The position numbers and the translations under genes are program-made. From positions 2,974,616-3,038,615 of the forward strand of contig CP054190.1 in the NCBI GenBank assembly GCA_015709575.1: a stretch of 64,000 nt of DNA. The letters run 5' to 3'. Positions 1 through 64,000 of the stretch are shown piece after piece. The notes under the pieces are model-generated. The model ran no database searches. It was not told the origin of the DNA and was given only the letters and a program-made list of their open reading frames with translations. The DNA is from Planctomycetia bacterium (GTDB lineage Bacteria; Planctomycetota; Phycisphaerae; UBA1845; Fen-1342). Numbering within the stretch: the first letter of the stretch is position 1; every line of letters begins with the position of its first letter.

Positions 1-1
1 G

Positions 2-658
2 TCAGCGCTCATTTCGATCCTCTCGTGCCGATCCCGGCGGACCTTGACTCGTATCGCCACCCGGGCCGCTGTCCATCCCGTGACTCATCCGGCCATGCGC
101 GGGGGGACTCGCAGCGCTGCCTGTACCGCGACTCGCGCCGCTGTCTGTACCACGGCTCGCCCTGTTTCGCGCAAGGCGCCACTCGCGCCCGACGGACATC
201 GCCGCCCAGCCGTTGAGCAGCGCCACCAGCAGGAGAATCCAGCCGTCGCCATCGCCGTAGGCCAGCCAGACCGCCCCGCACGATCCCGCGCCGATCGCGC
301 CGATACCGGCCAGCACGGCGTCGAGCAGCACGGCCGAGCGCAGGCCGACGGCCGCCAGCAGCGATACGCCGATCATCGCACAGCCGACGACGCGGGCGAA
401 CATCACGAAGCCGTACACGGCGGCGGCGTAGAGTTCGGGCGCGCCCGGAACGGTGCGGCCGGTCCAGTAGCCAAAGCCGAGATAGAGAAACACGCCGCCG
501 GAAATCAGCGCGCCAAGCACGCCTTCGAAGCGATCGAACGCAGAAAGCCCGCGGCGCTGGTGCGAGTGCTGGGGATCAGCCTGCGGATCGCACAGTCCGG
601 AGGGCCGGTCGCGCGGATCGGATGGTGGATCGCGGGGATCGGGTTGTCGGTGGTCCAT
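2..658 (-). CDS. hypothetical four-helix membrane protein
   Basis: Not recognised as a named family. The 218-residue product starts with a polar Pro/Asp/Arg-rich stretch of about 35 residues. About four hydrophobic segments follow between residues 45 and 155, typical of a small integral inner-membrane protein. The tail is Gly/Ser/Arg-rich with short imperfect repeats of the ASRGT type. The reading frame is closed at both ends inside the window. No Shine-Dalgarno motif precedes the ATG, so the true start could be further in, near the first membrane segment. No function can be assigned from context. Confidence 0.55.
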   Translation of the reverse strand: MDHRQPDPRDPPSDPRDRPSGLCDPQADPQHSHQRRGLSAFDRFEGVLGALISGGVFLYLGFGYWTGRTVPGAPELYAAAVYGFVMFARVVGCAMIGVSLLAAVGLRSAVLLDAVLAGIGAIGAGSCGAVWLAYGDGDGWILLLVALLNGWAAMSVGREWRLARNRASRGTDSGASRGTGSAASPPAHGRMSHGMDSGPGGDTSQGPPGSAREDRNER

Positions 659-791
659 GCGGTGGCCCCTGGGGGCGGGGGCGCTGGAGACTGCTGGCGT
701 CAGCGCGGCGCGCTGCTTGCTGCCTGGACTATAGCGGATCGCGGCCCATGCATGCAGGGCGTGTTAGGTGACATGGTGTCGGGTGGATGGC

Positions 792-820
792 GTTGGGTGG
801 CACGGTGTTGGGTGGCATGC
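792..820. repeat. left fragment of REP-like repeat copy A (cut by the IS)
   Basis: Bases 794-820 are identical to 2519-2545, the start of repeat copy B. The last 11 bases, GGGTGGCATGC (810-820), recur at 2282-2292 directly after the insertion sequence, which makes them the target-site duplication. Joined to 2293 onward, this fragment restores copy A. Confidence 0.85.
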
Positions 821-2281
821 AACGCCGTTCACTAAGCCGCTCCTTTTTCTTTTCTGAATGCCTGTGCTTTGCGGATTTCGGCCGTGGTTGCGGTGCGGAT
901 TCTGGGGGTTCCGGGGGGTGGTTCGGTTTTCTTGTGCGGCCAATCGCGGGCGGTCTTTGGTCGTCTGCGGAGGTAGAAGTCGGGCACGGCGGTGCGGAGT
1001 TGGCGCTGGAGCCAGTGTTTTCCCGTTGGGCGGCGGCCGCGCCGCATGGCGGTGCGGATCACACGCAATGCCGCGGCGGGTGAGATCAATCGCGGCGGCT
1101 GGGCGGCGTTGTGCGTCAGCAGGCTGATGAGCCACAGACCGGCCATCGACCAGTCGAGTTCGCACGCGGCCAGCTCCGGCGTTTGGGCGCGAAGCTTTTG
1201 CTTGCCCAGCGTCTGCTTCAGCGTGCGATGCATCACTTCCAGCGACCAGCGCTGCCGGTAGAGGGCGGCAACATCCGCAGCGCTGAGCCGCCGCTCGTCC
1301 AGCACGTTGGTCAGCAGCGCCACATGCTGTCGCCCCGCCTGCAACAGCACGAGTCGCAGCGTCAGCGGCGGCGTGCGGCGCTGCGTGTCGGGCCACAGAT
1401 ACACCACGCCCGCGCGCTCGCGCAGGTGGTAGCCGAGCTTGCGCAGCAGCGTCACATTCCGGCCGACGCGCACGATGAACGCATGGCCGCAGTTCTGCAG
1501 GCGCGTGAGCACGCGGTAGCCCACCAGCCCCGCATCGGTCAGCAGCAGCGTGCGCTCCGGCAACTCCGGCAGCATCGACAGCAGCAGGTCGCGTTCGCTG
1601 CCGTCGCCGCGCGTGCGCCGCCAGGCCCAGGGCAGGTTGCTGGCCACGTGATAGAGCGTGACCAGCAGCTGCTGCGGCGCGGTGCGCTGCTTGCCGGCGC
1701 AGCCGAACGCCTGCTCGTTCGCCCGCGTGCGCGGACAATTCACCCGCGAACCGTCCACGCCGAGCACCACCCAGTTCCGCCAGCGCCAACAGCCCGCGGC
1801 CGAGCGTTGCGTATGAGACCGCAGCGTCGCGACGAGTGGCCGCAGCAGCCGCGCCGAACGCGTCCGCCAGGCCTTGAGGAAGCCTTCGAGATGAGCGCCC
1901 GGCCGCCGCCGCGTCGGATACATCGCGACGATCTGCTCACGCATCGCCGCGAAGGCTTCGCGGAAAGAGGAGACCGGATGCCAGACCATCAGCAACAGGC
2001 CGATCAGCAACATCCGGTCGCTCCACCGAACGCGCTGATCCGACGAGCACAGCGGCAAACCGCTGACCGGGAGAAACTGTCGAATGGCGGAACGCAGCTG
2101 GGTGCAGTACGCTGAAGAACGGGTGCTCGTCCGTGAGCATTCCATCGCGGCCTCCGTTTGCTTGGTGTGGAAACCAAAGCCTAACGGAGGCCGTTCAATT
2201 TGGCGCGCCATACACCCGCTATAACTACCATGAATCACAAAGACTTATGAGCCGACTATCGGGCGATTGGTGAACGGCGTT
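821..2281 (-). mobile_element. complete IS4-family insertion sequence, 1461 bp
   Basis: Terminal inverted repeats start AACGCCGTTCAC at 821 and, on the other strand, at 2281; after a T/C mismatch they share AA. The element is flanked by an 11-bp direct repeat GGGTGGCATGC (810-820 and 2282-2292), a target duplication length typical of the IS4 family. Repeat copy B at 2519-2560 carries the same flanks with a single 11-mer, i.e. the unoccupied site. The single transposase gene nearly fills the element and its stop codon lies inside the left terminal repeat. The element looks intact and possibly recent. Confidence 0.9.
832..2145 (-). CDS. IS4-family DDE transposase
   Basis: Catalyses cut-and-paste transposition of the surrounding insertion sequence. 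The first catalytic Asp is in the LGVDGSRV motif, the second region is LLTDAGLVGY, and the C-terminal signature Y-x2-R-x3-E-x6-K is complete (YRQRWSLEVMHRTLK). The chosen ATG has AACGGAGG five bases upstream and gives 437 residues, a normal IS4 length. The frame stays open to 2238, where a longer start without a ribosome site is possible. The gene is uninterrupted and its TAG stop (832-834) sits within the terminal inverted repeat, so activity is plausible. Confidence 0.88.
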   Translation of the reverse strand: MECSRTSTRSSAYCTQLRSAIRQFLPVSGLPLCSSDQRVRWSDRMLLIGLLLMVWHPVSSFREAFAAMREQIVAMYPTRRRPGAHLEGFLKAWRTRSARLLRPLVATLRSHTQRSAAGCWRWRNWVVLGVDGSRVNCPRTRANEQAFGCAGKQRTAPQQLLVTLYHVASNLPWAWRRTRGDGSERDLLLSMLPELPERTLLLTDAGLVGYRVLTRLQNCGHAFIVRVGRNVTLLRKLGYHLRERAGVVYLWPDTQRRTPPLTLRLVLLQAGRQHVALLTNVLDERRLSAADVAALYRQRWSLEVMHRTLKQTLGKQKLRAQTPELAACELDWSMAGLWLISLLTHNAAQPPRLISPAAALRVIRTAMRRGRRPTGKHWLQRQLRTAVPDFYLRRRPKTARDWPHKKTEPPPGTPRIRTATTAEIRKAQAFRKEKGAA

Positions 2282-2502
2282 GGGTGGCATGCCTTCGCGG
2301 TACCCCGCGTAGGCATGCAGGGCACGTTGAGCAGAAAGTCCGGCGCCGTTGCATGCTCACGCTGCGTACAGCGAGAGCATGCCACCCAACGCTGCTTTTG
2401 TTCGCGACGTTGCATGCCACCCGCCGAGATCAACGACCGGTGGTTCCCGGAAATGGGGATCGTATCTGACGCTGTGCTGCACACGCCATGCGACGAAGGC
2501 GG
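2282..2502. repeat. REP/BIME-like twin-hairpin repeat, copy A
   Basis: Contains two 32-nt hairpins with the same geometry but different bases: 2287-2318 and 2351-2382. Each has an 8-bp outer stem bounded by GCATGC, one mismatched pair (T/T or A/A), a 5-bp inner stem and a 4-nt loop. The pair is enclosed by inverted 14-mers GTTGGGTGGCATGC (2279-2292) and its complement (2377-2390). Copy A has 35 extra bases (2388-2422), bounded by two direct copies of GCATGCCACCC, that copy B lacks. Several reading frames cross the region but all are repeat artefacts. Confidence 0.85.
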
Positions 2503-2515
2503 TCGGGTCGCATGG

Positions 2516-2724
2516 AGCTGGGTGGCACGGTGTTGGGTGGCATGCCTTCGCGGTACCCCGCGTAGGCATGCAGGGTACGTTGAGCAGAAAGTCCGGCGCT
2601 TGTTGCATGCTCACGCTGCGTACAGCGAGAGCATGCCACCCGCCGAGATCAGCGACCGGTGGTTCCCGGAAATGGAGATCGCACTAGACGCCATGTTGCA
2701 CACGCCATACGGCGAAGGTTGGGT
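2516..2724. repeat. REP/BIME-like twin-hairpin repeat, copy B (empty IS site)
   Basis: Nearly identical to copy A apart from a few substitutions and the missing 35 bases. The hairpins lie at 2540-2571 and 2605-2636. The 11-mer GGGTGGCATGC occurs once (2535-2545), showing the site as it was before the IS entered copy A. After 2724 the sequence up to the CAP gene at 2809 shows no further structure that I can identify. Confidence 0.85.
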
Positions 2725-2808
2725 GGCGAAATCCGGGCGCCGCTGACTTGAGCAACCCACGGCCGCCTGGTGCCTGCACGGAGTTCAGCGAAGCAAGGAC
2801 GCCGGCCG

Positions 2809-3486
2809 TTACTTGCCGCCGCCGGCGGCCGACTCGAGCGGGGCGCCGAATTCCTGCACCCAGTAGAGGCCGTAGGTGCCGCCGGAGCGGATACCGACGC
2901 CCAGCTCGGTGAAGCGGCCGTCGAGGATGTTGGCGCGATGCCCGGGGCTTTCCATCCAGTCGCGGAAGGCCTCTGCGGGCGACGGCTGACCGGCGGCGAG
3001 GTTTTCTCCGACGACGCGATAAACGTAGCCGAACTGCTCCGCTCGCTCGGACAGCGTGGATTTCGTGACCGGGTTCACGTGCGCGAAGAAGTCGTAGTGG
3101 ATCAACTCGCAGGCGTATTCCTCAGCCTGCGCTTCCAGCGTCGCGTTGAACTTGACCGGGCCCAGGCCGCGCGCGACGCGCTCTTCGTTGACGAGGCGGA
3201 AAATCTCATTTCGCCAGGCGGCGGACTCGACCGGCTCGAGACACTGCGCGTACTTGGCCGTCAGGCCGTCGGAAAAGGCCGAACCGGCCGCGCCGGATCC
3301 CGCGGCGCTGGACGCGCCGGCGGTCTGCGAGCCGCTGAAGCTCGCGCCGGGCAGCGTGGTGCCGGAGCGGGAGATAGCGGAGGAGCCGGCGTCATCGTTC
3401 GGCACCGGACAGCCGCCGATGGGCAGGGCTGCGGCGAGCGCGAGCAGGACGGTTAGCGATCGGCGATGGAAGTGGCGCTGGACCAT
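2809..3486 (-). CDS. CAP/SCP-domain lipoprotein
   Basis: Secreted lipoprotein of the CAP superfamily (SCP/PR-1, YkwD-like). Its molecular role in bacteria is mostly unknown. The chosen ATG gives a 225-residue product with a signal peptide ending in the lipobox IGGC near residue 27. An Ala/Gly/Ser linker follows, then the CAP domain at about residues 90-215. The domain shows the usual landmarks: LVNEERVARGL, a His in the FAHVNP region, GENLAAG, and SPGHRANIL. Upstream the frame stays open to 3627, but that extension would put residues before a good signal peptide, so I reject it. Transcribed away from the PKD/WD40 gene. Confidence 0.85.
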   Translation of the reverse strand: MVQRHFHRRSLTVLLALAAALPIGGCPVPNDDAGSSAISRSGTTLPGASFSGSQTAGASSAAGSGAAGSAFSDGLTAKYAQCLEPVESAAWRNEIFRLVNEERVARGLGPVKFNATLEAQAEEYACELIHYDFFAHVNPVTKSTLSERAEQFGYVYRVVGENLAAGQPSPAEAFRDWMESPGHRANILDGRFTELGVGIRSGGTYGLYWVQEFGAPLESAAGGGK

Positions 3487-3662
3487 GTATTTTCGCTCCG
3501 CAGCGGCGTCGGCCCGGTACAAAATGCCGCTGGGAGTCAATATACCAAAAGTCCGTGCCGTTTCCCCACTTGATCCGACTCTTTGTCCGTCCCATACTTT
3601 GCGGGGCTTGCTGACGGACGAACCCACCCCCGGCTGCTGCCCGGTTATCAGGAGTTTCCCCG

Positions 3663-6674
<3,012 letters not shown>

Positions 6675-6708
6675 GACTGCGATCCGGCGGACACTGACGT
6701 AGCTTTAT

Positions 6709-6744
6709 GCGGGCGCTGCGGTTGCAGCGCCCGCTTTCGTTTCT
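6709..6744 (+). terminator. rho-independent terminator after the PKD/WD40 gene
   Basis: A perfect 11-bp GC-rich stem (GCGGGCGCTGC pairing with 6724-6734), loop GGTT, followed by TTTCGTTTCT. It lies 35 bases after the stop codon at 6674. Confidence 0.85.
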
Positions 6745-6860
6745 ACCTGGCGCGCAAGTCATTGATTTTGGCGGTTCGCATCGGAAATCTCCGCCGTTCG
6801 CGCTCACGATGTCATGCCGAATTTCTGTAAATTCAATCCACGTCCATGCTCTCAATAGGA

Positions 6861-6888
6861 TTGCAGGTTTCTTCGGACGTTGTACAAT
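6861..6888 (+). promoter_or_regulatory. predicted sigma-70-type promoter of the LacI-type gene
   Basis: TTGCAG, a 16-base spacer and TACAAT, ending 75 bases before the ATG at 6964. Predicted from the hexamers alone. Confidence 0.45.
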
Positions 6889-6963
6889 CGGCTGCCGCGC
6901 GGAGCGAGTGCTGCATTTCTCGGGGTGCCTGCTCCTCCTGTCCTGTCGTGGCAAGGACGCAAC

Positions 6964-7932
6964 ATGACGAAGGTCACGATCGAAGACATCAGCCGACAAA
7001 CCGGCTTGTCGCGTGGGACGGTATCGCGCGCTCTCAACGATCGACCGGATATCAGTCAACAGACCAAGCAGCGGGTGCTTGAAGCGTGTAAAACGCTGAA
7101 CTACGTCCCCAGCTACGCAGCCAGATCGCTGGCCACCGGCCGCACGTTCGCCGTCACCGTTCTCATCCCCGATTTGAACTCCGGGTTCACCCGCGACCTG
7201 CTGCACGGCGTGCTGTCCCGCGCCGGTCAAGCCCAGTACCTCGTCAGTGTGATCGAGCTTGGGAGCGATTCCAACGAAGCTCGGGATCGGTTGCGGATGC
7301 TGTCGGGCGAGCGAATCGACGGCTTGGTCGTGGCGGCGGACCTGGATGCTGAGACGGCCGCGCGGGTCGCTGAAACGCTTGGAAATCGGCCGATTGCTTC
7401 CACGCACCGCATTCCAAACATCGCCGCCGACGTGCTCGCCCCCGACTATCGCGAGGCAGGGCGATTGCTCGCCAGGGAACTCGCGGGTTGCGGCGGACCG
7501 ACGGCGTTGCTCGTCTGTGCGGAATGCGCATCGAGCCGCGCGCTGTCGACCGGTTTCCGCGACATCCTTCCGACGGCCGAGATTGTCGAAGTTCGGCGTG
7601 CGGATGACCTCGGCGCGCTGTTGAGCACCCGACTGGCCGGGGCGCGCGGAATTGCGACGGGCGGCGAGAAGATCGCCGCGGGGCTGTACTGTGCGCTGCT
7701 GGGCAGCGGCAAGGTCCCGGGTCGCGACATTGCGGTTGCGTGCTTCGGGGACGGGGCCGCACTCGAACGCATGCGCCCGGCGGTGACGGTGGTGGACCCG
7801 GTCGGGGCGGAAGTCGGGCGTCGGGCGATGGACGTCATTCTGCAGCGGCTCGGCAAAATGCGCCACGACGCACCGGAGTTCACGGAAGTGGCGCCGGTCG
7901 TTCGCTCAAACGCATCTTCCAGGCTCGGTTAG
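6964..7932 (+). CDS. LacI-family transcriptional regulator
   Basis: DNA-binding regulator of 322 residues. The N-terminal helix-turn-helix is clear: TIEDISRQTGLSRGTVSRAL (about 4-23), followed by the hinge motif NYVPSYAARSLATGRT. The rest (about 60-320) fits a periplasmic-binding-protein-like sensor domain that would bind a sugar or a related small ligand. The ATG is preceded by AAGGA at a suitable distance; the open frame extends upstream to 6880, but that part overlaps the predicted promoter. The next genes are hpf and phosphotransferase components, so carbon-related control is a reasonable guess, but no operator was identified and no sugar catabolic gene is adjacent. Confidence 0.88.
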   Translation: MTKVTIEDISRQTGLSRGTVSRALNDRPDISQQTKQRVLEACKTLNYVPSYAARSLATGRTFAVTVLIPDLNSGFTRDLLHGVLSRAGQAQYLVSVIELGSDSNEARDRLRMLSGERIDGLVVAADLDAETAARVAETLGNRPIASTHRIPNIAADVLAPDYREAGRLLARELAGCGGPTALLVCAECASSRALSTGFRDILPTAEIVEVRRADDLGALLSTRLAGARGIATGGEKIAAGLYCALLGSGKVPGRDIAVACFGDGAALERMRPAVTVVDPVGAEVGRRAMDVILQRLGKMRHDAPEFTEVAPVVRSNASSRLG

Positions 7933-8061
7933 TGCTCATCCCCGCGGATTTGTCGCGATGTCGCGCCAACCCCGCCCGCCTCCCCCTGACAACGCAGACT
8001 CACTCGATGCCGGGTCGCCAGGGTGGCGATCGCTCCCGACATCGGCACAGCGGCCCTCGGC

Positions 8062-8091
8062 TTGACGGTCCGTCACGCGGCGCAGTAGATT
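8062..8091 (+). promoter_or_regulatory. predicted promoter of the hpf-ptsN-ptsH-ptsI cluster
   Basis: TTGACG and TAGATT separated by 18 bases, 135 bases upstream of hpf. The rest of the 293-base gap (7933-8225) shows no gene. Confidence 0.4.
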
Positions 8092-8225
8092 CCGGACTCT
8101 GGGGCGGCCCGGTCGTGACGTGCGATCTGAATGGTCGTTGCGCCCGATCAGACCGGTCGCAACGCGCGACCGACCCGCCCGCGAACGCTTGTCGGCCCGG
8201 CGCCGACCCATCGAAAGCCCCCATC

Positions 8226-8528
8226 ATGCAGGTGACAGTCTCGGGACGGCACATGACGGTGAGCGACGCCGTCCGCGAGTATTGCGAAAAAAAAGCGGAG
8301 CGGCTCGTCCGGTTTTTTGATCGCATCCAGTCCATCGAGGTTGTGCTGGACGGCCAGGCGGGGCGTCACACGGCCAAGATGATCGTCCATGCCGAGCATC
8401 ACGACCCCTTCGTGGCACAGGAGGAGAACGCGGACATTTACGCCGCGGTGGACCTGCTGCTGGAGGAAATCGAAGGGCAACTCCGCCGTCACAAGGAAAA
8501 GCTGCGAAATCGGAAGCACCCGGAATGA
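8226..8528 (+). CDS. hpf: ribosome hibernation-promoting factor, short form
   Basis: HPF/RaiA family protein of 100 residues that binds the 30S decoding region and inactivates ribosomes in stationary phase. The sequence begins MQVTVSGRHMTVSDAVREY and continues through the typical beta-alpha-beta-beta-beta-alpha domain with VHAEHHDPF and DLLLEEIEGQLRRHKEK. The C-terminal dimerisation domain of long HPF is absent. The stop codon overlaps the start of ptsN (ATGA), the same hpf-ptsN order as near rpoN in proteobacteria. Because no strong Shine-Dalgarno precedes it, the start rests on family alignment. Confidence 0.9.
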   Translation: MQVTVSGRHMTVSDAVREYCEKKAERLVRFFDRIQSIEVVLDGQAGRHTAKMIVHAEHHDPFVAQEENADIYAAVDLLLEEIEGQLRRHKEKLRNRKHPE

Positions 8529-9043
8529 CGAACCGTTCCGCCACGGAGCGCGGCATGAAGCTTTGCGACCTCGTCCCCGGCGGGGCGATTGTGGCGAACC
8601 TGCGGGCTGACGACCGCAACGGCGTGATCCGCGAACTGGTCACGGTGCTGTCGGTGACCGGCGCCATTACCGACGCCGAGGTGGAACCGGTTTCAAGATC
8701 GATCGTGACCCGCGAGCGCACCCGGGGCACAACCGGGTTCGGTCGCGGGGTGGCCGCGCCTCACACCAAGCTGGATGGACTGAAGCGGGTGGTGGTGGCG
8801 GTGGGTCGCAGCGCTGGAGGGGTCGATTTTTCGGCTCTGGACGGCGAACCGGTGTTCGGGGTGTTCCTGGTACTGAGTCCGACGGAGCAGCCGGAGCAAC
8901 ATCTTCGAGCGATGGACGTCATCTTCCGGGTTCTGCAGCAGGAAAAGTTCCGCCGCTTCTTGCGGCAGGCGGACTCGGAAGCGAAGATCGCCGAGTTGCT
9001 GCGGGAGGCGGATGAGCAAACACCACCGCCGAGCCGATCCTGA
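8525..9043 (+). CDS. ptsN: PTS EIIA-type (nitrogen regulatory) protein
   Basis: PTS EIIA domain of the fructose/mannitol/Ntr class, which receives phosphate from HPr and acts mainly as a regulator. The phospho-acceptor is His80 in GVAAPHTKLDG. Downstream motifs VFLVLSPTEQPEQHLRAM are typical. The ATG overlaps the hpf stop; an alternative ATG at 8555 (MKLCDLV) has a GGAG upstream and matches the usual family N-terminus, so the true product may be 162 residues. The tail ends in a Pro/Ser-rich stretch. ptsH and ptsI follow directly, with no EIIB or EIIC in sight. Confidence 0.88.
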   Translation: MTNRSATERGMKLCDLVPGGAIVANLRADDRNGVIRELVTVLSVTGAITDAEVEPVSRSIVTRERTRGTTGFGRGVAAPHTKLDGLKRVVVAVGRSAGGVDFSALDGEPVFGVFLVLSPTEQPEQHLRAMDVIFRVLQQEKFRRFLRQADSEAKIAELLREADEQTPPPSRS

Positions 9044-9063
9044 GCCGCTGTGTTGCTGGAACG

Positions 9064-9357
9064 ATGAGTAAACCGAGTGCGACCCCCGTGTTCTGCGAAC
9101 GAGAAGCTGTCATCCGAAACGCCGAGGGTCTGCATTTTCGACCGATCATGCAGTTGGTGGCGATTGCGTCTCAATACCAGTCGGCGGTGCGGGTGCATCA
9201 CAACGACCGCAGCGCGGACGGGCGCAGCCCGATGGAATTGCTGATGTTGATTGCGACGCAGGGATCGAAACTGCGTCTGACCGCCGAAGGCGAGGACGCC
9301 GACGCAGCGCTGACGGCGCTGACGGAGCTGGTGGAGTCCGGTTTCGGCGAAGCGTAA
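9064..9357 (+). CDS. ptsH: HPr-like phosphocarrier protein
   Basis: HPr relays phosphate from enzyme I to EIIA. The 97-residue product has the active His24 in EGLHFRPIMQL; most HPr proteins have GLHARP, so the Phe after His is unusual. The regulatory Ser region is GRSPMELLML (Ser55), comparable to Ser46 of Gram-positive HPr. An extra ten or so residues precede the core fold. Gene order ptsN-ptsH-ptsI supports the assignment. Confidence 0.88.
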   Translation: MSKPSATPVFCEREAVIRNAEGLHFRPIMQLVAIASQYQSAVRVHHNDRSADGRSPMELLMLIATQGSKLRLTAEGEDADAALTALTELVESGFGEA

Positions 9358-9439
9358 CGAAACAAGGAAATGCGTCGCGCGACCGGAAGGCCGCCGCGGC
9401 GCGGGAAGCGGCGCCGCCCGCGAGGCGCGCCGCGAGCCG

Positions 9440-11179
9440 ATGATCATCAAGAAGGGAATCAGCGCATCGCCCGGGGTGGCGATCGGACCGGCGTTCGTAC
9501 TCGATACGGAAGACTATCGCATTCCGCGCCGGACGGTCGAGCCCTCCCAGGCTCCTGAGCAGCTTCGGATTCTGGACGCCGCCCTGGAGGCATCGCGTCA
9601 GGAACTCGCGGAGCTGCGGGTCGCCACTGCGCGCCGCCTGGGCGAGCAGGCGGCCATGATCTTCGCATTTCACGAAGCCTTCATCGCCGAACCGGGGCTG
9701 CGCCGCGCGATCGTGCAATTGATCGAGCGGCAGCACTACACCGCCGCATTCGCCTTTTCCAATGAAATGAACCGGCGGCAGCGCGAATTCCGTGCCGTCG
9801 CGGATGCGTATCTGAAGGAGCGCGTCAAGGACCTGCAGGACGTGGAGCGGCGCGTGCTGCGGAACATCCTGGGCCGGGCGCGGGAGGACATCACGCGGCT
9901 CACCCAGCCGGTCATCATCGTCGCGCACGACCTGACGCCGTCGCAGGCCGTGTCGATCGATCGCGCGCACGTACTGGGCTTTGCGCTCAACGTGGGCGGG
10001 CAGACTTCGCACGTCGCCCTCATTGCCAAGCTGCGCGGCATTCCCGCGGTCGTGGCGCTCAACGACATCACCAGTGACGTGACCGGCGGTGAGCTGCTGG
10101 TGCTCGACGGCAGCCACGGCATCGTGGTGTGCGATCCGGACGACGCGAACGTCGAGCGCTATCGCGAGAGCCAGGCCGAGCACCGCCGGCAGGAGATCCA
10201 CCTTAAGCAGTTTCGTGGGCTGCCCTCGGTGACGCGCGACGACGTGCGCGTGACGCTGCACGCGAACATCGAACTGCCGGAGGAGGTGGACGCCGCGATC
10301 GAGGCCGGGGCGGAGGGCGTCGGCCTGTACCGCTCCGAGTTTCTCTTCCTGGCCGCCACGCGCCCGCCCACCGAGGACGAGCAGTACGAGGCTTTCCTGG
10401 ACGCGGTGAAACGCGTCAAGGGCGCCCCGATCGTAATCCGAACCATCGACCTGGGAGCGGACAAGATCTCCGCGGCGGTCGGGCCGTCGCGTGACCCGAA
10501 CCCCGATCTGGGGCTGCGATCCCTGCGCTACTGCCTCCAGCACCTGGACCTGTTCAAGCAGCACCTGCGGGCGATCCTGCGGGCCAGCGCCGCCGGGGAC
10601 GTGCGGATCATGTTCCCGATGGTGACGACGCTGATGGAACTGCGCCAGGCCAAGGCCACCGTTGCGGACGTGATGGAGGACCTCGAGGAGGACGGAATCG
10701 CGTTCCGCCATGACGTGCCGATCGGCATGATGATCGAGACGCCGGCGGCGGCGCTGCTCAGCGAGTCCTTCGCCCGCGAGGCCGCATTTTTCTCGATCGG
10801 CACCAACGATCTCACCGAGTACACGCTGGCGGTCGATCGCGCCAACGAGCGCGTGGCGCACCTGTACGCGCCGCACAACCCGGCCGTGCTGCGGCTGCTG
10901 CGCATGATCATTGACAGCGGCGCGGCAGCCGGAGTTCCGGTCAGCCTTTGCGGCGAAATGGCCGGCAGTCCGCTGTACTGCAAAATGCTGGTGGGCATGG
11001 GTTTGCGCCAGCTCTCGATGGCTCCGCAGGACATCCCGGAGATCAAGCGCGTAATCCGCAGCACCACCCTGCCCGATTGCCAGGAAATCGCCCGCCGCGC
11101 GCTGGGCTTCGACAACGACCGCGAGCTGCTGAATTACCTGCGCGACGTGACGCGCGAAGACGACCCGGAGCGCCTGTGA
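9440..11179 (+). CDS. ptsI: PTS enzyme I (phosphoenolpyruvate-protein phosphotransferase)
   Basis: Autophosphorylates from phosphoenolpyruvate and passes phosphate to HPr in the cytoplasm. The 579-residue length is standard. Landmarks: N-terminal KKGISASPGVAIGPA; phospho-His191 in GGQTSHVALIAK; GLYRSEFLF; PEP-binding core IMFPMV and FFSIGTNDLTEYT; and the conserved Cys in VSLCGEMAGSP. It starts 82 bases after ptsH and overlaps the next gene by GTGA, so the operon continues into the DUF2344 gene. No permease subunit lies nearby, suggesting a regulatory phosphorelay. Confidence 0.95.
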   Translation: MIIKKGISASPGVAIGPAFVLDTEDYRIPRRTVEPSQAPEQLRILDAALEASRQELAELRVATARRLGEQAAMIFAFHEAFIAEPGLRRAIVQLIERQHYTAAFAFSNEMNRRQREFRAVADAYLKERVKDLQDVERRVLRNILGRAREDITRLTQPVIIVAHDLTPSQAVSIDRAHVLGFALNVGGQTSHVALIAKLRGIPAVVALNDITSDVTGGELLVLDGSHGIVVCDPDDANVERYRESQAEHRRQEIHLKQFRGLPSVTRDDVRVTLHANIELPEEVDAAIEAGAEGVGLYRSEFLFLAATRPPTEDEQYEAFLDAVKRVKGAPIVIRTIDLGADKISAAVGPSRDPNPDLGLRSLRYCLQHLDLFKQHLRAILRASAAGDVRIMFPMVTTLMELRQAKATVADVMEDLEEDGIAFRHDVPIGMMIETPAAALLSESFAREAAFFSIGTNDLTEYTLAVDRANERVAHLYAPHNPAVLRLLRMIIDSGAAAGVPVSLCGEMAGSPLYCKMLVGMGLRQLSMAPQDIPEIKRVIRSTTLPDCQEIARRALGFDNDRELLNYLRDVTREDDPERL

Positions 11180-11943
11180 CGATCGAACCTCCCCAGCCCG
11201 ATTCCGGCTCGCTGCCGCCCGCGGCCGAGCCGCGCGCACGGCCGGGCGATGTCCAGCCGCCGCGCAGTGTGTACCGGGCGGTGGTCGAGTTCGCCGTGCA
11301 GGGCGATCTGCGCTACCTGTCGCACCACGAGGAACTGCGCGTGCTGCAACGGGCACTGACCCGCGCCGGCTGGCCGGTGGCATATTCGCAGGGCTTCAAC
11401 CCGCGGCCGCAGGCGGCGCTGGCGCTGCCGCGAAACCTGGGCACGTCTTCGGATTGCGAAGTGGCGCTGGTGGACCTGCTGGCGCCGCGTAGCGCTGAGG
11501 AGCTTGAGGCAGCGCTGCGTCCGCAACTCCCGGCGGATATGCCGTTGCGCAGCGTGGTGGCCCCGGCAGTGCGGCGCGCGCTGCTGCCCGAACGCGCCGA
11601 TTACACGGTGCAACTGGACACGCCGGCCGCGGCCGTCGCGGGTGAGAACATTCCGGCGCTACTGGCGGAACGGCGGCTGTTGATCCGCCGTGACTACGGT
11701 CCGGAAAAGCCCTCTCGCCCGGCCGACATCCGCCCGTACATCGAATCGCTGCGAATGGAGGGGCTGACGCTGCACATCGAGCTGTCGTTCGAGCAGCAGC
11801 GCAGCGCGCGGCCCAGCGAGATATTGAACCTGTTAAAACTGCCGCCCGGCGAATTTGATCACTGGATCCATCGCCGGCGGATCACCTGGAACATCAGCGC
11901 GGCGGCCCTGTGGGCCGGTCCGCAGACAATCGAAAGAGGATAG
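11176..11943 (+). CDS. DUF2344 (radical-SAM-associated) protein
   Basis: A stand-alone DUF2344 protein of 255 residues. The family is usually fused to or adjacent to a B12-binding radical SAM enzyme and next to RNase E/G; its biochemical role is unsettled. Motifs include FAVQGDLRYLSHHEELRVL and AYSQGFNPRPQAALALP. The GTG start overlaps the ptsI stop (GTGA) and has GGAG six bases upstream. The stop is four bases before the TTG of the RNase gene. No radical SAM partner gene lies in this window. Confidence 0.82.
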   Translation: MTIEPPQPDSGSLPPAAEPRARPGDVQPPRSVYRAVVEFAVQGDLRYLSHHEELRVLQRALTRAGWPVAYSQGFNPRPQAALALPRNLGTSSDCEVALVDLLAPRSAEELEAALRPQLPADMPLRSVVAPAVRRALLPERADYTVQLDTPAAAVAGENIPALLAERRLLIRRDYGPEKPSRPADIRPYIESLRMEGLTLHIELSFEQQRSARPSEILNLLKLPPGEFDHWIHRRRITWNISAAALWAGPQTIERG

Positions 11944-11947
11944 AAAC

Positions 11948-14830
11948 TTGGCGAAGGAAAAGAAGAAGGTCGCGCGCAAGAGCGCACCGAAGCCCCGCAA
12001 GAAGAGCACCGGAGCCGACAAGCCCCATGAGGACGCGCGAAGCGCCGGCGCCGCCCCGATCGCGAACGTGGCCGCTCCGCGCGGCCGCACGCGAAAGCCG
12101 GGCCGCCCGATCGCGGCCGCGCAGGCTGTTGAGGGAATCGAGCCGCCGATCGAGCCGCCGACCGCGCGGGTCGACGTGGAGGAACACGACGACGACGATC
12201 GCGGCCCGGTGGTCGTGACCTCGCCGGAGAGCGAGACATGGGCGACGGATGCGCACCCCTCGCGGACGCCACGCGGGCGGCGCAGCGGGCGGCCGGTCGC
12301 GCCGCGCGAGGTGACCGCGCCGGGCGCGGTGGTCGAGAAAAGCGACCAATCCATCGTGGTGCGATTTCCACCGGCTGCGCCGCCGCCGTTTGCAGCGACG
12401 CCGGGCGCGCCCGCGGCGCGCAGCGCAACCCCTCCACCGGCCCCTGCGCCGCGAGCGCTGCCGGAGTTCGACGACGATGACGACACGCCGCAGCCCGGCA
12501 CCGCAGCGCCCGCGGAGCGCGAGCAGGGCGAGCGCCGCGGCCGACGTCGCCGTGGCGGGCGCGGGCGCGGGGGGCGAAACAGGGGCGAAGGCGGCGACGC
12601 CCGGCCGGACGCGCGCAGCGCGGCCGATCGAGGCGGTGCAGGGCCGCAGCGCCCCGCGTCGGATCGCAGTCAGCGCGATCAGGCCGGCCGCACGGACCGT
12701 GGCCCGGCGGACCGTGGCCCATCCACTCGCGGCCCGGCGCGCGAGCAGCCGGTCCCGCCTGGTGGCCCGCAGCCTTCAGAACCGGCCGGACGCGACAGCG
12801 ACGGAGCCGGGGACGAGACCGATGCGGATCGCGACAAGCTCTCACCAAGCCAGAAGCGCCGTTTGCGGCGCAAGCGCCGGCAGGGCTCGCGCGAACCGGA
12901 GGGTCGGCCGACGGGCGCCCCGGCGAACCCGCCGCCGGCAGTGCCCGAGGATGAGGACGCTGAAACCAGCGCGGCGCTTCGCGAGGATGAGGACGATGGG
13001 GACGAGGGCGCGGAGCCGCCGGCGCCCACAGCGCCGACAGCCCGCGAGGAGCGCGACTCCGATCGCGAAGAGGGCGGGCGGCGGCGCGGCCGGGGGCGCG
13101 GGCGCGGAAGGCGTCGCGGCGGGCGATCGCGCGATCGCGAGTTCGACCGCGACGCGCCGACCGAGATTCTGGACGACGACCTGGAGCCGCCGTCGGACGA
13201 TCGCGAGCCGGACGTGCGTGAGCGGGCCGTTGCGGTGGTCCATGAACCGGACGTTGCCGCCGACATCGACGACGAGGAGGAAGTCGAGGTCAGCGGCCCG
13301 CCGGGCAAGCGCGAAATGCTGATCAACTCCGTGCCGATGGACGAGTCGCGCATCGCGATTCTCAACGACGGCAAACTGGAGGAGATCTACATTGAGCGCC
13401 GCTCGGCCGAAAACCACGTCTTCAACATCTACAAGGGGATCGTCACCAACGTCGAGTCCAGCATCCAGGCCGCGTTCATCGACTTCGGGCTGGGGAAGAA
13501 CGGCTTCCTGCACATCTCCGACCTGCACCCGCGCTACTTCCCGCACGGCGGCCGCGACACCGAGACGGTCGGCCGCAAGACGCCGCGGCGCGCCCGTCCC
13601 CCGATCCAGCGCTGCCTGCGCCGCGGGCAGGAAATCGTGGTGCAGATCACGAAGGAGGGCATCGGCACCAAGGGGCCGACGCTGACGACATACCTGAGCA
13701 TCCCGGGCCGCTTCCTGGTGATGATGCCGGGCATGGCGCGGCTCGGCGTTTCGCGCAAGGTGGAGGACGACGACCTGCGCGGAACGCTGCGCGACATCGT
13801 GCACGAGCTGGAACTGCCGGAGGGGATGGGCTTCATCGCCCGCACCGCGGCGGTCGGCCGATCGAAGCGCGAGCTGCAGACCGATCTGAACTACCTGCTG
13901 CGGCTGTGGCGGGCGGTTGATCGCCGCATGCAGGAGCTGCGCGCCCCGGCGGAGCTGTTCCGCGAATCGGACCTGGTGGTGCGCACCATCCGCGACGTCT
14001 TCACGGACGACGTGGCCCGAATTCTGGTCGATGACCCGAAGGTCGCCGACCAGGCCCGGCAGTTCCTGTCGATCTTCAACCCCCGCGCCGCGGACCTGGT
14101 GCAGGAGTACACCGACACCGTTCCGCTCTTCCACCGGCACGGCATCGAGCAGGAGCTGGAGCGGCTGCACTCTCGGCACGTGCCGCTGCCGGCGGGCGGC
14201 TCGCTGGTGATCGATCAGACCGAGGCGCTGGTGGCGATCGACGTGAACAGCGGGCGCTACCGCGTCGAGGATGACGCCGAGCAGACCGCCTACAAGATCA
14301 ACCTGGAGGCGGCGGACGAGATTCCGCGGCAGTTGCGGCTGCGCGACCTGGGCGGCGTGATCGTCTGCGACTTCATCGACATGCGCGAGGAGCGCCACCG
14401 GCGCGAGATCGAGCGCCGGCTGGTTCGCAACCTCAAGCAGCACAAGGAACGCGCCAAAGTGCTGCGGATGAGCAGCTTCGGCATCATCGAGCTGACCCGC
14501 CAACGGCAGCGCGCCAGCCTGCAGCGCAGCGTCTACCAGGACTGCGCGCACTGCCGCGGCACCGGGCTGGTCAAGAGCGCCGAATCGGTGACGCTGGACG
14601 TGATCCGCCAGGTGCAACTGGCCGTGACGCGCGACAACGTAACGCAGATCGAGGTGAGCGTTTCGCCGGAGGTGGCCTTCCAGATCCAGAACCGGCGGCG
14701 CGGCATGCTGCACGAGCTGGAGACGCGCTATCGACGCAGCATCTGGATCAAGCCCGAGCCGGTCTACGGGCTGGACCAGGTGCAGATCCAGTGCTTTGAC
14801 GTGCGCGGGCGCCCCGTGGCGCATCACTGA
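11948..14830 (+). CDS. rng: ribonuclease E/G with long N-terminal disordered extension
   Basis: Endoribonuclease of mRNA decay and rRNA/tRNA processing. The catalytic core occupies about residues 452-960: S1-like region from NIYKGIVTNVESS (about 492), catalytic Asp765 (IDVNSG) and Asp808 (CDFIDM), and zinc-link Cys866 and Cys869 (CAHCRGTG). The spacings 43 and 101 are those of E. coli D303-D346 and D303-C404. The first 450 residues are low-complexity Arg/Gly/Pro/Asp/Glu, with RGGRGRG blocks that could bind RNA or partners, as in actinobacterial RNase E. The TTG start is preceded by GAGGA and lies four bases after the DUF2344 stop; an ATG at 11855 inside that gene is less likely. Confidence 0.93.
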   Translation: MAKEKKKVARKSAPKPRKKSTGADKPHEDARSAGAAPIANVAAPRGRTRKPGRPIAAAQAVEGIEPPIEPPTARVDVEEHDDDDRGPVVVTSPESETWATDAHPSRTPRGRRSGRPVAPREVTAPGAVVEKSDQSIVVRFPPAAPPPFAATPGAPAARSATPPPAPAPRALPEFDDDDDTPQPGTAAPAEREQGERRGRRRRGGRGRGGRNRGEGGDARPDARSAADRGGAGPQRPASDRSQRDQAGRTDRGPADRGPSTRGPAREQPVPPGGPQPSEPAGRDSDGAGDETDADRDKLSPSQKRRLRRKRRQGSREPEGRPTGAPANPPPAVPEDEDAETSAALREDEDDGDEGAEPPAPTAPTAREERDSDREEGGRRRGRGRGRGRRRGGRSRDREFDRDAPTEILDDDLEPPSDDREPDVRERAVAVVHEPDVAADIDDEEEVEVSGPPGKREMLINSVPMDESRIAILNDGKLEEIYIERRSAENHVFNIYKGIVTNVESSIQAAFIDFGLGKNGFLHISDLHPRYFPHGGRDTETVGRKTPRRARPPIQRCLRRGQEIVVQITKEGIGTKGPTLTTYLSIPGRFLVMMPGMARLGVSRKVEDDDLRGTLRDIVHELELPEGMGFIARTAAVGRSKRELQTDLNYLLRLWRAVDRRMQELRAPAELFRESDLVVRTIRDVFTDDVARILVDDPKVADQARQFLSIFNPRAADLVQEYTDTVPLFHRHGIEQELERLHSRHVPLPAGGSLVIDQTEALVAIDVNSGRYRVEDDAEQTAYKINLEAADEIPRQLRLRDLGGVIVCDFIDMREERHRREIERRLVRNLKQHKERAKVLRMSSFGIIELTRQRQRASLQRSVYQDCAHCRGTGLVKSAESVTLDVIRQVQLAVTRDNVTQIEVSVSPEVAFQIQNRRRGMLHELETRYRRSIWIKPEPVYGLDQVQIQCFDVRGRPVAHH

Positions 14831-14871
14831 CCCGCGGCGCTGCGCCGGCCGCGGCCCAAACAGGAGACCCG

Positions 14872-15843
14872 ATGGACCCCCGAGACCTGGGCGAAGCGCT
14901 GCCGGCGCTGGTCAATCGCATCGTCGAGAGCTACCAGCAGGATCGCCGCACGCAGCACATCGACGGCGAGTTTCTCCCGTCGCGCACCGAGACCGTCGAG
15001 GTGTGTGAGCTGCTGCTGGAGCTGACCTATCCCGGCTTTGTGGGTCGAAAGGACCTGACGCGGCACAACATTGCCTATCACGTCGGCGAGTTGCTGCCGA
15101 GGTTGTGGTCGCGACTGATGCACCAGATCGAGCACTGCCTGTGCCATGACCTGGAGACGCGCGGGGCGCTACCCGAGGATCGGTCGCCGCTGCGGGCGCG
15201 CTCGGCGCAGATCGCACGGGAGTTCCTGGAGCGCATTCCGGACGTTCGCGCGATGCTGGCGCTGGATGTGCAGGCGGCCTATGACGGCGACCCGGCCGCG
15301 TCCGGCTCCGCGGAAATCCTGCTGGCGTACCCCGGCATCTACGCCATCACGATCCAGCGCTACGCGCATGTGCTGTACGGGCTGGAGGTGCCGTTGATGC
15401 CGCGGATCATGTGCGAGTTCGCCCACATGCGCACCGGCATCGACATCCACCCCGGGGCGAAGATCGGCCGCAGCTTCTTCATCGACCACGGCACGGGCGT
15501 CGTGATCGGCGAGACGGCGCAGATCGGCGACAACGTAAAGCTCTACCAGAGCGTCACGCTTGGTGCGCTCTCCTTCCCCAAGGATGAGCGCGGGCGGGTC
15601 ATCCGCGGCACGAAGCGCCATCCGACCGTCGGCAACAACGTGACCGTGTACGCCAACGCCACGGTGCTCGGCGGACGCACCACGCTCGGCGACGGCAGCG
15701 CCGTCGGCGGGTCATGCTTCGTGACGCAGAGCGTCGAGCCGGGGTTCCTGGTGTCGATGACGCCGCCGGTACTGAAGATGCGTGCCCCGGCTGTGCCGCC
15801 CAAGATCGCGGATCAGCCCTTTGAGCCGACGTGGGATATTTAA
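14872..15843 (+). CDS. cysE: serine O-acetyltransferase
   Basis: Transfers acetyl from acetyl-CoA to L-serine, the first step of cysteine synthesis. The 323-residue protein has a helical N-terminal half and a left-handed beta-helix of hexapeptide repeats from about residue 185: GIDIHPGAKIGRSFFIDHGTG, then VIGETAQIGDNVKLYQ, the GALSFPKDERG loop and GNNVTVYANATVLGG. His in FIDHGTG is the expected catalytic base. AGGAGA precedes the ATG. It is 41 bases after the RNase gene and converges on nuoB. Confidence 0.92.
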   Translation: MDPRDLGEALPALVNRIVESYQQDRRTQHIDGEFLPSRTETVEVCELLLELTYPGFVGRKDLTRHNIAYHVGELLPRLWSRLMHQIEHCLCHDLETRGALPEDRSPLRARSAQIAREFLERIPDVRAMLALDVQAAYDGDPAASGSAEILLAYPGIYAITIQRYAHVLYGLEVPLMPRIMCEFAHMRTGIDIHPGAKIGRSFFIDHGTGVVIGETAQIGDNVKLYQSVTLGALSFPKDERGRVIRGTKRHPTVGNNVTVYANATVLGGRTTLGDGSAVGGSCFVTQSVEPGFLVSMTPPVLKMRAPAVPPKIADQPFEPTWDI

Positions 15844-15900
15844 CGGGATGGCCGGAAAGGCTGGCAACGCCGGCCCCAAGCGGGCGACGGGCGACGCACG

Positions 15901-16539
15901 TTAGTTCGCTGACGCGGACTCGCCCAGGCGGCCGGACAGCCCTTCGCCCAGCGCGACGTACCGTGGCGGCTGCGCGACGATCCCCAGCCCGCGGCCACGC
16001 TCGCGGCTGCTCTTCACGCCGTCATTCGTGACGATGCGCTGAATCGCCATCAGCCCCTCGAGGATGGTCTCGGGCCGCGGCGGGCAGCCGGGCAGGTACA
16101 CGTCCACCGGCAGGAACTGATCGACCCCCTGAATCACGCTGTACGTGTCGAACACGCCGCCCGAGGACGCGCACGCGCCCATGCTGATGACCCACTTCGG
16201 CTCGGTCATCTGCTGATAGACGCGCTGCAGCACCGGCAGCATCTTCATGACCACGCGCCCGGCGCAGACCAGCAGGTCCGCCTGGCGCGGCGAAAAGCTC
16301 GGCCGCTCCGATCCGAATCGGGCGATGTCGTAGCGGCTGCACGCGACGGCCATGAACTCGATCCCGCAGCAGGCCGTGGCGAAGGGCAGCGGCCAGAGCG
16401 AGTGCTTGCGGCACCAGTTGATGCCGTGCTTGCGGATCATGTCCATCGTGTAGTCGAAGCTGGTGACGGTGAAGCCGTCGCCGCCCGTCACCGCCTGCGC
16501 TTCCCGCGTCACGCCCATCGGAACACGCCCTTTCGCCAT
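15901..16539 (-). CDS. nuoB: NADH-quinone oxidoreductase subunit B
   Basis: Complex I subunit carrying iron-sulfur cluster N2, which hands electrons to quinone. All four cluster ligands are present: Cys57 and Cys58 (ATACCGIEF), Cys123 (MGACASSGG) and Cys152 (LPGCPPRPE). The product is 212 residues with the chosen ATG, which overlaps nuoA by 31 bases; the next ATG at 16518 is also possible. The C-terminal 45 residues are variable and extend past the core. The gene is followed by the convergent cysE, so the usual nuoC does not follow. Confidence 0.93.
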
Positions 16540-16958
16540 GCGTATACATATCCTACGCCGAGCACGGCGATGAAGATCAGCATTTCGACCAGAAAGAACG
16601 TCGGCCCGTAGCCCGCGGCCACCATCTGCTCGGACCACTGCGTCTGCATCGACCCGACCGGCTGTGTCAATCGTCCGAACAGGCTCGCCCACGGATAGAA
16701 AAAGACGATTTCCACGTCAAACAGCAGAAACAGCATCGCGATGATGTAGAAATGCACGTTGAATCGCTTGCGCGCGTCCCCGATCGGGTCCACGCCGGAC
16801 TCATACGTCATTTCCTTGACCGGGCCGGTGCGCTTGGGTCCGATCACGTGCGTCAGCACGAGAATCGCCCCCGCCAGAAAAATCACGAACAGCACCAGCA
16901 GCCCGACCACGGCCCAGTCGGCGGCCGCCAGCAGCATCGGCGATTGCAGCGTCATCAT
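16509..16958 (-). CDS. nuoA: NADH-quinone oxidoreductase subunit A
   Basis: Small membrane subunit of complex I. The 149-residue sequence has three transmembrane segments (about 14-37, 75-97 and 118-138) and the conserved motif [14 protein letters not shown] with [22 protein letters not shown]. Two ATG codons stand together at the start; neither has a clear Shine-Dalgarno. It overlaps nuoB, which confirms a two-gene nuoAB unit. The gene is divergent from the lipoprotein at 17156. Confidence 0.93.
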
Positions 16959-17011
16959 GGAGCGGGATTCTAGGAACGCATCGCCCCATACGCAACGCTC
17001 GCCGCCGCTCG

Positions 17012-17017
17012 TATAAT
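17012..17017 (+). promoter_or_regulatory. possible -10 element upstream of the lipoprotein gene
   Basis: A perfect TATAAT hexamer in the nuoA/lipoprotein intergenic region, 139 bases before the ATG at 17156. No matching -35 hexamer was seen. Confidence 0.25.
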
Positions 17018-17155
17018 CCCCCCGCTGGACACCAGTCTCATCTGTGCCGGCCGGTGACCGCCCCCCGCCCCCGTGGGTACGGCGGCGCGGATTTCCGGCG
17101 CAGGAATCGACGGGTCGCGCACCCGTCCGTGACAGATCAACAGGAGCCGTACCGC

Positions 17156-17629
17156 ATGGTCCGCCGCTTTGCCCACGCGCTTCCCGCCGTTGCGGGGCTG
17201 TCGGTGCTGTTCGCCCTGACCGGCTGCGAGAGCGGCCCGCCGAAACTGGAAGCGGCACACATCGTCGGCGAATGGGTAGAGCAGCCGGATCAGACGCCGC
17301 CAAACCCGCGCATGTCGCCCCCGCCGCGCCTGTCGCAGATGATGCGAAAAATCGTGTTCGGCGCAGACGGCAGCTTCAAGCTCATGCTCAGCCGGCCGGA
17401 CGGCAGCGGCTCGGACGAGTCGAAGTCGATCACTGGAACCTGGAAGCTGGAAGCGGGGAGCATCCACTGCGAGCCCGGCGCAAACAGTCTCGGGGCCAAC
17501 TTTTCTGCCTGGACCCCGCAACTGATCGGAATGGACCCGCCCACCAAGCACGGCGATCCGCCTGCCAACGAGTGCCGCGTCCAGCATACGGACGGGTCGC
17601 AGGCCCGTTACAAGCGCGTCGGATCGTGA
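17156..17629 (+). CDS. hypothetical lipoprotein
   Basis: Family not recognised. The 157-residue product has a positively charged start, a hydrophobic core and the lipobox LTGC (Cys near residue 23), so it should be lipidated and exported. The mature part begins with a HIVGEWVEQPDQ stretch. Its centre (KIVFGADGSFKLMLS ... GTWKLEAGSI) resembles the beta-strand pattern of small lipocalin-like or "GTWxLxxgxi" stress lipoproteins, but this is only a visual impression. AGGAG precedes the ATG. The gene ends 160 bases before ssrA. Confidence 0.75.
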   Translation: MVRRFAHALPAVAGLSVLFALTGCESGPPKLEAAHIVGEWVEQPDQTPPNPRMSPPPRLSQMMRKIVFGADGSFKLMLSRPDGSGSDESKSITGTWKLEAGSIHCEPGANSLGANFSAWTPQLIGMDPPTKHGDPPANECRVQHTDGSQARYKRVGS

Positions 17630-17789
17630 AATCGACCAAACCAGGCTGTTTCATCGGGCGGCGCGAGCCGGCTGTCTGAATCGGCGATAGAATCCGATAG
17701 AACAGACACGGTCGTCCGTCGGTGGTTGCACGCGGGCGACGTCCGGCCGGGCGTCTGCCCGTCTCTCGCGATCCGGCGTGGATCGCAAC

Positions 17790-18139
17790 GGGGGCGATCG
17801 GTTTCGACCGGGCAAGTTGAGGTCTGGATGGCGTGTCGAGGTTGTCAGGCGGCCTCGTAAAACACCTGGCACAACGTTAGATGCCAACAATGGCTATCGC
17901 CTGGCTGCCTAATTAGTGCAGCTACGTCGGCCGGCAACGCCCGCTAGCCGAACCGACGAAAACAGTGGGCTGGTTCGAGCGTTCCCGTCGGGTGGCGCCG
18001 GATGAGATAAAACCTGGCTGGGCGAGCGGATGGCCTGTCGATCGGCCTGCCGTGAGCCGAGACTCAAATCGGTCGGCTACACACGTAGATGTCCAGGCCA
18101 AAGTGCTTCGGGACGCGGGTTCGATTCCCGCCGCCTCCA
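17790..18139 (+). ncRNA. ssrA: tmRNA, one-piece
   Basis: Rescues stalled ribosomes by trans-translation. The 5' end GGGGGCG (17790-17796) pairs with CGCCTCC (18132-18138) as the acceptor stem, followed by discriminator A. The T arm is a 5-bp stem GCGGG/CCCGC with TTCGATT loop, and GATCGGTTTCGACCGGG at the 5' end matches the conserved tmRNA start. The tag frame begins at 17883 and reads ANNGYRLAA, ending with TAA at 17910-17912. CCA is not encoded. At 350 bases it has the size of an ordinary non-permuted tmRNA. Reading frames drawn across this segment are spurious. Confidence 0.95.
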
Positions 18140-18142
18140 ATC

Positions 18143-18188
18143 CGCCGCCGTTCGGTGCGAGCCTCGCGCCGGACGGCGGCGTGCGTTT
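18143..18188 (+). terminator. probable terminator of ssrA
   Basis: A strong hairpin begins three bases after the tmRNA 3' end: nine bases CGCCGCCGT (18143-18151) pair with 18173-18181, with a further 8-bp inner stem containing one wobble pair. It is followed by TGCGTTT, so the U tract is short. Confidence 0.55.
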
Positions 18189-18309
18189 GGCAGTCGGCGG
18201 GCGGGCGCGACGGGCGTCAAGCCTCAGGGTCATCCGCCGGAACGACGATTCACAACGAGCGTCCGAGACAATCGCCGAGCAGTTCGCGACATAGGCCGTC
18301 AATCGGCGA

Positions 18310-19383
18310 TCAACCGCGCTCAATCGGCTCAAACCGGAACACGCAGTCGTAGAGCGACGCGCCGAATTGTGCCGCGACCAGGGCGTCCTTGATCGTCGCA
18401 GTCCAGACCGCGTCACACTGAAATTGCGCCGCGGAATTGCTCTCCAGCGCCCGCCCCATCCCGTGCAGCATGACCAGGTCGGCGTCGGACGACTCGGCCA
18501 CAAATGCCGGCAACAGGCGGGAAAGGTCGATCAGGGACGTCCCGCTGCCGGTCTCGAGCACGTCGAGCTGCCCTTCGCCCATCCCGCGGGCGATCGAGTC
18601 GTCAAAGTCGGCCGCCTGCGCCAGCAGTTCGACCAGCTCGGCCGCGGTCACGTCGTTGAGCGCGGGACGGCTGTTGGCCGCCAGCGTGACGCGCGACCCG
18701 CGCCGCAGCATCCAGCCGACCAGGGGCAAGCACCCGAGCACGACGTCAGCGCCGGCGTTATCCACGAACATCAACACGCGACGGTACGGCGCGCCGCGCT
18801 CCCAGCGGGCGTGCCAGCCATCCAGGTCGTCCCGAAACCAGGGCCGCGCCGGCTGCGCAGCGCGCCAGGCGAAAAAATCGGCCCGGCCATCGAAGAACTC
18901 GCGGGCCGTGACTTCCGCGCCGAGGTCGAAGCGGTTTCCGGCCAGCAGTCCGCCGGCCAGCAGGTCGAGCTGCGCCATCTCGGGAATGGCGGCCAACTCG
19001 GCCAGCACATGCGCGAGTCGCGGCAACGCCGCCGCATTCTCGCGGCGCTTGATGTCCGCGTAGGGATCGGGATAGCCCCACTCGATGAGGAGGGCCTGCT
19101 CCATGTCCACCAGCTCGTACAGATCGGCCGCGCCGCCTTCGTCAACCGGGCGCGTGGTGAGATGAATGGCGCTGCGCAGCGCGGTAAGGAATGCGTCCAG
19201 TGTAGCGGGGGTCGTGCGCGGGTATTGAGCGGCGATCAAGCCGCCCAGCCGATCGGTGTATCTCAGGAAGGCGTCGCGCCAGTACGCACGCGCGGCGTCG
19301 TTTCCGTCGAACGGGTGTGCGCAACGCCGATAAGCCGGCCGCGTGATGAGCTGCGCAAGCGGCGCCGCCGGAGCGGGGAGCAT
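18310..19383 (-). CDS. DUF89/ARMT1-like protein (putative metal-dependent phosphatase)
   Basis: A 357-residue member of the DUF89 (damage-control phosphatase / ARMT1) group by its motifs: FVDNAGADVVLGCLPLVGWML, AANSRPALNDVTAAEL, GSGTSLIDLSRL and a C-terminal DAVWTATIKDALVAAQFG region. Family members are metal-dependent phosphatases acting on damaged phospho-metabolites; the substrate here cannot be read. The Asp and Asn in VDNAG are the expected metal ligands. The ATG at 19383 is the only suitable start after the upstream frame is discounted. It converges on ssrA and is divergent from the small lipoprotein at 19561. Confidence 0.75.
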   Translation of the reverse strand: MLPAPAAPLAQLITRPAYRRCAHPFDGNDAARAYWRDAFLRYTDRLGGLIAAQYPRTTPATLDAFLTALRSAIHLTTRPVDEGGAADLYELVDMEQALLIEWGYPDPYADIKRRENAAALPRLAHVLAELAAIPEMAQLDLLAGGLLAGNRFDLGAEVTAREFFDGRADFFAWRAAQPARPWFRDDLDGWHARWERGAPYRRVLMFVDNAGADVVLGCLPLVGWMLRRGSRVTLAANSRPALNDVTAAELVELLAQAADFDDSIARGMGEGQLDVLETGSGTSLIDLSRLLPAFVAESSDADLVMLHGMGRALESNSAAQFQCDAVWTATIKDALVAAQFGASLYDCVFRFEPIERG

Positions 19384-19560
19384 GACATTCAGTGTACGCC
19401 GATCCGGAAGTGGCGAAGCGGCGGTGCCGGGCCAGACGCGCGGATTGAATAGTCGGGCGGGCCGAACCGTCCAACCGCCTGTGGCGGCGTCGCGTGACGC
19501 CGGGCGACGAGGACAGCCCGCTGCACTCGCGGCGGACAAGCGAATGAAAGGAACTGCGCC

Positions 19561-19776
19561 ATGATCGCGCGAAAGCTCCTGATCGGTTGCGGTCTGCTCG
19601 CGGCGCTGGGCTGCGGGGCACTGGGATGCGACGACCTGGAAGAAGTGAACATCAGCCTGCCGGCGATCTCGATCGGCGGCGGCTACGGTCCGGGATATGG
19701 GCACAGCTACCCGTCCCACGGCTACGAGGTCGTGTACGAGGATTCGTACTGGTTCTGGGATGATTGGGGCTGGTGA
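19561..19776 (+). CDS. very small lipoprotein, Gly/Tyr/Trp-rich
   Basis: A 71-residue product, function unknown. It has a signal peptide with lipobox LGCG or LGCD (Cys 18 or 23). The mature peptide is acidic at first (DDLEEVNI), then GGGYGPGYGHSY and a terminal YWFWDDWGW patch. AAAGGA stands before the ATG, which supports expression. It lies between a DUF89 gene and the giant dockerin-like protein. Confidence 0.65.
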   Translation: MIARKLLIGCGLLAALGCGALGCDDLEEVNISLPAISIGGGYGPGYGHSYPSHGYEVVYEDSYWFWDDWGW

Positions 19777-19896
19777 GCAATCCGCGCTGCGGTTCCGATG
19801 GGAAATCGATCAACGCGACCGCCCCGCGGCCCAGCGCTTTTACGCGCCGGACCGCGGGGCTGCATCGCTTTCCTCACGCCGAACCGGATCCCTCGG

Positions 19897-22800
19897 CTAC
19901 GGGCACGGCGTGCAATCCAGCGGGAACAGCAGGCAGTTCACGAACGGATCGATGTCAAAGTTATTGAACACCGCGTCGCAGTTCGCGTCGCCCCAGCAGG
20001 CGCGCTTGTCCCAGCACTCCTGGGCGTTGGGAACAGACGCCGCATAGGCCGCCGGCGCGACCGGGTTCTGCGGATCGAGGATGCCCGCGACGAACGGATC
20101 GATGTCAAAGTTGTTGATCAATCCGTCGCAATTGGAATCCGCCCGCTGCACGCCGCCGCAGACGTCCGTGCTGCACGAAATGTTGATCACGCCCTGCCCG
20201 GAGCCGAGCGGACCGCCGACGCGGATCAGCAGCAGTTCGCCGATCGTGACCGGGAAGCTGACACTGGCGTCATCGCCGCAGACGTCATCCGAGCAATGCG
20301 CCTCCGCGCCGGCCGGGCAGCCCCAGCCGTTGTACACGGCCAGCGCGGTGTTGAACGCGCTGCCGCAGGTGTCGATCGTCAGGGTGCCCGTGCACGAGGC
20401 CCGGTAGCGATACCAGACGTCGCTGCGGATCAGGCAGGTGAGCGGCCCGTCGGTGTTGGCGCCGTCGGTGCAGAAGGGCGTCGCGCCGTCCGCGATGGAT
20501 GCCGCCTGAGCACATTCGTCATTGAGCGGCTGGATGGCGATGCTCACCGAGAACGGCCCGCCGCTCAAATTGCCGAGATTCAGAATCCGAATCAACAACT
20601 GCTCACCCGCCGACACCGGCCGCGCCAGGTAGGGATCCAGCCCGAATCCGCACGCCGGATTAAACGCATCGTCGTTGCAGGCCAGCTCCGGCCCGTCGCA
20701 GGTTGCGTGCACCGCGACGGCGAGGTCCACCTGCCCCTGACCCGCCCCATAGGAACCGCAGCCGTCGACGACGAGCAGCCCGTCGCACGGCACCGTGATC
20801 GAATACCACACGTCCTTCTCCTCCGACAGGAGCGCGCACGGGGTATCGTGGCCTTCGTTGGTGGCGCACGCGAGATTCGCGGACACAACGGCCGGGAGGT
20901 TCAGCGGGATGGCATCCGCGCACTGGTCATGCGGCGGGGCGGTGCTCTCGACCCGCAGCTCAAATTCTCCCTTGGCGGAGGAAAAACCGTGAACCATGAT
21001 GAAGTACATCTGGCCGGGCACGGTCTGCCACGTGACGCGCGAGGAGAACGGATTCAGATCACAGCCCTGGTTGTCGTCGTTGGCGACGACACAGGTCAGC
21101 GCCCCGCAGTTCCCAGTGTAAACGGACAACTGCGTGTCGAAGTTCGTGAGGCCGCACGTGGTGGCGGTATAGATTTCACCGTTGCCGAACGTGTAGTACC
21201 ACACGCCGGCGCCATTGCTGAGGAGAGGTGCGCACTGAGGAGCCGCGGCATCGACGGTGGCGCCGCAGTTCGACCCGAACCTCGCCGAGTTGCACGGCGC
21301 AGGGAGCGCACCCTGGCAGATGTCGTTCGACACCGGGTTGGCGTTCGCGACGTAGTTGAACTGCACACGGTACTGACCGTCGGTATAACCCTCGCAGATT
21401 CCGCCGAAGCCTACGCGGATATAGACGTGCTGGCCGGCCGTGAGCGGCAGCGCAATCTGCGCATCGGTCTCAGGGCCGCCGCCGCAGAGGTTCGGCTGCG
21501 GCCAGGTGTCCGTCACGCACACCAGTGGATCCGTGAAATCCGAATTCGGACAGGAGGAATAGGCACCCAGCGTCGAGTGTATGCCGGACAACTGCTCGGT
21601 GCCGCACATGCTGACATGCAGCACGCCCGGGCAGCTCGGCGCGAGGAAGCGGTACCACACGTCGCCACCCGAGCCGCCGCACATGCTGTGAAAGGGCGTT
21701 TGATTGGAGCAGGTCACGTTGCCGAAGAACACCGAGCCGCTGGACGCGAGCTGCGCATCCTGGCAATCATCGTTCGGCGGCGGGTTCGCGGTTTGAAACA
21801 GGCAGCGGATATCGGTGCTGTCCGTGCCGATCGATCCCCAGAAGTGCGCCACGCGGCAATAGACAGTCTGTCCGCCGGCCACGAACGCGCTCACCCGCGA
21901 ATGCCAAACGTCGCAATCCGGATCGCCGGGCACGTCGTTATTGCAGGCGAGCGTATTTCCGGCCGTCCCGGGACAGGCGCTGTGAATGGAGAAGACCGGG
22001 TCCGTGGCCCCAACACCCCCGCCGAGGAAGCACGACTCGAACGTAACGGTCCCGTTGCAGGGTGCCGTGAACTTGAACCACAGGTCTCGTGAATTGCTGC
22101 TGAGGCCACAGGTGCTGGCGCCGTCGTTGGTCGCAAGCGCCAACACGCGAAATGCGGCCACCGAGTATCGCGGGCACATCACCGCCGCCGAGGCGCAATT
22201 GTCCTCGTTGTACTTGGGCTGGCGGAAGCGATAGTTCGCCCCCGGCGCGGCACCATTCGCGTCGCCGCAGTTCGGGCCGCAGTTGTAATGAAATGGGGAG
22301 CGCGACTCCATGCCGATCGTGGCGCTGTCCGACGTGTCGGCGTTCCAGTCATTTGAATAATGAAACTCAATCGCCAGGTCGTGCTCGAAGAACTTCATCT
22401 GGAAGTTGTGCCAGTCGGTCGTGGTGCCGCCCAGCCGGGAAACGGAGTGGTATTGCACCGTCAGCACGCGGTTCGGCGCACTGCCCTCCGTCTTGTACGA
22501 CACGGTGTCCGGCAGACCCTGCGCCACCTGCATGACCAGGTCATCCCACCACGGCGCGATCATCGCGTTCGGCGCGCTGCCGTTCGGCACCGCAACGTTG
22601 AAAAACGCCGTGCCCAGTTCCGCCGTTCCGCCCAGCTCGAAAAACGTCGCATAGCCGTTCGTCGACACGCGGAGCTGCGACAACCCTGCACCCGAGTCGC
22701 AGGTTACAAAATGGAAAAACGGGTTTGGAACAGCAGGAGCCAGTTCAAAACCCAGCGGGATATCCGCGGCCGCATCGTCCGTCCCGTCGGCACTCCAGAG

Positions 22801-23454
22801 CACCGTCGCCCCGGCCAGCAGCGTCATTCCCTTGGCGAAAGTGGTCTTTATGTAGCACTGCCCTTCCTCAACCCCGGCGATTCCACCCTCCAGCACCTCG
22901 CCGCCACCGTCGTCGAATAGTACGATCGTGCGGATGTCACGCAGCGTCCGACCGTGCGCCTCGATGTAGCCGACAACCTCGTCGGAATAGTCGATCGGGC
23001 GGTAATCGCGGGACTCAATTCCAGCGCGGCTGTAGCTGTAGTTCTCCTGATAGTGCAGGTAGTCCAGCACCTCCGCGGCGACGCCGGGATCGCTCAGCAC
23101 GTCCCCGTACAGCGGCAGGATGTCCTGAAACGCGATGCCGCGGACCATCGCCTGGCCGACGAAGTTGCCAACCGCGAAGTCATACTCCGACGTGTGCGTG
23201 CCGGCCTTGATCGCCTGGTCCCGCAGCGCGGTGTAATCGCCGATCGCCTTGCGCAACGCATCCACGTCGCGCTGCGTCCAGTCAGGCTGCCCGGGAGCAA
23301 AGCTCACCATGCGCTCCTGAACGGCGGACGCTTCCGCCGCGGCCAGCGCTTCCTTGTCGATCACCGGGGCCGGCGCGTCATCCGCCGCCGCCGGGACGGC
23401 CAGTGCCGCCGTCATCGCACTGATCAAGAGTCCAGCCATACACCTGCGTCGCAT
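19897..23454 (-). CDS. giant secreted Cys-rich protein with dockerin-like C-terminus
   Basis: A 1185-residue exported protein. Residues 1-24 form a signal peptide ending in AAADD. A planctomycete-type N-terminal region (about 30-400) is followed by about five Cys-rich modules. Each opens with DDCQDA, NDICQG, HDQCAD, NDECAQ or similar, contains VWYRF/DLWFKF, and resembles pre-peptidase C-terminal or beta-sandwich domains. The C-terminus carries two dockerin-like EF-hand repeats, DSNCDGLINNFDIDPF (about 1105) and DANCDAVFNNFDIDPF (about 1156). This suggests anchoring to a cohesin-like partner outside the cell, not demonstrated in this lineage. AAGGA precedes the ATG. Confidence 0.85.
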   Translation of the reverse strand: MRRRCMAGLLISAMTAALAVPAAADDAPAPVIDKEALAAAEASAVQERMVSFAPGQPDWTQRDVDALRKAIGDYTALRDQAIKAGTHTSEYDFAVGNFVGQAMVRGIAFQDILPLYGDVLSDPGVAAEVLDYLHYQENYSYSRAGIESRDYRPIDYSDEVVGYIEAHGRTLRDIRTIVLFDDGGGEVLEGGIAGVEEGQCYIKTTFAKGMTLLAGATVLWSADGTDDAAADIPLGFELAPAVPNPFFHFVTCDSGAGLSQLRVSTNGYATFFELGGTAELGTAFFNVAVPNGSAPNAMIAPWWDDLVMQVAQGLPDTVSYKTEGSAPNRVLTVQYHSVSRLGGTTTDWHNFQMKFFEHDLAIEFHYSNDWNADTSDSATIGMESRSPFHYNCGPNCGDANGAAPGANYRFRQPKYNEDNCASAAVMCPRYSVAAFRVLALATNDGASTCGLSSNSRDLWFKFTAPCNGTVTFESCFLGGGVGATDPVFSIHSACPGTAGNTLACNNDVPGDPDCDVWHSRVSAFVAGGQTVYCRVAHFWGSIGTDSTDIRCLFQTANPPPNDDCQDAQLASSGSVFFGNVTCSNQTPFHSMCGGSGGDVWYRFLAPSCPGVLHVSMCGTEQLSGIHSTLGAYSSCPNSDFTDPLVCVTDTWPQPNLCGGGPETDAQIALPLTAGQHVYIRVGFGGICEGYTDGQYRVQFNYVANANPVSNDICQGALPAPCNSARFGSNCGATVDAAAPQCAPLLSNGAGVWYYTFGNGEIYTATTCGLTNFDTQLSVYTGNCGALTCVVANDDNQGCDLNPFSSRVTWQTVPGQMYFIMVHGFSSAKGEFELRVESTAPPHDQCADAIPLNLPAVVSANLACATNEGHDTPCALLSEEKDVWYSITVPCDGLLVVDGCGSYGAGQGQVDLAVAVHATCDGPELACNDDAFNPACGFGLDPYLARPVSAGEQLLIRILNLGNLSGGPFSVSIAIQPLNDECAQAASIADGATPFCTDGANTDGPLTCLIRSDVWYRYRASCTGTLTIDTCGSAFNTALAVYNGWGCPAGAEAHCSDDVCGDDASVSFPVTIGELLLIRVGGPLGSGQGVINISCSTDVCGGVQRADSNCDGLINNFDIDPFVAGILDPQNPVAPAAYAASVPNAQECWDKRACWGDANCDAVFNNFDIDPFVNCLLFPLDCTPCP

Positions 23455-23758
23455 TTCCGATTCCTTTTCGCAAAGGGCGTGAGGGATACTTGTCCGTTAC
23501 CCTCACTCACGACGCGAGCGGGCGGCGCGCCTCAGCCAAGCGCGCTTTTTTCTGGCGGGCTTGCGCTGGCGCTGCGTCCGGTACATTCGGTTGGTTATCG
23601 GGCGGGATCAGACGCCGGCCACGGCGGCCGGTCCAAATGCGGCGACCGACCTGAAACCCGAGCGGCTGAAGTGGCGGTATGAGTCAAATCCGGCAGGAGG
23701 CCCGGACTGCGGGCGGGACGCGGCCGAGGCGGCGGGTCGCTGCGCACTACCCGACCCG
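23455..23758. other. intergenic region with an inverted repeat
   Basis: No gene seen. An inverted repeat, GTGAGGG (23479-23485) and CCCTCAC (23500-23506), lies 25-52 bases upstream of the giant protein start and may be an operator or leader hairpin. At the other end the 16-base palindrome GACCCGCTAGCGGGTC (23753-23768) includes the stop codon of the adjacent lipoprotein. Confidence 0.4.
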
Positions 23759-24628
23759 CTAGCGGGTCGTCGCCCTGCGATCCGCCTTCGGCAGCATCAC
23801 TGGGAATGACGCGTTGGGAATGCGCTGGGTGACGTTGCCACGCGCATCGCGCGTGATGCTGTACACAACGTGCCCGTTCTCGAGGTTGTGCGGGAAGCGG
23901 CGCTGGTAGTCGAGCATCTTCGGATCGACGATCTTGGCGGAAACTCCCCGCCGCCCCGTCAAGGGGTTCTCAGACGCCGACTCCGCAATCGCGGTGTACG
24001 GAAAGACGCCGACACACACGGAGCTTACTGTCTCACCGTGATGGAAGTAGGCCGGCACGCCCTCTTCGCGCAGCAGGCGGCAATACTCCTCGGCCGCCTG
24101 CCAGCGCTCGGTCATGTCACGCGTGTTGTAGAACGCCCCAACCTGCAGCGACCAATAGCCCCTGGCGTTTTCCAGGTTCCAATCCGCGTTGCCGGAACCG
24201 GCGGCAGGAAGCGGTGCGAGCATCGCCCGCGCGAAGGGCCGAACGTCGGAGTTCGCGAAGGAAAGCCGCAGAATCCGCTCCAGGTCCGTGGTGTGATCGG
24301 GACGGAAGCTTCGCAGGCCGTTGGCGTCATAGCGGACCGAATATCGCCCGTAGAACACGAGGCTCGCATCCGTATCGTGCATGACGTGCACCAGCTCGGG
24401 GCGCAGTCCCTCGGCGCGCTTGATCGCCTCGGCGTAGGACTTGGCGAATTGCATTCGATCCGGGCCGCGCTCAACCCGGCATCGAATCGCCCAGGTCTCC
24501 TGCGGCCGGCCGCCGCCGGCGTCCCGCGACACACCGCCACTCCCGCCGCCGCCCCCGCCGTCCGCACATCCGGCGCACGCGAGTGCGGCCAGCAGCCCGA
24601 GCATCACGAGCAGGCGGAGCGGGATCAC
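23759..24628 (-). CDS. lipoprotein with SPOR-like domains
   Basis: A 289-residue lipoprotein: hydrophobic start LRLLVMLGLLAALACAGC with lipobox ACAGC, then a Gly-rich linker. Two segments have the look of SPOR peptidoglycan-binding folds: WAIRCRVERG...AKSYAEAIKRAEGL near residue 45, and YWSLQVGAFYNTRD...CRLLREEGVPAYF...VCVGVFP near 155-215. SPOR domains bind denuded glycan strands at division sites. The assignment is visual and the first copy is weak. The GTG start at 24628 has GGAGGA seven bases upstream; the longer frame to 24664 is less likely. Confidence 0.7.
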   Translation of the reverse strand: MIPLRLLVMLGLLAALACAGCADGGGGGGSGGVSRDAGGGRPQETWAIRCRVERGPDRMQFAKSYAEAIKRAEGLRPELVHVMHDTDASLVFYGRYSVRYDANGLRSFRPDHTTDLERILRLSFANSDVRPFARAMLAPLPAAGSGNADWNLENARGYWSLQVGAFYNTRDMTERWQAAEEYCRLLREEGVPAYFHHGETVSSVCVGVFPYTAIAESASENPLTGRRGVSAKIVDPKMLDYQRRFPHNLENGHVVYSITRDARGNVTQRIPNASFPVMLPKADRRATTR

Positions 24629-24705
24629 GAGGGATTCCTCCGAAGAACCGGCGCGGGGCGGCAAATCAATACCATGTGTGGTCGGCGGCGACCGCCTGTT
24701 CAGAA

Positions 24706-26094
24706 TCAGCGGCGCTCAAATGCCGCAATCGCCGCCGTGTAAACCTCGAGGCAGCGGGCCGCCGAGTCCGTCCAGGATAGCTGGCGGATTTCGAAGCTGC
24801 CGTGCTCGCGCAGCGTGTTCCGCAGGGGCGGATGGCGCAGCACGGCCACGATCTTGTTGGCCATTTCGTCCACGTCCCAGAAATCAACCTTGAGCGCGTG
24901 GGTCAGGATCTCGGCTACCCCGCTCTGCTTGGAGATCAGCACCGGCACGTCGTTTGAAAGCGCTTCCAGCGGAGCGATGCCGAACGGCTCGCTCACCGAC
25001 GGCATCACGTACAAATCGGCCATCTGGAAAACGCGATGCACGTCCGCGCCGCGCAGGAACCCGGTGAACGTGACACGATCGCCGATGCCCATCGACTCGG
25101 CCAGCTCAATCATTCGCTTGGCCATGTCACCGGACCCGGCCATGATGAACCGCACGTTGCTCTCGACCTCGAGCACGCGCTTGGCCGCCGCCAGGAAAAA
25201 CTCGGGGCCTTTCTGCATCGTGATGCGCCCCATGAACAGCACGATCTTCTCGTCGGAGCGGATCGGCGCGGCTTCACGGGCGGGTCGGCCGTTCGTGTCG
25301 TCGTCAATCGCGTTGTACACCACCTCGACCTTCGATCCGTTCACGCCGTAGCGGTGTTCCACGATCGTGCGGGTGAGGTGGCTGACGGCGATCACGCGCG
25401 TGGCGGCGTGCATGCCGGCGCGCTCGATGTCGTAGATTCGCTGGTTGACGTGCAGTCCGGATCGGTCAAACTCGGTCGAGTGCACGTGCACAACAAGCGG
25501 GCGGCCGGTGTCCCGCGCTACGGCGATGCCGGCGGGAAACGTCATCCAGTCGTGGGCGTGCACCACGTCAAAACTCTCGCGGCGCGCCAGGCGAACGGCC
25601 GCGCGCGCATATCTCTCCGCCTCCGCGAAAAGGTCGCCCGAGTAGTGACCACCGGCGGCGACGCCCGGCTTCGACCCGCCCCCCTGGGGTGACTCGCCCG
25701 CGGCATGTCGGCGCACCTCAGCGCTGGCCCTCGCGGCCGCACCGGCCGCCCCTGCAACGGCCAGCGTCGCCTCGCCGCCGCCAGGCTCACCCTCCGGACG
25801 GGCGTACGGCTCGAGCATGGCCGCCACGCGCCGAAAGCGGATATGTCGAAAACCGGCGCCGGCCGGCGGCTCGACCTCCTCCCCCTCCTCGATCTCCGCT
25901 ATTTCTTCTTCGCTGAGAGTTGCCGGAGAACGCAACGCCACGTGAGAGGCGGTTGCATCGGTGACGGGGTGCGGCAGGATGAAAATGACCTGCGTGCCAA
26001 GTTTGTCCATTGCGCGGGTGAGGCCGAAACAGGCCGTTCCCAATCCGCCACTGATGAACGGCGGGAACTCCCAACCGAGCATGAACACTTTCAT
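24706..26094 (-). CDS. GT4-family glycosyltransferase
   Basis: Retaining GT-B glycosyltransferase of the GT4 group, with a GTB/starch-synthase-like N-terminus: FMLGWEFPPFISGGLGTA, the GGLG donor-binding loop at about residues 16-19. The C-terminal domain has VLFMGRITMQKGPEFF (about 285), GSGDM and the EPFGIAPLE motif (about 370) with its two Glu. Residues 60-145 form a low-complexity acidic-then-Ala/Gly insertion. Product is 462 residues. The sugar donor and acceptor are unknown; glycogen synthase or a cell-envelope transferase both fit. Confidence 0.83.
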   Translation of the reverse strand: MKVFMLGWEFPPFISGGLGTACFGLTRAMDKLGTQVIFILPHPVTDATASHVALRSPATLSEEEIAEIEEGEEVEPPAGAGFRHIRFRRVAAMLEPYARPEGEPGGGEATLAVAGAAGAAARASAEVRRHAAGESPQGGGSKPGVAAGGHYSGDLFAEAERYARAAVRLARRESFDVVHAHDWMTFPAGIAVARDTGRPLVVHVHSTEFDRSGLHVNQRIYDIERAGMHAATRVIAVSHLTRTIVEHRYGVNGSKVEVVYNAIDDDTNGRPAREAAPIRSDEKIVLFMGRITMQKGPEFFLAAAKRVLEVESNVRFIMAGSGDMAKRMIELAESMGIGDRVTFTGFLRGADVHRVFQMADLYVMPSVSEPFGIAPLEALSNDVPVLISKQSGVAEILTHALKVDFWDVDEMANKIVAVLRHPPLRNTLREHGSFEIRQLSWTDSAARCLEVYTAAIAAFERR

Positions 26095-26445
26095 GGGCAG
26101 TCGATCTCCGGGGGGATTGCAACCTCACGCCACAGGACGAAGGCGCTCGGCCCGTCGGAAAGGCGCAACACCGCAAGGCTATCGGTCAGAGGGTTCGGCG
26201 TCAACGCAGCACGCCCGGCGCGATGCCGCTGGAACCGCGCACGATCGCGAGGCGGAGACCGAATTCAGAGCGTCCCAGTGGCGTAACACTGAATAATAGT
26301 TTATCTTATAGGGACTGGAGCAGGGAGCGGCGGAAGGGCGTGCGGGCACGCCGCGGGGATTTTGTTCCCATCGCGCGGCAGCACGGCTCCTCAGGTGGTT
26401 CCCATTACGGGTCGGCCCGCCCCAGTGCGAGCCGCGGAGAGGTTT
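26095..26445. other. divergent intergenic region between the glycosyltransferase and infB
   Basis: No gene seen. An AT-rich patch at about 26289-26311 (GAATAATAGTTTATCTTATA) stands out from the GC-rich background and is the best promoter candidate for infB; precise hexamers are not certain. Confidence 0.4.
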
Positions 26446-29244
26446 GTGGCCAAAACGGTCCGTTTGCACAACTTGGCGAAAGAGCTTGGGATCCCAAGCA
26501 AGTCGATCATCGACAAGTGCCGCGCCGAGGGCATCGAGGTCAAGAACCACATGGCCGCGATACCGATCGGCCTGGCCGAGTCGATCAAGGAGTGGTTCGG
26601 CGCCGGGGATGTGGCCACTTCCGTAGAGATCGCCGAGCACCCGGACCTCGCCAAGATTCCAAAGCGTCGGCCGCGCCGCGCCACAGACTCGGACGCCGAC
26701 GGCGATGCCGAGCGTCATGACGGTGCGATTGACGTCCCCGACGCCGACGCTCCCGACCAGGGAACGGACATCGAGGTGGCGGTGACCGAGCCGCCGGTGG
26801 TCGCGGTTCCTGAGCGGCTGATCGTCGAAAAGCCGGCTGCGGAGGCGCGCCCCTCGGTCACCGAACATGCGGCCGCGCCGGCCGAAGTGCCGGCACCCGT
26901 CGCTGATCGACCGTTGGTCACGCCGATTGTCGCCGAACCGCCCGCACCAGAAGCACCGGCCCCAGTTTCGCCGCCCGCCGCACCGCTCCGGCCTGCCGCG
27001 TCCGCCCCAGCTCCGCCTGCGCCGCCCGCGCCACCCGCAGATCCGGTTCGTCCGGCTGGACCGCAACTGGTCCCCAAGCCGGCTGAACTGAGAGGGCCGC
27101 GGGTTGTCCGAATTGAGAAGCCGGACGTCCTGCCGACCCCACGCCCCCGCACCCCGCTGGGACCAGCGGCGGATCGCGGCGGATTCGCCGCAGGGCCGCC
27201 GGCTACCGGGGCGCCGGGCGCAGCCGGTCGCCGTCGTCCGGGGGTCAGGACCAAGGAGGAGGAGGAAGCGGCCAAGCGCGGTACGCGCAGCCCGCGTCGC
27301 CACGGTGGTATCGACGACGTCGTTGACAAGATGCGCGAGTGGCGCGACCAGGATCTGCTGGAGCGCAAGGAGCGGCTCGCCAGCGCCACCGGACACGGCC
27401 TGCGCGACCGACGCGCGGCGGAGCGACGGCGAGCGCATTCGATCTCCAGCCCGGCGTCGCCGGCGGGTCGCGCCCGTCCCGACGAATCGCTGCACCTGGA
27501 AGCCCCCCTGCTGGTCAAGGATTTCTGCTCCGCGGTCGGCATCCCCTATCCCAAGCTTCTGCCGAAGCTGATGGAGGCCGGGAAAGCGATCACGCTGAAC
27601 CAGTCGATGGACGTCGAGACGGCTGAGTTCCTGGTGCTGTCGCTCAATCTGAACGTCACCATCGTTCGCGCCCGCTCCGCCTACGAAAAGCTTCAGGACG
27701 AATTCGACGCGCGCGAGCGCCCGAACCTTCAGCCGCGCCCGCCGGTGGTGGCGATGCTCGGTCACGTGGACCACGGCAAAACGTCGCTGCTGGATGCGAT
27801 CCGACGCACCGACGTTGCCGCGGGCGAGGCCGGCGGCATCACGCAGCACATCGGCGCCTATCGCATCGACCACGACAACTGGCACGTGACCTTTCTCGAT
27901 ACGCCAGGCCACGAAGCCTTCACCTCGATGCGCGCCCGTGGTGCGAACCTGACGGACGTGGTCGTGCTGGTCGTGGCCGCGGATGACGGCGTCATGCCGC
28001 AGACGGTCGAGGCGCTGAACCATGCCAAGGCGGCCGGCGTCGCAATCGTCGTGGCGCTCAACAAGATTGACCTGCCCGGTATTGACATCAACCGCATATA
28101 CGCCAGCCTCTCCGAGCACGAACTGGTGCCGACGGAGTGGGGCGGCACGACCGACGTGGTGAAGACCAGCGCCACGACCGGCCTGGGCGTGGACGAACTG
28201 CTTTCCCACCTGAGCACGCTCAGCGAACTGCTCGACCTCAAGGCCGATTCGACGGTGCCGGCCCTGGCCGCAGTGATCGAAGCGCGGATGAAAGAGGGCC
28301 AGGGCGTCGTTGCGCAGGTGTTGGTGCGGGAGGGAACGCTTCGCCCGGGTCAGTTCGTGGTCTGCGGTCCGGGCGCGGGCCGAATCCGTGCGCTCATCGA
28401 TGACAAGGGCCGTCGCGTGAACGAGGCCGGCCCCGGCACGCCCGTGACGGTGACAGGCCTTGATGAACTGCCGGAAACCGGCGACCGGCTGTACCAGGTG
28501 GACTCCCTGGATCGCGCCAAGACCGTCGCCCAGGAAGTCCGCGATCAGCGGAGGCAGGCGTCGCTCGCATCCGTTCGTCGCACACGCGGTCTGGAAGAAC
28601 TACTGGCCGGCGCGACGCAGGGCGAGGTGCCGACGCTCAACGTCATTCTCAAGGCGGACGTGCAGGGCTCGGTCGACGCATTGAAGCAGAAGGCGGCGGA
28701 GTTCCCGGTCGACAAGGTGCGGCTGAACCTGCTGCACACCGGCGTCGGCGCGATCACGGAGGCGGACGTGCGCCTGGCGCAGGCTTCCGACGCGATCGTC
28801 ATCGGCTTCACCGTCGTCGCCGATGACCGCGCCCGCCAGCTTGCGGAGCAGGTCGGGGTCGAGATTCGCGCGTACCGCATCATTTACGAGGTGCTGGCCG
28901 ACATCCAGAAGGCGCTGGAGGGGCTGCTCGAGCCGATTCGCAAGGAAGAGACGCGCGGCAAGGCCGAGGTGCGCAACATCTTCAACGTCTCGCGCGTCGG
29001 GACGATCGCGGGATGCTTCGTCAGCGACGGATCGATTGCGCGAACGTCGAAGATCCGCCTGATCCGGGACGGACGAATCATCCTGGAGCGCGGCTCGCTG
29101 CAATCGCTCAAGCGCTTCAAGGACGACGCCCGCGAGGTGCGCTCCGGCCTCGAGTGCGGCATGAAGATCCAGGACTTCGACGACGTGAAGCCGGGAGACG
29201 TGATCGAGGCTTACGAGATCGTGGAAACCGCGCAGTCGCTGTAA
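26446..29244 (+). CDS. infB: translation initiation factor IF-2
   Basis: GTPase that brings initiator tRNA to the 30S subunit. The 932-residue protein opens with an IF2 N-terminal domain (VRLHNLAKELGIPSKSIIDK). A 200-residue Ala/Pro linker and a second IF2-N-like domain near 350 follow. The GTPase domain has GHVDHGKT from residue 439, DTPGHEAF and NKID, and the C-terminal half is complete. The GTG start has GGAGAGG directly upstream; an ATG at 26362 gives an extension of 28 residues without family similarity. It is followed by the DUF503 gene and rbfA, a common order. Confidence 0.95.
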   Translation: MAKTVRLHNLAKELGIPSKSIIDKCRAEGIEVKNHMAAIPIGLAESIKEWFGAGDVATSVEIAEHPDLAKIPKRRPRRATDSDADGDAERHDGAIDVPDADAPDQGTDIEVAVTEPPVVAVPERLIVEKPAAEARPSVTEHAAAPAEVPAPVADRPLVTPIVAEPPAPEAPAPVSPPAAPLRPAASAPAPPAPPAPPADPVRPAGPQLVPKPAELRGPRVVRIEKPDVLPTPRPRTPLGPAADRGGFAAGPPATGAPGAAGRRRPGVRTKEEEEAAKRGTRSPRRHGGIDDVVDKMREWRDQDLLERKERLASATGHGLRDRRAAERRRAHSISSPASPAGRARPDESLHLEAPLLVKDFCSAVGIPYPKLLPKLMEAGKAITLNQSMDVETAEFLVLSLNLNVTIVRARSAYEKLQDEFDARERPNLQPRPPVVAMLGHVDHGKTSLLDAIRRTDVAAGEAGGITQHIGAYRIDHDNWHVTFLDTPGHEAFTSMRARGANLTDVVVLVVAADDGVMPQTVEALNHAKAAGVAIVVALNKIDLPGIDINRIYASLSEHELVPTEWGGTTDVVKTSATTGLGVDELLSHLSTLSELLDLKADSTVPALAAVIEARMKEGQGVVAQVLVREGTLRPGQFVVCGPGAGRIRALIDDKGRRVNEAGPGTPVTVTGLDELPETGDRLYQVDSLDRAKTVAQEVRDQRRQASLASVRRTRGLEELLAGATQGEVPTLNVILKADVQGSVDALKQKAAEFPVDKVRLNLLHTGVGAITEADVRLAQASDAIVIGFTVVADDRARQLAEQVGVEIRAYRIIYEVLADIQKALEGLLEPIRKEETRGKAEVRNIFNVSRVGTIAGCFVSDGSIARTSKIRLIRDGRIILERGSLQSLKRFKDDAREVRSGLECGMKIQDFDDVKPGDVIEAYEIVETAQSL

Positions 29245-29268
29245 CGCGGCGGCGGCTGAAGGAGCGAA

Positions 29269-29550
29269 GTGGTCGTCGGCGTGCTGACGGTGCGGCTGGC
29301 GGTGTTTGAGTCGCTGAGTCTCAAGGACAAGCGGCGCGTGACGCGCAGCCTGCGGGATCGCATCGGCGCCCGCCACAACGTCTCGATCGCCGAGGTGGAC
29401 GACCTCGACCACCGCCAGGCGGCGACGCTGGGGATCGCGATGGTCTCAAACGACGCGGCGTTCGCGCGGAGCTGTCTCCAGAAGATCGTGGACGAACTGC
29501 GGGCTTACACAGGCGCTTCGCTGCTGTCGTTCGACATCGAGCTGCTTTGA
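29269..29550 (+). CDS. DUF503/YlxP-family protein
   Basis: A 93-residue cytoplasmic protein of the DUF503 family, found between infB and rbfA in many bacteria. Motifs: LTVRLAVFESLSLKDKRRVTRSL, VSIAEVDDLDHRQAATLGIAMVSND. Its role is unknown, though association with ribosome assembly genes suggests RNA metabolism. GTG start with AAGGAG upstream; the gene is 24 bases after infB. Confidence 0.88.
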   Translation: MVVGVLTVRLAVFESLSLKDKRRVTRSLRDRIGARHNVSIAEVDDLDHRQAATLGIAMVSNDAAFARSCLQKIVDELRAYTGASLLSFDIELL

Positions 29551-29592
29551 AAGCGCCCACCCGCCGCGCGATCGCGACGGGCGTCGGGCGGG

Positions 29593-30105
29593 ATGGTGAA
29601 CGTGTCCAGAAGAACCGAGCGCGTCGGCAGCCTGATCCGCGACATTCTCGCGGAGCTGATCCAGACGCGCCTCAACGATCCGCGCATCGAGCGCCTGACC
29701 TCGATCACCCGCGTCGACGTCGCCGCGGATTTCTCGGTCGCGACGGTGCACGTCTCCGTCATGGCGACGGAGGCCCGCCGCAAGCTCACGGTGCAGGCCC
29801 TGCAAAGCGCCAGCGCCCGGCTGCGCTCCTTCATGGGGGAGGACCTGGTCCTGCGAAAGCTGCCGCGGCTGATTTTCGAGCTGGATGACTCCGTTCGCCG
29901 CGGCGCGGAAATGGTCAACACGCTCGAGCAGCTTCGCGCCGAGCGCGGCGAGCCGCCGGACTGGGAATCCGGCGACCGCGACGATCCGCGCGACGAGAAT
30001 ACGAATCCGGCGGATGGCGCATCCGCCGGCGCACCCCGCCCACCCGAGCCGGCACCGTATGCGCCCGAGCCGGCCAGCCCCCAGCGATCACCGGAGGACG
30101 AGTAA
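29593..30105 (+). CDS. rbfA: ribosome-binding factor A
   Basis: Assists maturation of 16S rRNA in the 30S subunit. The KH-like fold is visible: RRTERVGSLIRDILAELIQTRLNDPRI, ITRVDVAADFSVATVHVSVM and LRKLPRLIFELDDSVRRGAEMVNTLEQL. The C-terminal 45 residues are Asp/Pro-rich and probably disordered. A GTG codon follows the ATG immediately. The next gene starts four bases after its stop. Confidence 0.93.
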   Translation: MVNVSRRTERVGSLIRDILAELIQTRLNDPRIERLTSITRVDVAADFSVATVHVSVMATEARRKLTVQALQSASARLRSFMGEDLVLRKLPRLIFELDDSVRRGAEMVNTLEQLRAERGEPPDWESGDRDDPRDENTNPADGASAGAPRPPEPAPYAPEPASPQRSPEDE

Positions 30106-30109
30106 CCTC

Positions 30110-31108
30110 ATGCGCGGCGCCACTCAATTCGCCCGTCGGGTCAAGCAGTTGCTTCGCACGCTGCGCACCAAGTATGGAAAAGTGCAGCGCCCGGCCGTGG
30201 GCGACCCCGTCACGCAGTTGATATTGGGTGTTCTCACGCGCGATGCGCTCGAAGCCCGGGCGCGGGAGGCGCTCGAGCGGCTGCGGGAGATGGTCGTCGA
30301 TTACAACGAACTACGCGTCGTCTCGCCGCTGGAGTTGTGCGACGCCTTGGGCGACTTCCCCGATGCGCGCCGCAAAAGCGAGGACATCTCCCGCGCCCTG
30401 AACCGAATCTTCGCCGTGGAGCATATTGTCTCGCTGGACGGCCTCTCCGAGATGTCGCAGCGCGACGGGCGTGCCTATCTGGATCGCATCGACGGGCTGG
30501 AGCCGTACTCAAAGGCGCGCATCCGCCTGCTCGGGCTGGGACAAATCGCCGTTCCGCTCGATGAGGCCATGCTGGCGTTCGTCCGCCGCGAACGAGTCGT
30601 CGACCCCGCGGCCAGCCATGAGGAAATCCAGGCATTTCTCGAGCGGCAGTTTGATCTCGCGGAGGCGCTGGAGTTTTTCGTACTGCTGCGCAAGCACGCC
30701 TGGCACGAAATGTCGTCCACCGTGCGCAAGGGCAAGGCCGAGAAGATCCTCAGTGTCCCGCCCGACCGGACATCGCGAAACATGCTTCAGCTGATTACCC
30801 CCGGCTCGCTGAAACAGGCCCAGGCCGCGGCGGATGCTTCGAGCGAGCGAGCGGCTGCCAGGTCTTCCGCGCGCAGCCGCCCCGCGGCCGCCAAGCCGGA
30901 TTCAAAACCAGCACCAAAGCCCGAGACGCGCCCGGCGGGCAAGCGCCCTTCGCGCGCTGCGCCGGCCGCGCAGTCCGCGGCTGCGACGGCCTCGCCGCCG
31001 TCGCCCGCCGCCGCCCCCGCTGCCAAGACGCCGACCAAGCGAACCGCTCAGCGACCCAAGCGCCCCACCCGGTCCGCGGCTCGTCCGCCGCGGTCGCGCG
31101 CCCGTTGA
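30110..31108 (+). CDS. HhH-GPD-like protein with basic C-terminal tail
   Basis: The 332-residue product resembles the endonuclease III (HhH-GPD) superfamily: QLILGVLTRDALEARAREALERL aligns with the start of that fold, and the segment IDGLEPYSKARIRLLGLG...LDEAML with the LPGVGRKTANV...VDTHV region. The general-base Asp position is kept (LDEAML), but the catalytic Lys position is not clearly present, and the iron-sulfur Cys cluster is absent. The last 90 residues are Ala/Pro/Lys-rich. Enzyme activity is therefore uncertain. ATG lies four bases after the rbfA stop. Confidence 0.6.
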   Translation: MRGATQFARRVKQLLRTLRTKYGKVQRPAVGDPVTQLILGVLTRDALEARAREALERLREMVVDYNELRVVSPLELCDALGDFPDARRKSEDISRALNRIFAVEHIVSLDGLSEMSQRDGRAYLDRIDGLEPYSKARIRLLGLGQIAVPLDEAMLAFVRRERVVDPAASHEEIQAFLERQFDLAEALEFFVLLRKHAWHEMSSTVRKGKAEKILSVPPDRTSRNMLQLITPGSLKQAQAAADASSERAAARSSARSRPAAAKPDSKPAPKPETRPAGKRPSRAAPAAQSAAATASPPSPAAAPAAKTPTKRTAQRPKRPTRSAARPPRSRAR

Positions 31109-31199
31109 CGCAAGCCCGCGTCCGCCCGACCGGCCGCATGGCACGGGACCGTCGCCGGAATGACGACTTGCCGGAGTGCGCTTCGGGGCGAACAATGCC

Positions 31200-34100
31200 A
31201 TGATGAGCCGAAATGCGGAATCGCGAATGTCCATCTGCCGCCACCGGCCCGACCCGGACACGACACGCGCTTCGCCCCGATTCTCCCCGCCCGCGGTGAT
31301 CCATGCCGGCCGAGCGCCGCGGTCGCGCCTGACCCGGGCGCTGAGCCTGATGGCGATCCTGGCGGGCGCTTTCGCCGCCGGCGCTGCACAAACCACGCAA
31401 AGCGCCTCGGAGAAGGATGCCGAAACGCCGGCCCGCCGGCCGCTGTCGGCCGTCGCCGGCGTGCCGGACGTCCAGGCCGTGCCCGAGCCACAGTGGTCGC
31501 CGGAAGCCGCCGAGCGAATTCGTGCGCTGCTTGAGCAGGCCGAGCGCACCATCGGCCACAGTGTGCAGCCCGCGCCGCGCGATACGTCCGAATTCCGGTT
31601 GATGGAAGCGGAAGATCCTGTCACCAGCGCGGTCGATGCATTGGCGCGTGCGGCGGCGATCGACGAATTGCGATCTGGAGCAGTGCTGTTCTGGTTGGCC
31701 CAGGGCTGCGCGCGCCTGGGGCGTGACGCCGAGGCGCTGCGAGCCGCGCAAGCCGCGGCGGAGTTCCGTCCGCGGGATGCGGACACGCGCTTTTTGCTCG
31801 GCGTACTCAAGGCCCGCGCCGGCGACGTCGAGAGCGCGATCACCGAGCTGCGCACCGCCACGCTGGTGGGCGCTCAAAACCTCAACAATGCGCGGGTCAC
31901 TGCGGCATGGTTCCTGCTTGGCGCTGCGCTGGAGCAGTCCGGCTGGCTGACCGCCGCCGAGGAAGCCTACGCCGAGTTTGATGACCTGATCGAGGATGGA
32001 GCGCCCGAGCATCGCCGCGACCCGAACGTCGCGGCCATCCTGCAGGAGCACCCGCTCGGTGCAATCGAAGCGCGGCAAGCCCTGCTGCGAAGGCTCAACC
32101 GTCCGGACCAGGCGTTGCGCGTGATCGAGGCTGTCGCCGAGCGCCGCCCCGACGACCCCCTGCTGCTGCGGATGATGCTGCGCGCCCAGATCGACGCCGG
32201 TCGCGCCGACGCCGCGCTCGCCGCCATACGGGCGCGCGTCCGCGACTCGAACGACCCGACGATGCAGGGCCTGCTTGGCCTGGCGGTCGACGCGGCGGTT
32301 CGCGCGAACCAGCTTGGACCATGGATCGCGCAACTGCAGCGCGATGTCGCGCAGGGCCGCCACGTCGCCGCCGCCGCCGCGCTGGCGGCACGCCTGGAAT
32401 CGCTCGAGCGACCCGCAGAGGCGCTGCCGCTCCGCCGCGCGGCAGTGGATGCAGCGCCTGCGGACGCGGATGCGGCCTGGGCGCTGGCGGCCTGCCTGCG
32501 TCAGACGGGCGACCTGCGCGCCGCGCTCGACACGCTGATCGCGGCGGTACACCGCCATGACCCCGCGACTGCGGCGGCGGATGCCGCGCCGCGCAGCGCA
32601 CCGCTGGCGTCCGGCCTGCACGTCGGCGCGTGGATGTCGTCTCTGCGGGCCGCCGACGAACTGCTTGCGATCATCGAGTCCTATGGCCGAGCCGGCCGGC
32701 GCGACTTCGCATCGGATTTCGTCTATGGCATCAGCGCGATGGCCATTTCGCAGGATGAACTGGGCGCGCGGCTGCTGGGCGGGTGCATCGAATCGCGACC
32801 GACGTTCGCCGAAGCACACGTGGCCTGGGGCGAGGCGCTCGCGGCCCGCTATCGCTGGTCGGAGGCGGCCGACAAGGCCCGCGCCGCGCTGGCGATTTCC
32901 GCGGATCACGCGGCCGCGCAACTGCTGCTGGCGCGTGCCCTTGCCGGCTTGGACGACAACGAGGCCGCCGAGGCGGCGTTCCGCCGGGCAGTTCAGCTCG
33001 CTCCCCAAAGCGCGGACGTCGCGATCGCCATGGCGCGCTTTCACGAGCGCCAAGGCCATCATCAATCCACGGGGGCGCAGCGGCGCTACACCGATGCCCT
33101 CAAGCTCGATCCGGCCAACGCCGTCGCCGTGGAGGGGCTGATTCGCTCGTACGTCTCCAGCGGACGGCTGGAACTCGCGCGGCAACGGCTGGCAGCGGCG
33201 GAATCGGCCGACCTGCCGGAGGACGTTCTGCGCCGGGTGCGCACGCTGGTGCGTTTCGCCGAGGGGCTGCCGCCGCCGGCGTACGCGGCGGAGCTGGAGC
33301 GGCAATTCGCCCAACACCCCACCGATGTGCGCACCGGCGTGGACCTGGCCACCCTGCTGGTGGCCCTGCGCCGCGGCGAGGATGCGTTGCGCGTCGCGGA
33401 GCGCCTGGCGGACCTCGCGCCGGATGATGAATCCGTGCTGGCGGTCCGGGCGCGGGTGGATGTCGAGCATCTGAACTACGAACGCGCAATCACGTCGATG
33501 CGGACGCTCGTAGAGCGCTATCCCAACCGCGTGGCACAGCTCGAGGCGCTGGCCGAGCTGTACCTGCATGACTTCGAGCCCCGGCGGGCGCGCGAGCTGT
33601 TGACACACGCGCTCTCACGCCCCATGCCGCAGGAATCCGCCCGACGGCTGCGCCTGTTTCTGCTGGGCACGTACCTCGTATACGACGATGCGGCTGCGGG
33701 GCTGCCCGTCGTGGAGGAGGCGATCCGCGCCGCACCGGCCGACACGGCGCTTCCGGCAATCCGGCTCCGCATGCTGGCGCGTGCCGGACGAGGGAAGGAG
33801 GCGGTCGAAGCCGCCGGCGCCTGGCTGGATGAGGATCCGACGGACGATGACCGGTTGGAGACGTTTCGCACGGTGTGCCAGGACTCGCACGAGCTGGCGC
33901 CCGCGATCGAGCGCGCCCGGCAATGGCTCGCCGCGGGCCGGCCGGCCTCGTCTGAGTGGCTCGAGCACCTGCTGCTGCTCGACGGCCGCGCGGATGAAGC
34001 GCTGGACGTTGTGAAGGCCCGCACGCCGATGAACCTGCGGGATTCGTTTGAGCGCCGCCTGCGAATGGGCACGTGCACCTTGCGGGCCGGGCGGGCCGCC

Positions 34101-34823
34101 GAAGCGCGGGCCGAGTACGAGGCGCTGCTCGCGGACAACACGGCCGCCGGGATCTTCGGCGTGCGCATGGCCGCGCGCTATGGGCTGCTGGAGTCGATGG
34201 CGGCGCTCGGGGAGTTTGACGCGGCGCTGGAGCTGGCAAAGAGCTGGGAGGCGGAGACCGATCGTCGCCTCTCGGCGGCCGAGAACCTCGACCTCCGGCG
34301 TTTCGTCTACCAGTCCGCCGGCCGCGATGCCGAGCTGGTCGAGATCATGCGTGCCCAGCGAGCCGCCTCGCCGGGCGAGGTGCTCTACGACAACAACCTG
34401 GGCTACACGCTCGTGGACCTGGGCCTCGAGATCGAGGCATCAACGGCCATGATCCGGCGCGCCGTGGCGGCCCGGCCGCTGAACGCGTCCTATCTCGACA
34501 GCCTCGGCTGGGCCTACTACAAGGCCGGCGATTTCGCCGCCGCGCGGAAATACCTGGTTCGCAGCCTCACCCTATGGGAGGGGCGGAACAGCATCACCGT
34601 GCTGGATCACTGCGGCGACGCGGAATACCGGCTTGGCAACATCGAAGCGGCCCGACGCTGCTGGGAGCGCACACTCGAGGAGCACGGGCGCGCCAACCCG
34701 ATTGACCTCAGCACCGACGATCGTCGGGCCGCGGCGGGTGCTCGCCGAAAGCTGGATGCGCTGGATTCCAACCGCCCTGCGCCGACTGCCGCCACCGCCT
34801 CTGAGCAACAGGAGTCCCGGTGA
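31200..34823 (+). CDS. large TPR-repeat exported protein
   Basis: About 1207 residues. The N-terminus has Arg-rich residues and a hydrophobic segment (LSLMAILAGAFAAGAAQ, around 55), suggesting export or membrane anchoring. Most of the rest consists of TPR-like helical pairs, such as AEALRAAQAAAEFRPRDADT and LGWAYYKAGDFAAARKYLVRSL. TPR proteins mediate protein-protein contacts; no enzymatic domain is apparent. The start is uncertain: ATG at 31200, GTG at 31176 or ATG at 31227 are all possible. The stop overlaps the start of kdsD (GTGA), so the two genes are probably co-translated. Confidence 0.75.
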   Translation: MMSRNAESRMSICRHRPDPDTTRASPRFSPPAVIHAGRAPRSRLTRALSLMAILAGAFAAGAAQTTQSASEKDAETPARRPLSAVAGVPDVQAVPEPQWSPEAAERIRALLEQAERTIGHSVQPAPRDTSEFRLMEAEDPVTSAVDALARAAAIDELRSGAVLFWLAQGCARLGRDAEALRAAQAAAEFRPRDADTRFLLGVLKARAGDVESAITELRTATLVGAQNLNNARVTAAWFLLGAALEQSGWLTAAEEAYAEFDDLIEDGAPEHRRDPNVAAILQEHPLGAIEARQALLRRLNRPDQALRVIEAVAERRPDDPLLLRMMLRAQIDAGRADAALAAIRARVRDSNDPTMQGLLGLAVDAAVRANQLGPWIAQLQRDVAQGRHVAAAAALAARLESLERPAEALPLRRAAVDAAPADADAAWALAACLRQTGDLRAALDTLIAAVHRHDPATAAADAAPRSAPLASGLHVGAWMSSLRAADELLAIIESYGRAGRRDFASDFVYGISAMAISQDELGARLLGGCIESRPTFAEAHVAWGEALAARYRWSEAADKARAALAISADHAAAQLLLARALAGLDDNEAAEAAFRRAVQLAPQSADVAIAMARFHERQGHHQSTGAQRRYTDALKLDPANAVAVEGLIRSYVSSGRLELARQRLAAAESADLPEDVLRRVRTLVRFAEGLPPPAYAAELERQFAQHPTDVRTGVDLATLLVALRRGEDALRVAERLADLAPDDESVLAVRARVDVEHLNYERAITSMRTLVERYPNRVAQLEALAELYLHDFEPRRARELLTHALSRPMPQESARRLRLFLLGTYLVYDDAAAGLPVVEEAIRAAPADTALPAIRLRMLARAGRGKEAVEAAGAWLDEDPTDDDRLETFRTVCQDSHELAPAIERARQWLAAGRPASSEWLEHLLLLDGRADEALDVVKARTPMNLRDSFERRLRMGTCTLRAGRAAEARAEYEALLADNTAAGIFGVRMAARYGLLESMAALGEFDAALELAKSWEAETDRRLSAAENLDLRRFVYQSAGRDAELVEIMRAQRAASPGEVLYDNNLGYTLVDLGLEIEASTAMIRRAVAARPLNASYLDSLGWAYYKAGDFAAARKYLVRSLTLWEGRNSITVLDHCGDAEYRLGNIEAARRCWERTLEEHGRANPIDLSTDDRRAAAGARRKLDALDSNRPAPTAATASEQQESR

Positions 34824-35860
34824 CCCCCTTGACTAAACCCACCGAGCGCCCCGCGAGTGCGCGACAATCGCCGCTGGAGGTCGGTCGGCAGGTGATCGCC
34901 GAGGAGGCGGCCGCGCTGCAGGCCGTGGCCGGTTCGCTGGGGACGGCGTTTGAGCGGGTCGTAAGCACGATCCTGAACGACTGTGATCAGCTCGTCATCA
35001 GCGGGCTGGGCAAGAGCGGCGTCATCGCGCAGAAAATCGCGGCCTCGCTCACCAGCACCGGCACCCCGGCGACATACCTGCATCCCGTTGAAGCGCTGCA
35101 CGGCGACCTGGGCGTCGTCTCGCGCCGACACGGATTGATCGCGCTGACGCGCAGCGGCAATACCGACGAGTTGCTGAGGCTGGTCACTCATTTCCGCCGT
35201 CTCGGCGGTCCGGTCATCGGCGTCACGCAGGCACGCGGGTCGCGGCTCGAGGAGCTGTCGCACCACGTGCTGCTGCTCCCGGATCTGCCGGAATCGGGGC
35301 CGCTGAACCTCGCGCCGACAACCAGTTGCGTCATGCAGCTCGCGATCGGCGATGCGCTGGCGATGGCCCTGCTTCACCAGCGCGGCTTCCGGGCGGAGGA
35401 CTTTGCACAGTATCACCCGGAGGGAACGCTCGGTCGGCGTCTCTTGCTTCGCGCAGCCGACCTGATGCATGCCGGCGACTCCTTGCCACTGGTGCGGGCC
35501 GATCAGCCGCTGCTCGAACTGCTGCACGAGGCCACCCGCAAGCAACTGGGGTTGGCGCTGATTGTCGATTCGGACGGCGCACTGATCGGCACCTTCACCG
35601 ACGGCGATTTGCGCCGCCTGGCCGGTGCGGGGCTGCCCAACCCCTTCGAGCTGGACGCCCGCACCGCCCACGCGCGCAGCCGCCGTCCCGTCGGCGCGCC
35701 GCCGCCGCACGCCTCCTGCGTCGCGCCGTCGCGCCTGGCGATCGACTGCCTTCAGATCATGCGCGACAGCCAGATCACAACGCTGGTGGTCGCCGATGAG
35801 TCGCGGCGCCCGCTCGGCATCCTGCGGCTGCTCGACCTGCTGCGCGCCGGCCTCGGCTGA
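34820..35860 (+). CDS. kdsD: arabinose-5-phosphate isomerase (KpsF/GutQ family)
   Basis: Interconverts ribulose-5-phosphate and arabinose-5-phosphate, the precursor of KDO in lipopolysaccharide. The SIS domain covers about 40-190 (VISGLGKSGVIAQKIAASLTSTGTPATYLHPVEALHGDLG and TRSGNTDELL). Two CBS motifs occupy the C-terminal third: MHAGDSLPLV..., LIVDSDGALIGTFTDGDLRR and IDCLQIMRDSQIT. The HPxEALHGDLG segment and GEGTLG-type motif (YHPEGTLGRRL) are characteristic. GTG start overlaps the TPR gene stop and has AGGAG six bases upstream. Its stop abuts that of the convergent VIT gene. Confidence 0.93.
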   Translation: MTPLTKPTERPASARQSPLEVGRQVIAEEAAALQAVAGSLGTAFERVVSTILNDCDQLVISGLGKSGVIAQKIAASLTSTGTPATYLHPVEALHGDLGVVSRRHGLIALTRSGNTDELLRLVTHFRRLGGPVIGVTQARGSRLEELSHHVLLLPDLPESGPLNLAPTTSCVMQLAIGDALAMALLHQRGFRAEDFAQYHPEGTLGRRLLLRAADLMHAGDSLPLVRADQPLLELLHEATRKQLGLALIVDSDGALIGTFTDGDLRRLAGAGLPNPFELDARTAHARSRRPVGAPPPHASCVAPSRLAIDCLQIMRDSQITTLVVADESRRPLGILRLLDLLRAGLG

Positions 35861-38335
35861 TCACGAGCCGCGCGGCACCGGCCGCACGTGCCGCACCGAA
35901 TCCAGCTTCACCAGCTCGGCCAGCTTGCGCACGTCGATTGAACCGATCAGCGTGCTTGCACCCGGGACTTCGCCGGCGGCCTCGAAGCCCAGTTTCACCA
36001 GCGCTGCGCGAACTTCATCGTTCAACTCCGCCACGACAATCATCACCGCCACCCGGTGCTTTTCAACGCGAATCGGGCCGACCGTGAGATCGCCGCTCTG
36101 ACCCGCCTGGGCGACGCGCTCCGCCAGATCGCGAAGTCCGGCATCCAGCTTGCGGGCCGGAGTGTTCTGCTCTTCGCGTGCTTTAGCGTTCGCGCCGTCA
36201 TCGCTGGTGACGCTCCCCAGTCGATCCCGTGCCGCCGGACGACCGGCCTCGGCTCCACCGGCCGGCGCGGCTGCCGGACGTGCTGCCGGTGGCGCCATCG
36301 TGACGCCGAAACCGCCGTAACCGCCACCGTCCGACAGGCGCGCCCCTCCCTTTCTGAGGCTGCGCCCTAGCGCAACACCGGACACGTCACCAAGGAACAC
36401 GCCTTCATAACTCACGCCGTCGGGCATCTCGACCGGCACATCCACCAGCACGGACTCGCCGCCGATGGTGACGCGGGTGCGCTCCACCGCGACGAAGCTC
36501 GTGAACTGCGTCATCAGGCGGTGCGTTACCCCCAGCGCCGTGATCGCCTCCCGCAGCTCGGCCGGCAGCGTGCCGGATTGCACCGCCGCAAGATTTTCGT
36601 TCATCAGAAATTCCACCCGCGCCCGTGCCCACAGCGATCCTAGCGCGGACGGCTCCGCACCGCTGTTCGCGGCCGCGGACGGCGCGTCGATCCGGACTTC
36701 CCGCTCGAAAGGTCCGAGCGCGTTGCGCCCCTTGAGGCGGATCACGCCGCCGGACGCCTCGCGCAGCCGCCCGTGGATGACCACCGGTTTCTCGGCGAAC
36801 AGATCGGGAATCGCGCGCGGATAGACGTCCTCGACCGGCAAGTCACCCCAATCGACGCTGATATCCGCCAGCACCGGGGATTCGATCCGACGCGCGAACC
36901 GCTCGACGGCCGCATCCTCCGCCTCTTTGGTGGTCACGTACTCAACCTCGCCGCGCCCCGCGCCGGCCATGCCATCGAGCAGAAAACGATTGACCGAGTT
37001 GCCGATGCCGAAGCTGAACACGCGGGTCGAAGCGGCGTTCTTCCGCACCGCGTCGATGATCGCCATGTCGTTGCCGACGTAACCGTCGGTCATGAAGCAT
37101 ACGATCCGCATCGGCGCGGAAGCCGACCGCTTCGCCTGCACCAGCGCCGCCTCGATGGCGCGCATCATCTCGGTGCCGCCGCCGGATTTCCGTTCCGTCA
37201 CGAAAGCCTGCGCCTCCGCGACGTTTTCGGCCGTAGCCGGCCGCGGCGCCTCCCACAACACCGAGGTGTGCCCGGAAAAGGTGATGATGTTGAACACATC
37301 CGCCGGTCGCATCGACGCCAGCGCCTTGCGCATCACCGCGCGCGACTTCTCCATCGGAAATCCGTTCATCGACCCCGACGTATCGAGCACGAAAATCAGC
37401 TCGCGCGGCACGACCGTTTCGGCCTGCACCCGTCGCGGCGGCTGGAGCACCAGCGTGAAGTAGAGGCCGGTCGGATCGCGCTCAACGACATACGAATCGC
37501 CGATCTCCTCCCGCGCGAGGCGATAGCGCAGCACGAAGTCGCGATTCGGAATCTCGGTCTTCTTCGCCAGCGTCACGCGCGCATGCCCCGGGCCGTCCGA
37601 TGTGATCAGCGTCTCGTGCAGCGGGCTGGCCAGATCGAACAGCTCTGAGCCGCCGAAGATGTCCAGCGTCAGTGCGATGTCGTGCCCAGCGCGGGTGCCC
37701 TTCGGCGTGATCGGCGGGCTGATCCGCTGAGCGTCCGGCACCTCGCTCGTCCCCGTCGCGCGGGTCATGGGCGCTTCGGCGCTTCCGCCGCCGGGAATGT
37801 AGCGCGGGCCCACCACCATCGGAAACACCCACTCCAGCACGCCCTCGTCATAACGCAGCGTTTCAACGAAGGCGATCTCAACGCTGATCTGCACCCCCGG
37901 CTCGATGTTGGCAACCATCTGCGTGAAGATGTTGGGGCGCTCCTGGTCCAGCAGCGCCGCCACGTGCCCCTTGGCCCGGGCGTCCTCATAGATCGCACGG
38001 GCCTCCTCCCGCGGCCGCACCTCCCCGATCACCTCGCGCGAGCCGATCACGATCCGCATGTCATCCACCGCCGCAAGGTGCGGCAGCGGGAAGGTGTACA
38101 AGGCGTCGATCTTGCGCGTGGCCGGGTTTGAGAACACCTGGCGCACGACCGTCCGGGCGATCATCCCGTGAATCTCGGTGCGCACGTCGGTGTGTTGCAG
38201 CGGACAAACCGCCGGCAGGCCCGCTCCCTCGGACGCAACGATCAAATCCCCGCACGCCAACACGCTCGATGGCGTCAGAATCGCGGCGAAAAGCGACAAT
38301 ACACCGGCCAGACGCGCAAATCCGAGTCGAAACAT
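35861..38335 (-). CDS. VIT and vWA domain protein, exported
   Basis: An 824-residue protein with the architecture of inter-alpha-trypsin-inhibitor heavy chains: signal peptide (about 1-27, ending VLAC, possibly lipidated), VIT domain (about 40-170, with HGMIARTVVRQVFSNPATRKIDALYTFPLP), then a vWA domain starting LIFVLDTSGSMNG (about 312) with a DxSxS MIDAS. The remainder includes a Gly/Ala-rich linker near 680 and a C-terminal domain. Such proteins bind metal-dependent ligands or surface partners. GGAGGAG precedes the ATG, so the longer frame to 38578 is rejected. Confidence 0.85.
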   Translation of the reverse strand: MFRLGFARLAGVLSLFAAILTPSSVLACGDLIVASEGAGLPAVCPLQHTDVRTEIHGMIARTVVRQVFSNPATRKIDALYTFPLPHLAAVDDMRIVIGSREVIGEVRPREEARAIYEDARAKGHVAALLDQERPNIFTQMVANIEPGVQISVEIAFVETLRYDEGVLEWVFPMVVGPRYIPGGGSAEAPMTRATGTSEVPDAQRISPPITPKGTRAGHDIALTLDIFGGSELFDLASPLHETLITSDGPGHARVTLAKKTEIPNRDFVLRYRLAREEIGDSYVVERDPTGLYFTLVLQPPRRVQAETVVPRELIFVLDTSGSMNGFPMEKSRAVMRKALASMRPADVFNIITFSGHTSVLWEAPRPATAENVAEAQAFVTERKSGGGTEMMRAIEAALVQAKRSASAPMRIVCFMTDGYVGNDMAIIDAVRKNAASTRVFSFGIGNSVNRFLLDGMAGAGRGEVEYVTTKEAEDAAVERFARRIESPVLADISVDWGDLPVEDVYPRAIPDLFAEKPVVIHGRLREASGGVIRLKGRNALGPFEREVRIDAPSAAANSGAEPSALGSLWARARVEFLMNENLAAVQSGTLPAELREAITALGVTHRLMTQFTSFVAVERTRVTIGGESVLVDVPVEMPDGVSYEGVFLGDVSGVALGRSLRKGGARLSDGGGYGGFGVTMAPPAARPAAAPAGGAEAGRPAARDRLGSVTSDDGANAKAREEQNTPARKLDAGLRDLAERVAQAGQSGDLTVGPIRVEKHRVAVMIVVAELNDEVRAALVKLGFEAAGEVPGASTLIGSIDVRKLAELVKLDSVRHVRPVPRGS

Positions 38336-38571
38336 GACACTCTCCTCCGCAATCCTGAAACATGGGGCACAATTCAGACAGGCCCACAGCGCCCCGGCGT
38401 CCCGGGGGTGAGCCGGCTCGCGGGGTTGGACGCCCCGGCTGCCGGCCTGGTTCCCGCAATCCCGGGTTTGACCCCTGTCGGCCGGCGCGCGAGAATCCCG
38501 GGCGACAGGGTTCGACCCCGGCATCCGCCCCCAGCGGCATTCGCCCGTGCGACGGGCAGGAGAGGCATGAA

Positions 38572-40044
38572 ATGGCATCCGCGACGATGACTCCCAAGGA
38601 CGTGAAACTCGGGCCGACCAAGCTCCTGATTAACGGCGAGTGGCAGGATGCCGCCAGCGGCAAGACCTTCGAGACGATCAATCCTGCCACCGAGGAGGTG
38701 ATCGCGCGAGTGGCCGAGGCGGATGCGGTTGACATCGACCGAGCGGTAGCCGCTGCCCGGCGCGCATTCGAGGAAGGCCCCTGGTCCAAGATGACCGCCA
38801 GTGAGCGCGGCCGCCTGATGTACAAGCTGGCCGACCTGATCGACGAAAACCGCAAGGAACTGGCGGCCCTCGAGACGCTCGACAACGGCAAGCCGCTGGG
38901 CGAGAGCCTCAAGGCCGACCTGCCGCTGACAACCGCCTGCTACCGCTATTTCGCCGGCTGGGCGGACAAGATTCACGGCAAGACCATCCCCGTCAACGGC
39001 CCCTACTTCTGCTACACACGCCACGAACCGGTCGGCGTCGCGGGCCAGATCATTCCCTGGAACTTCCCGCTGCTGATGCAGGCGTGGAAGCTCGGTCCCG
39101 CGCTGGCAGCCGGCTGCACGGTCGTGCTGAAGGTTGCGGAGCAGACGCCGCTGACAGCGCTCAAGGTCGGCGAACTGGCGATGCAGGCCGGCTTCCCGCC
39201 GGGGGTCATCAACATCTGCCCGGGCTTCGGGCCGACGGCCGGCCAGGCGCTGGCCCGCCACATGGACGTGGATAAGGTCGCCTTCACCGGCTCGACAGAG
39301 GTCGGGCACCTGATCATGAAGTACGCCGCGGAGAGCAATCTCAAGCGCTGCACGCTGGAGCTGGGCGGCAAGAGTCCGAACATCGTCTTCGCCGACACGG
39401 ACATCGACGCCGCGGTCGAGGGCGCGTACTTCGGCCTGTTCTTCAACCAGGGTCAGTGCTGCGTGGCCGGCTCACGTCTGTTCGTCGAAGAGCGCATCCA
39501 CGAGGAATTTGTGCAGAAAATCGCGGAAAAGGCCCGCACGCGCAAGGTCGGCGATCCCTTCGCCCGCGAGACCGGCCAGGGTCCGCAGGTCTCGAGCGTC
39601 CAGTTCGACAAGGTGATGGGCTACATCGAGGCCGGCAAGAAGCAGGGCGCCAAGCTGGTGGTCGGCGGCACGCGCGTCGGCGATCGCGGCTATTTCATCG
39701 CCCCCACCGTCTTTGACAACGTCAAGGACGACATGACCATCGCCAAGGAAGAGATCTTCGGCCCGGTGATGAGCATCATCAAGTTCAAGGACGTGGACGA
39801 AGTCGTCCGACGGGCCAACAACACCATCTTCGGCCTGGCCGCCGCAGTCTGGACGAAGGACATCACCAAGGCGCACGCCATCGCCAACCGCGTCCGCGCC
39901 GGCACGGTGTGGGTCAATTGCTACGACGTGTTTGACGCGGCGGCCCCGTTCGGCGGGTTCAAGCAGTCGGGCCTGGGGCGCGAGCTGGGCGAGTACGGCC
40001 TGTCGGCCTACACCGAGATCAAGACGGTCACGGTCAAAATCTGA
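38572..40044 (+). CDS. NAD(P)-dependent aldehyde dehydrogenase
   Basis: Oxidises an aldehyde to the carboxylate. The 490-residue protein is standard ALDH length. Catalytic Cys297 lies in [11 protein letters not shown], Glu263 in LELGGKSPN, and cofactor motifs are PWNFPLLM and FTGSTEVG. The tail [19 protein letters not shown] is typical of betaine/retinal-type ALDHs. AGGAGAGG precedes the ATG. Substrate cannot be predicted from sequence; neighbours do not form a pathway. Confidence 0.93.
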
Positions 40045-40142
40045 CGCGAACCGCCGCGCGCATCCGGCGCCGGGCGGTTCGGCGGGCTGCTCGCTGCGTC
40101 CGTGGGCCGGCCGCGCGGCGCGTGGTGAGCAGCGCCTCGTGC

Positions 40143-40160
40143 CACTGCTTTTGAGCAGTG
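40143..40160. repeat. intergenic hairpin CACTGCT-TTTG-AGCAGTG
   Basis: A perfect 7-bp stem with a TTTG loop in the ALDH-NUDIX gap, with a degenerate second copy near 40187-40209 (GTGCAGCTGCTCTTGAGC). No U tract follows, so it is not an obvious terminator. The rest of 40045-40272 shows no gene. Confidence 0.45.
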
Positions 40161-40272
40161 CCGTTTGCGGCATCCACCCGCGCGCGGTGCAGCTGCTCTT
40201 GAGCTATGCTGGCGATAGCCCGCGCTGCCGCCCTCCCTGTCGCGCATTCGTCGGGAGTCGGGGAGAACGCGA

Positions 40273-40743
40273 TTGGCCGCCGTCGTTTCGCGAATCATCG
40301 ACGTCTACGTTTTCCGCCGTGACGCAGACGCTGTGCGTTTTCTCCTGTTGCGCCGTGCGCCGATGCTGCGACTTGGTGGCACCTGGCAATCGGTTCACGG
40401 GCGCATCGAGACGGGCGAAACCGCGGCCCAGGCGGCGCTTCGCGAACTGCGCGAAGAGACCTCACTGACGCCGACCCGCTTCTGGCAGCTTGAGTTCGTC
40501 AACACGTTCTTCGTGGCCGAATCGGACGAAGTGCACTTCTGCCCGACGTTTGCTGCCGAGATCGCCCCCGACGCACAGGTGAGCCTCAGCCACGAGCACA
40601 CCGAGTGTCGCTGGGAAACTGGCGCGGACGCCAGGCGAGAGATGTTGTGGCCGGGGCAGCGGCGCGCGATCGAGGAAATTGAGGCACTGATACTCAGTCC
40701 GGCGAATTGCGAGCGCTATCTGCGAATCTCCGGCGCGTTCTGA
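40273..40743 (+). CDS. NUDIX hydrolase
   Basis: Hydrolyses nucleoside diphosphates linked to another moiety. The complete NUDIX box is visible: G-x5-E-x7-RE-x-REE (GRIETGETAAQAALRELREE). The 156-residue size and the positions of the acidic ligands fit the family. The start is a TTG with GGGAGA eight bases upstream; no ATG occurs earlier in frame. Precise substrate unknown; the sequence resembles dihydroneopterin triphosphate-type members by the FFVAESDEVHFCPTFAAEI region, a weak hint only. Confidence 0.85.
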   Translation: MAAVVSRIIDVYVFRRDADAVRFLLLRRAPMLRLGGTWQSVHGRIETGETAAQAALRELREETSLTPTRFWQLEFVNTFFVAESDEVHFCPTFAAEIAPDAQVSLSHEHTECRWETGADARREMLWPGQRRAIEEIEALILSPANCERYLRISGAF

Positions 40744-40761
40744 CGGCCGTAACCGCCCTGC

Positions 40762-41817
40762 CTATTGCCCGCCGCCGCGTCCCGGCTTCATCCGGTGGCG
40801 ACGCAGCAACTGCACCAGCGTGCGGAACCCGTCGCGAAATGGCGCTTCGAGCGCCATCTCCACACCGGTAATCGGATGCTTGAATTCCAGCTTCCAGGCG
40901 TGCAGCGCCTGGTGCGCGAGAAACGGCTCGCGCGAGCCGGCGCCCGCGACCGCCGCCTCGCTGACCGGCCTGCCGCCGTACATCGTGTCCCCGCAGATTG
41001 GATGCCCCAGGTACGACATGTGAACCCGCAACTGGTGCGTCCGCCCGGTGCGCGGCATGAGCTTTACCAGCGTGTACCCCTCGTAGCGCTCCATCACCTG
41101 GTAAACGGTCTGCGCCTCCTTGCCGATGTCGATCTTGTTCTCTTTCACCATGACGGCGAACTTCTCGCGCACGACCGGGTGCACGCCGATCGGCGCGTCG
41201 ATCAGGTCACTGTCGAGGTGCGGCGACCCCTCCACCACCGCCATGTAGGTCTTGCGAACCGTGCGCCGCTCAAACTGCAGCGACATGCGCCAGTGCGCCT
41301 CGTCCTGCTTGGCGCAGACCATGATGCCGGTGGTGTTCTTGTCGAGCCGGTGGACGATGCCGGGGCGGAAGGGATCATCGCCGTGGCTCAGGCGGTTGGC
41401 ACAGTGAAAGGCCAGCGCATTGGCGATGGTGCCGGTCTGGTCGCCGCGCGCGGGATGACAGATGATGCCAACCTGCTTGTTGATCGCGATCAGGTGCTCA
41501 TCTTCAAACAGCACGTCGAGCGGAATGTCCTCCGGCACGATTTCGCGCGGTTCGGGCGGCGGCAGCAGCAGGTCCACCACGTCCCCGCCCATCATCTCGT
41601 AGCTGGATTTGGTCGGACGGCCGTTCACGGTCACAGCACCCTGGTTGATCAGGCGCTGCAGCGCGGTTCTGGAGAGATGCGGAAAGCGCCCGTGCAGATA
41701 CTTGTCCAGCCGCCGCCCGGGCAGACGGCGGCGGATGCGAATGCGCACGTGCTCCGCCGTCGCTTCATCCAGCGGGATGGGGCGTTCGAGGATGTCTTCT
41801 TCTTCGCGATCGGGCAC
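40762..41817 (-). CDS. RluA/RluD-family pseudouridine synthase
   Basis: Isomerises uridines in rRNA (RluD modifies helix 69 of 23S rRNA). It has an N-terminal S4 RNA-binding domain (RRLDKYLHGRFPHLSRTALQRLINQGAVTVNG) and the catalytic motif HRLDKNTTG, Asp near residue 158. Later blocks RTGRTHQLRVHMSYLGHPICGDTMYGG and LEFKHPITG are typical. GTG start; 15 bases after the preceding gene on this strand, so likely co-transcribed. RluD, RluC and RluA cannot be separated by eye. Confidence 0.9.
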   Translation of the reverse strand: MPDREEEDILERPIPLDEATAEHVRIRIRRRLPGRRLDKYLHGRFPHLSRTALQRLINQGAVTVNGRPTKSSYEMMGGDVVDLLLPPPEPREIVPEDIPLDVLFEDEHLIAINKQVGIICHPARGDQTGTIANALAFHCANRLSHGDDPFRPGIVHRLDKNTTGIMVCAKQDEAHWRMSLQFERRTVRKTYMAVVEGSPHLDSDLIDAPIGVHPVVREKFAVMVKENKIDIGKEAQTVYQVMERYEGYTLVKLMPRTGRTHQLRVHMSYLGHPICGDTMYGGRPVSEAAVAGAGSREPFLAHQALHAWKLEFKHPITGVEMALEAPFRDGFRTLVQLLRRHRMKPGRGGGQ

Positions 41818-41832
41818 AGCGAGACCGCCCGG

Positions 41833-42729
41833 CTACGGGGTGCCCGGCTGGGCCGGCGGCGGGTCGCCCTCAGCCGGCGGTTCACCAGGTGTGCCTGCTG
41901 AGGGTGTCTCCCCCGTCCCCTCGGCTGGCGGCGCCGCACCCGGTTCGCTCTCGGGCGCCGGATCGGCAGGCTGATCCGGCGTCGCCGGGGGCGGCGGCGT
42001 CTCAGCGGGTTGGGACGGCGCGCTCTCCATCAATGCCGGATTTCCGGCGGTGATGGCCTCGGTCAACGTGCGCGGTCCTCCCCCGACCGCGGGGGCGGTC
42101 GCTCCGGCTGGAACGGGGCGGCTGCCCGGGGTGAACTTCAGCGGCTTGTTGATCTGGTCCAGGCTGTCCAGCTTGACGCGCGACAGGTCGTACGCCGGGT
42201 AACCGCGATAGGCCTCCGTCGCGATGATCCGTTCATAAATCGCCTTGGCGCGATCAAACTCACCCAGCGATTCGTGGACCTGGGACATCGCGTAATCCAG
42301 CGCGATGCGCTGCTGCGGACGAACGGCGGCGGGGGCGCCCTGCAGCGCAGCGCCGGCTTCACGCATCAGCGTGTCATGCTGCGCGGCGTCATTGATCGCG
42401 CGCGTGTTCAGCGCCTTGGCCAGCCGCAGCCGGGCCGCCACCTGGAAGTCCGGGTTGGGCTGGGCGGCGATCAGTTCGCGAATCTTCGCAACCGGATCCA
42501 GTGCGGGCGTCGCGGCCGCGTCACGATCAATGCGATACAGTTCCGACCAGGAGCGATCAATCGCGGCCTCGCGGCTGGCGGTCCAGAGCTTGTAGCCGGC
42601 AACGAGACCGATGAGCACGACGACGATGCCGATCGTCTGAAGCCACTTACGCGCTTCAACGTTCTTCAGCTTGCCCAGCGCCGTGGCCAGCTCGTTCTGC
42701 TTCAGTTGGTGACGCGTTTCGGCGTCCAT
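41833..42729 (-). CDS. membrane-anchored protein with TPR-like soluble domain
   Basis: A 298-residue protein: an N-terminal short helical part, one transmembrane helix (IGIVVVLIGLVAGYKLW, about 32-48), then a helical domain containing DFQVAARLRLAKALN and SQVHESLGEFDRAKAIYERII (TPR-like). The last 100 residues are Pro/Ala/Glu-rich and probably disordered. The shape resembles YfgM-like ancillary proteins, but the match is by architecture only. It sits between the pseudouridine synthase gene and a lipoprotein gene on the same strand. Confidence 0.7.
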   Translation of the reverse strand: MDAETRHQLKQNELATALGKLKNVEARKWLQTIGIVVVLIGLVAGYKLWTASREAAIDRSWSELYRIDRDAAATPALDPVAKIRELIAAQPNPDFQVAARLRLAKALNTRAINDAAQHDTLMREAGAALQGAPAAVRPQQRIALDYAMSQVHESLGEFDRAKAIYERIIATEAYRGYPAYDLSRVKLDSLDQINKPLKFTPGSRPVPAGATAPAVGGGPRTLTEAITAGNPALMESAPSQPAETPPPPATPDQPADPAPESEPGAAPPAEGTGETPSAGTPGEPPAEGDPPPAQPGTP

Positions 42730-42750
42730 CGTTGCTCCAGTCGGTGAAGG

Positions 42751-43218
42751 TCAGTTGCCCGGCCACTTCGGCGGCGGCGGGGCCGCCTCGCCGGAATCCG
42801 CGGACGGACGGACTTCGATGTCGATCCGCGTGCCGCGTCCGCTGCGGCTGATCCGCACGTCGCAGCGCTCGGTCGGGCTGCCATATCGCAACTCGTACAC
42901 GCCGCCGATGAGCCGCTCATCCTGGAGGCTCCATCCGCCGGTCGGCATGTAATTCTTGAAAAACTCGTACACGCTGGTGCGTTCCGCCCGCCCTGAAAAC
43001 TCACACTGGGCGAAGCGGATCTGCCCATTGCTGGAAATTCGGCTGCGGTCATCCACCAGCTCAAATCCGCCCGGCAGGGGCACGTTCTGGAGCACCGGGT
43101 GCTGCACCGGCGAGCCCGCCCGCGTGTCCGAGACGGTTGATCCGCCCGCGCAGCCGCTTGCAAGCAGCGCCGAGAAGGTGAATAGCACGCTCCAGGTCAT
43201 GCGTCGCCGGCTGTGCAT
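42751..43218 (-). CDS. hypothetical lipoprotein
   Basis: A 155-residue lipoprotein: signal peptide with lipobox ASGC (Cys near 23). The mature part contains VLQNVPLPGGFELVDDRSR and SVYEFFKNYMPTGGWSLQDE, a small alpha/beta domain I cannot name, and ends in a Pro-rich tail. GGAGGAG precedes the ATG, which settles the start. The gene starts 22 bases upstream of the membrane-anchored protein on the same strand, so they form an operon. Confidence 0.75.
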   Translation of the reverse strand: MHSRRRMTWSVLFTFSALLASGCAGGSTVSDTRAGSPVQHPVLQNVPLPGGFELVDDRSRISSNGQIRFAQCEFSGRAERTSVYEFFKNYMPTGGWSLQDERLIGGVYELRYGSPTERCDVRISRSGRGTRIDIEVRPSADSGEAAPPPPKWPGN

Positions 43219-43404
43219 GCGGACTCCTCCGACGAGTACCGTGAACAGGGTATTTTGACGCACCGCGGTGGGAACGTCAAACCGGATGGGCGACGGCACA
43301 TCGATCGACCAGGGTCCGCGGCGGCGCGCAATCGGACGTGGGAGAACCGCCGGGCCGCCGACCGCGCAGGCGGGGCGCACGACCGGAAATGCGGTGGGAA
43401 GGAC

Positions 43405-43477
43405 TGAGGGCGCTGGGGCTCGAACCCAGGACCCACGGCTTAAAAGGCCGTTGCTCTGCCGACTGAGCTACACCCTC
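43405..43477 (-). tRNA. tRNA-Lys (UUU)
   Basis: The complementary strand folds as a full cloverleaf: acceptor GAGGGTG/CGCCCTC with one wobble, D arm TAGCTCAGTCGGCAGAGCA, anticodon stem-loop ACGGCCTTTTAAGCCGT with anticodon TTT, and T arm CTGGGTTCGAGCCCCAG. Discriminator A at 43405; CCA is not encoded. Confidence 0.97.
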
Positions 43478-43506
43478 GCCGGCCGCGCTCGCGCGGCGGG
43501 AGAGGC

Positions 43507-43534
43507 ATTATACGCGACCTCGCGTACGGGTCAG
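43507..43534 (-). promoter_or_regulatory. predicted promoter of tRNA-Lys
   Basis: On the minus strand, CTGACC, 16 bases, then a perfect TATAAT ending 29 bases before the tRNA 5' end. Distance and hexamers fit a sigma-70 promoter. Confidence 0.6.
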
Positions 43535-43629
43535 CACAGCGCGGCCGTCCGGCTGATCCCGCCGCCACGGCCACTGGCGAGCGCGCAGCGGCATTTACCG
43601 GCCGGCCATGGCCCGGGGGGCGGCGCGGG

Positions 43630-44961
43630 TCAGGCCTTGACCACGACCTTTCGCCGCCGCGGATCCTGAACTTTGCCGCAGGCGTTGCGGGAATCGACCA
43701 CCAGCTGGGCGTGCTTCACGACCATCCCGTAATCGACATTCGAATGGTCGGTTGAAATCAGCACGCAATCGAACTTGCGAAGGTTCTCCGGGGTGAGCGC
43801 CACGCTCTTGAGATGCGTGATGTTGTGCTCGCGCATCGGCTTGGCCTTGGGAATGAACGGGTCGTGATACGCGACCTTCGCGCCGCGCTCCTCGAGCAGC
43901 TCGATCAGCTCGACCGACGGGCTTTCGCGCACGTCGTCCACGTCCTTCTTGTAGGCCAGCCCCAGCACCAGGATGCTCGACCCCTTGAGCGGCTTGGTGC
44001 GCTCGTTGAGCGCCTCGGCCACGCGGTTGATCACATACTCCGGCATGCTGGTGTTGATCTCGCCGGCCAGCTCGATGAAGCGCGTCGTCACGCCGAACTC
44101 GCGGGCCTTCCACGAGAGATAGAACGGATCGATCGGAATGCAGTGACCGCCCAGCCCCGGCCCGGGGTAAAACGCCTGGAAACCGAAGGGCTTGGTCTTG
44201 GCCGCCTCGATCACCTCCCAGACGTCGATGCCCATGCGGTCAAAGCAGATCTTCAGCTCATTCACCAGCGCGATGTTGATGCAGCGGTAGACGTTCTCGA
44301 CGATCTTGCAGGCCTCGGCCACCTCGGCGCTGCTGACCGGCACGACGTGCTTCACCGCGCCGCCATACAGGGCGCAGGCGAGCTTCGTGCTCTCCGGCCC
44401 CATCCCGCCGACGACCTTCGGAATCGTGCCGGTGGTGAAGTCCACGCGACCCGGATCCTCGCGCTCCGGCGAGAAGGCCAGGAAATAGTCCTTTTCCAGC
44501 TCGAAGCCGCGCGCGTCAAAGAGCGGCTTGCAGATCTCGCGGGTCGTGCCCGGATAGGTGGTCGATTCCAGGACGATCAACTGCCCCTTCCGCATGTGCT
44601 TTGCGATGGTCTCGGAGGTGCCGCGCACGAAGCGCATGTCCGGCTCGCGCATCTTGTCGAGCGGCGTCGGCACGCAGATCAGGATGCAATCCGCTTTCTT
44701 GATCTGCGACATGTCGGTCGTCGGAACAAACTGCCCGGACTTGATCCACGGGTTGAAAATCGACGCCGGCAGATGCTTGATGTAGCTCTTTCCGGCCTTG
44801 AGCAGCCGCACCTTCTCCTCGTCCACGTCGAAGCCGATCGCGTTGAACCCGTTCGAGCAGAACTCGCGGATCAACGGCAACCCGACGTACCCAAGGCCCA
44901 TCACGCCCACGACCGCCGTGCGATCGGTGATTTTCTTCTGCAATTGCTGAGCAACGCTCAT
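43630..44961 (-). CDS. nucleotide-sugar 6-dehydrogenase (UDP-GlcNAc/ManNAc type)
   Basis: NAD-dependent four-electron oxidation of a UDP-sugar to its uronate, for surface polysaccharide. The Rossmann motif is GLGYVGLP (22-29). Catalytic Cys274 is in GPGLGGHCIPIDP. The block FSPEREDPG and CVPTPL point to the WbpA/WecC-like group and away from UDP-glucose dehydrogenases, but the substrate cannot be fixed. The C-terminal UDP-binding domain has AYKKDVDDVRESPS. GGGAGAG precedes the ATG, which is 443 residues from the stop. The next gene on this strand is the class V aminotransferase. Confidence 0.9.
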   Translation of the reverse strand: MSVAQQLQKKITDRTAVVGVMGLGYVGLPLIREFCSNGFNAIGFDVDEEKVRLLKAGKSYIKHLPASIFNPWIKSGQFVPTTDMSQIKKADCILICVPTPLDKMREPDMRFVRGTSETIAKHMRKGQLIVLESTTYPGTTREICKPLFDARGFELEKDYFLAFSPEREDPGRVDFTTGTIPKVVGGMGPESTKLACALYGGAVKHVVPVSSAEVAEACKIVENVYRCINIALVNELKICFDRMGIDVWEVIEAAKTKPFGFQAFYPGPGLGGHCIPIDPFYLSWKAREFGVTTRFIELAGEINTSMPEYVINRVAEALNERTKPLKGSSILVLGLAYKKDVDDVRESPSVELIELLEERGAKVAYHDPFIPKAKPMREHNITHLKSVALTPENLRKFDCVLISTDHSNVDYGMVVKHAQLVVDSRNACGKVQDPRRRKVVVKA

Positions 44962-45165
44962 CGGAAATCTCTCCCAGGGGGTCGCCGACGGGACGGTCGC
45001 GCCGACGCCCCGTCGATCGCCCGCGCAATCCCTGCGCGACCGCGTGTCGCGGCGGGGCGGACGGCGAGCGGGCCGTTCTAACGGACTCTTTCTACGTCGG
45101 CAAGTATCCGCGAGTGCTGGAATTGTGCTCAAACCGCGCGTTTTTCTGCGCCCCACCGCGGTCGG

Positions 45166-46299
45166 TCACCGCGCCGGGAGCGCGTCCACCAACTGCTGGA
45201 CCTCTTCGGGCGTGTTGTAGAAGTGCGGACTGGCCCGCAGGCGCCCGAAGCGATTGGCGACAATAATTCGATACTCGCTTCGCAGGTGCTTGCGCAGCGC
45301 GTCTACCTCATGACGATCGCAGGACAGGCTCACGATCCCGCTCCACTCGCTCGCGGTGCGCGGGCTGTGCACCACCCAGCCGCGCGAACGGGCCCCCTCC
45401 ACCAGCTGATCCGTCAACTGCTTCACGCGCACCTGTACCTGGTCGATGCCCACGTCCAGCAGCATCTGGATCGAGGCGCCCAGCGCGCAGATTCCCGCGA
45501 GGTTGTAAGAGCCGCTGTCGAAGCGCCGCGCGTCGTCGTGCGGATCCATGCGGATCTCGCCGCTCTCGTAGCCGTGCTTCATGCCCATGTAGCCGATCTC
45601 GGTCGGACGGATGTGCCCGATCAGCTCGCGCTTGCAGTAGAACACGCCCACGCCTTCCGGGCCGCACAGCCACTTGTGCGCTCCCGCCGCCAGGAAATCG
45701 ATGTTCATCGCCCGCACGTCGATCGGGTGCACCCCCAGCGACTGGATGGCGTCCACGAACAGCAATACGCCCTTCTCGCGGCACAGCTCGCCAAGCCGCA
45801 CCAGGTCCACGCGGAAGCCGTTCGACCACTGCACCGCCGAGATCGTAACCAGGCGCGTGCGCCGGTCGATGGCCGCTGCGATACGGTCAAATGGAACGCG
45901 CCCCTCCTCCTCCGCCACGCTGCGCAGCGTCACGCCGCGCGGTTGCAGCGCCAGCCACGGGTACACGTTGGCGGGAAACTCCATCGAGGTCGAGACAATG
46001 TTGTCGCCGGTCACCCACTGCACGCCGCCGGCGACGTAGTTCACGCCCTCGGACGTGTTCTTCGTGAAGGTGATCTCGGCCGGGTCAGCGTGGATCAGCC
46101 GCGCCGCCAGCAGGCGTACGCGCTCCGCCGCACGGTAGTACGTCCCCTGAAGATAGGCGGCGCCGGACAATTCGGTCGCATACCCGCACATCGCCTCCGC
46201 CGCGGGCCGCGACATCGGTGCGACCGCGGCGTGGTTCATGAAGTTGTAGTTCCGCGTAATGGGGAACTTCTCGCGGATTTCTTCGAGGTTCAGCGACAT
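45166..46299 (-). CDS. class V aminotransferase (cysteine-desulfurase-like)
   Basis: PLP enzyme of fold type I, group V. PLP-binding Lys209 lies in AAGAHKWLCGPEGVG; Asp in FVDAIQSLG is the PLP-ring partner, and FTKNTSEGVNYVA is the usual phosphate-binding region. At 377 residues it is the size of SufS or isopenicillin-epimerase-like proteins. No Cys-loop typical of desulfurases is evident, so the name is only at family level. It precedes the sugar dehydrogenase gene with a 204-base gap (44962-45165), which holds no gene. Confidence 0.82.
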   Translation of the reverse strand: MSLNLEEIREKFPITRNYNFMNHAAVAPMSRPAAEAMCGYATELSGAAYLQGTYYRAAERVRLLAARLIHADPAEITFTKNTSEGVNYVAGGVQWVTGDNIVSTSMEFPANVYPWLALQPRGVTLRSVAEEEGRVPFDRIAAAIDRRTRLVTISAVQWSNGFRVDLVRLGELCREKGVLLFVDAIQSLGVHPIDVRAMNIDFLAAGAHKWLCGPEGVGVFYCKRELIGHIRPTEIGYMGMKHGYESGEIRMDPHDDARRFDSGSYNLAGICALGASIQMLLDVGIDQVQVRVKQLTDQLVEGARSRGWVVHSPRTASEWSGIVSLSCDRHEVDALRKHLRSEYRIIVANRFGRLRASPHFYNTPEEVQQLVDALPAR

Positions 46300-46614
46300 T
46301 GCAGCGCCTCATCCCAGGTTGCGCAAACCCCGGACAGTCAATCAACTCAAATGACCTTTGGACGATTGACCGCCCACTCCGATTCTACGGCGCAGGTTGC
46401 GCCCGATTGCGAAAACAGAGGCGCATCGGCGATTTTCGCGCCGACCTGCGGTTTGGGCGCTGCATCGCGCCCGGCAGCACCGCGCGGCAACAGATCGCGA
46501 CAAATAAAGTGAGCCTTTATCAGTCGGATGAAAATAGATCAGGCCGCCGCACCCGCGTTGGGGAGCGACGGCCCGATCGAATTCACGCGAGATGACGCGC
46601 CCAGCGCGCCGCGG
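46300..46614. other. intergenic region, no gene seen
   Basis: Lies between the aminotransferase start and the prepilin stop. It contains a perfect 6-bp hairpin (GGGCGC at 46455-46460 and GCGCCC at 46467-46472) and an AT-rich 6-bp inverted repeat ATAAAG/CTTTAT near 46502-46518. Neither makes a clear terminator. No promoter is convincing. Confidence 0.4.
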
Positions 46615-47679
46615 CTACTGGGCCTTCATGTTGTCCTCATAGCCGGGGAAGGGCCACTTGGAGAAATCGAGCCCGCCGCCGCCCGTGCCGACCGGGGTTG
46701 GCGTGGTTCCGCCGGAGAAGATGCGCACCAGCGCGCCCGGCGTGGGCCAGCAGTCGATGCGGTGCTGCTCGCCGCGACGCAGGAAGCTCTCGTTCCCGCT
46801 GTTGGGCTGGCCGACGTTCATCGCCTCCAGCTCGGTCGCGCCGAAGCGGATCAGGTTCGTGACCGTAATGTTGCGGACGCTGCCGTCCGCGAACATCGCA
46901 TTGTCCTGCGACACGCGACGGTGCCAGCCGACATACTTTTTCGATACGACCGACTCGGTCGGATCGAGCGGGGTCATCTCATAGATCAGCGCCTCGGCCG
47001 CCATGAGCTGACCCTGCAAATTCTTCAGCGACGACAGCTTATGCCCGAAGGGCGCAACGCTGAACGCGCCGAGGTAGCTGCTGCCACCGGTCGTCCAGAA
47101 AATGCCGCTCTGGCCGATGCGATAGCTGTTGCCGGTCAGTTCCCACAAGGGAATATTCGTCGCGGCAAGCGGCACGTCGCGGATACGGCTGTCGCGCGGA
47201 TAGCCGATATCCGACGGGCATTTGAAGAACTTCAGGTCCTTGGCGTCCTTCGTGCCCAGCGAGCCGTACAGGTACTTGTTCAGTGGACGGGTGCGCGCGG
47301 CCCACACGGCGCTGTTGCCGGTCTCGAGCGTCGCATGTGGAGCGCTGGAGGCGCCGGTCGGGAACGGGCGGATCGCGGTCATGCCGCCCCACGCCGTCGG
47401 CTGCATGGTTCGAATGCACCACTCGGTGCCGTCCCAGAAGCCCTGGTTGTTGTTGACGTGCATGCGGTGGATCGGAACGATCAGTTCCTTCGGATCCTCG
47501 GTCGCGTAGGTGTGAAACGCCGTCGCGACGCCCTTGAGGTTAGTGCCGCAGACCAGTCGCTTGGCCTGCTCGCGGGCCTCATTGAGAGCCGGAAGCAGGA
47601 TCGAGATCAGCAATGCAATGATTGCCACCACGACCAGCAACTCAATCAGCGTAAAACCCCGGTTCACGTTCTTCTTCAT
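46615..47679 (-). CDS. type II secretion/type IV pilin-like protein (prepilin leader)
   Basis: A 354-residue protein with a classical prepilin leader: basic N-terminus, cleavage after Gly8, Phe at +1 and Glu at +5 ([13 protein letters not shown]), then a hydrophobic helix. The remainder is a large C-terminal domain with [27 protein letters not shown] and a Gly-rich end. This is the pattern of the many planctomycete pseudopilin-like proteins, whose assembly function is inferred. GGAGGAAA precedes the ATG. No other pilus or secretion gene is in the window. Confidence 0.85.
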
Positions 47680-47864
47680 ACACTTTCCTCCACTGTTCGA
47701 GAGGCGCCGCCGGGATGAGCGTTAGGAATGGATAACGCCCGAGGCGCCCGCTCAACTTGTCTGAATCCGTCAGATCCACAACTACATTATCAAGCGATCC
47801 GGTCGCGTCACTATTCCGGGATCGCGCCGCCCGCGCACAATCTGCGCGCGGGTCTGCTGCTGGA

Positions 47865-48173
47865 TCAACCACCGCCGCCAGGCCGGCGAGCTCCGCCGCT
47901 ACCCCAATCCGCGGTGAACTGCCCGCACTTGGGGCACTTCTTCTTGTTGGTGGCCAGGTCCACCTCGATGTTCTGGGCTTCAACGCCGTTGAGCACCTGC
48001 GGTCCGCACTTGGTGCAGGAGATTTTGTGCTCCTCACCCGCGTCCGCGATCTTGGTCGGGTCCACCGGCGGCGTTCGCAACACCCCCCAATACAATCCCG
48101 CCCCCGCCGCCAACACAATCAGGCCGGTCAGAAGAAATTTGTTGACCGCCGCACGGCGGAACGACCGTCTCAT
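47865..48173 (-). CDS. small membrane-anchored zinc-ribbon protein
   Basis: A 102-residue protein with one N-terminal transmembrane helix (NKFLLTGLIVLAAGAGLYWGV) and a soluble C-terminus with two CxxC pairs, SCTKCGPQVL and KCPKCGQFT, which should bind zinc. The Gly-rich tail is short. AAGGAG lies six bases before the chosen ATG; a longer frame upstream to 48380 is Gly/Ala-rich and unsupported. It precedes the prepilin gene on the same strand, separated by 185 bases without a gene. Confidence 0.72.
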   Translation of the reverse strand: MRRSFRRAAVNKFLLTGLIVLAAGAGLYWGVLRTPPVDPTKIADAGEEHKISCTKCGPQVLNGVEAQNIEVDLATNKKKCPKCGQFTADWGSGGARRPGGGG

Positions 48174-48405
48174 CCATACTCCTTGCGCGCTGTTGCGGGG
48201 CGGGCCGCCGGACGGGCGGGCTGCGCCGAGCAACACATTAGTATACGTTCCGACAACTTCCGGTAAAGTGGCCCCGCGACGGAATTCGCACCAATCCAAT
48301 GCGAAATCGCCGGTCGCGCCCGCCCCGACCCCCGCCAAGCCCCACGCCCGCACCCGCCCCCGGGCTGGTCCCTGCCGCACCGGTAAAGCCGCGGGACCGC
48401 CCGGT

Positions 48406-49341
48406 CTACACCCCCATCAGCATCGCCATCAACGCATTCTGGGCGTGCATGCGGTTTTCTGCCTGGTCGAAGATCGCCGAGCAGGGCAGGCGCGAGGCGG
48501 CATAATCGATCTCCTCGCCGTAGTGTGCCGGCAGGCAATGCAGGATAATCGCCCGCTTGGACGCCGCAGCGACCAGCCGCTCGTTGACCTGAAACCCCTT
48601 GAACTTCTCGCGCCGCTCGGCCGCTTCGGCTTCCTGCCCCATCGACGCCCACACGTCGGTGTACAGCACATCCGCCCCGGTAGCGCCCTCGAGCGGATCA
48701 TGCACCACCCGAACGCTTGCGCCGCTGGCGCGCCCCAGCTCGGCCGCATCCCGCAGCACACCGGCCGCCGGCTCAAACCCCTTCGGGCAGGCCACCACCA
48801 CGTTCATTCCGACCAGCGCTCCGCCCAGCAGCAGCGAGTGAGCGACGTTGTTGCCGTCGCCGATGAAGGCGAGCGTCACGCCGGACACCCCCCCCAGACG
48901 CGCTCGAATCGTCTGCAAATCCGCCAGAATCTGACAGGGATGCTCAAAATCGCTCAATCCGTTGATGACCGGCACGTCGGAGTACTTTGCCAGCCCCTCC
49001 ACGATGTCATGCCCGAATACCCGCGCCATGATCATCGACGCATAGCGGCACAGCACGCGGGCGAAGTCCTCGACGCTCTCGCGCTCGCCGAGGCGGCTCT
49101 GCTCGGGGCCGAGATAAATCGCGTGTCCGCCCATCAGCGTCATTCCGGTCTCAAAGCTGACGCGCGTCCGCAGCGACGGCTTCTGAAACAGCATCGCCAG
49201 CGTGCGACCGGCGAACGGGGCGCGCCGCCGCAGCGCCTCGCGATCCTTGCGGAATTCCTCGGCGCGATCGATCAGGCGCTCGCACTCCGTGCGCGAAATG
49301 TCCTTCATGGAGAGAAAGTGCCGTACGTTCGTCGCCGCCAT
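48406..49341 (-). CDS. argF: ornithine carbamoyltransferase
   Basis: Condenses ornithine and carbamoyl phosphate to citrulline in arginine synthesis. Carbamoyl-phosphate site KPSLRTRVSFETG (56-60), HPCQILADLQTI and FIGDGNNVAHSLL, and the ornithine-loop HCLPAHYGEE with catalytic Cys. The 311-residue length is typical. The ATG with AGGAGA upstream is preferred over a long frame from 49689. Divergent from hutU. Confidence 0.94.
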   Translation of the reverse strand: MAATNVRHFLSMKDISRTECERLIDRAEEFRKDREALRRRAPFAGRTLAMLFQKPSLRTRVSFETGMTLMGGHAIYLGPEQSRLGERESVEDFARVLCRYASMIMARVFGHDIVEGLAKYSDVPVINGLSDFEHPCQILADLQTIRARLGGVSGVTLAFIGDGNNVAHSLLLGGALVGMNVVVACPKGFEPAAGVLRDAAELGRASGASVRVVHDPLEGATGADVLYTDVWASMGQEAEAAERREKFKGFQVNERLVAAASKRAIILHCLPAHYGEEIDYAASRLPCSAIFDQAENRMHAQNALMAMLMGV

Positions 49342-49425
49342 GAGCCGTCTCCTGACGCTGTGCACCCTGCGCTGCTGCGCGGCATCATCACCGCCGACTA
49401 TCCGCACCGCGGCTGCGCGGGCGGG

Positions 49426-49431
49426 ATTATA
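49426..49431 (-). promoter_or_regulatory. possible -10 element for argF
   Basis: TATAAT on the minus strand (ATTATA as written), 85 bases upstream of the argF ATG. No convincing -35. Confidence 0.3.
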
Positions 49432-49550
49432 CGCCCGCGCGGGTCTGCGCGATTCCGCGCGTTGCTGGCCGGCTTCGGCCGCCTTTACGGCCGGCGAATC
49501 GGTCGTTCCCGCGGTCCCGCGCCGGTCCGCCGGATGCTGATTTCGCCCCG

Positions 49551-49556
49551 TATAAT
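49551..49556 (+). promoter_or_regulatory. possible -10 element for hutU
   Basis: A perfect TATAAT, 27 bases before the hutU start; the spacing suggests a short leader. No consensus -35 seen. Confidence 0.4.
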
Positions 49557-49582
49557 CGCGGTCATCCAATCCGGAGCCGCTC

Positions 49583-51313
49583 ATGTCCGTCGCCGTTGAC
49601 GCCCCCCGTACCATTCGCGCCCCGCGCGGCAACACGCTCTCGTGCCGCAGCTGGTTGCAGGAAGCCGCCCTGCGGATGCTGATGAACAACCTCGACCCCG
49701 AGGTCGCCGAACTGCCCGAGGAACTGGTCGTCTACGGCGGGATCGGCAAGGCCGCCCGCAGTTGGCCGGATTTCGACCGCATCGTCGCGACGCTGCGCAG
49801 GCTGGGTGACGACGAAACCATGCTGGTGCAATCGGGAAGGGCCGTAGGCGTCATCCGTACGCACGCCGATGCACCGCGCGTTCTGATCAGCAACTCGATG
49901 CTGGTGCCGCGCTGGGCGACGTGGGATGAATTCCGGCGGCTCGATGCGCTCGGGCTGATGATGTACGGGCAGATGACCGCCGGAAGCTGGATCTACATTG
50001 GCACGCAGGGCATTTTGCAAGGCACGTACGAGACCTTCGCCGCCCTGGCCCGGCGACACTTCGGCGGGTCGCTGCGCGGGCGGCTGGTGGTCACGGGCGG
50101 GCTGGGCGGCATGGGCGGAGCGCAGCCGCTGGCCGCGACAATGAACGAGGGCGTGCTGCTGGCGGCGGACGTCGACCGGGAGCGGATCGAAAAGCGCCTT
50201 CGCACGCGCTACGTCGATCGCATGACGGACGATCTTGACGCCGCGATCACCGAGGCGCTCGACGCAAAGAAGGCCGGCCGGGCCGTGAGCATCGGCTGGG
50301 TCGGAAACATCGCCGAACTGCTGGCCGAGCTGGTCCGGCGGAACCTCACGCCCGACGTGTTGACCGATCAGACCTCTGCTCACGACCCGCTGACCGGCTA
50401 TGTGCCCAGCACCGTCGCGGACGAGCGCGGCGCAACGCGCCCGCTGACGCTCGAGGCGGCCCTCGCCCTGCGCGCTTCCGATCCGCAGCGCTACACCGCC
50501 GCCAGCTATCGGACGATGGCCGAGCACGTCGCGTCGATGCTGGAGTTGCAGCGGCGTGGCGCGATCACGTTCGACTATGGCAACAATCTGCGCGGTCACG
50601 CGGTCGAAGCGGTGCTGCGCGGCGACTATCGTCCGGTCGGGTCTGTGCCGTTCGACCCGTTCCGCATTCCCGGCTTCGTGCCGGAGTACATCCGCCCGTT
50701 GTTCTGCGAGGGCAGCGGGCCGTTTCGCTGGGCAGCGCTCAGCGGCGACCCGCGCGACATCGCCGTCACGGACCAGGCCGTGCTCGACACCTTCCCCGAC
50801 GAGCCGCACCTGGCGCGTTGGATCCGCCTGGCGGGGGAGCGCGTGGCGTTTCAGGGATTGCCGGCGCGGATCTGCTGGCTCAAGTATGGGCAGCGGGCGA
50901 AGATGGGGCGCGTGTTCAACGACCTCGTGCGCACCGGGCGCGTGAGCGCGCCGCTGGTGATCGGACGTGATCACCTCGATTGCGGCTCGGTCGCGTCGCC
51001 GAATCGCGAGACGGAGGCGATGAAGGACGGCTCGGACGCGGTGGCCGACTGGCCGATCCTCAACGCGCTCTCCAACACCGCGTGCGGCGCGACGTGGGTA
51101 AGCGTGCATCACGGCGGTGGGGTCGGCATGGGCTATTCGATCCACGCGGGCCAGGTGATCGTGGCGGATGGAACGCCGGCGGCGGCGGCGCGGCTGGAGC
51201 GTGTGCTGACGGCCGACCCGGCGCTGGGCGTGATGCGCCACGCGGACGCGGGCTACGACCTGGCGGTCAGCGTCGCGAAAGAGAAGTGCGTGGACATTCC
51301 GGGGCTACTGTAG
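49583..51313 (+). CDS. hutU: urocanate hydratase
   Basis: Second step of histidine degradation: urocanate to imidazolonepropionate using tightly bound NAD. The 576-residue protein has the cofactor loop [16 protein letters not shown], the [17 protein letters not shown] block and NCGSV-like [13 protein letters not shown] region. Strong GGAG lies eight bases before the ATG. No hutH, hutI or hutG lies nearby, so the histidine pathway must be elsewhere. Confidence 0.95.
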
Positions 51314-51326
51314 CGATTTAACGCAG

Positions 51327-51368
51327 AATCGCCCGGAAAGCGGTCGAATGCCGCGATCCGGGCGATTT
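51327..51368 (+). terminator. terminator between convergent hutU and rplQ
   Basis: An 11-bp stem AATCGCCCGGA (51327-51337) pairs with TCCGGGCGATT (51357-51367), with an inner GCGG/CCGC, followed by TTTTGCTTC. It works best in the hutU direction; on the other strand the U tract is poor. Confidence 0.7.
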
Positions 51369-51466
51369 TGCTTCTTTCCGAGAGCTTTCATACCCGGGCC
51401 GTGCTGCGCCTTCGCCCATCCACAACCCGGCCAGGCGAGCTTCGCCCGGCAGGGCGGCGGTACGGC

Positions 51467-52117
51467 TTACGCCGTAGGCGCGGCGCCCTTGGGCTTGCGT
51501 GCGGCGGCCCGGCGCGGAGCTTTTTTGCCCGCGTAGGCGGCATAGCGAACGGTGGCCTTGCGGCGGCGCTCGGTCTTGGCCGACAGCCGCGGACGCTTGA
51601 CGTCGTCGGGGGCGACCCACTGCAACACGGCCTGCTCACCGCCGTCGCCGAGGCGGCGATTGGGCAGCTTGATCAGGCGGGTGTAGCCGCCGGCGGCGCC
51701 GCGCGTCTCGTTGCGCTGCTTCATGCGCGGGCCAACCTCGGCGAAAAGCTTGTGGATCACGGACTCCGCGGTGAAGGGGGCGCCTTTGCCCGGGGCGGAG
51801 TGGCGGTATCGCCGCCCGCTGCGCGTGCGCAGGACGCGCTCGCGCTTGGCGTCGGTCATGGCGTCATACTCGGCGCGGTGCGCGGCCGGGATGATCGAGC
51901 GATCCGTGAGCAGCGCTTCTGCCCGCTGGCGGGCCGAACGGTCGCCCGTGATCGCGAGCGTCACCAGCTTCTCGGCGAAGGCGCGGACTTCCTTGGCCTT
52001 CTGGATCGTGGTGGTGATCTTGCCGTGCTCGATCAGGCTCTGGACCAGGTTTCTGCGCAAGGCGAGACGGTGCGACGTCGTTCTCGCCAGTTTTCGTCCG
52101 CGGACCGCGTGACGCAT
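51467..52117 (-). CDS. rplQ: 50S ribosomal protein L17, extended
   Basis: Large-subunit protein near the exit tunnel. The start MRHAVRGRKLARTTSHRLALRRNLVQSLIEHGKITTT is canonical. The 216 residues exceed the usual 120-130: a roughly 60-residue insertion separates the two halves (about 60-115, incl. RRYRHSAPGKGAPFT) and a basic 45-residue tail (KKAPRRAAARKPKG) follows. The end of the operon: rpoA-rplQ then the terminator. Confidence 0.93.
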   Translation of the reverse strand: MRHAVRGRKLARTTSHRLALRRNLVQSLIEHGKITTTIQKAKEVRAFAEKLVTLAITGDRSARQRAEALLTDRSIIPAAHRAEYDAMTDAKRERVLRTRSGRRYRHSAPGKGAPFTAESVIHKLFAEVGPRMKQRNETRGAAGGYTRLIKLPNRRLGDGGEQAVLQWVAPDDVKRPRLSAKTERRRKATVRYAAYAGKKAPRRAAARKPKGAAPTA

Positions 52118-52144
52118 GGTTCACCTCAGAAATTCAGGACTGCC

Positions 52145-53161
52145 TTACAGGCCGGCGCCGCCGGCGGCCGCATCCTCGGGGACGCCCATGCCGAGCGTCA
52201 GGCCGATTTCGCGGAGTTTTCGCTTCACTTCCTCGAGCGACGTCTTGCCGAAACTGCGCAGCCCCAGCAGCGTGGCCTCATCCAGCCGCACCAACTCGGC
52301 CACCGTGCCGATCTTGGCGGCCTCGAGGCAGTTGCTGGCGCGGACGCTCAGCTCCAGGTGGCTGATGGGCATGGTGAGCTTCTGGCGAAGCTCCTCGTCC
52401 ATGTGCACGCCCATCGACGAACCGCCGCGATCGGCGACGGCGGCGAAGGAATCGCCAAGTTCGTAGTACTGTACGAAGGGGTGCAGGTGCTTCCGCAGGA
52501 TCTTGGCGGCCTCGACCAGCGCATCCTCCGGGCGGACGGTGCCGTTGGTCCAGGCTTCCAGGATCAGGCGGTCGTAGTTGGTCTTCTGGCCGACGCGCGT
52601 GTCCTCGGTGCGATAGCGGACGCGCGTCACCGGCGAGTAGAGCGAGTCGATCGCGATCGCGCCGACCTCCAGCTCGGGGGTGATGTTCTCCGAGGCCGGG
52701 ACGTAGCCGCGGCCGCGCTGCACGGTCAGCTCGCACGCGAAGTTCACATCATCCGTGAGCGTCGCGATGGGCTGCTCGGGGTTGAACACGCGGATCGAGG
52801 GATCACAGTCGAAATCGCCGGCGGTGATCACGCCACGAGACTTGCGCTGCACGCGCATCGTGCGCGGGTTGTCCGCGTCCACGTCGATGATGACGGCCTT
52901 GATATTCAAAATGATGTCGGTCACGTCTTCCAGCACGCCGGGCAGCGAGCAGAACTCGTGATCGGCCCCGGCGATTCGGGCGGTAGTCACCGCCGAACCC
53001 TCGAGGCTGGAGAGCAGGATGCGCCGCAGGCTGTTGCCGACGGTCGTGCCGAAGCCGCGCTCGAACGGCTCAATGAGAAAGCGTCCGAACTTGTCATTCG
53101 AGACCGCGTCGTCGCGAACGACGCGCGTCGGCAATTCCAAACCACGCCAGCGAATTCGCAT
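52145..53161 (-). CDS. rpoA: RNA polymerase alpha subunit
   Basis: Assembles RNA polymerase and contacts UP elements and activators. The N-terminal domain has GRFLIEPFERGFGTTVGNSLRRILLSSLEG; the C-terminal domain carries LRSFGKTSLEEVKRKL and the helix-hairpin-helix LELSVRASNCL. 338 residues, standard length. It follows rpsD and precedes rplQ. Confidence 0.97.
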   Translation of the reverse strand: MRIRWRGLELPTRVVRDDAVSNDKFGRFLIEPFERGFGTTVGNSLRRILLSSLEGSAVTTARIAGADHEFCSLPGVLEDVTDIILNIKAVIIDVDADNPRTMRVQRKSRGVITAGDFDCDPSIRVFNPEQPIATLTDDVNFACELTVQRGRGYVPASENITPELEVGAIAIDSLYSPVTRVRYRTEDTRVGQKTNYDRLILEAWTNGTVRPEDALVEAAKILRKHLHPFVQYYELGDSFAAVADRGGSSMGVHMDEELRQKLTMPISHLELSVRASNCLEAAKIGTVAELVRLDEATLLGLRSFGKTSLEEVKRKLREIGLTLGMGVPEDAAAGGAGL

Positions 53162-53213
53162 AGGGGCGTCGGCCTCCCAACAGGGTTCGTGTGTGTCGCG
53201 TCCGGCAATCGCT

Positions 53214-53843
53214 TTAGCGCGAGCAGAACTCGACGATCAGGTTCTCGGCGACGGGGAGCAGCACGTCCTCGCGCTGCGGCAGCGCGATGACGCGCGCCGT
53301 CAGTTTGTTGAATTCCGTGACCAGCCACGCCTGCGGCGGGCGCACGTCCTCGCCAATCTGGGACTTCACGTAGTTCTGCGAGCGTTCCGCGCCGCGCACC
53401 GTGATGGCATCGCCGACGCGCACCAGGTACCCGGGGCGGTCCACCCGGCGGCCGTTCACGTGCAGGTGCCCATGAGCGACCATCTGCCGCGCCGTGCGGC
53501 GCGAGTTCGCCAGCCCGGCCTTGAAGACGACGTTGTCCAGGCGGCGCTCCAGCAGCTGCAGCAGGTTGACGCCGGTATTGTCGGTGCCCTTGAGCGCCAT
53601 GGCGAAGAACCGCTGAAACTGATTTTCCAGCAGACCGTAGTAGCGCTTGACCTTCTGCTTCTCCCGCAGGCGAACGCCGTACTCACTGGTCTTCCCGCGC
53701 CGCCAGGCGTGCATGCCCGGCGGCTTGTTGCGGTATTCCTTCTCGATCGGGCACTTGGCGGTCTCGCAGCGGACGCCCTTGAGCATCAGCTTGAGACCTT
53801 CCCGGCGGCAGTACCGGCAGACCGGCGCGTAATTGCGAGCCAT
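53214..53843 (-). CDS. rpsD: 30S ribosomal protein S4, zinc-binding type
   Basis: Primary 16S rRNA-binding and translational feedback protein. The N-terminus keeps four Cys (9, 12, 26 and 31), a zinc form. The S4 domain (QLLERRLDNVVFKAGLANSRRTARQMVAHGHLHVNGRRVDRPGYLVRVGD) is intact. 209 residues. Confidence 0.97.
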   Translation of the reverse strand: MARNYAPVCRYCRREGLKLMLKGVRCETAKCPIEKEYRNKPPGMHAWRRGKTSEYGVRLREKQKVKRYYGLLENQFQRFFAMALKGTDNTGVNLLQLLERRLDNVVFKAGLANSRRTARQMVAHGHLHVNGRRVDRPGYLVRVGDAITVRGAERSQNYVKSQIGEDVRPPQAWLVTEFNKLTARVIALPQREDVLLPVAENLIVEFCSR

Positions 53844-53846
53844 TGG

Positions 53847-54251
53847 CTAGACCCTTCTCTTCTTTCGCGGCCGGCACCCATTGTGCGGGATCGGCGTGAC
53901 ATCCTCGATCGACTGAATCCGCAGGCCGGCGGCCTGCAGGGCGGTAATGGCGGACTCGCGGCCGGCGCCCGGCCCCTTGACGCGGACGTCCACTTCGACG
54001 ACGCCGTGCTTCTTGGCCTCGCCGGCGCAGTACTGCGCCGCACGCTGCGCTGCGAAGGGCGTGCTCTTGCGAGCGCCCGAGAACTTCTTCTCGCCGCCGC
54101 CCAGCGGCACCGAGCCAGACGATGCCCAGCAAAGGGTGTCGCCGTTGGGATCGGTGATCGTGACGATCGTGTTGTTAAACGTCGCCTTGATGTGGACCGT
54201 GCCCTTGGCCACGTTCCGCTTGGTGCGTTTCTTGCCTGCTGCCTTCGACAA
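53847..54251 (-). CDS. rpsK: 30S ribosomal protein S11
   Basis: Platform protein of the 30S subunit. Motifs: [59 protein letters not shown] and [18 protein letters not shown]. The start is a TTG with GGGAG about nine bases upstream; no ATG alternative exists in frame. 134 residues. Confidence 0.96.
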
Positions 54252-54291
54252 AGCACTGACTCCCTGGTGGGGCGACCGCCGGCGGCGACCG

Positions 54292-54678
54292 CTACCGCTG
54301 CATTTCCTTGACGCCCTTCTTGCCCGCGACGGTCTTGCGCGGCCCCTTGCGGGTGCGGGCGTTCGTCCGCGTGCGCTGCCCGCGGACGGGCAGGCCCTTC
54401 ATGTGCCGGAATCCGCGATAGCAGCGGATGTCCCGGAGGCGCGCGATGTTCTGCGCGATCTGGCGGCGAAGCTGCCCCTCCACAACATGACTGGTCTCGA
54501 TGATGCCGGCGATGCGGCTGACCTCGTCCTCGCTGAGCGTGCCGGCGCGCTTGGCGGGGTCGATCCCGGCGCGCTCCAGCACGCGCGTCGATAGCGTCGC
54601 GCCGATTCCGTAGATGTAGCGCAGCGACACGTCGATGCGCTTCTGACTCGGGATGTCCACACCTGCAATACGCGGCAT
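54292..54678 (-). CDS. rpsM: 30S ribosomal protein S13
   Basis: Contacts the P-site tRNA and 50S subunit. [19 protein letters not shown] and [30 protein letters not shown] are the family signatures. 128 residues, ATG start. Confidence 0.97.
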
Positions 54679-54700
54679 CGCTCGATTCCTTTGCTGCCGT

Positions 54701-54817
54701 TTAGCCCTGACGCTGCTTGTGCTTCGGGTTCTTGCTGCAGATGACCCGCACCACCCCGCGGCGCTTGACCACCTTGCAGTTCTCGCAGATCCGCTTGACG
54801 CTCGCTCGCACCTTCAT
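54701..54817 (-). CDS. rpmJ: 50S ribosomal protein L36
   Basis: The smallest ribosomal protein of the window, 38 residues, starting [15 protein letters not shown]. Zinc ligands are Cys11, Cys14, Cys27 and His33, the C+ form. Stop TAA. Located between map and rpsM, where infA often also lies but does not here. Confidence 0.96.
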
Positions 54818-54836
54818 CGCTGCTGCCCTTCTCGAT

Positions 54837-55634
54837 CTAGCGGCCGTCCGTCAGGACGTCCGATCCGTCGCGCGTGATCGCGACCGTGTGCTCAAAATGC
54901 GCCGCCGCAGAGCCGTCTTTCGTGACGATCGTCCAGCCGTCGCGGTCCGCGAACTTCACCGTCGGCCGTCCGGCCGTCACCATCGGCTCGATCGCCAGCG
55001 TCATGCCCGGAACCAGCTCAAAGTCCGATCCGTCACGGCCACCGTCAAAGTAGTTCGGCACCTTCGGCTCTTCGTGCATGTCGCGGCCGATGCCATGGCC
55101 TACGAACTCGGTCACCACGCCGAACCCGGCCTCCTCCACCATCCGTTGCATCTCCGCCGCGATTACGCTCCAGCGCACCTTCGGACGCATCCGCGCGATC
55201 GCCAGGTCCAGCGTCGCCCGCGTCACGTCCATCAGCCGCTGCGTCTGCGGCGCGACCTTCCCGACCGCGAACGTGCGGGCCGAATCGCCGCAGAAGCCCT
55301 TGTAGCGCACGCCGCAATCGACGCTCACAATGTCACCCGCCGCCAGCGGGCGGTCGCTCGGCACGCCGTGCACCACCGCGTCGTTCACGGACGCACAGAT
55401 GCTGGCCGGAAACGGAAACCGCGCCTGGGCGTTCTTCACGCCCAGGAACAGCGCCGTGGCGCCGGCCTCCTGGATCAATCGAGACGCCACCGCGTCGAGC
55501 GCGGCGGTCGTGACGCCCGGAGTAATCATGCGCTCCAGCGCGTCGAGAACCTGGCACACCAGCCGACCCGCGGCGCGCATCAACTCGATCTCACGAGCCG
55601 ATTTCAGCACGATCATCGCGTTCGGCACGATCAT
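54837..55634 (-). CDS. map: methionine aminopeptidase
   Basis: Removes the N-terminal Met from new proteins. Metal ligands are spread through [32 protein letters not shown] and EPMVTAGRP, the standard type I pattern. The ATG overlaps the adk stop (ATGA), which fixes the start. 265 residues. Confidence 0.96.
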
Positions 55635-56293
55635 CCGTTCACCGCGTCCACCAACGACTCCACCCGGCGCTGTACCTCGTCCGCCGGGCGGGACGCATCC
55701 ACCGCGCGCAACAGGCCCAACCGCTCGTAATACGCCACCAGCGGAGCGGTCTGCACACGGTAGGCCTGCAACCGCGTGGCGATGACGTCGGCCCGATCGT
55801 CCACGCGCTGCACCAGCGCCGTCCCACAGTTGTCGCACACCCTGTCGGTCCGGGGCGGCAGGAATTCAGTATTATACGACGCGTTGCATTTCGTGCAAAC
55901 GCGCCGCCCGACGATCCGTCGGACGATCACGTCATCGGCCAGGACAAAATCGACCACCAGGTCCAGCCGCGCGCCCATCGCGGCCAGCCCCGCCGCCAGC
56001 GCCTCGGCCTGCGGCACGGTGCGCGGAAAGCCGTCCAGCGTGAAACCTGCATCCGGCGGCAGCCGCTTCAGCCCCGTCAGCATGACACCGGTAACGATCT
56101 CGTCCGGCACCAGGTTGCCGCTGCGTACGAACCCGTCCGCCTGTCGCCCGATCTCGCTGCCGCCACGGATCTCCGCCCGCAGCACGTCGCCGCTGGAGAT
56201 CGCCGCCAACCCGCGCGTACGGGCCAGCGACTGCGCCTGCGTGCCTTTCCCGGTGCCGGGCGGCCCGAGGAATACAACGCGGCGGGCGGGCAT
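55631..56293 (-). CDS. adk: adenylate kinase, zinc-LID type
   Basis: Interconverts ATP and AMP with two ADP. The P-loop GPPGTGKGTQ starts near residue 10, DGFPRTVPQ is the AMP lid, and the LID domain holds the four Cys of the zinc type (VCTKCNASY and DRVCDNCG). 220 residues. ATGA overlap with map. Confidence 0.97.
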   Translation of the reverse strand: MPARRVVFLGPPGTGKGTQAQSLARTRGLAAISSGDVLRAEIRGGSEIGRQADGFVRSGNLVPDEIVTGVMLTGLKRLPPDAGFTLDGFPRTVPQAEALAAGLAAMGARLDLVVDFVLADDVIVRRIVGRRVCTKCNASYNTEFLPPRTDRVCDNCGTALVQRVDDRADVIATRLQAYRVQTAPLVAYYERLGLLRAVDASRPADEVQRRVESLVDAVNG

Positions 56294-56295
56294 GA

Positions 56296-57654
56296 TTAGG
56301 ACCGGCCTCCCTTGATCGGGCCGCCACCCTCGCCGCCGAGGAAGCCGCGGTAATTCCGCATGATCAGGTTCGCCTCGATGCGCTGAACAAGGTCCAGCGC
56401 GACACTTACCACGATGAGCAGTCCCGTCCCTCCCAGGAAGGCCGAGATGCTGAACGGAATCTGGAGCTGGGTCGCGATCACGCTCGGGATCACCGCGATC
56501 ACGGAAAGAAACCCGGCGCCGACATAGGTGATGCGCTGCATCACCGCCTCCAGGTAATCGGCGGTGCGCTTGCCGGGCCGCAACCCAGGGATGAAGCTGC
56601 CCATGTCGCGCAGATTGTCGGCCAGCTCCTTCGGACGGAACTGTACGCTGGTCCAGAAGTACGCGAAAAAGTAGACAAACACCACGTAGCTCAGCTCATA
56701 TGGGAAGACACCCGGCCGGAAGCTCTCATTGAGAAACACCCACAACCCGCGCGGCCAGAGGTTGTTCCCCTGGAACCAGCTGAACAGCATGCTCGGGAAG
56801 AGCAGGAAGGCGCTGGCGAAGATGATCGGCATCACGCCGCCGTGATTGACGCGCAGCGGCAGGTACTGCTTGCCGCCGCCGACCACCCGCCGTCCGCGGG
56901 TCTGGCGTGCCTGCTGAATCGGGATGCGCCGCTGCGCCTGCGTGATCAGAATCGCCCCCGCGACGACGGAGACGAAGGAGATCAGCATGAAGATCACCTT
57001 CTCCATCGTGATGTTGGAGCCTTGCGGCTGCATCAACCCGCTGCCGACCTCGAGAAACACGCCGGGCAACTGGGCCACGATGCCGGCCATGATGATCAGG
57101 CTGATGCCGTTGCCGATGCCGAACTCGTCGATCTGTTCGCCGATCCACATCAGCAGCAGTGTGCCGGTCATCAACCCGGTGATCGCGACCAGCGCAAACG
57201 TGAATGTCCCGGCGTAGTCCGGGTAGACCAGCTGATTCGAATTGACGTACTGCACCCACACGGTGGCCTGCACCAGGCACAGCCCGACCGTGAGATACCG
57301 GGAGTACTCCATGATCTTTCGGCGGCCGCTCTCGCCCTCCTTCTGGAGTTTCTCCAGCGCGGGGACGACGACCATCAGCACCTGCAGGATGATCGAGGCG
57401 GAAATGTAGGGCATGATGCCCAGGCCGAACATGGTGCTCTGGCCCAGGTCACCGCCGGTGAACATCGCAAAAACGTCTGCGACCTGCCCGGCCGCGCCCC
57501 CGGATTGCCCGAAGTGCGCCGTCAGCTTTTCCTGGTTCAGGCCGGGCAGCGGCACGTAAAAGCCGACGCGATACACGCTGAGCATCAGCAGCGTGAAGAG
57601 CAGCTTGTTGCGCAGCTCGGGAACGCGAAAGATATTCAGGAACGCCTGAAGCAT
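56296..57654 (-). CDS. secY: Sec translocase subunit SecY
   Basis: The channel of the Sec export system. Ten hydrophobic segments, with GVDIMPYISASII-type LGIMPYISASIILQVL, and the loops LRPGKRTADYLEAVM conserved. 452 residues. adk follows three bases downstream. Confidence 0.97.
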   Translation of the reverse strand: MLQAFLNIFRVPELRNKLLFTLLMLSVYRVGFYVPLPGLNQEKLTAHFGQSGGAAGQVADVFAMFTGGDLGQSTMFGLGIMPYISASIILQVLMVVVPALEKLQKEGESGRRKIMEYSRYLTVGLCLVQATVWVQYVNSNQLVYPDYAGTFTFALVAITGLMTGTLLLMWIGEQIDEFGIGNGISLIIMAGIVAQLPGVFLEVGSGLMQPQGSNITMEKVIFMLISFVSVVAGAILITQAQRRIPIQQARQTRGRRVVGGGKQYLPLRVNHGGVMPIIFASAFLLFPSMLFSWFQGNNLWPRGLWVFLNESFRPGVFPYELSYVVFVYFFAYFWTSVQFRPKELADNLRDMGSFIPGLRPGKRTADYLEAVMQRITYVGAGFLSVIAVIPSVIATQLQIPFSISAFLGGTGLLIVVSVALDLVQRIEANLIMRNYRGFLGGEGGGPIKGGRS

Positions 57655-57704
57655 CGAAGCTCATCCTGGCGCGCGGGGAAGCCGGATCGCCGCGGGCGGT
57701 TACA

Positions 57705-58232
57705 TCACTTCTTGGCGGCACGCTCCGCGCGGGCGCGCTTGGCGGAATTGCGCTTGGCCTTGGCCAGGGCGGCCGAGTCCCGACGGGGGCTGACCTGCAG
57801 CGACCCGCCGGCTTTCTCCACCGCGGCCCGGGCGGTATCCGTCGCGGCGTCCACCTTCACCGTCAGCTTGCGGGAGAGCGCGCCGCCGCCCAGCAGCTTC
57901 ACCACGGGCGACGTGCCGCGGATCAGGCCCCGATCCATCAGGGCCGGACGATCCACCACCGCGCCGGCCTCAAACGCCGCTTCGAGATCCGAGAGGTTGA
58001 TCACCTCGTACTCGGTGCGGAAGTTGTAGTTCGAAAAGCCGCGCTTGGGAAACTTGCGATACAGCGGCGTCGCGCCGCCGATGAAGGTGATGCGGATGCG
58101 GCCGCCGGCGCGGGACTGGCAGCCCTTGTTGCCGCGCGTGCAGGTCTTGCCATGCCCGCTGGCCTCGCCGCGCCCGACGCGCTTGGGGCGCTTGTGAGCG
58201 CCGGCCGCCTGCGTGATTTCGTGAAGAGTCAT
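57705..58232 (-). CDS. rplO: 50S ribosomal protein L15
   Basis: Late-assembly 50S protein. Start MTLHEITQAAGAHKRPKRVGRGEASGHGKTCTRGNKG is canonical; RKFPKRGFSNYNFRTEYEVINL follows. The C-terminal 45 residues (SPRRDSAALAKAKRNSAKRA) form a basic tail beyond the usual end. 175 residues. Confidence 0.96.
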   Translation of the reverse strand: MTLHEITQAAGAHKRPKRVGRGEASGHGKTCTRGNKGCQSRAGGRIRITFIGGATPLYRKFPKRGFSNYNFRTEYEVINLSDLEAAFEAGAVVDRPALMDRGLIRGTSPVVKLLGGGALSRKLTVKVDAATDTARAAVEKAGGSLQVSPRRDSAALAKAKRNSAKRARAERAAKK

Positions 58233-58255
58233 GCGGATACGCTCTCTTGCGGGGA

Positions 58256-58849
58256 TTAGTCGCCGCTGCTGAAGGACTCCAGCGCCGCCGGTGCGGCCGC
58301 CGCCTGCACGTACGTGTCGGCCGGCAGATCAAGCCTGACGCCGCGAAGGCGCTCCACCTGGTCGCGCGTCCGAAGCTGGCCGAGGCCGCTGAAGACCGCC
58401 TTGACGACGTTCTTGGGGCTGGTGGAACCGTAGCACTTGGTGAGCACGTCCTTGAAACCGGCCAGCTCCAGCACCGCGCGCACCGCGGAACTGGCGATCA
58501 CGCCGGTGCCGGGAGCGGCGGGAATCAACGCGACCCGGCTGGAACCGAAACGTCCGACCACCCGGTGCGGCACGGTCGTGCCGCGCATCGGCACCTTTAC
58601 CAGCCGCCGCTTGGCGTACTTGGCGCCCTTCTCCACGGCGTGCGGCACCTCGTTGGCCTTGCCGTAGCCATAGCCGACGCGCCCGCCGCGGTCCCCGACC
58701 ACGACCAGCGCGCCGAACGAGAATCGCCGACCGCCCTTGACCACAGTGGCGCAGCGGTAGAGGCGGACGAGGACGTCCCCCATCCCGCCGTCATCGCCTT
58801 CGTCTCGACGCCGCCGCGGCGGCCCCTGTCTGCCCGGTCCACTAGCCAT
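58256..58849 (-). CDS. rpsE: 30S ribosomal protein S5
   Basis: Contributes to decoding accuracy. KGGRRFSFGALVVVGDRGGRVGYGYGKANEV is the double-stranded RNA-binding and flexible loop region; GTGVIASSAVRAVLELAG follows. The ATG at 58849 is preferred to a TTG two codons earlier. 197 residues. rplO begins 24 bases after its stop, leaving no room for rpmD. Confidence 0.95.
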   Translation of the reverse strand: MASGPGRQGPPRRRRDEGDDGGMGDVLVRLYRCATVVKGGRRFSFGALVVVGDRGGRVGYGYGKANEVPHAVEKGAKYAKRRLVKVPMRGTTVPHRVVGRFGSSRVALIPAAPGTGVIASSAVRAVLELAGFKDVLTKCYGSTSPKNVVKAVFSGLGQLRTRDQVERLRGVRLDLPADTYVQAAAAPAALESFSSGD

Positions 58850-58870
58850 GTGCAAACACCTGCCCGCTCG

Positions 58871-59239
58871 TTAGAACTTCAGACCCGCCTTGCGGGCGGC
58901 ATCGGCCAAGGCCTTGATCCGCCCGTGGTACATGCGGCCGCGCCGATCGAAGCAGACCGCCTCGATGCCCAGCGCGCGCGCCTTTTCGCCGATCATCTCG
59001 CCGACCACTGCGGCGGCCTTGCAGTTGCCGCCGTAGGGCGTGCGCGACTTCACGTCCTTCGACTGGGTGGAGAGCGCGCAGATCGTGCGGCCGCTCACGT
59101 CGTCGATGATCTGGGCATACACATTCTGGAGGGAGCGCGACACGGCCAGTCGCGGCCGGTTCGCGGACCCGATGACGCGCTTGCGCACGCGGATCTGCCG
59201 CCGTGCGAGTCGCGCCTTCTTGAGAACCATGCGTCTCAT
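58871..59239 (-). CDS. rplR: 50S ribosomal protein L18
   Basis: Binds 5S rRNA. RPRLAVSRSLQNVYAQIIDD, then GEKARALGIEAVCFDRRGRMYHGRIKALADAARKAGLKF. Start: AGGA lies about eight bases before the ATG at 59239 (MRRMVLKK); the ATG at 59230 is an alternative. 122 residues. It was partly hidden by a longer frame running upstream into rplF. Confidence 0.94.
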   Translation of the reverse strand: MRRMVLKKARLARRQIRVRKRVIGSANRPRLAVSRSLQNVYAQIIDDVSGRTICALSTQSKDVKSRTPYGGNCKAAAVVGEMIGEKARALGIEAVCFDRRGRMYHGRIKALADAARKAGLKF

Positions 59240-59265
59240 GCGAGGATTCCTGGTCGCCGGGCGGA

Positions 59266-59856
59266 TCAACCGCTGCCGGCGAGCACCTTGCCAACTTTGC
59301 GACGGACGTACTCGCCCGCGTAACGGATGCCCTTGCCCTTGTACGGCTCGGGCTTGCGAAGCTTGCGCACCTCGGCCGAAAACTGGCCGACGAGCTGCTT
59401 GTCGATGCCGCTGACGTGGAACTTGGCGGGCTCGTTCTCGCCGCGCGAGGCCGGAACCTCGATGTCCACCTTCAGACCGGCCGGGATGTCGATCATGAAC
59501 TGGGCGGGCTTCTGATAGCCGCGGCCCATGAAGCCGACGTTCAGGTGCAACTGGTTGCCCTGCACCTTGCACGTGTAGCCCGTGCCGTAAATCTCCAGCG
59601 TACGCTTGTACCCCTGCGTCACGCCTTCGAGCATGTTTGCCAGCAGCGCCCGGGTCGTGCCATGCGAGGCGCGCGACTGCTTGGAGTCGTCCGCCCGCTC
59701 GATCACGATCTGCGCGCCGTCCACCTTGGCGGAGACGCCGGCCGCGACCGTCCACGACAGCGTGCCCTTCGGGCCCGTCACGCTGACCGTGCGGCCCGCG
59801 ACGCTGACCTTCGCGCCGCCGGGAACAGGGATGGGTTTCTTGCCTACCCGCGACAT
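59266..59856 (-). CDS. rplF: 50S ribosomal protein L6
   Basis: Near the GTPase centre. MSRVGKKPIPVPGGAKVSV and the end GKGIRYAGEYVRRKVGK are conserved; YGTGYTCKVQGNQLHLNVGF sits between. 196 residues with the chosen ATG. Confidence 0.96.
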   Translation of the reverse strand: MSRVGKKPIPVPGGAKVSVAGRTVSVTGPKGTLSWTVAAGVSAKVDGAQIVIERADDSKQSRASHGTTRALLANMLEGVTQGYKRTLEIYGTGYTCKVQGNQLHLNVGFMGRGYQKPAQFMIDIPAGLKVDIEVPASRGENEPAKFHVSGIDKQLVGQFSAEVRKLRKPEPYKGKGIRYAGEYVRRKVGKVLAGSG

Positions 59857-59860
59857 CGCA

Positions 59861-60259
59861 TCACCATACCTTGCAGAGCATTTCGCCGCCGATCTTGTTC
59901 TTCCGGCAGTCACGGTCGCTCATCACGCCGCGGCTGGTCGAAAGCACCCAGATGCCCAGCCCGTCGAGCACGCGCGGCAGCCCTTCATAGCCGGTGTAGC
60001 GGCGGCAGCCGGGCTTGCTGGTGCGCTCCAGCCCCTGCAGCACCATCTCGCCGCGGTCGCCGTACTTGAGCTCCACGTCGATCTCGCCCTGGTTCGTGTC
60101 GGACAGCTCGACGAAGCCGTTGATGTAGCCTTCGCTCTTGAGCACGCCGAGAATCCCGACGCACACGCCGGAGCGCTTCACGCGCACCGTCGGCTTGCGA
60201 ACGCGAGTCGCGTTGCGAATGCGGGTCAGCATGTCCGCGATTGTGTCGGACGTCGCCAT
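59861..60259 (-). CDS. rpsH: 30S ribosomal protein S8
   Basis: Binds central 16S rRNA; in E. coli the spc-operon repressor. SDTIADMLTRIRNATRVRKP and GLGIWVLSTSRGVMSDRDCRKNKIGGEMLCKVW are conserved. 132 residues. Confidence 0.96.
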   Translation of the reverse strand: MATSDTIADMLTRIRNATRVRKPTVRVKRSGVCVGILGVLKSEGYINGFVELSDTNQGEIDVELKYGDRGEMVLQGLERTSKPGCRRYTGYEGLPRVLDGLGIWVLSTSRGVMSDRDCRKNKIGGEMLCKVW

Positions 60260-60266
60260 GCGCACC

Positions 60267-60452
60267 TCACCAACTGGCCTTGCGGATCCCGGGAATTCGC
60301 CCCTCACCGGCGAGCTTCCGGAAACAGCAACGGCAGATCTTGAACTTCTGATACACCGCCCGGGACCGCCCGCACAGCTCGCAGCGGGTATACGCCCGCG
60401 CACTGTACTTCGGCTTTCGCCGGGCTTTCACCTTCAGGCACGTTCGCGCCAT
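60267..60452 (-). CDS. rpsN: 30S ribosomal protein S14, zinc type
   Basis: The short zinc form of S14, 61 residues, with Cys24, Cys27, Cys40 and Cys43 ([20 protein letters not shown]). The C-terminus REGRIPG is IPGIRKASW. Placed between rplE and rpsH as usual. Confidence 0.97.
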
Positions 60453-60459
60453 ATCGACC

Positions 60460-61026
60460 TCAACTCCTGAACGGCATGCCCAAGAGCGTCAGCAGCCGCC
60501 GAGCGCCCGCGTCATTGCCCGCCGTCGTGCAAATCGTGATGTTCAGACCCTGCTGGAACGTAATCTTGTCCGGATGAATCTCCGGAAACACGCCGTACTC
60601 GGCCAGGCCCATTCCGTAGTTTCCGCGGCCGTCGAACCCGTTGGGGTCCAGGCCGCGAAAGTCGCGGATGCGCGGCACCGCCAGCGCGACCAGCCGATCC
60701 AGGAACTCATACATGCGCCGGCCGCGCAGCGTGACCTTCAGCCCGATCGCCCAGCCGTCGCGCAGCTTGAAATTGGCGACGGCCTTCTTTGACTTGCACA
60801 CCAGCGGCTTCTGGCCGGCGATGGTGGTCATCGCCGCCTCGGCTTCCTGGAAGCGCTTCGTCTCGCGCGTCTTGCTGCCGCCGCCGGCGTCGGCAATGCA
60901 CTTGCCCAGTCCCATCGAGAGGACAATCTTGTCCAGCTTCGGGACCGCCATGACGTTGTCGCGACCCAGCTCCTGCTTGAGCGTCGCGGCGATTTCCTTT
61001 GAATATCTTTCAAGCATCCGAGCCAT
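60460..61026 (-). CDS. rplE: 50S ribosomal protein L5
   Basis: 5S rRNA-binding. [32 protein letters not shown] and [18 protein letters not shown] are family signatures. 188 residues. Confidence 0.97.
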
Positions 61027-61050
61027 ACCGACCTCAATGCCGTTTGCGGC

Positions 61051-61401
61051 CTAAGCCTTCGCCCGCGTGACTTCGCTGAGCACCGTGCCGCCGGTGCTGA
61101 CGCGCTTCTTGCCCGTCACCCGCCCGCCGGCGTCGCGCTCCACCGCGAAGCGCACCCGCGTGGGCTTACCGGAGCGCGGGTCGACCGGCATCACCTTGCA
61201 GGCGTGGATCGCCGCTTCTCGCTGCACGCGACCGCCGTTGGGATACTTGCGGCTGCGGCGCACGTGCCGCATCACCATGTTCACGCCTTCGATCACCACG
61301 CGATCCTTGTCGGGAATCACGCGCAGCACCTTGCCGCGCTGACCCTTGTGGTCGCCCGAGATGACCTCGACGATGTCGTCCTTGCGAATCCGCGCGGCCA
61401 T
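61051..61401 (-). CDS. rplX: 50S ribosomal protein L24
   Basis: An early assembly initiator at the tunnel exit. VEVISGDHKGQRGKVLRVIPDKDRVVIEGVNMV is the KOW-like core. 116 residues. Confidence 0.96.
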   Translation of the reverse strand: MAARIRKDDIVEVISGDHKGQRGKVLRVIPDKDRVVIEGVNMVMRHVRRSRKYPNGGRVQREAAIHACKVMPVDPRSGKPTRVRFAVERDAGGRVTGKKRVSTGGTVLSEVTRAKA

Positions 61402-61404
61402 GCT

Positions 61405-61794
61405 TCACCACACCTCTTCTGCGAGCGAAATGATCTTGCCGAAGTTCCGCTCGCGCAGTTCGCGGGCCACCGGCCCGAAGACGCGCGTGCCTTTCGGGTT
61501 TCCGTCGTTGTCGATGATCACGGCCGCATTTGAGTCGAACCGGACGTAGCTGCCATCCGGACGGCGGGTCGGATACTTCGTCCGCACCACCACGGCCTTG
61601 ACCTTGTCGCCCTTCTTGAAGTCCGACGAAGGCAGGCACTGCTTCACCGAGCAGATGATGATGTCGCCGACTGCGCCGACGCGCAGACGCCGTTTGCCGT
61701 AGCTGGCGGCGCCGCCCTTGAGCACCTGGACGCACATCAACTGCTTCGCGCCGGTGTTGTCGGCCGCGTCCAGCCAGGTGTATTGCGTAATCAA
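61405..61794 (-). CDS. rplN: 50S ribosomal protein L14
   Basis: Forms an intersubunit bridge. [23 protein letters not shown] and [46 protein letters not shown] are conserved. The start is a TTG whose last two bases overlap the rpsQ stop (TTGA); it matches the usual MITQ-like N-terminus. The longer upstream frame is rpsQ read out of phase. 129 residues. Confidence 0.93.
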
Positions 61795-62096
61795 CGCGCA
61801 CCCGCCGTTTCCCGCGGGGCCCGCGTCAACACGCGCACCAGCCGCCAGTTCTTCGTCTTGGAGACCGGCCGGCACTCGACGATCTCGACCGTGTCGCCCA
61901 GCCCGGCCTCGCCGCGCTCGTCATGCGCGTGGAGCACCGTGCGGCGCTTGGTGTACTTGTTGTACTTGGCGTGCCGCACGCTGTACGCCACGGTCACGGT
62001 GATTGTCTTGCTGCGCTTGGCAGACGTCACCACCCCGATCCGGCTGGGCCGGGCCGGGCGTTCGCCTGCCGCTGCTGCGTTTTGCTGCGTAGCCAT
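61791..62096 (-). CDS. rpsQ: 30S ribosomal protein S17
   Basis: 16S rRNA-binding OB-fold protein. [42 protein letters not shown] and [17 protein letters not shown] 17-residue Ala-rich N-terminal extension and a tail lengthen it to 101 residues. Confidence 0.96.
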
Positions 62097-62129
62097 AGAC
62101 CGTTCAACCTATCCTTCAGCGCTGGGCGC

Positions 62130-62372
62130 TCAGCGACGCGCCGCCTGGGCCGAGAGCGACGCCTGCCGCTGCTCGATGTTCTTTTCGCCGCGCTCGTGCA
62201 GCACCGTCAGGATGCGGGCGATGTTCCGCCGCGTCTTGCCGAGCTGCGTCGGGTCCTCGAGCTTCTCGGTCACCGACTGCGACCGCAGGTCGAAGAGCCG
62301 GCGGCGCTGCGCCTCCAGCTCCTTGTGAAGCTCGTCCACCTTCAGCGTGCGATACTGCTCAACCTGGTTCAT
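62130..62372 (-). CDS. rpmC: 50S ribosomal protein L29
   Basis: At the tunnel exit. LKVDELHKELEAQRRRLFDLRSQSVTEKLEDPTQLGKTRRNIARILTVLHER is the helical hairpin; 80 residues with a short tail. Confidence 0.95.
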   Translation of the reverse strand: MNQVEQYRTLKVDELHKELEAQRRRLFDLRSQSVTEKLEDPTQLGKTRRNIARILTVLHERGEKNIEQRQASLSAQAARR

Positions 62373-62419
62373 GACTCACCTGCCGGTCGCACGCATCCGC
62401 GCCGACCGCGATTCGTTCA

Positions 62420-62842
62420 CTAAAGTTCGTGCGTCCGCCGCAGGAACCGGCAGCGGACCGGCATCTTCATGGCAATGCGCGCCAGGCACGCCTTGGCCAG
62501 ATCCTCACTCACGCCGCCCACCTCGAACAGCACCGTGCCGGGCTTCACCAGCGAGGTCCAATAGGACACTTCGCCCTTGCCCGTGCCCATGCGCACCTCG
62601 AGCGGCTTGGCCGTGATCGGGCGGTGCGGGAAGACGCGGATGTACACGCGACCCTCGCGCTGCAGAAAGTGCGACGCCGCCACGCGCCCGGCCTCGATGT
62701 GCCGCGCGTTCACGCGACCCGGCTGCAGCGCCTGCAGGCCGAACTCGCCATACGAAACCTTGTTGCCGCGGGTGGCGTTGCCTTTCAAGGTCCCCTTCTG
62801 GGCCTTGCGCCACTTCACCCGCTTCGGCATGCTGCCGGCCAT
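62420..62842 (-). CDS. rplP: 50S ribosomal protein L16
   Basis: Shapes the A-site region. MPKRVKWRKAQKGTLKGNATRGNKVSYGEFGLQAL, RVYIRVFPHRPITAKPLEVRMGTGKGEVSYW. The start at 62842 has GGGAG six bases upstream; an ATG four codons later also fits. 140 residues. Confidence 0.96.
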   Translation of the reverse strand: MAGSMPKRVKWRKAQKGTLKGNATRGNKVSYGEFGLQALQPGRVNARHIEAGRVAASHFLQREGRVYIRVFPHRPITAKPLEVRMGTGKGEVSYWTSLVKPGTVLFEVGGVSEDLAKACLARIAMKMPVRCRFLRRTHEL

Positions 62843-62893
62843 CGGCGACTCCCAAGGGCCTGCGGCGCGCTGGTGCGCCCGCCGGCCCGGCTG

Positions 62894-63592
62894 CTAGCGA
62901 CGCACGCGGCGCCGGAAACGACTGCGATCTTCCTGCTGACGCTGCGGCGGATCCTCGCCGTACATGCCCTTTGACACCCAGACCTTGATGCCGATCACGC
63001 CGTACGTCGTGACGCAGTGCGTGACCGCGAAGTCCACGTCGGCCTGCAGCGTCTGGAGCGGGATCGAGCCGAGCATCTGCTTCTCGACACGGGCCATGTC
63101 CGCCCCGCCGAGCCGGCCGGAGCAGATGATCTTCACGCCCCGCGCACCGGCGGCCATCGCCGCCTCGCACTTCTGCTTCATGATGCGCCGGAAGCTGCCG
63201 CGCTTCTTGAGCTGCTCCCCGATGCTCACGCCGACCAGCCGCGCATCAAGGTCCGGCTCCTTGATCTCGACAATGTTGATTCCCACCCGCCGGTCGATCA
63301 GCTCCTCGAGCTTCTCCTTGAGCTTGTCCACCTCGGAGCCTTTCGCCCCGATCACCATGCCCGGGCGCGACGTGTGCAGGTACACCTTCACCTCGTCGCG
63401 CGTGCGCTCGATCTCGACTTTCGCCACGCCGGCATACGGCGGGCGCTTGTTCAGCATGTCGTCCACGTAACGGCGGATCTTCTCATCCTCGACCAGGAAC
63501 CCGCCAAAGGCCTGCTTCGGGGCGTACCAGCGAGACCGCCACCCCTCGGTGATGCCCACGCGGAACCCGATCGGATTGCACTTCTGACCCAC
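62894..63592 (-). CDS. rpsC: 30S ribosomal protein S3
   Basis: Mouth of the mRNA channel. GQKCNPIGFRVGITEGWRSRWYAPKQAFGG, KH-domain KVEIERTRDEVKVYLHTSRPGMVIGAKG and the C-terminal GVIGIKVWVSKGMYGE. GTG start, 232 residues, short C-terminal tail. Confidence 0.96.
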   Translation of the reverse strand: MGQKCNPIGFRVGITEGWRSRWYAPKQAFGGFLVEDEKIRRYVDDMLNKRPPYAGVAKVEIERTRDEVKVYLHTSRPGMVIGAKGSEVDKLKEKLEELIDRRVGINIVEIKEPDLDARLVGVSIGEQLKKRGSFRRIMKQKCEAAMAAGARGVKIICSGRLGGADMARVEKQMLGSIPLQTLQADVDFAVTHCVTTYGVIGIKVWVSKGMYGEDPPQRQQEDRSRFRRRVRR

Positions 63593-63595
63593 GGC

Positions 63596-63952
63596 TTATT
63601 CCCTTTCCGCCACGCCGACGATGATGTGACTGGTCCGCTTCTGGATCGGGTGGGCGCGCCCGCGATCCTTCGGCCGGAAGCGCTTGATGATCGGCCCGTC
63701 ATCCACGCGCGCCTCGGCCACGAACAGCCGTGACATCGAAGCCTCCGCGTTGTTCGCGTTGGCCATCGCGCTCTGAAGCACGCGATCGATCAGCGAAGCG
63801 GCCCGATTGTGCGTGAAACGCAAAACCGTCACCGCGTCGTCGCAGCGGCGGCCGCGGATCAGGTCCGCGATCAGCCGCGCCTTGCGGGCGGAAATCCGCG
63901 CGAAGCAGTGCTTCGCGTGCCAGTGCCGATCCTGTGTGGCTGCGTCTGCCAT
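63596..63952 (-). CDS. rplV: 50S ribosomal protein L22
   Basis: Lines the exit tunnel. ISARKARLIADLIRGRRCDDAVTVLRFTHNRAASLIDRVLQSAMANANN and the loop GRAHPIQKRTSHIIVGVAERE. 118 residues. Confidence 0.95.
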   Translation of the reverse strand: MADAATQDRHWHAKHCFARISARKARLIADLIRGRRCDDAVTVLRFTHNRAASLIDRVLQSAMANANNAEASMSRLFVAEARVDDGPIIKRFRPKDRGRAHPIQKRTSHIIVGVAERE

Positions 63953-63971
63953 GTGCCCGTCGCCCTCGCGC

Positions 63972-64000
63972 TTACTTCGGCGCTGCGCTGGTCGCGCGCG
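63972..64000 (-). CDS. rpsS: C-terminal end of a probable ribosomal protein S19 (partial)
   Basis: Only the last codons before the window edge are visible: RATSAAPK followed by TAA at 63972-63974. The gene is called S19 because rpsS normally precedes rplV in this operon; the eight residues alone cannot prove it. Confidence 0.55.

Follow-up and report, generated by a model that had tools for sequence, protein, structure and literature searches.

Two tandem copies of a twin hairpin near one end of the window (the whole 64-kb stretch of planctomycete DNA analysed) raise the question of what kind of element they are and by what they could have been spread. An earlier note, made from the letters alone, had read them as REP/BIME-like.

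Hairpins of the window

Four hairpins were recovered at the positions given in that note, by a covariance model and by folding:

2282..2318, + strand: REP hairpin A1 with head (GGGTG plus a 32-nt hairpin), type CT-G, loop TACC; covariance model and folding.
2351..2387, - strand: REP hairpin A2 with head, type TC-T, loop TACG; covariance model, folding and pairing; with A1 forms inverted heterodimer (REPIN) A.
2535..2571, + strand: REP hairpin B1 with head, type CT-G; covariance model and folding.
2605..2641, - strand: REP hairpin B2 with head, type TC-T; covariance model, folding and pairing; with B1 forms REPIN B.
2274..2718, no strand: tandem duplication holding both REPINs; 253-nt period, 219 nt for its 3' part.

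The two copies form a direct repeat with an offset of 253 nt; the shorter period of the 3' part is due to extra inserted bases in copy A. In each copy the left hairpin is on the + strand and the right one on the - strand, 69-70 nt apart from start to start, and both pairs are edged by the inverted 11-mer GGGTGGCATGC to which the note had drawn attention. In the 5' to 3' direction of the strand on which it lies, each of the four hairpins has the layout GGGTG, GCATGCxx, T, CGCxG, TACx, CxGCG, T, xxGCATGC. The unit is therefore a 5'-GGGTG, an 8-bp stem, a T.T mismatch, a 5-bp stem and a 4-nt TACN loop, 37 nt in total. Single-stranded DNA folded in exactly the 8-1-5-4 geometry claimed beforehand, with T.T as the mismatch. 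Each hairpin reached -16 to -17 kcal/mol (0 of 200 shuffles as good) and carried an unpaired head on its 5' side only. The 116-nt pair was folded into a three-way structure in which both hairpins are closed by head-head pairing. The shared architecture with unlike bases seen in the note holds; it is better described as two compensated variants of one family (CT..CGCGG and TC..CGCTG), because the element is a heterodimer.

The four covariance model matches scored 62-64 bits each, and no other match of this strength was found within the 64-kb window. The model was built from the same hairpin family, so that these matches are not independent evidence; its in-house E-values are rough. No Rfam family gave a meaningful match to the hairpins. 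Restricted to the window, a search for the 11-mer with one mismatch allowed returned an unimpressive 6 sites against 2.6 expected; it is the genome-wide count that decides. Two tandem copies alone amount to one duplication, and the case against chance rests on the genome-wide counts. Elsewhere in the window, 3663-6674 (+) encodes a protein of 1003 aa that has PKD domains and a WD40 propeller; it adjoins a CAP-domain protein at 2809-3627 (-).

Genome-wide hairpin population

The 3.89-Mb genome contains the head GGGTGGCATGC 183 times without mismatch, and the reversed control twice; the head is thus far from confined to this locus, the outcome that the note had set against its own reading. Hairpins were counted in sequence stretches drawn around 11-mer matches, by which 181 of the 183 heads were recovered. 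Full hairpins followed 110 of these heads; 45 belonged to half-units followed by another head, 13 lay at IS ends, 4 stood beside short inserts and 9 were broken or other. The genome accordingly holds at least 110 full hairpins of the mismatch geometry, with identical hairpins at many distant sites. Simple tandem duplication, of the sort seen in the window, accounts for some of the copies.

Loci were chosen by the 11-mer only, and the seven inner stem positions, which fall outside that choice, paired in 94.6% of cases. When the 3' arms were re-dealt among loci (2000 shuffles), mean pairing was 82.7% and the maximum 85.8%. The T.T mismatch was retained in 109 of 119 cases and the TACN loop likewise in 109 of 119. 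The stem is therefore the variable part, its changes compensated across the two arms, and head, mismatch and loop are constant; uncompensated drift of the arms, the other contrary outcome foreseen, was not seen. The tetranucleotide GTGG, inside the constant GGGTGG head, occurs in nearly all hairpins.

Only 9 of the 110 hairpins overlap a predicted gene, though approximately 76% of the surveyed stretches is coding, and 101 (92%) lie outside genes, figures that are approximate since a home-made gene finder was used. Of the 101 intergenic hairpins, 36 are flanked by convergent genes and only 14 by divergent genes.

Hairpins were seen to be much denser at 2.97-3.85 Mb and 0.18-0.81 Mb than at 0.82-2.96 Mb, with 31 in one 250-kb bin and none in another. 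There are also arrays of the 5' half of the hairpin only (GGGTGGCATGCCTTCGCGG plus 1-3 linker bases, period 20-24), with one complete hairpin last. In the source genome (G000) they comprise 45 half-units, up to 7 per array, e.g. at G000:C1:3170309-3170403, 3498305-3498425 and 3595501-3595651; similar arrays occur at loci L167 (genome G061) and L126 (G060). 3' halves are seldom repeated (4 junctions). The arrays possibly stem from slippage at the hairpin.

Inverted pairs

The main stem types are CT-G (52 hairpins), TC-T (30) and TT-G (22). Twenty-nine close inverted pairs were found in the genome, most of them 67-69 nt apart. CT-G was joined to TC-T in 24 of these pairs, 28 contained exactly one CT-G, and there were no homodimers; the observed number was reached in 0 of 10000 shuffles. 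The inverted pairs are heterodimers, as are the E. coli Y/Z BIMEs and several of the families presented in the main text of PMC3733652.

IS4-family element and small inserts

Two insertions that the note had passed over, an IS abutting A1 and a 24-bp insert in the foot of A2, account for the following further features:

821..2281, - strand: IS4-family IS of 1461 bp in the foot of hairpin A1, with terminal inverted repeats AACGCCGTTCAC; insertion point, DDE_Tnp_1 and NCBIfam IS4.
832..2238, - strand: IS transposase gene, 468 aa; translation, DDE_Tnp_1 and NCBIfam IS4.
810..820, + strand: left copy of the 11-bp IS target duplication GGGTGGCATGC; the right copy is 2282-2292 (A1 head and foot).
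2388..2411, no strand: 24-bp imperfect palindrome with IS-like tips (AACG...CGTT) in the A2 foot; across the genome, similar 23-mers are confined to hairpin feet.
2412..2422, - strand: second copy of the 11-bp head flanking the 24-bp insert; target duplication of 2377-2387.

The transposase matched DDE_Tnp_1 and scored 137.4 bits with NF033592 (cut-off 115), and the IS4 motif Y(2)R(3)E(6)K was read as YRQRWSLEVMHRTLK. All 11 complete genomic copies of the IS (1456-1465 bp) sit at one identical insertion point. Both flanks are exactly GGGTGGCATGC in most copies, and two copies have one flank GGGTGCCATGC; from this constancy the 11-mer is read as the target duplication. Target duplications of the IS4 family are about 9-13 bp long. 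Relatives of the IS, with ends resembling AACGCCGTTAAC, abut GGTGCCA or GGTGGCA heads in G053, G055, G068, G102 and the MAG DeMMO2_2, whose sequence is shared with G094. Preference for GGTGSCA heads is seen in other genera too. The REP head serves the IS4-family element as target; the element rides along with the REPs and does not move them.

Palindromes of 23-24 bp of the form AACGCCGC-N7-GCGGCGTT, with IS-like tips, were noticed beside the 11-bp head, mostly with a head copy on both sides (window 2388-2411; G000:C1:226434, 271970, 389633, 1108896 and 1989302). Exact genome matches of the small palindrome were at hairpin feet in 4 of 4 cases. They are candidate tiny IS remnants or excision scars.

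RAYT of the source genome

A RAYT-type Y1 transposase, which the note had suggested looking for, was found at G000:C1:3638131-3638733. The gene is intact, with an uninterrupted frame of 201 aa, and its product scored 86.2 bits with NCBIfam REP_Tyr_transpos (NF047646; cut-off 80). The translation contains the motifs EHVH, FWQ and YVHANP (Y1 HUH: HxH and catalytic Tyr) and matched the solved TnpA_REP 4er8 weakly (E 0.013). GGGTGGCATGC hairpins lie on both sides of the gene; they are of type TT-G and arranged in tandem, not mirrored. The CT-G/TC-T pair of the window may depend on another or a lost RAYT.

This gene was missed by PF01797 (Y1_Tnp) and recovered only with the protein of a second RAYT, at G000:C1:350078-350578, as query (44% identity between the two). 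The PF01797 search of the source genome returned three Y1 genes, each amid other palindromes; none is flanked by GGGTGGCATGC hairpins, and all three were rejected as the cognate enzyme. The second RAYT (L076, about 3079-3634), itself among those three Y1 genes, is flanked symmetrically by GGTG-headed GGTGCCACTGCTCTTCCTGGAGCAGTGG / GGTGCCACTGCTC hairpins, and its C-terminal end looks frame-shifted by eye. An IS200-like Y1 gene at G000:C1:621339-621677 (L075) lies amid long GTTGGGCGTCGCGCGCCG-type repeat arrays and CCCAGGGCGTTGCCCTGGG palindromes.

RAYTs and hairpins in relatives

With the covariance model, the hairpin family was detected in 58 of 114 genomes of the order, some with more than 50 matches. 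Relatives carry other stems on the same head, e.g. GGGTGG-CATGGCC-T-GGCG-TACT-CGCC-T-GGCCATG-C, in which the T.T mismatch and the TACT loop survive the change of stem.

The nearest relatives of the RAYT at 3638131-3638733 are in G058 and G061 (66-69% identical), with fragments in G023; fragments are also present in G016. The RAYT genes of G058, G061 and G023 sit between mirrored hairpins of the same family as those of the window. These stretches were fetched for their hairpins, which biases toward nearby hairpins, and more weight is therefore given to a count over 78 RAYT loci from the order and phylum, most of them fetched by RAYT protein. Mirrored GTG[CG]C-headed hairpins stood on both sides of the gene at 49 of these 78 loci, against 16 of 1000 random window segments (1.6%) and 0 of 25 IS200-like Y1 loci. 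In G035 and G059, hairpins are present and no RAYT was found with the query used. The Y1 gene of G060 (L126), which lies amid hairpins, was not counted as cognate, being IS200-like with palindromes of its own.

The source RAYT clusters with those of L158, L166 and L167 (support is 98 once L211 is included in the set), and all have a CATGC...TACT hairpin. Distances between hairpin stems correlated with those between RAYTs (rho 0.41, 0 of 2000 permutations; 0.47 without the largest clade). The hairpin stems follow the RAYT tree, a pattern of co-diversification. EHVH was found at 54 and FWQ at 66 of the 78 loci, and no row of the motif table in PMC6006769 matches.

Interpretation and alternatives

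The hairpins are very probably REPs in REPINs (BIME-like heterodimers), each single-stranded hairpin being recognised by a RAYT, and the IS4 element a separate entity. The REP/BIME-like reading of the note is supported by copy number, covariation, intergenic siting and RAYT linkage. Its term "selected element" is borne out as regards a maintained structure, which is to be read, by analogy, as maintained for RAYT recognition; benefit to the host forms no part of the reading. Binding, cleavage and transposition are attributed to this RAYT from the biochemistry of others. TnpA_REP binds REPs in their folded, single-stranded form and cuts on the 5' or the 3' side of the structure (PMC8266576, PMC6006769); the E. 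coli enzyme depends on the irregularity of the stem and makes use of the tetranucleotide at the 5' end (PMC8266576). If the present enzyme works like that of E. coli, the single-stranded hairpin would be the unit recognised by the HUH/Y1-type RAYT at G000:C1:3638131-3638733. This RAYT would contact the folded strand through its 5' head, T.T mismatch and TAC loop, cut close to the foot of the hairpin, and transfer or copy the single-stranded REPIN into new sites, most of them intergenic; the source would probably be DNA that becomes single-stranded during replication. The element would thus probably have been spread by a dedicated single-strand DNA enzyme.

GC-rich intergenic hairpins, more often placed between convergent than between divergent genes, would also be expected of transcription terminators or RNA 3'-end structures dispersed for serving genes. 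It is the unpaired 5' head, the mismatch and the loop that are constant, however, none of which a terminator needs. By eye, the hairpins of the window are not followed by a run of T; Rfam gave no match, and head and stem type track a transposase. We regard this explanation as highly improbable, while a secondary terminator-like use could coexist with the REP/RAYT explanation. Still harder to credit is that the 11-mer and hairpins are part of the IS4-family element, or MITEs moved by it. The IS always adjoins the 11-mer, and 13 heads abut IS ends, but the majority of hairpins have neither an IS nor an IS end in their vicinity, and many genomes in which no copy of the IS was found (G020, G023 and G058, for example) contain the hairpins. 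Moreover, inverted repeats AACGCCGTTCAC that belong to the IS itself lie inside the 11-mers, and the 11-mer stands on both flanks as a direct repeat, like a target duplication.

A family that was once mobile, is now immobile in this genome and multiplies by local duplication only is less improbable than these two and nevertheless unlikely. Local tandem duplications are many, the RAYT at 350078-350578 looks frame-shifted near its C-terminus by eye, and G016 and G023 hold RAYT fragments. Against this, the RAYT at 3638131-3638733 retains its full frame with EHVH, FWQ and YVHANP, and identical hairpins lie at widely separated sites. REP/REPINs served by a RAYT are the preferred reading.

Relation to known systems

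The closest parallel is E. coli REP/BIME (y, z1, z2) with TnpA_REP (group 2 RAYT, subclass 2.2), which shares the long hairpin with a conserved stem irregularity, the 5' tetranucleotide head, heterodimeric inverted pairs, intergenic siting, hundreds of copies and a REP-flanked RAYT (PMC8266576, PMC6006769). The planctomycete head is GTGG within a constant GGGTGG, whereas that of E. coli is GTAG; the irregularity is a single T.T mismatch here and AA-GC in E. coli; and the enzyme motifs are EHVH / WQ / YVHANP as opposed to DHLH / WE / YIHYNP. Of the features of REP/REPINs, the following were found: an imperfect palindrome (about 20-65 nt), a GT[AG]G foot on the 5' side as specified in PMC6006769, high copy number, extragenic position, regular inverted pairs and a RAYT flanked by REPs. 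The GTGC head variant used by relatives falls outside GT[AG]G.

According to the main text of PMC3733652, GTAG-20 and the GTAG-superfamily repeats are likewise tagged stem-loops, some with GTGG and some obligate heterodimers; the superfamily is known from the PVC superphylum, with GTGG variants in Opitutus terrae. Neither the extended head GGGTGSCA nor the T.T/TAC hairpin was found among the families in that main text. A third tag class beside GTAG and CGTC was considered for the head and dropped, as GTGG is already known (PMC6006769; main text of PMC3733652); only the GTGC of relatives departs. The class 3 TnpA_Y1 elements of Planctomycetes also combine HUH enzymes, flanking hairpins and high copy number, but have a CnGA foot and the motif NHVH / W[TA] / YV..EQ (PMC6006769), in contrast to GTG[GC] and EHVH / WQ / Y.HANP here.

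REP-targeting ISs are known in ISRm22 (IS4 family), ISPpu9/10, ISPsy8 and ISPa11, all copies of which lie at one exact REP point (PMC1525189). The present IS differs from ISRm22 in its 11-bp duplication over head and foot, that of ISRm22 being 6 bp at the palindrome axis (PMC1525189), and from the known REP-targeting ISs in that the same head preference recurs in its relatives of other genera. No description of the hairpin family was found in the open-licence papers searched. The family itself appears to be undescribed, while the REP/REPIN-RAYT type, the GTGG foot, heterodimers and RAYT flanking are already known; the more novel side is the widespread RAYT group and the IS specialist.

Implications

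On balance, and with considerable reserve, we favour the view that Planctomycetota harbour a widespread unclassified RAYT group (mostly EHVH / FWQ / Y.HANP) with the REP head GTG[GC]C, often GGGTGSCA, and freely changing stems, that an IS4-family lineage has specialised on this head across genera, and that enzyme, substrate and hyperparasite diversify together. The REP-RAYT partnership is extended to a deep, little-studied phylum by 49 matched enzyme-substrate pairs, which form a ready data set on how RAYTs read head, mismatch and loop. The IS is a clear case of a lineage that exploits REP heads, and does so in several genera. In annotation, these frequent hairpins of planctomycetes call for further evidence before they are taken as regulatory RNAs.
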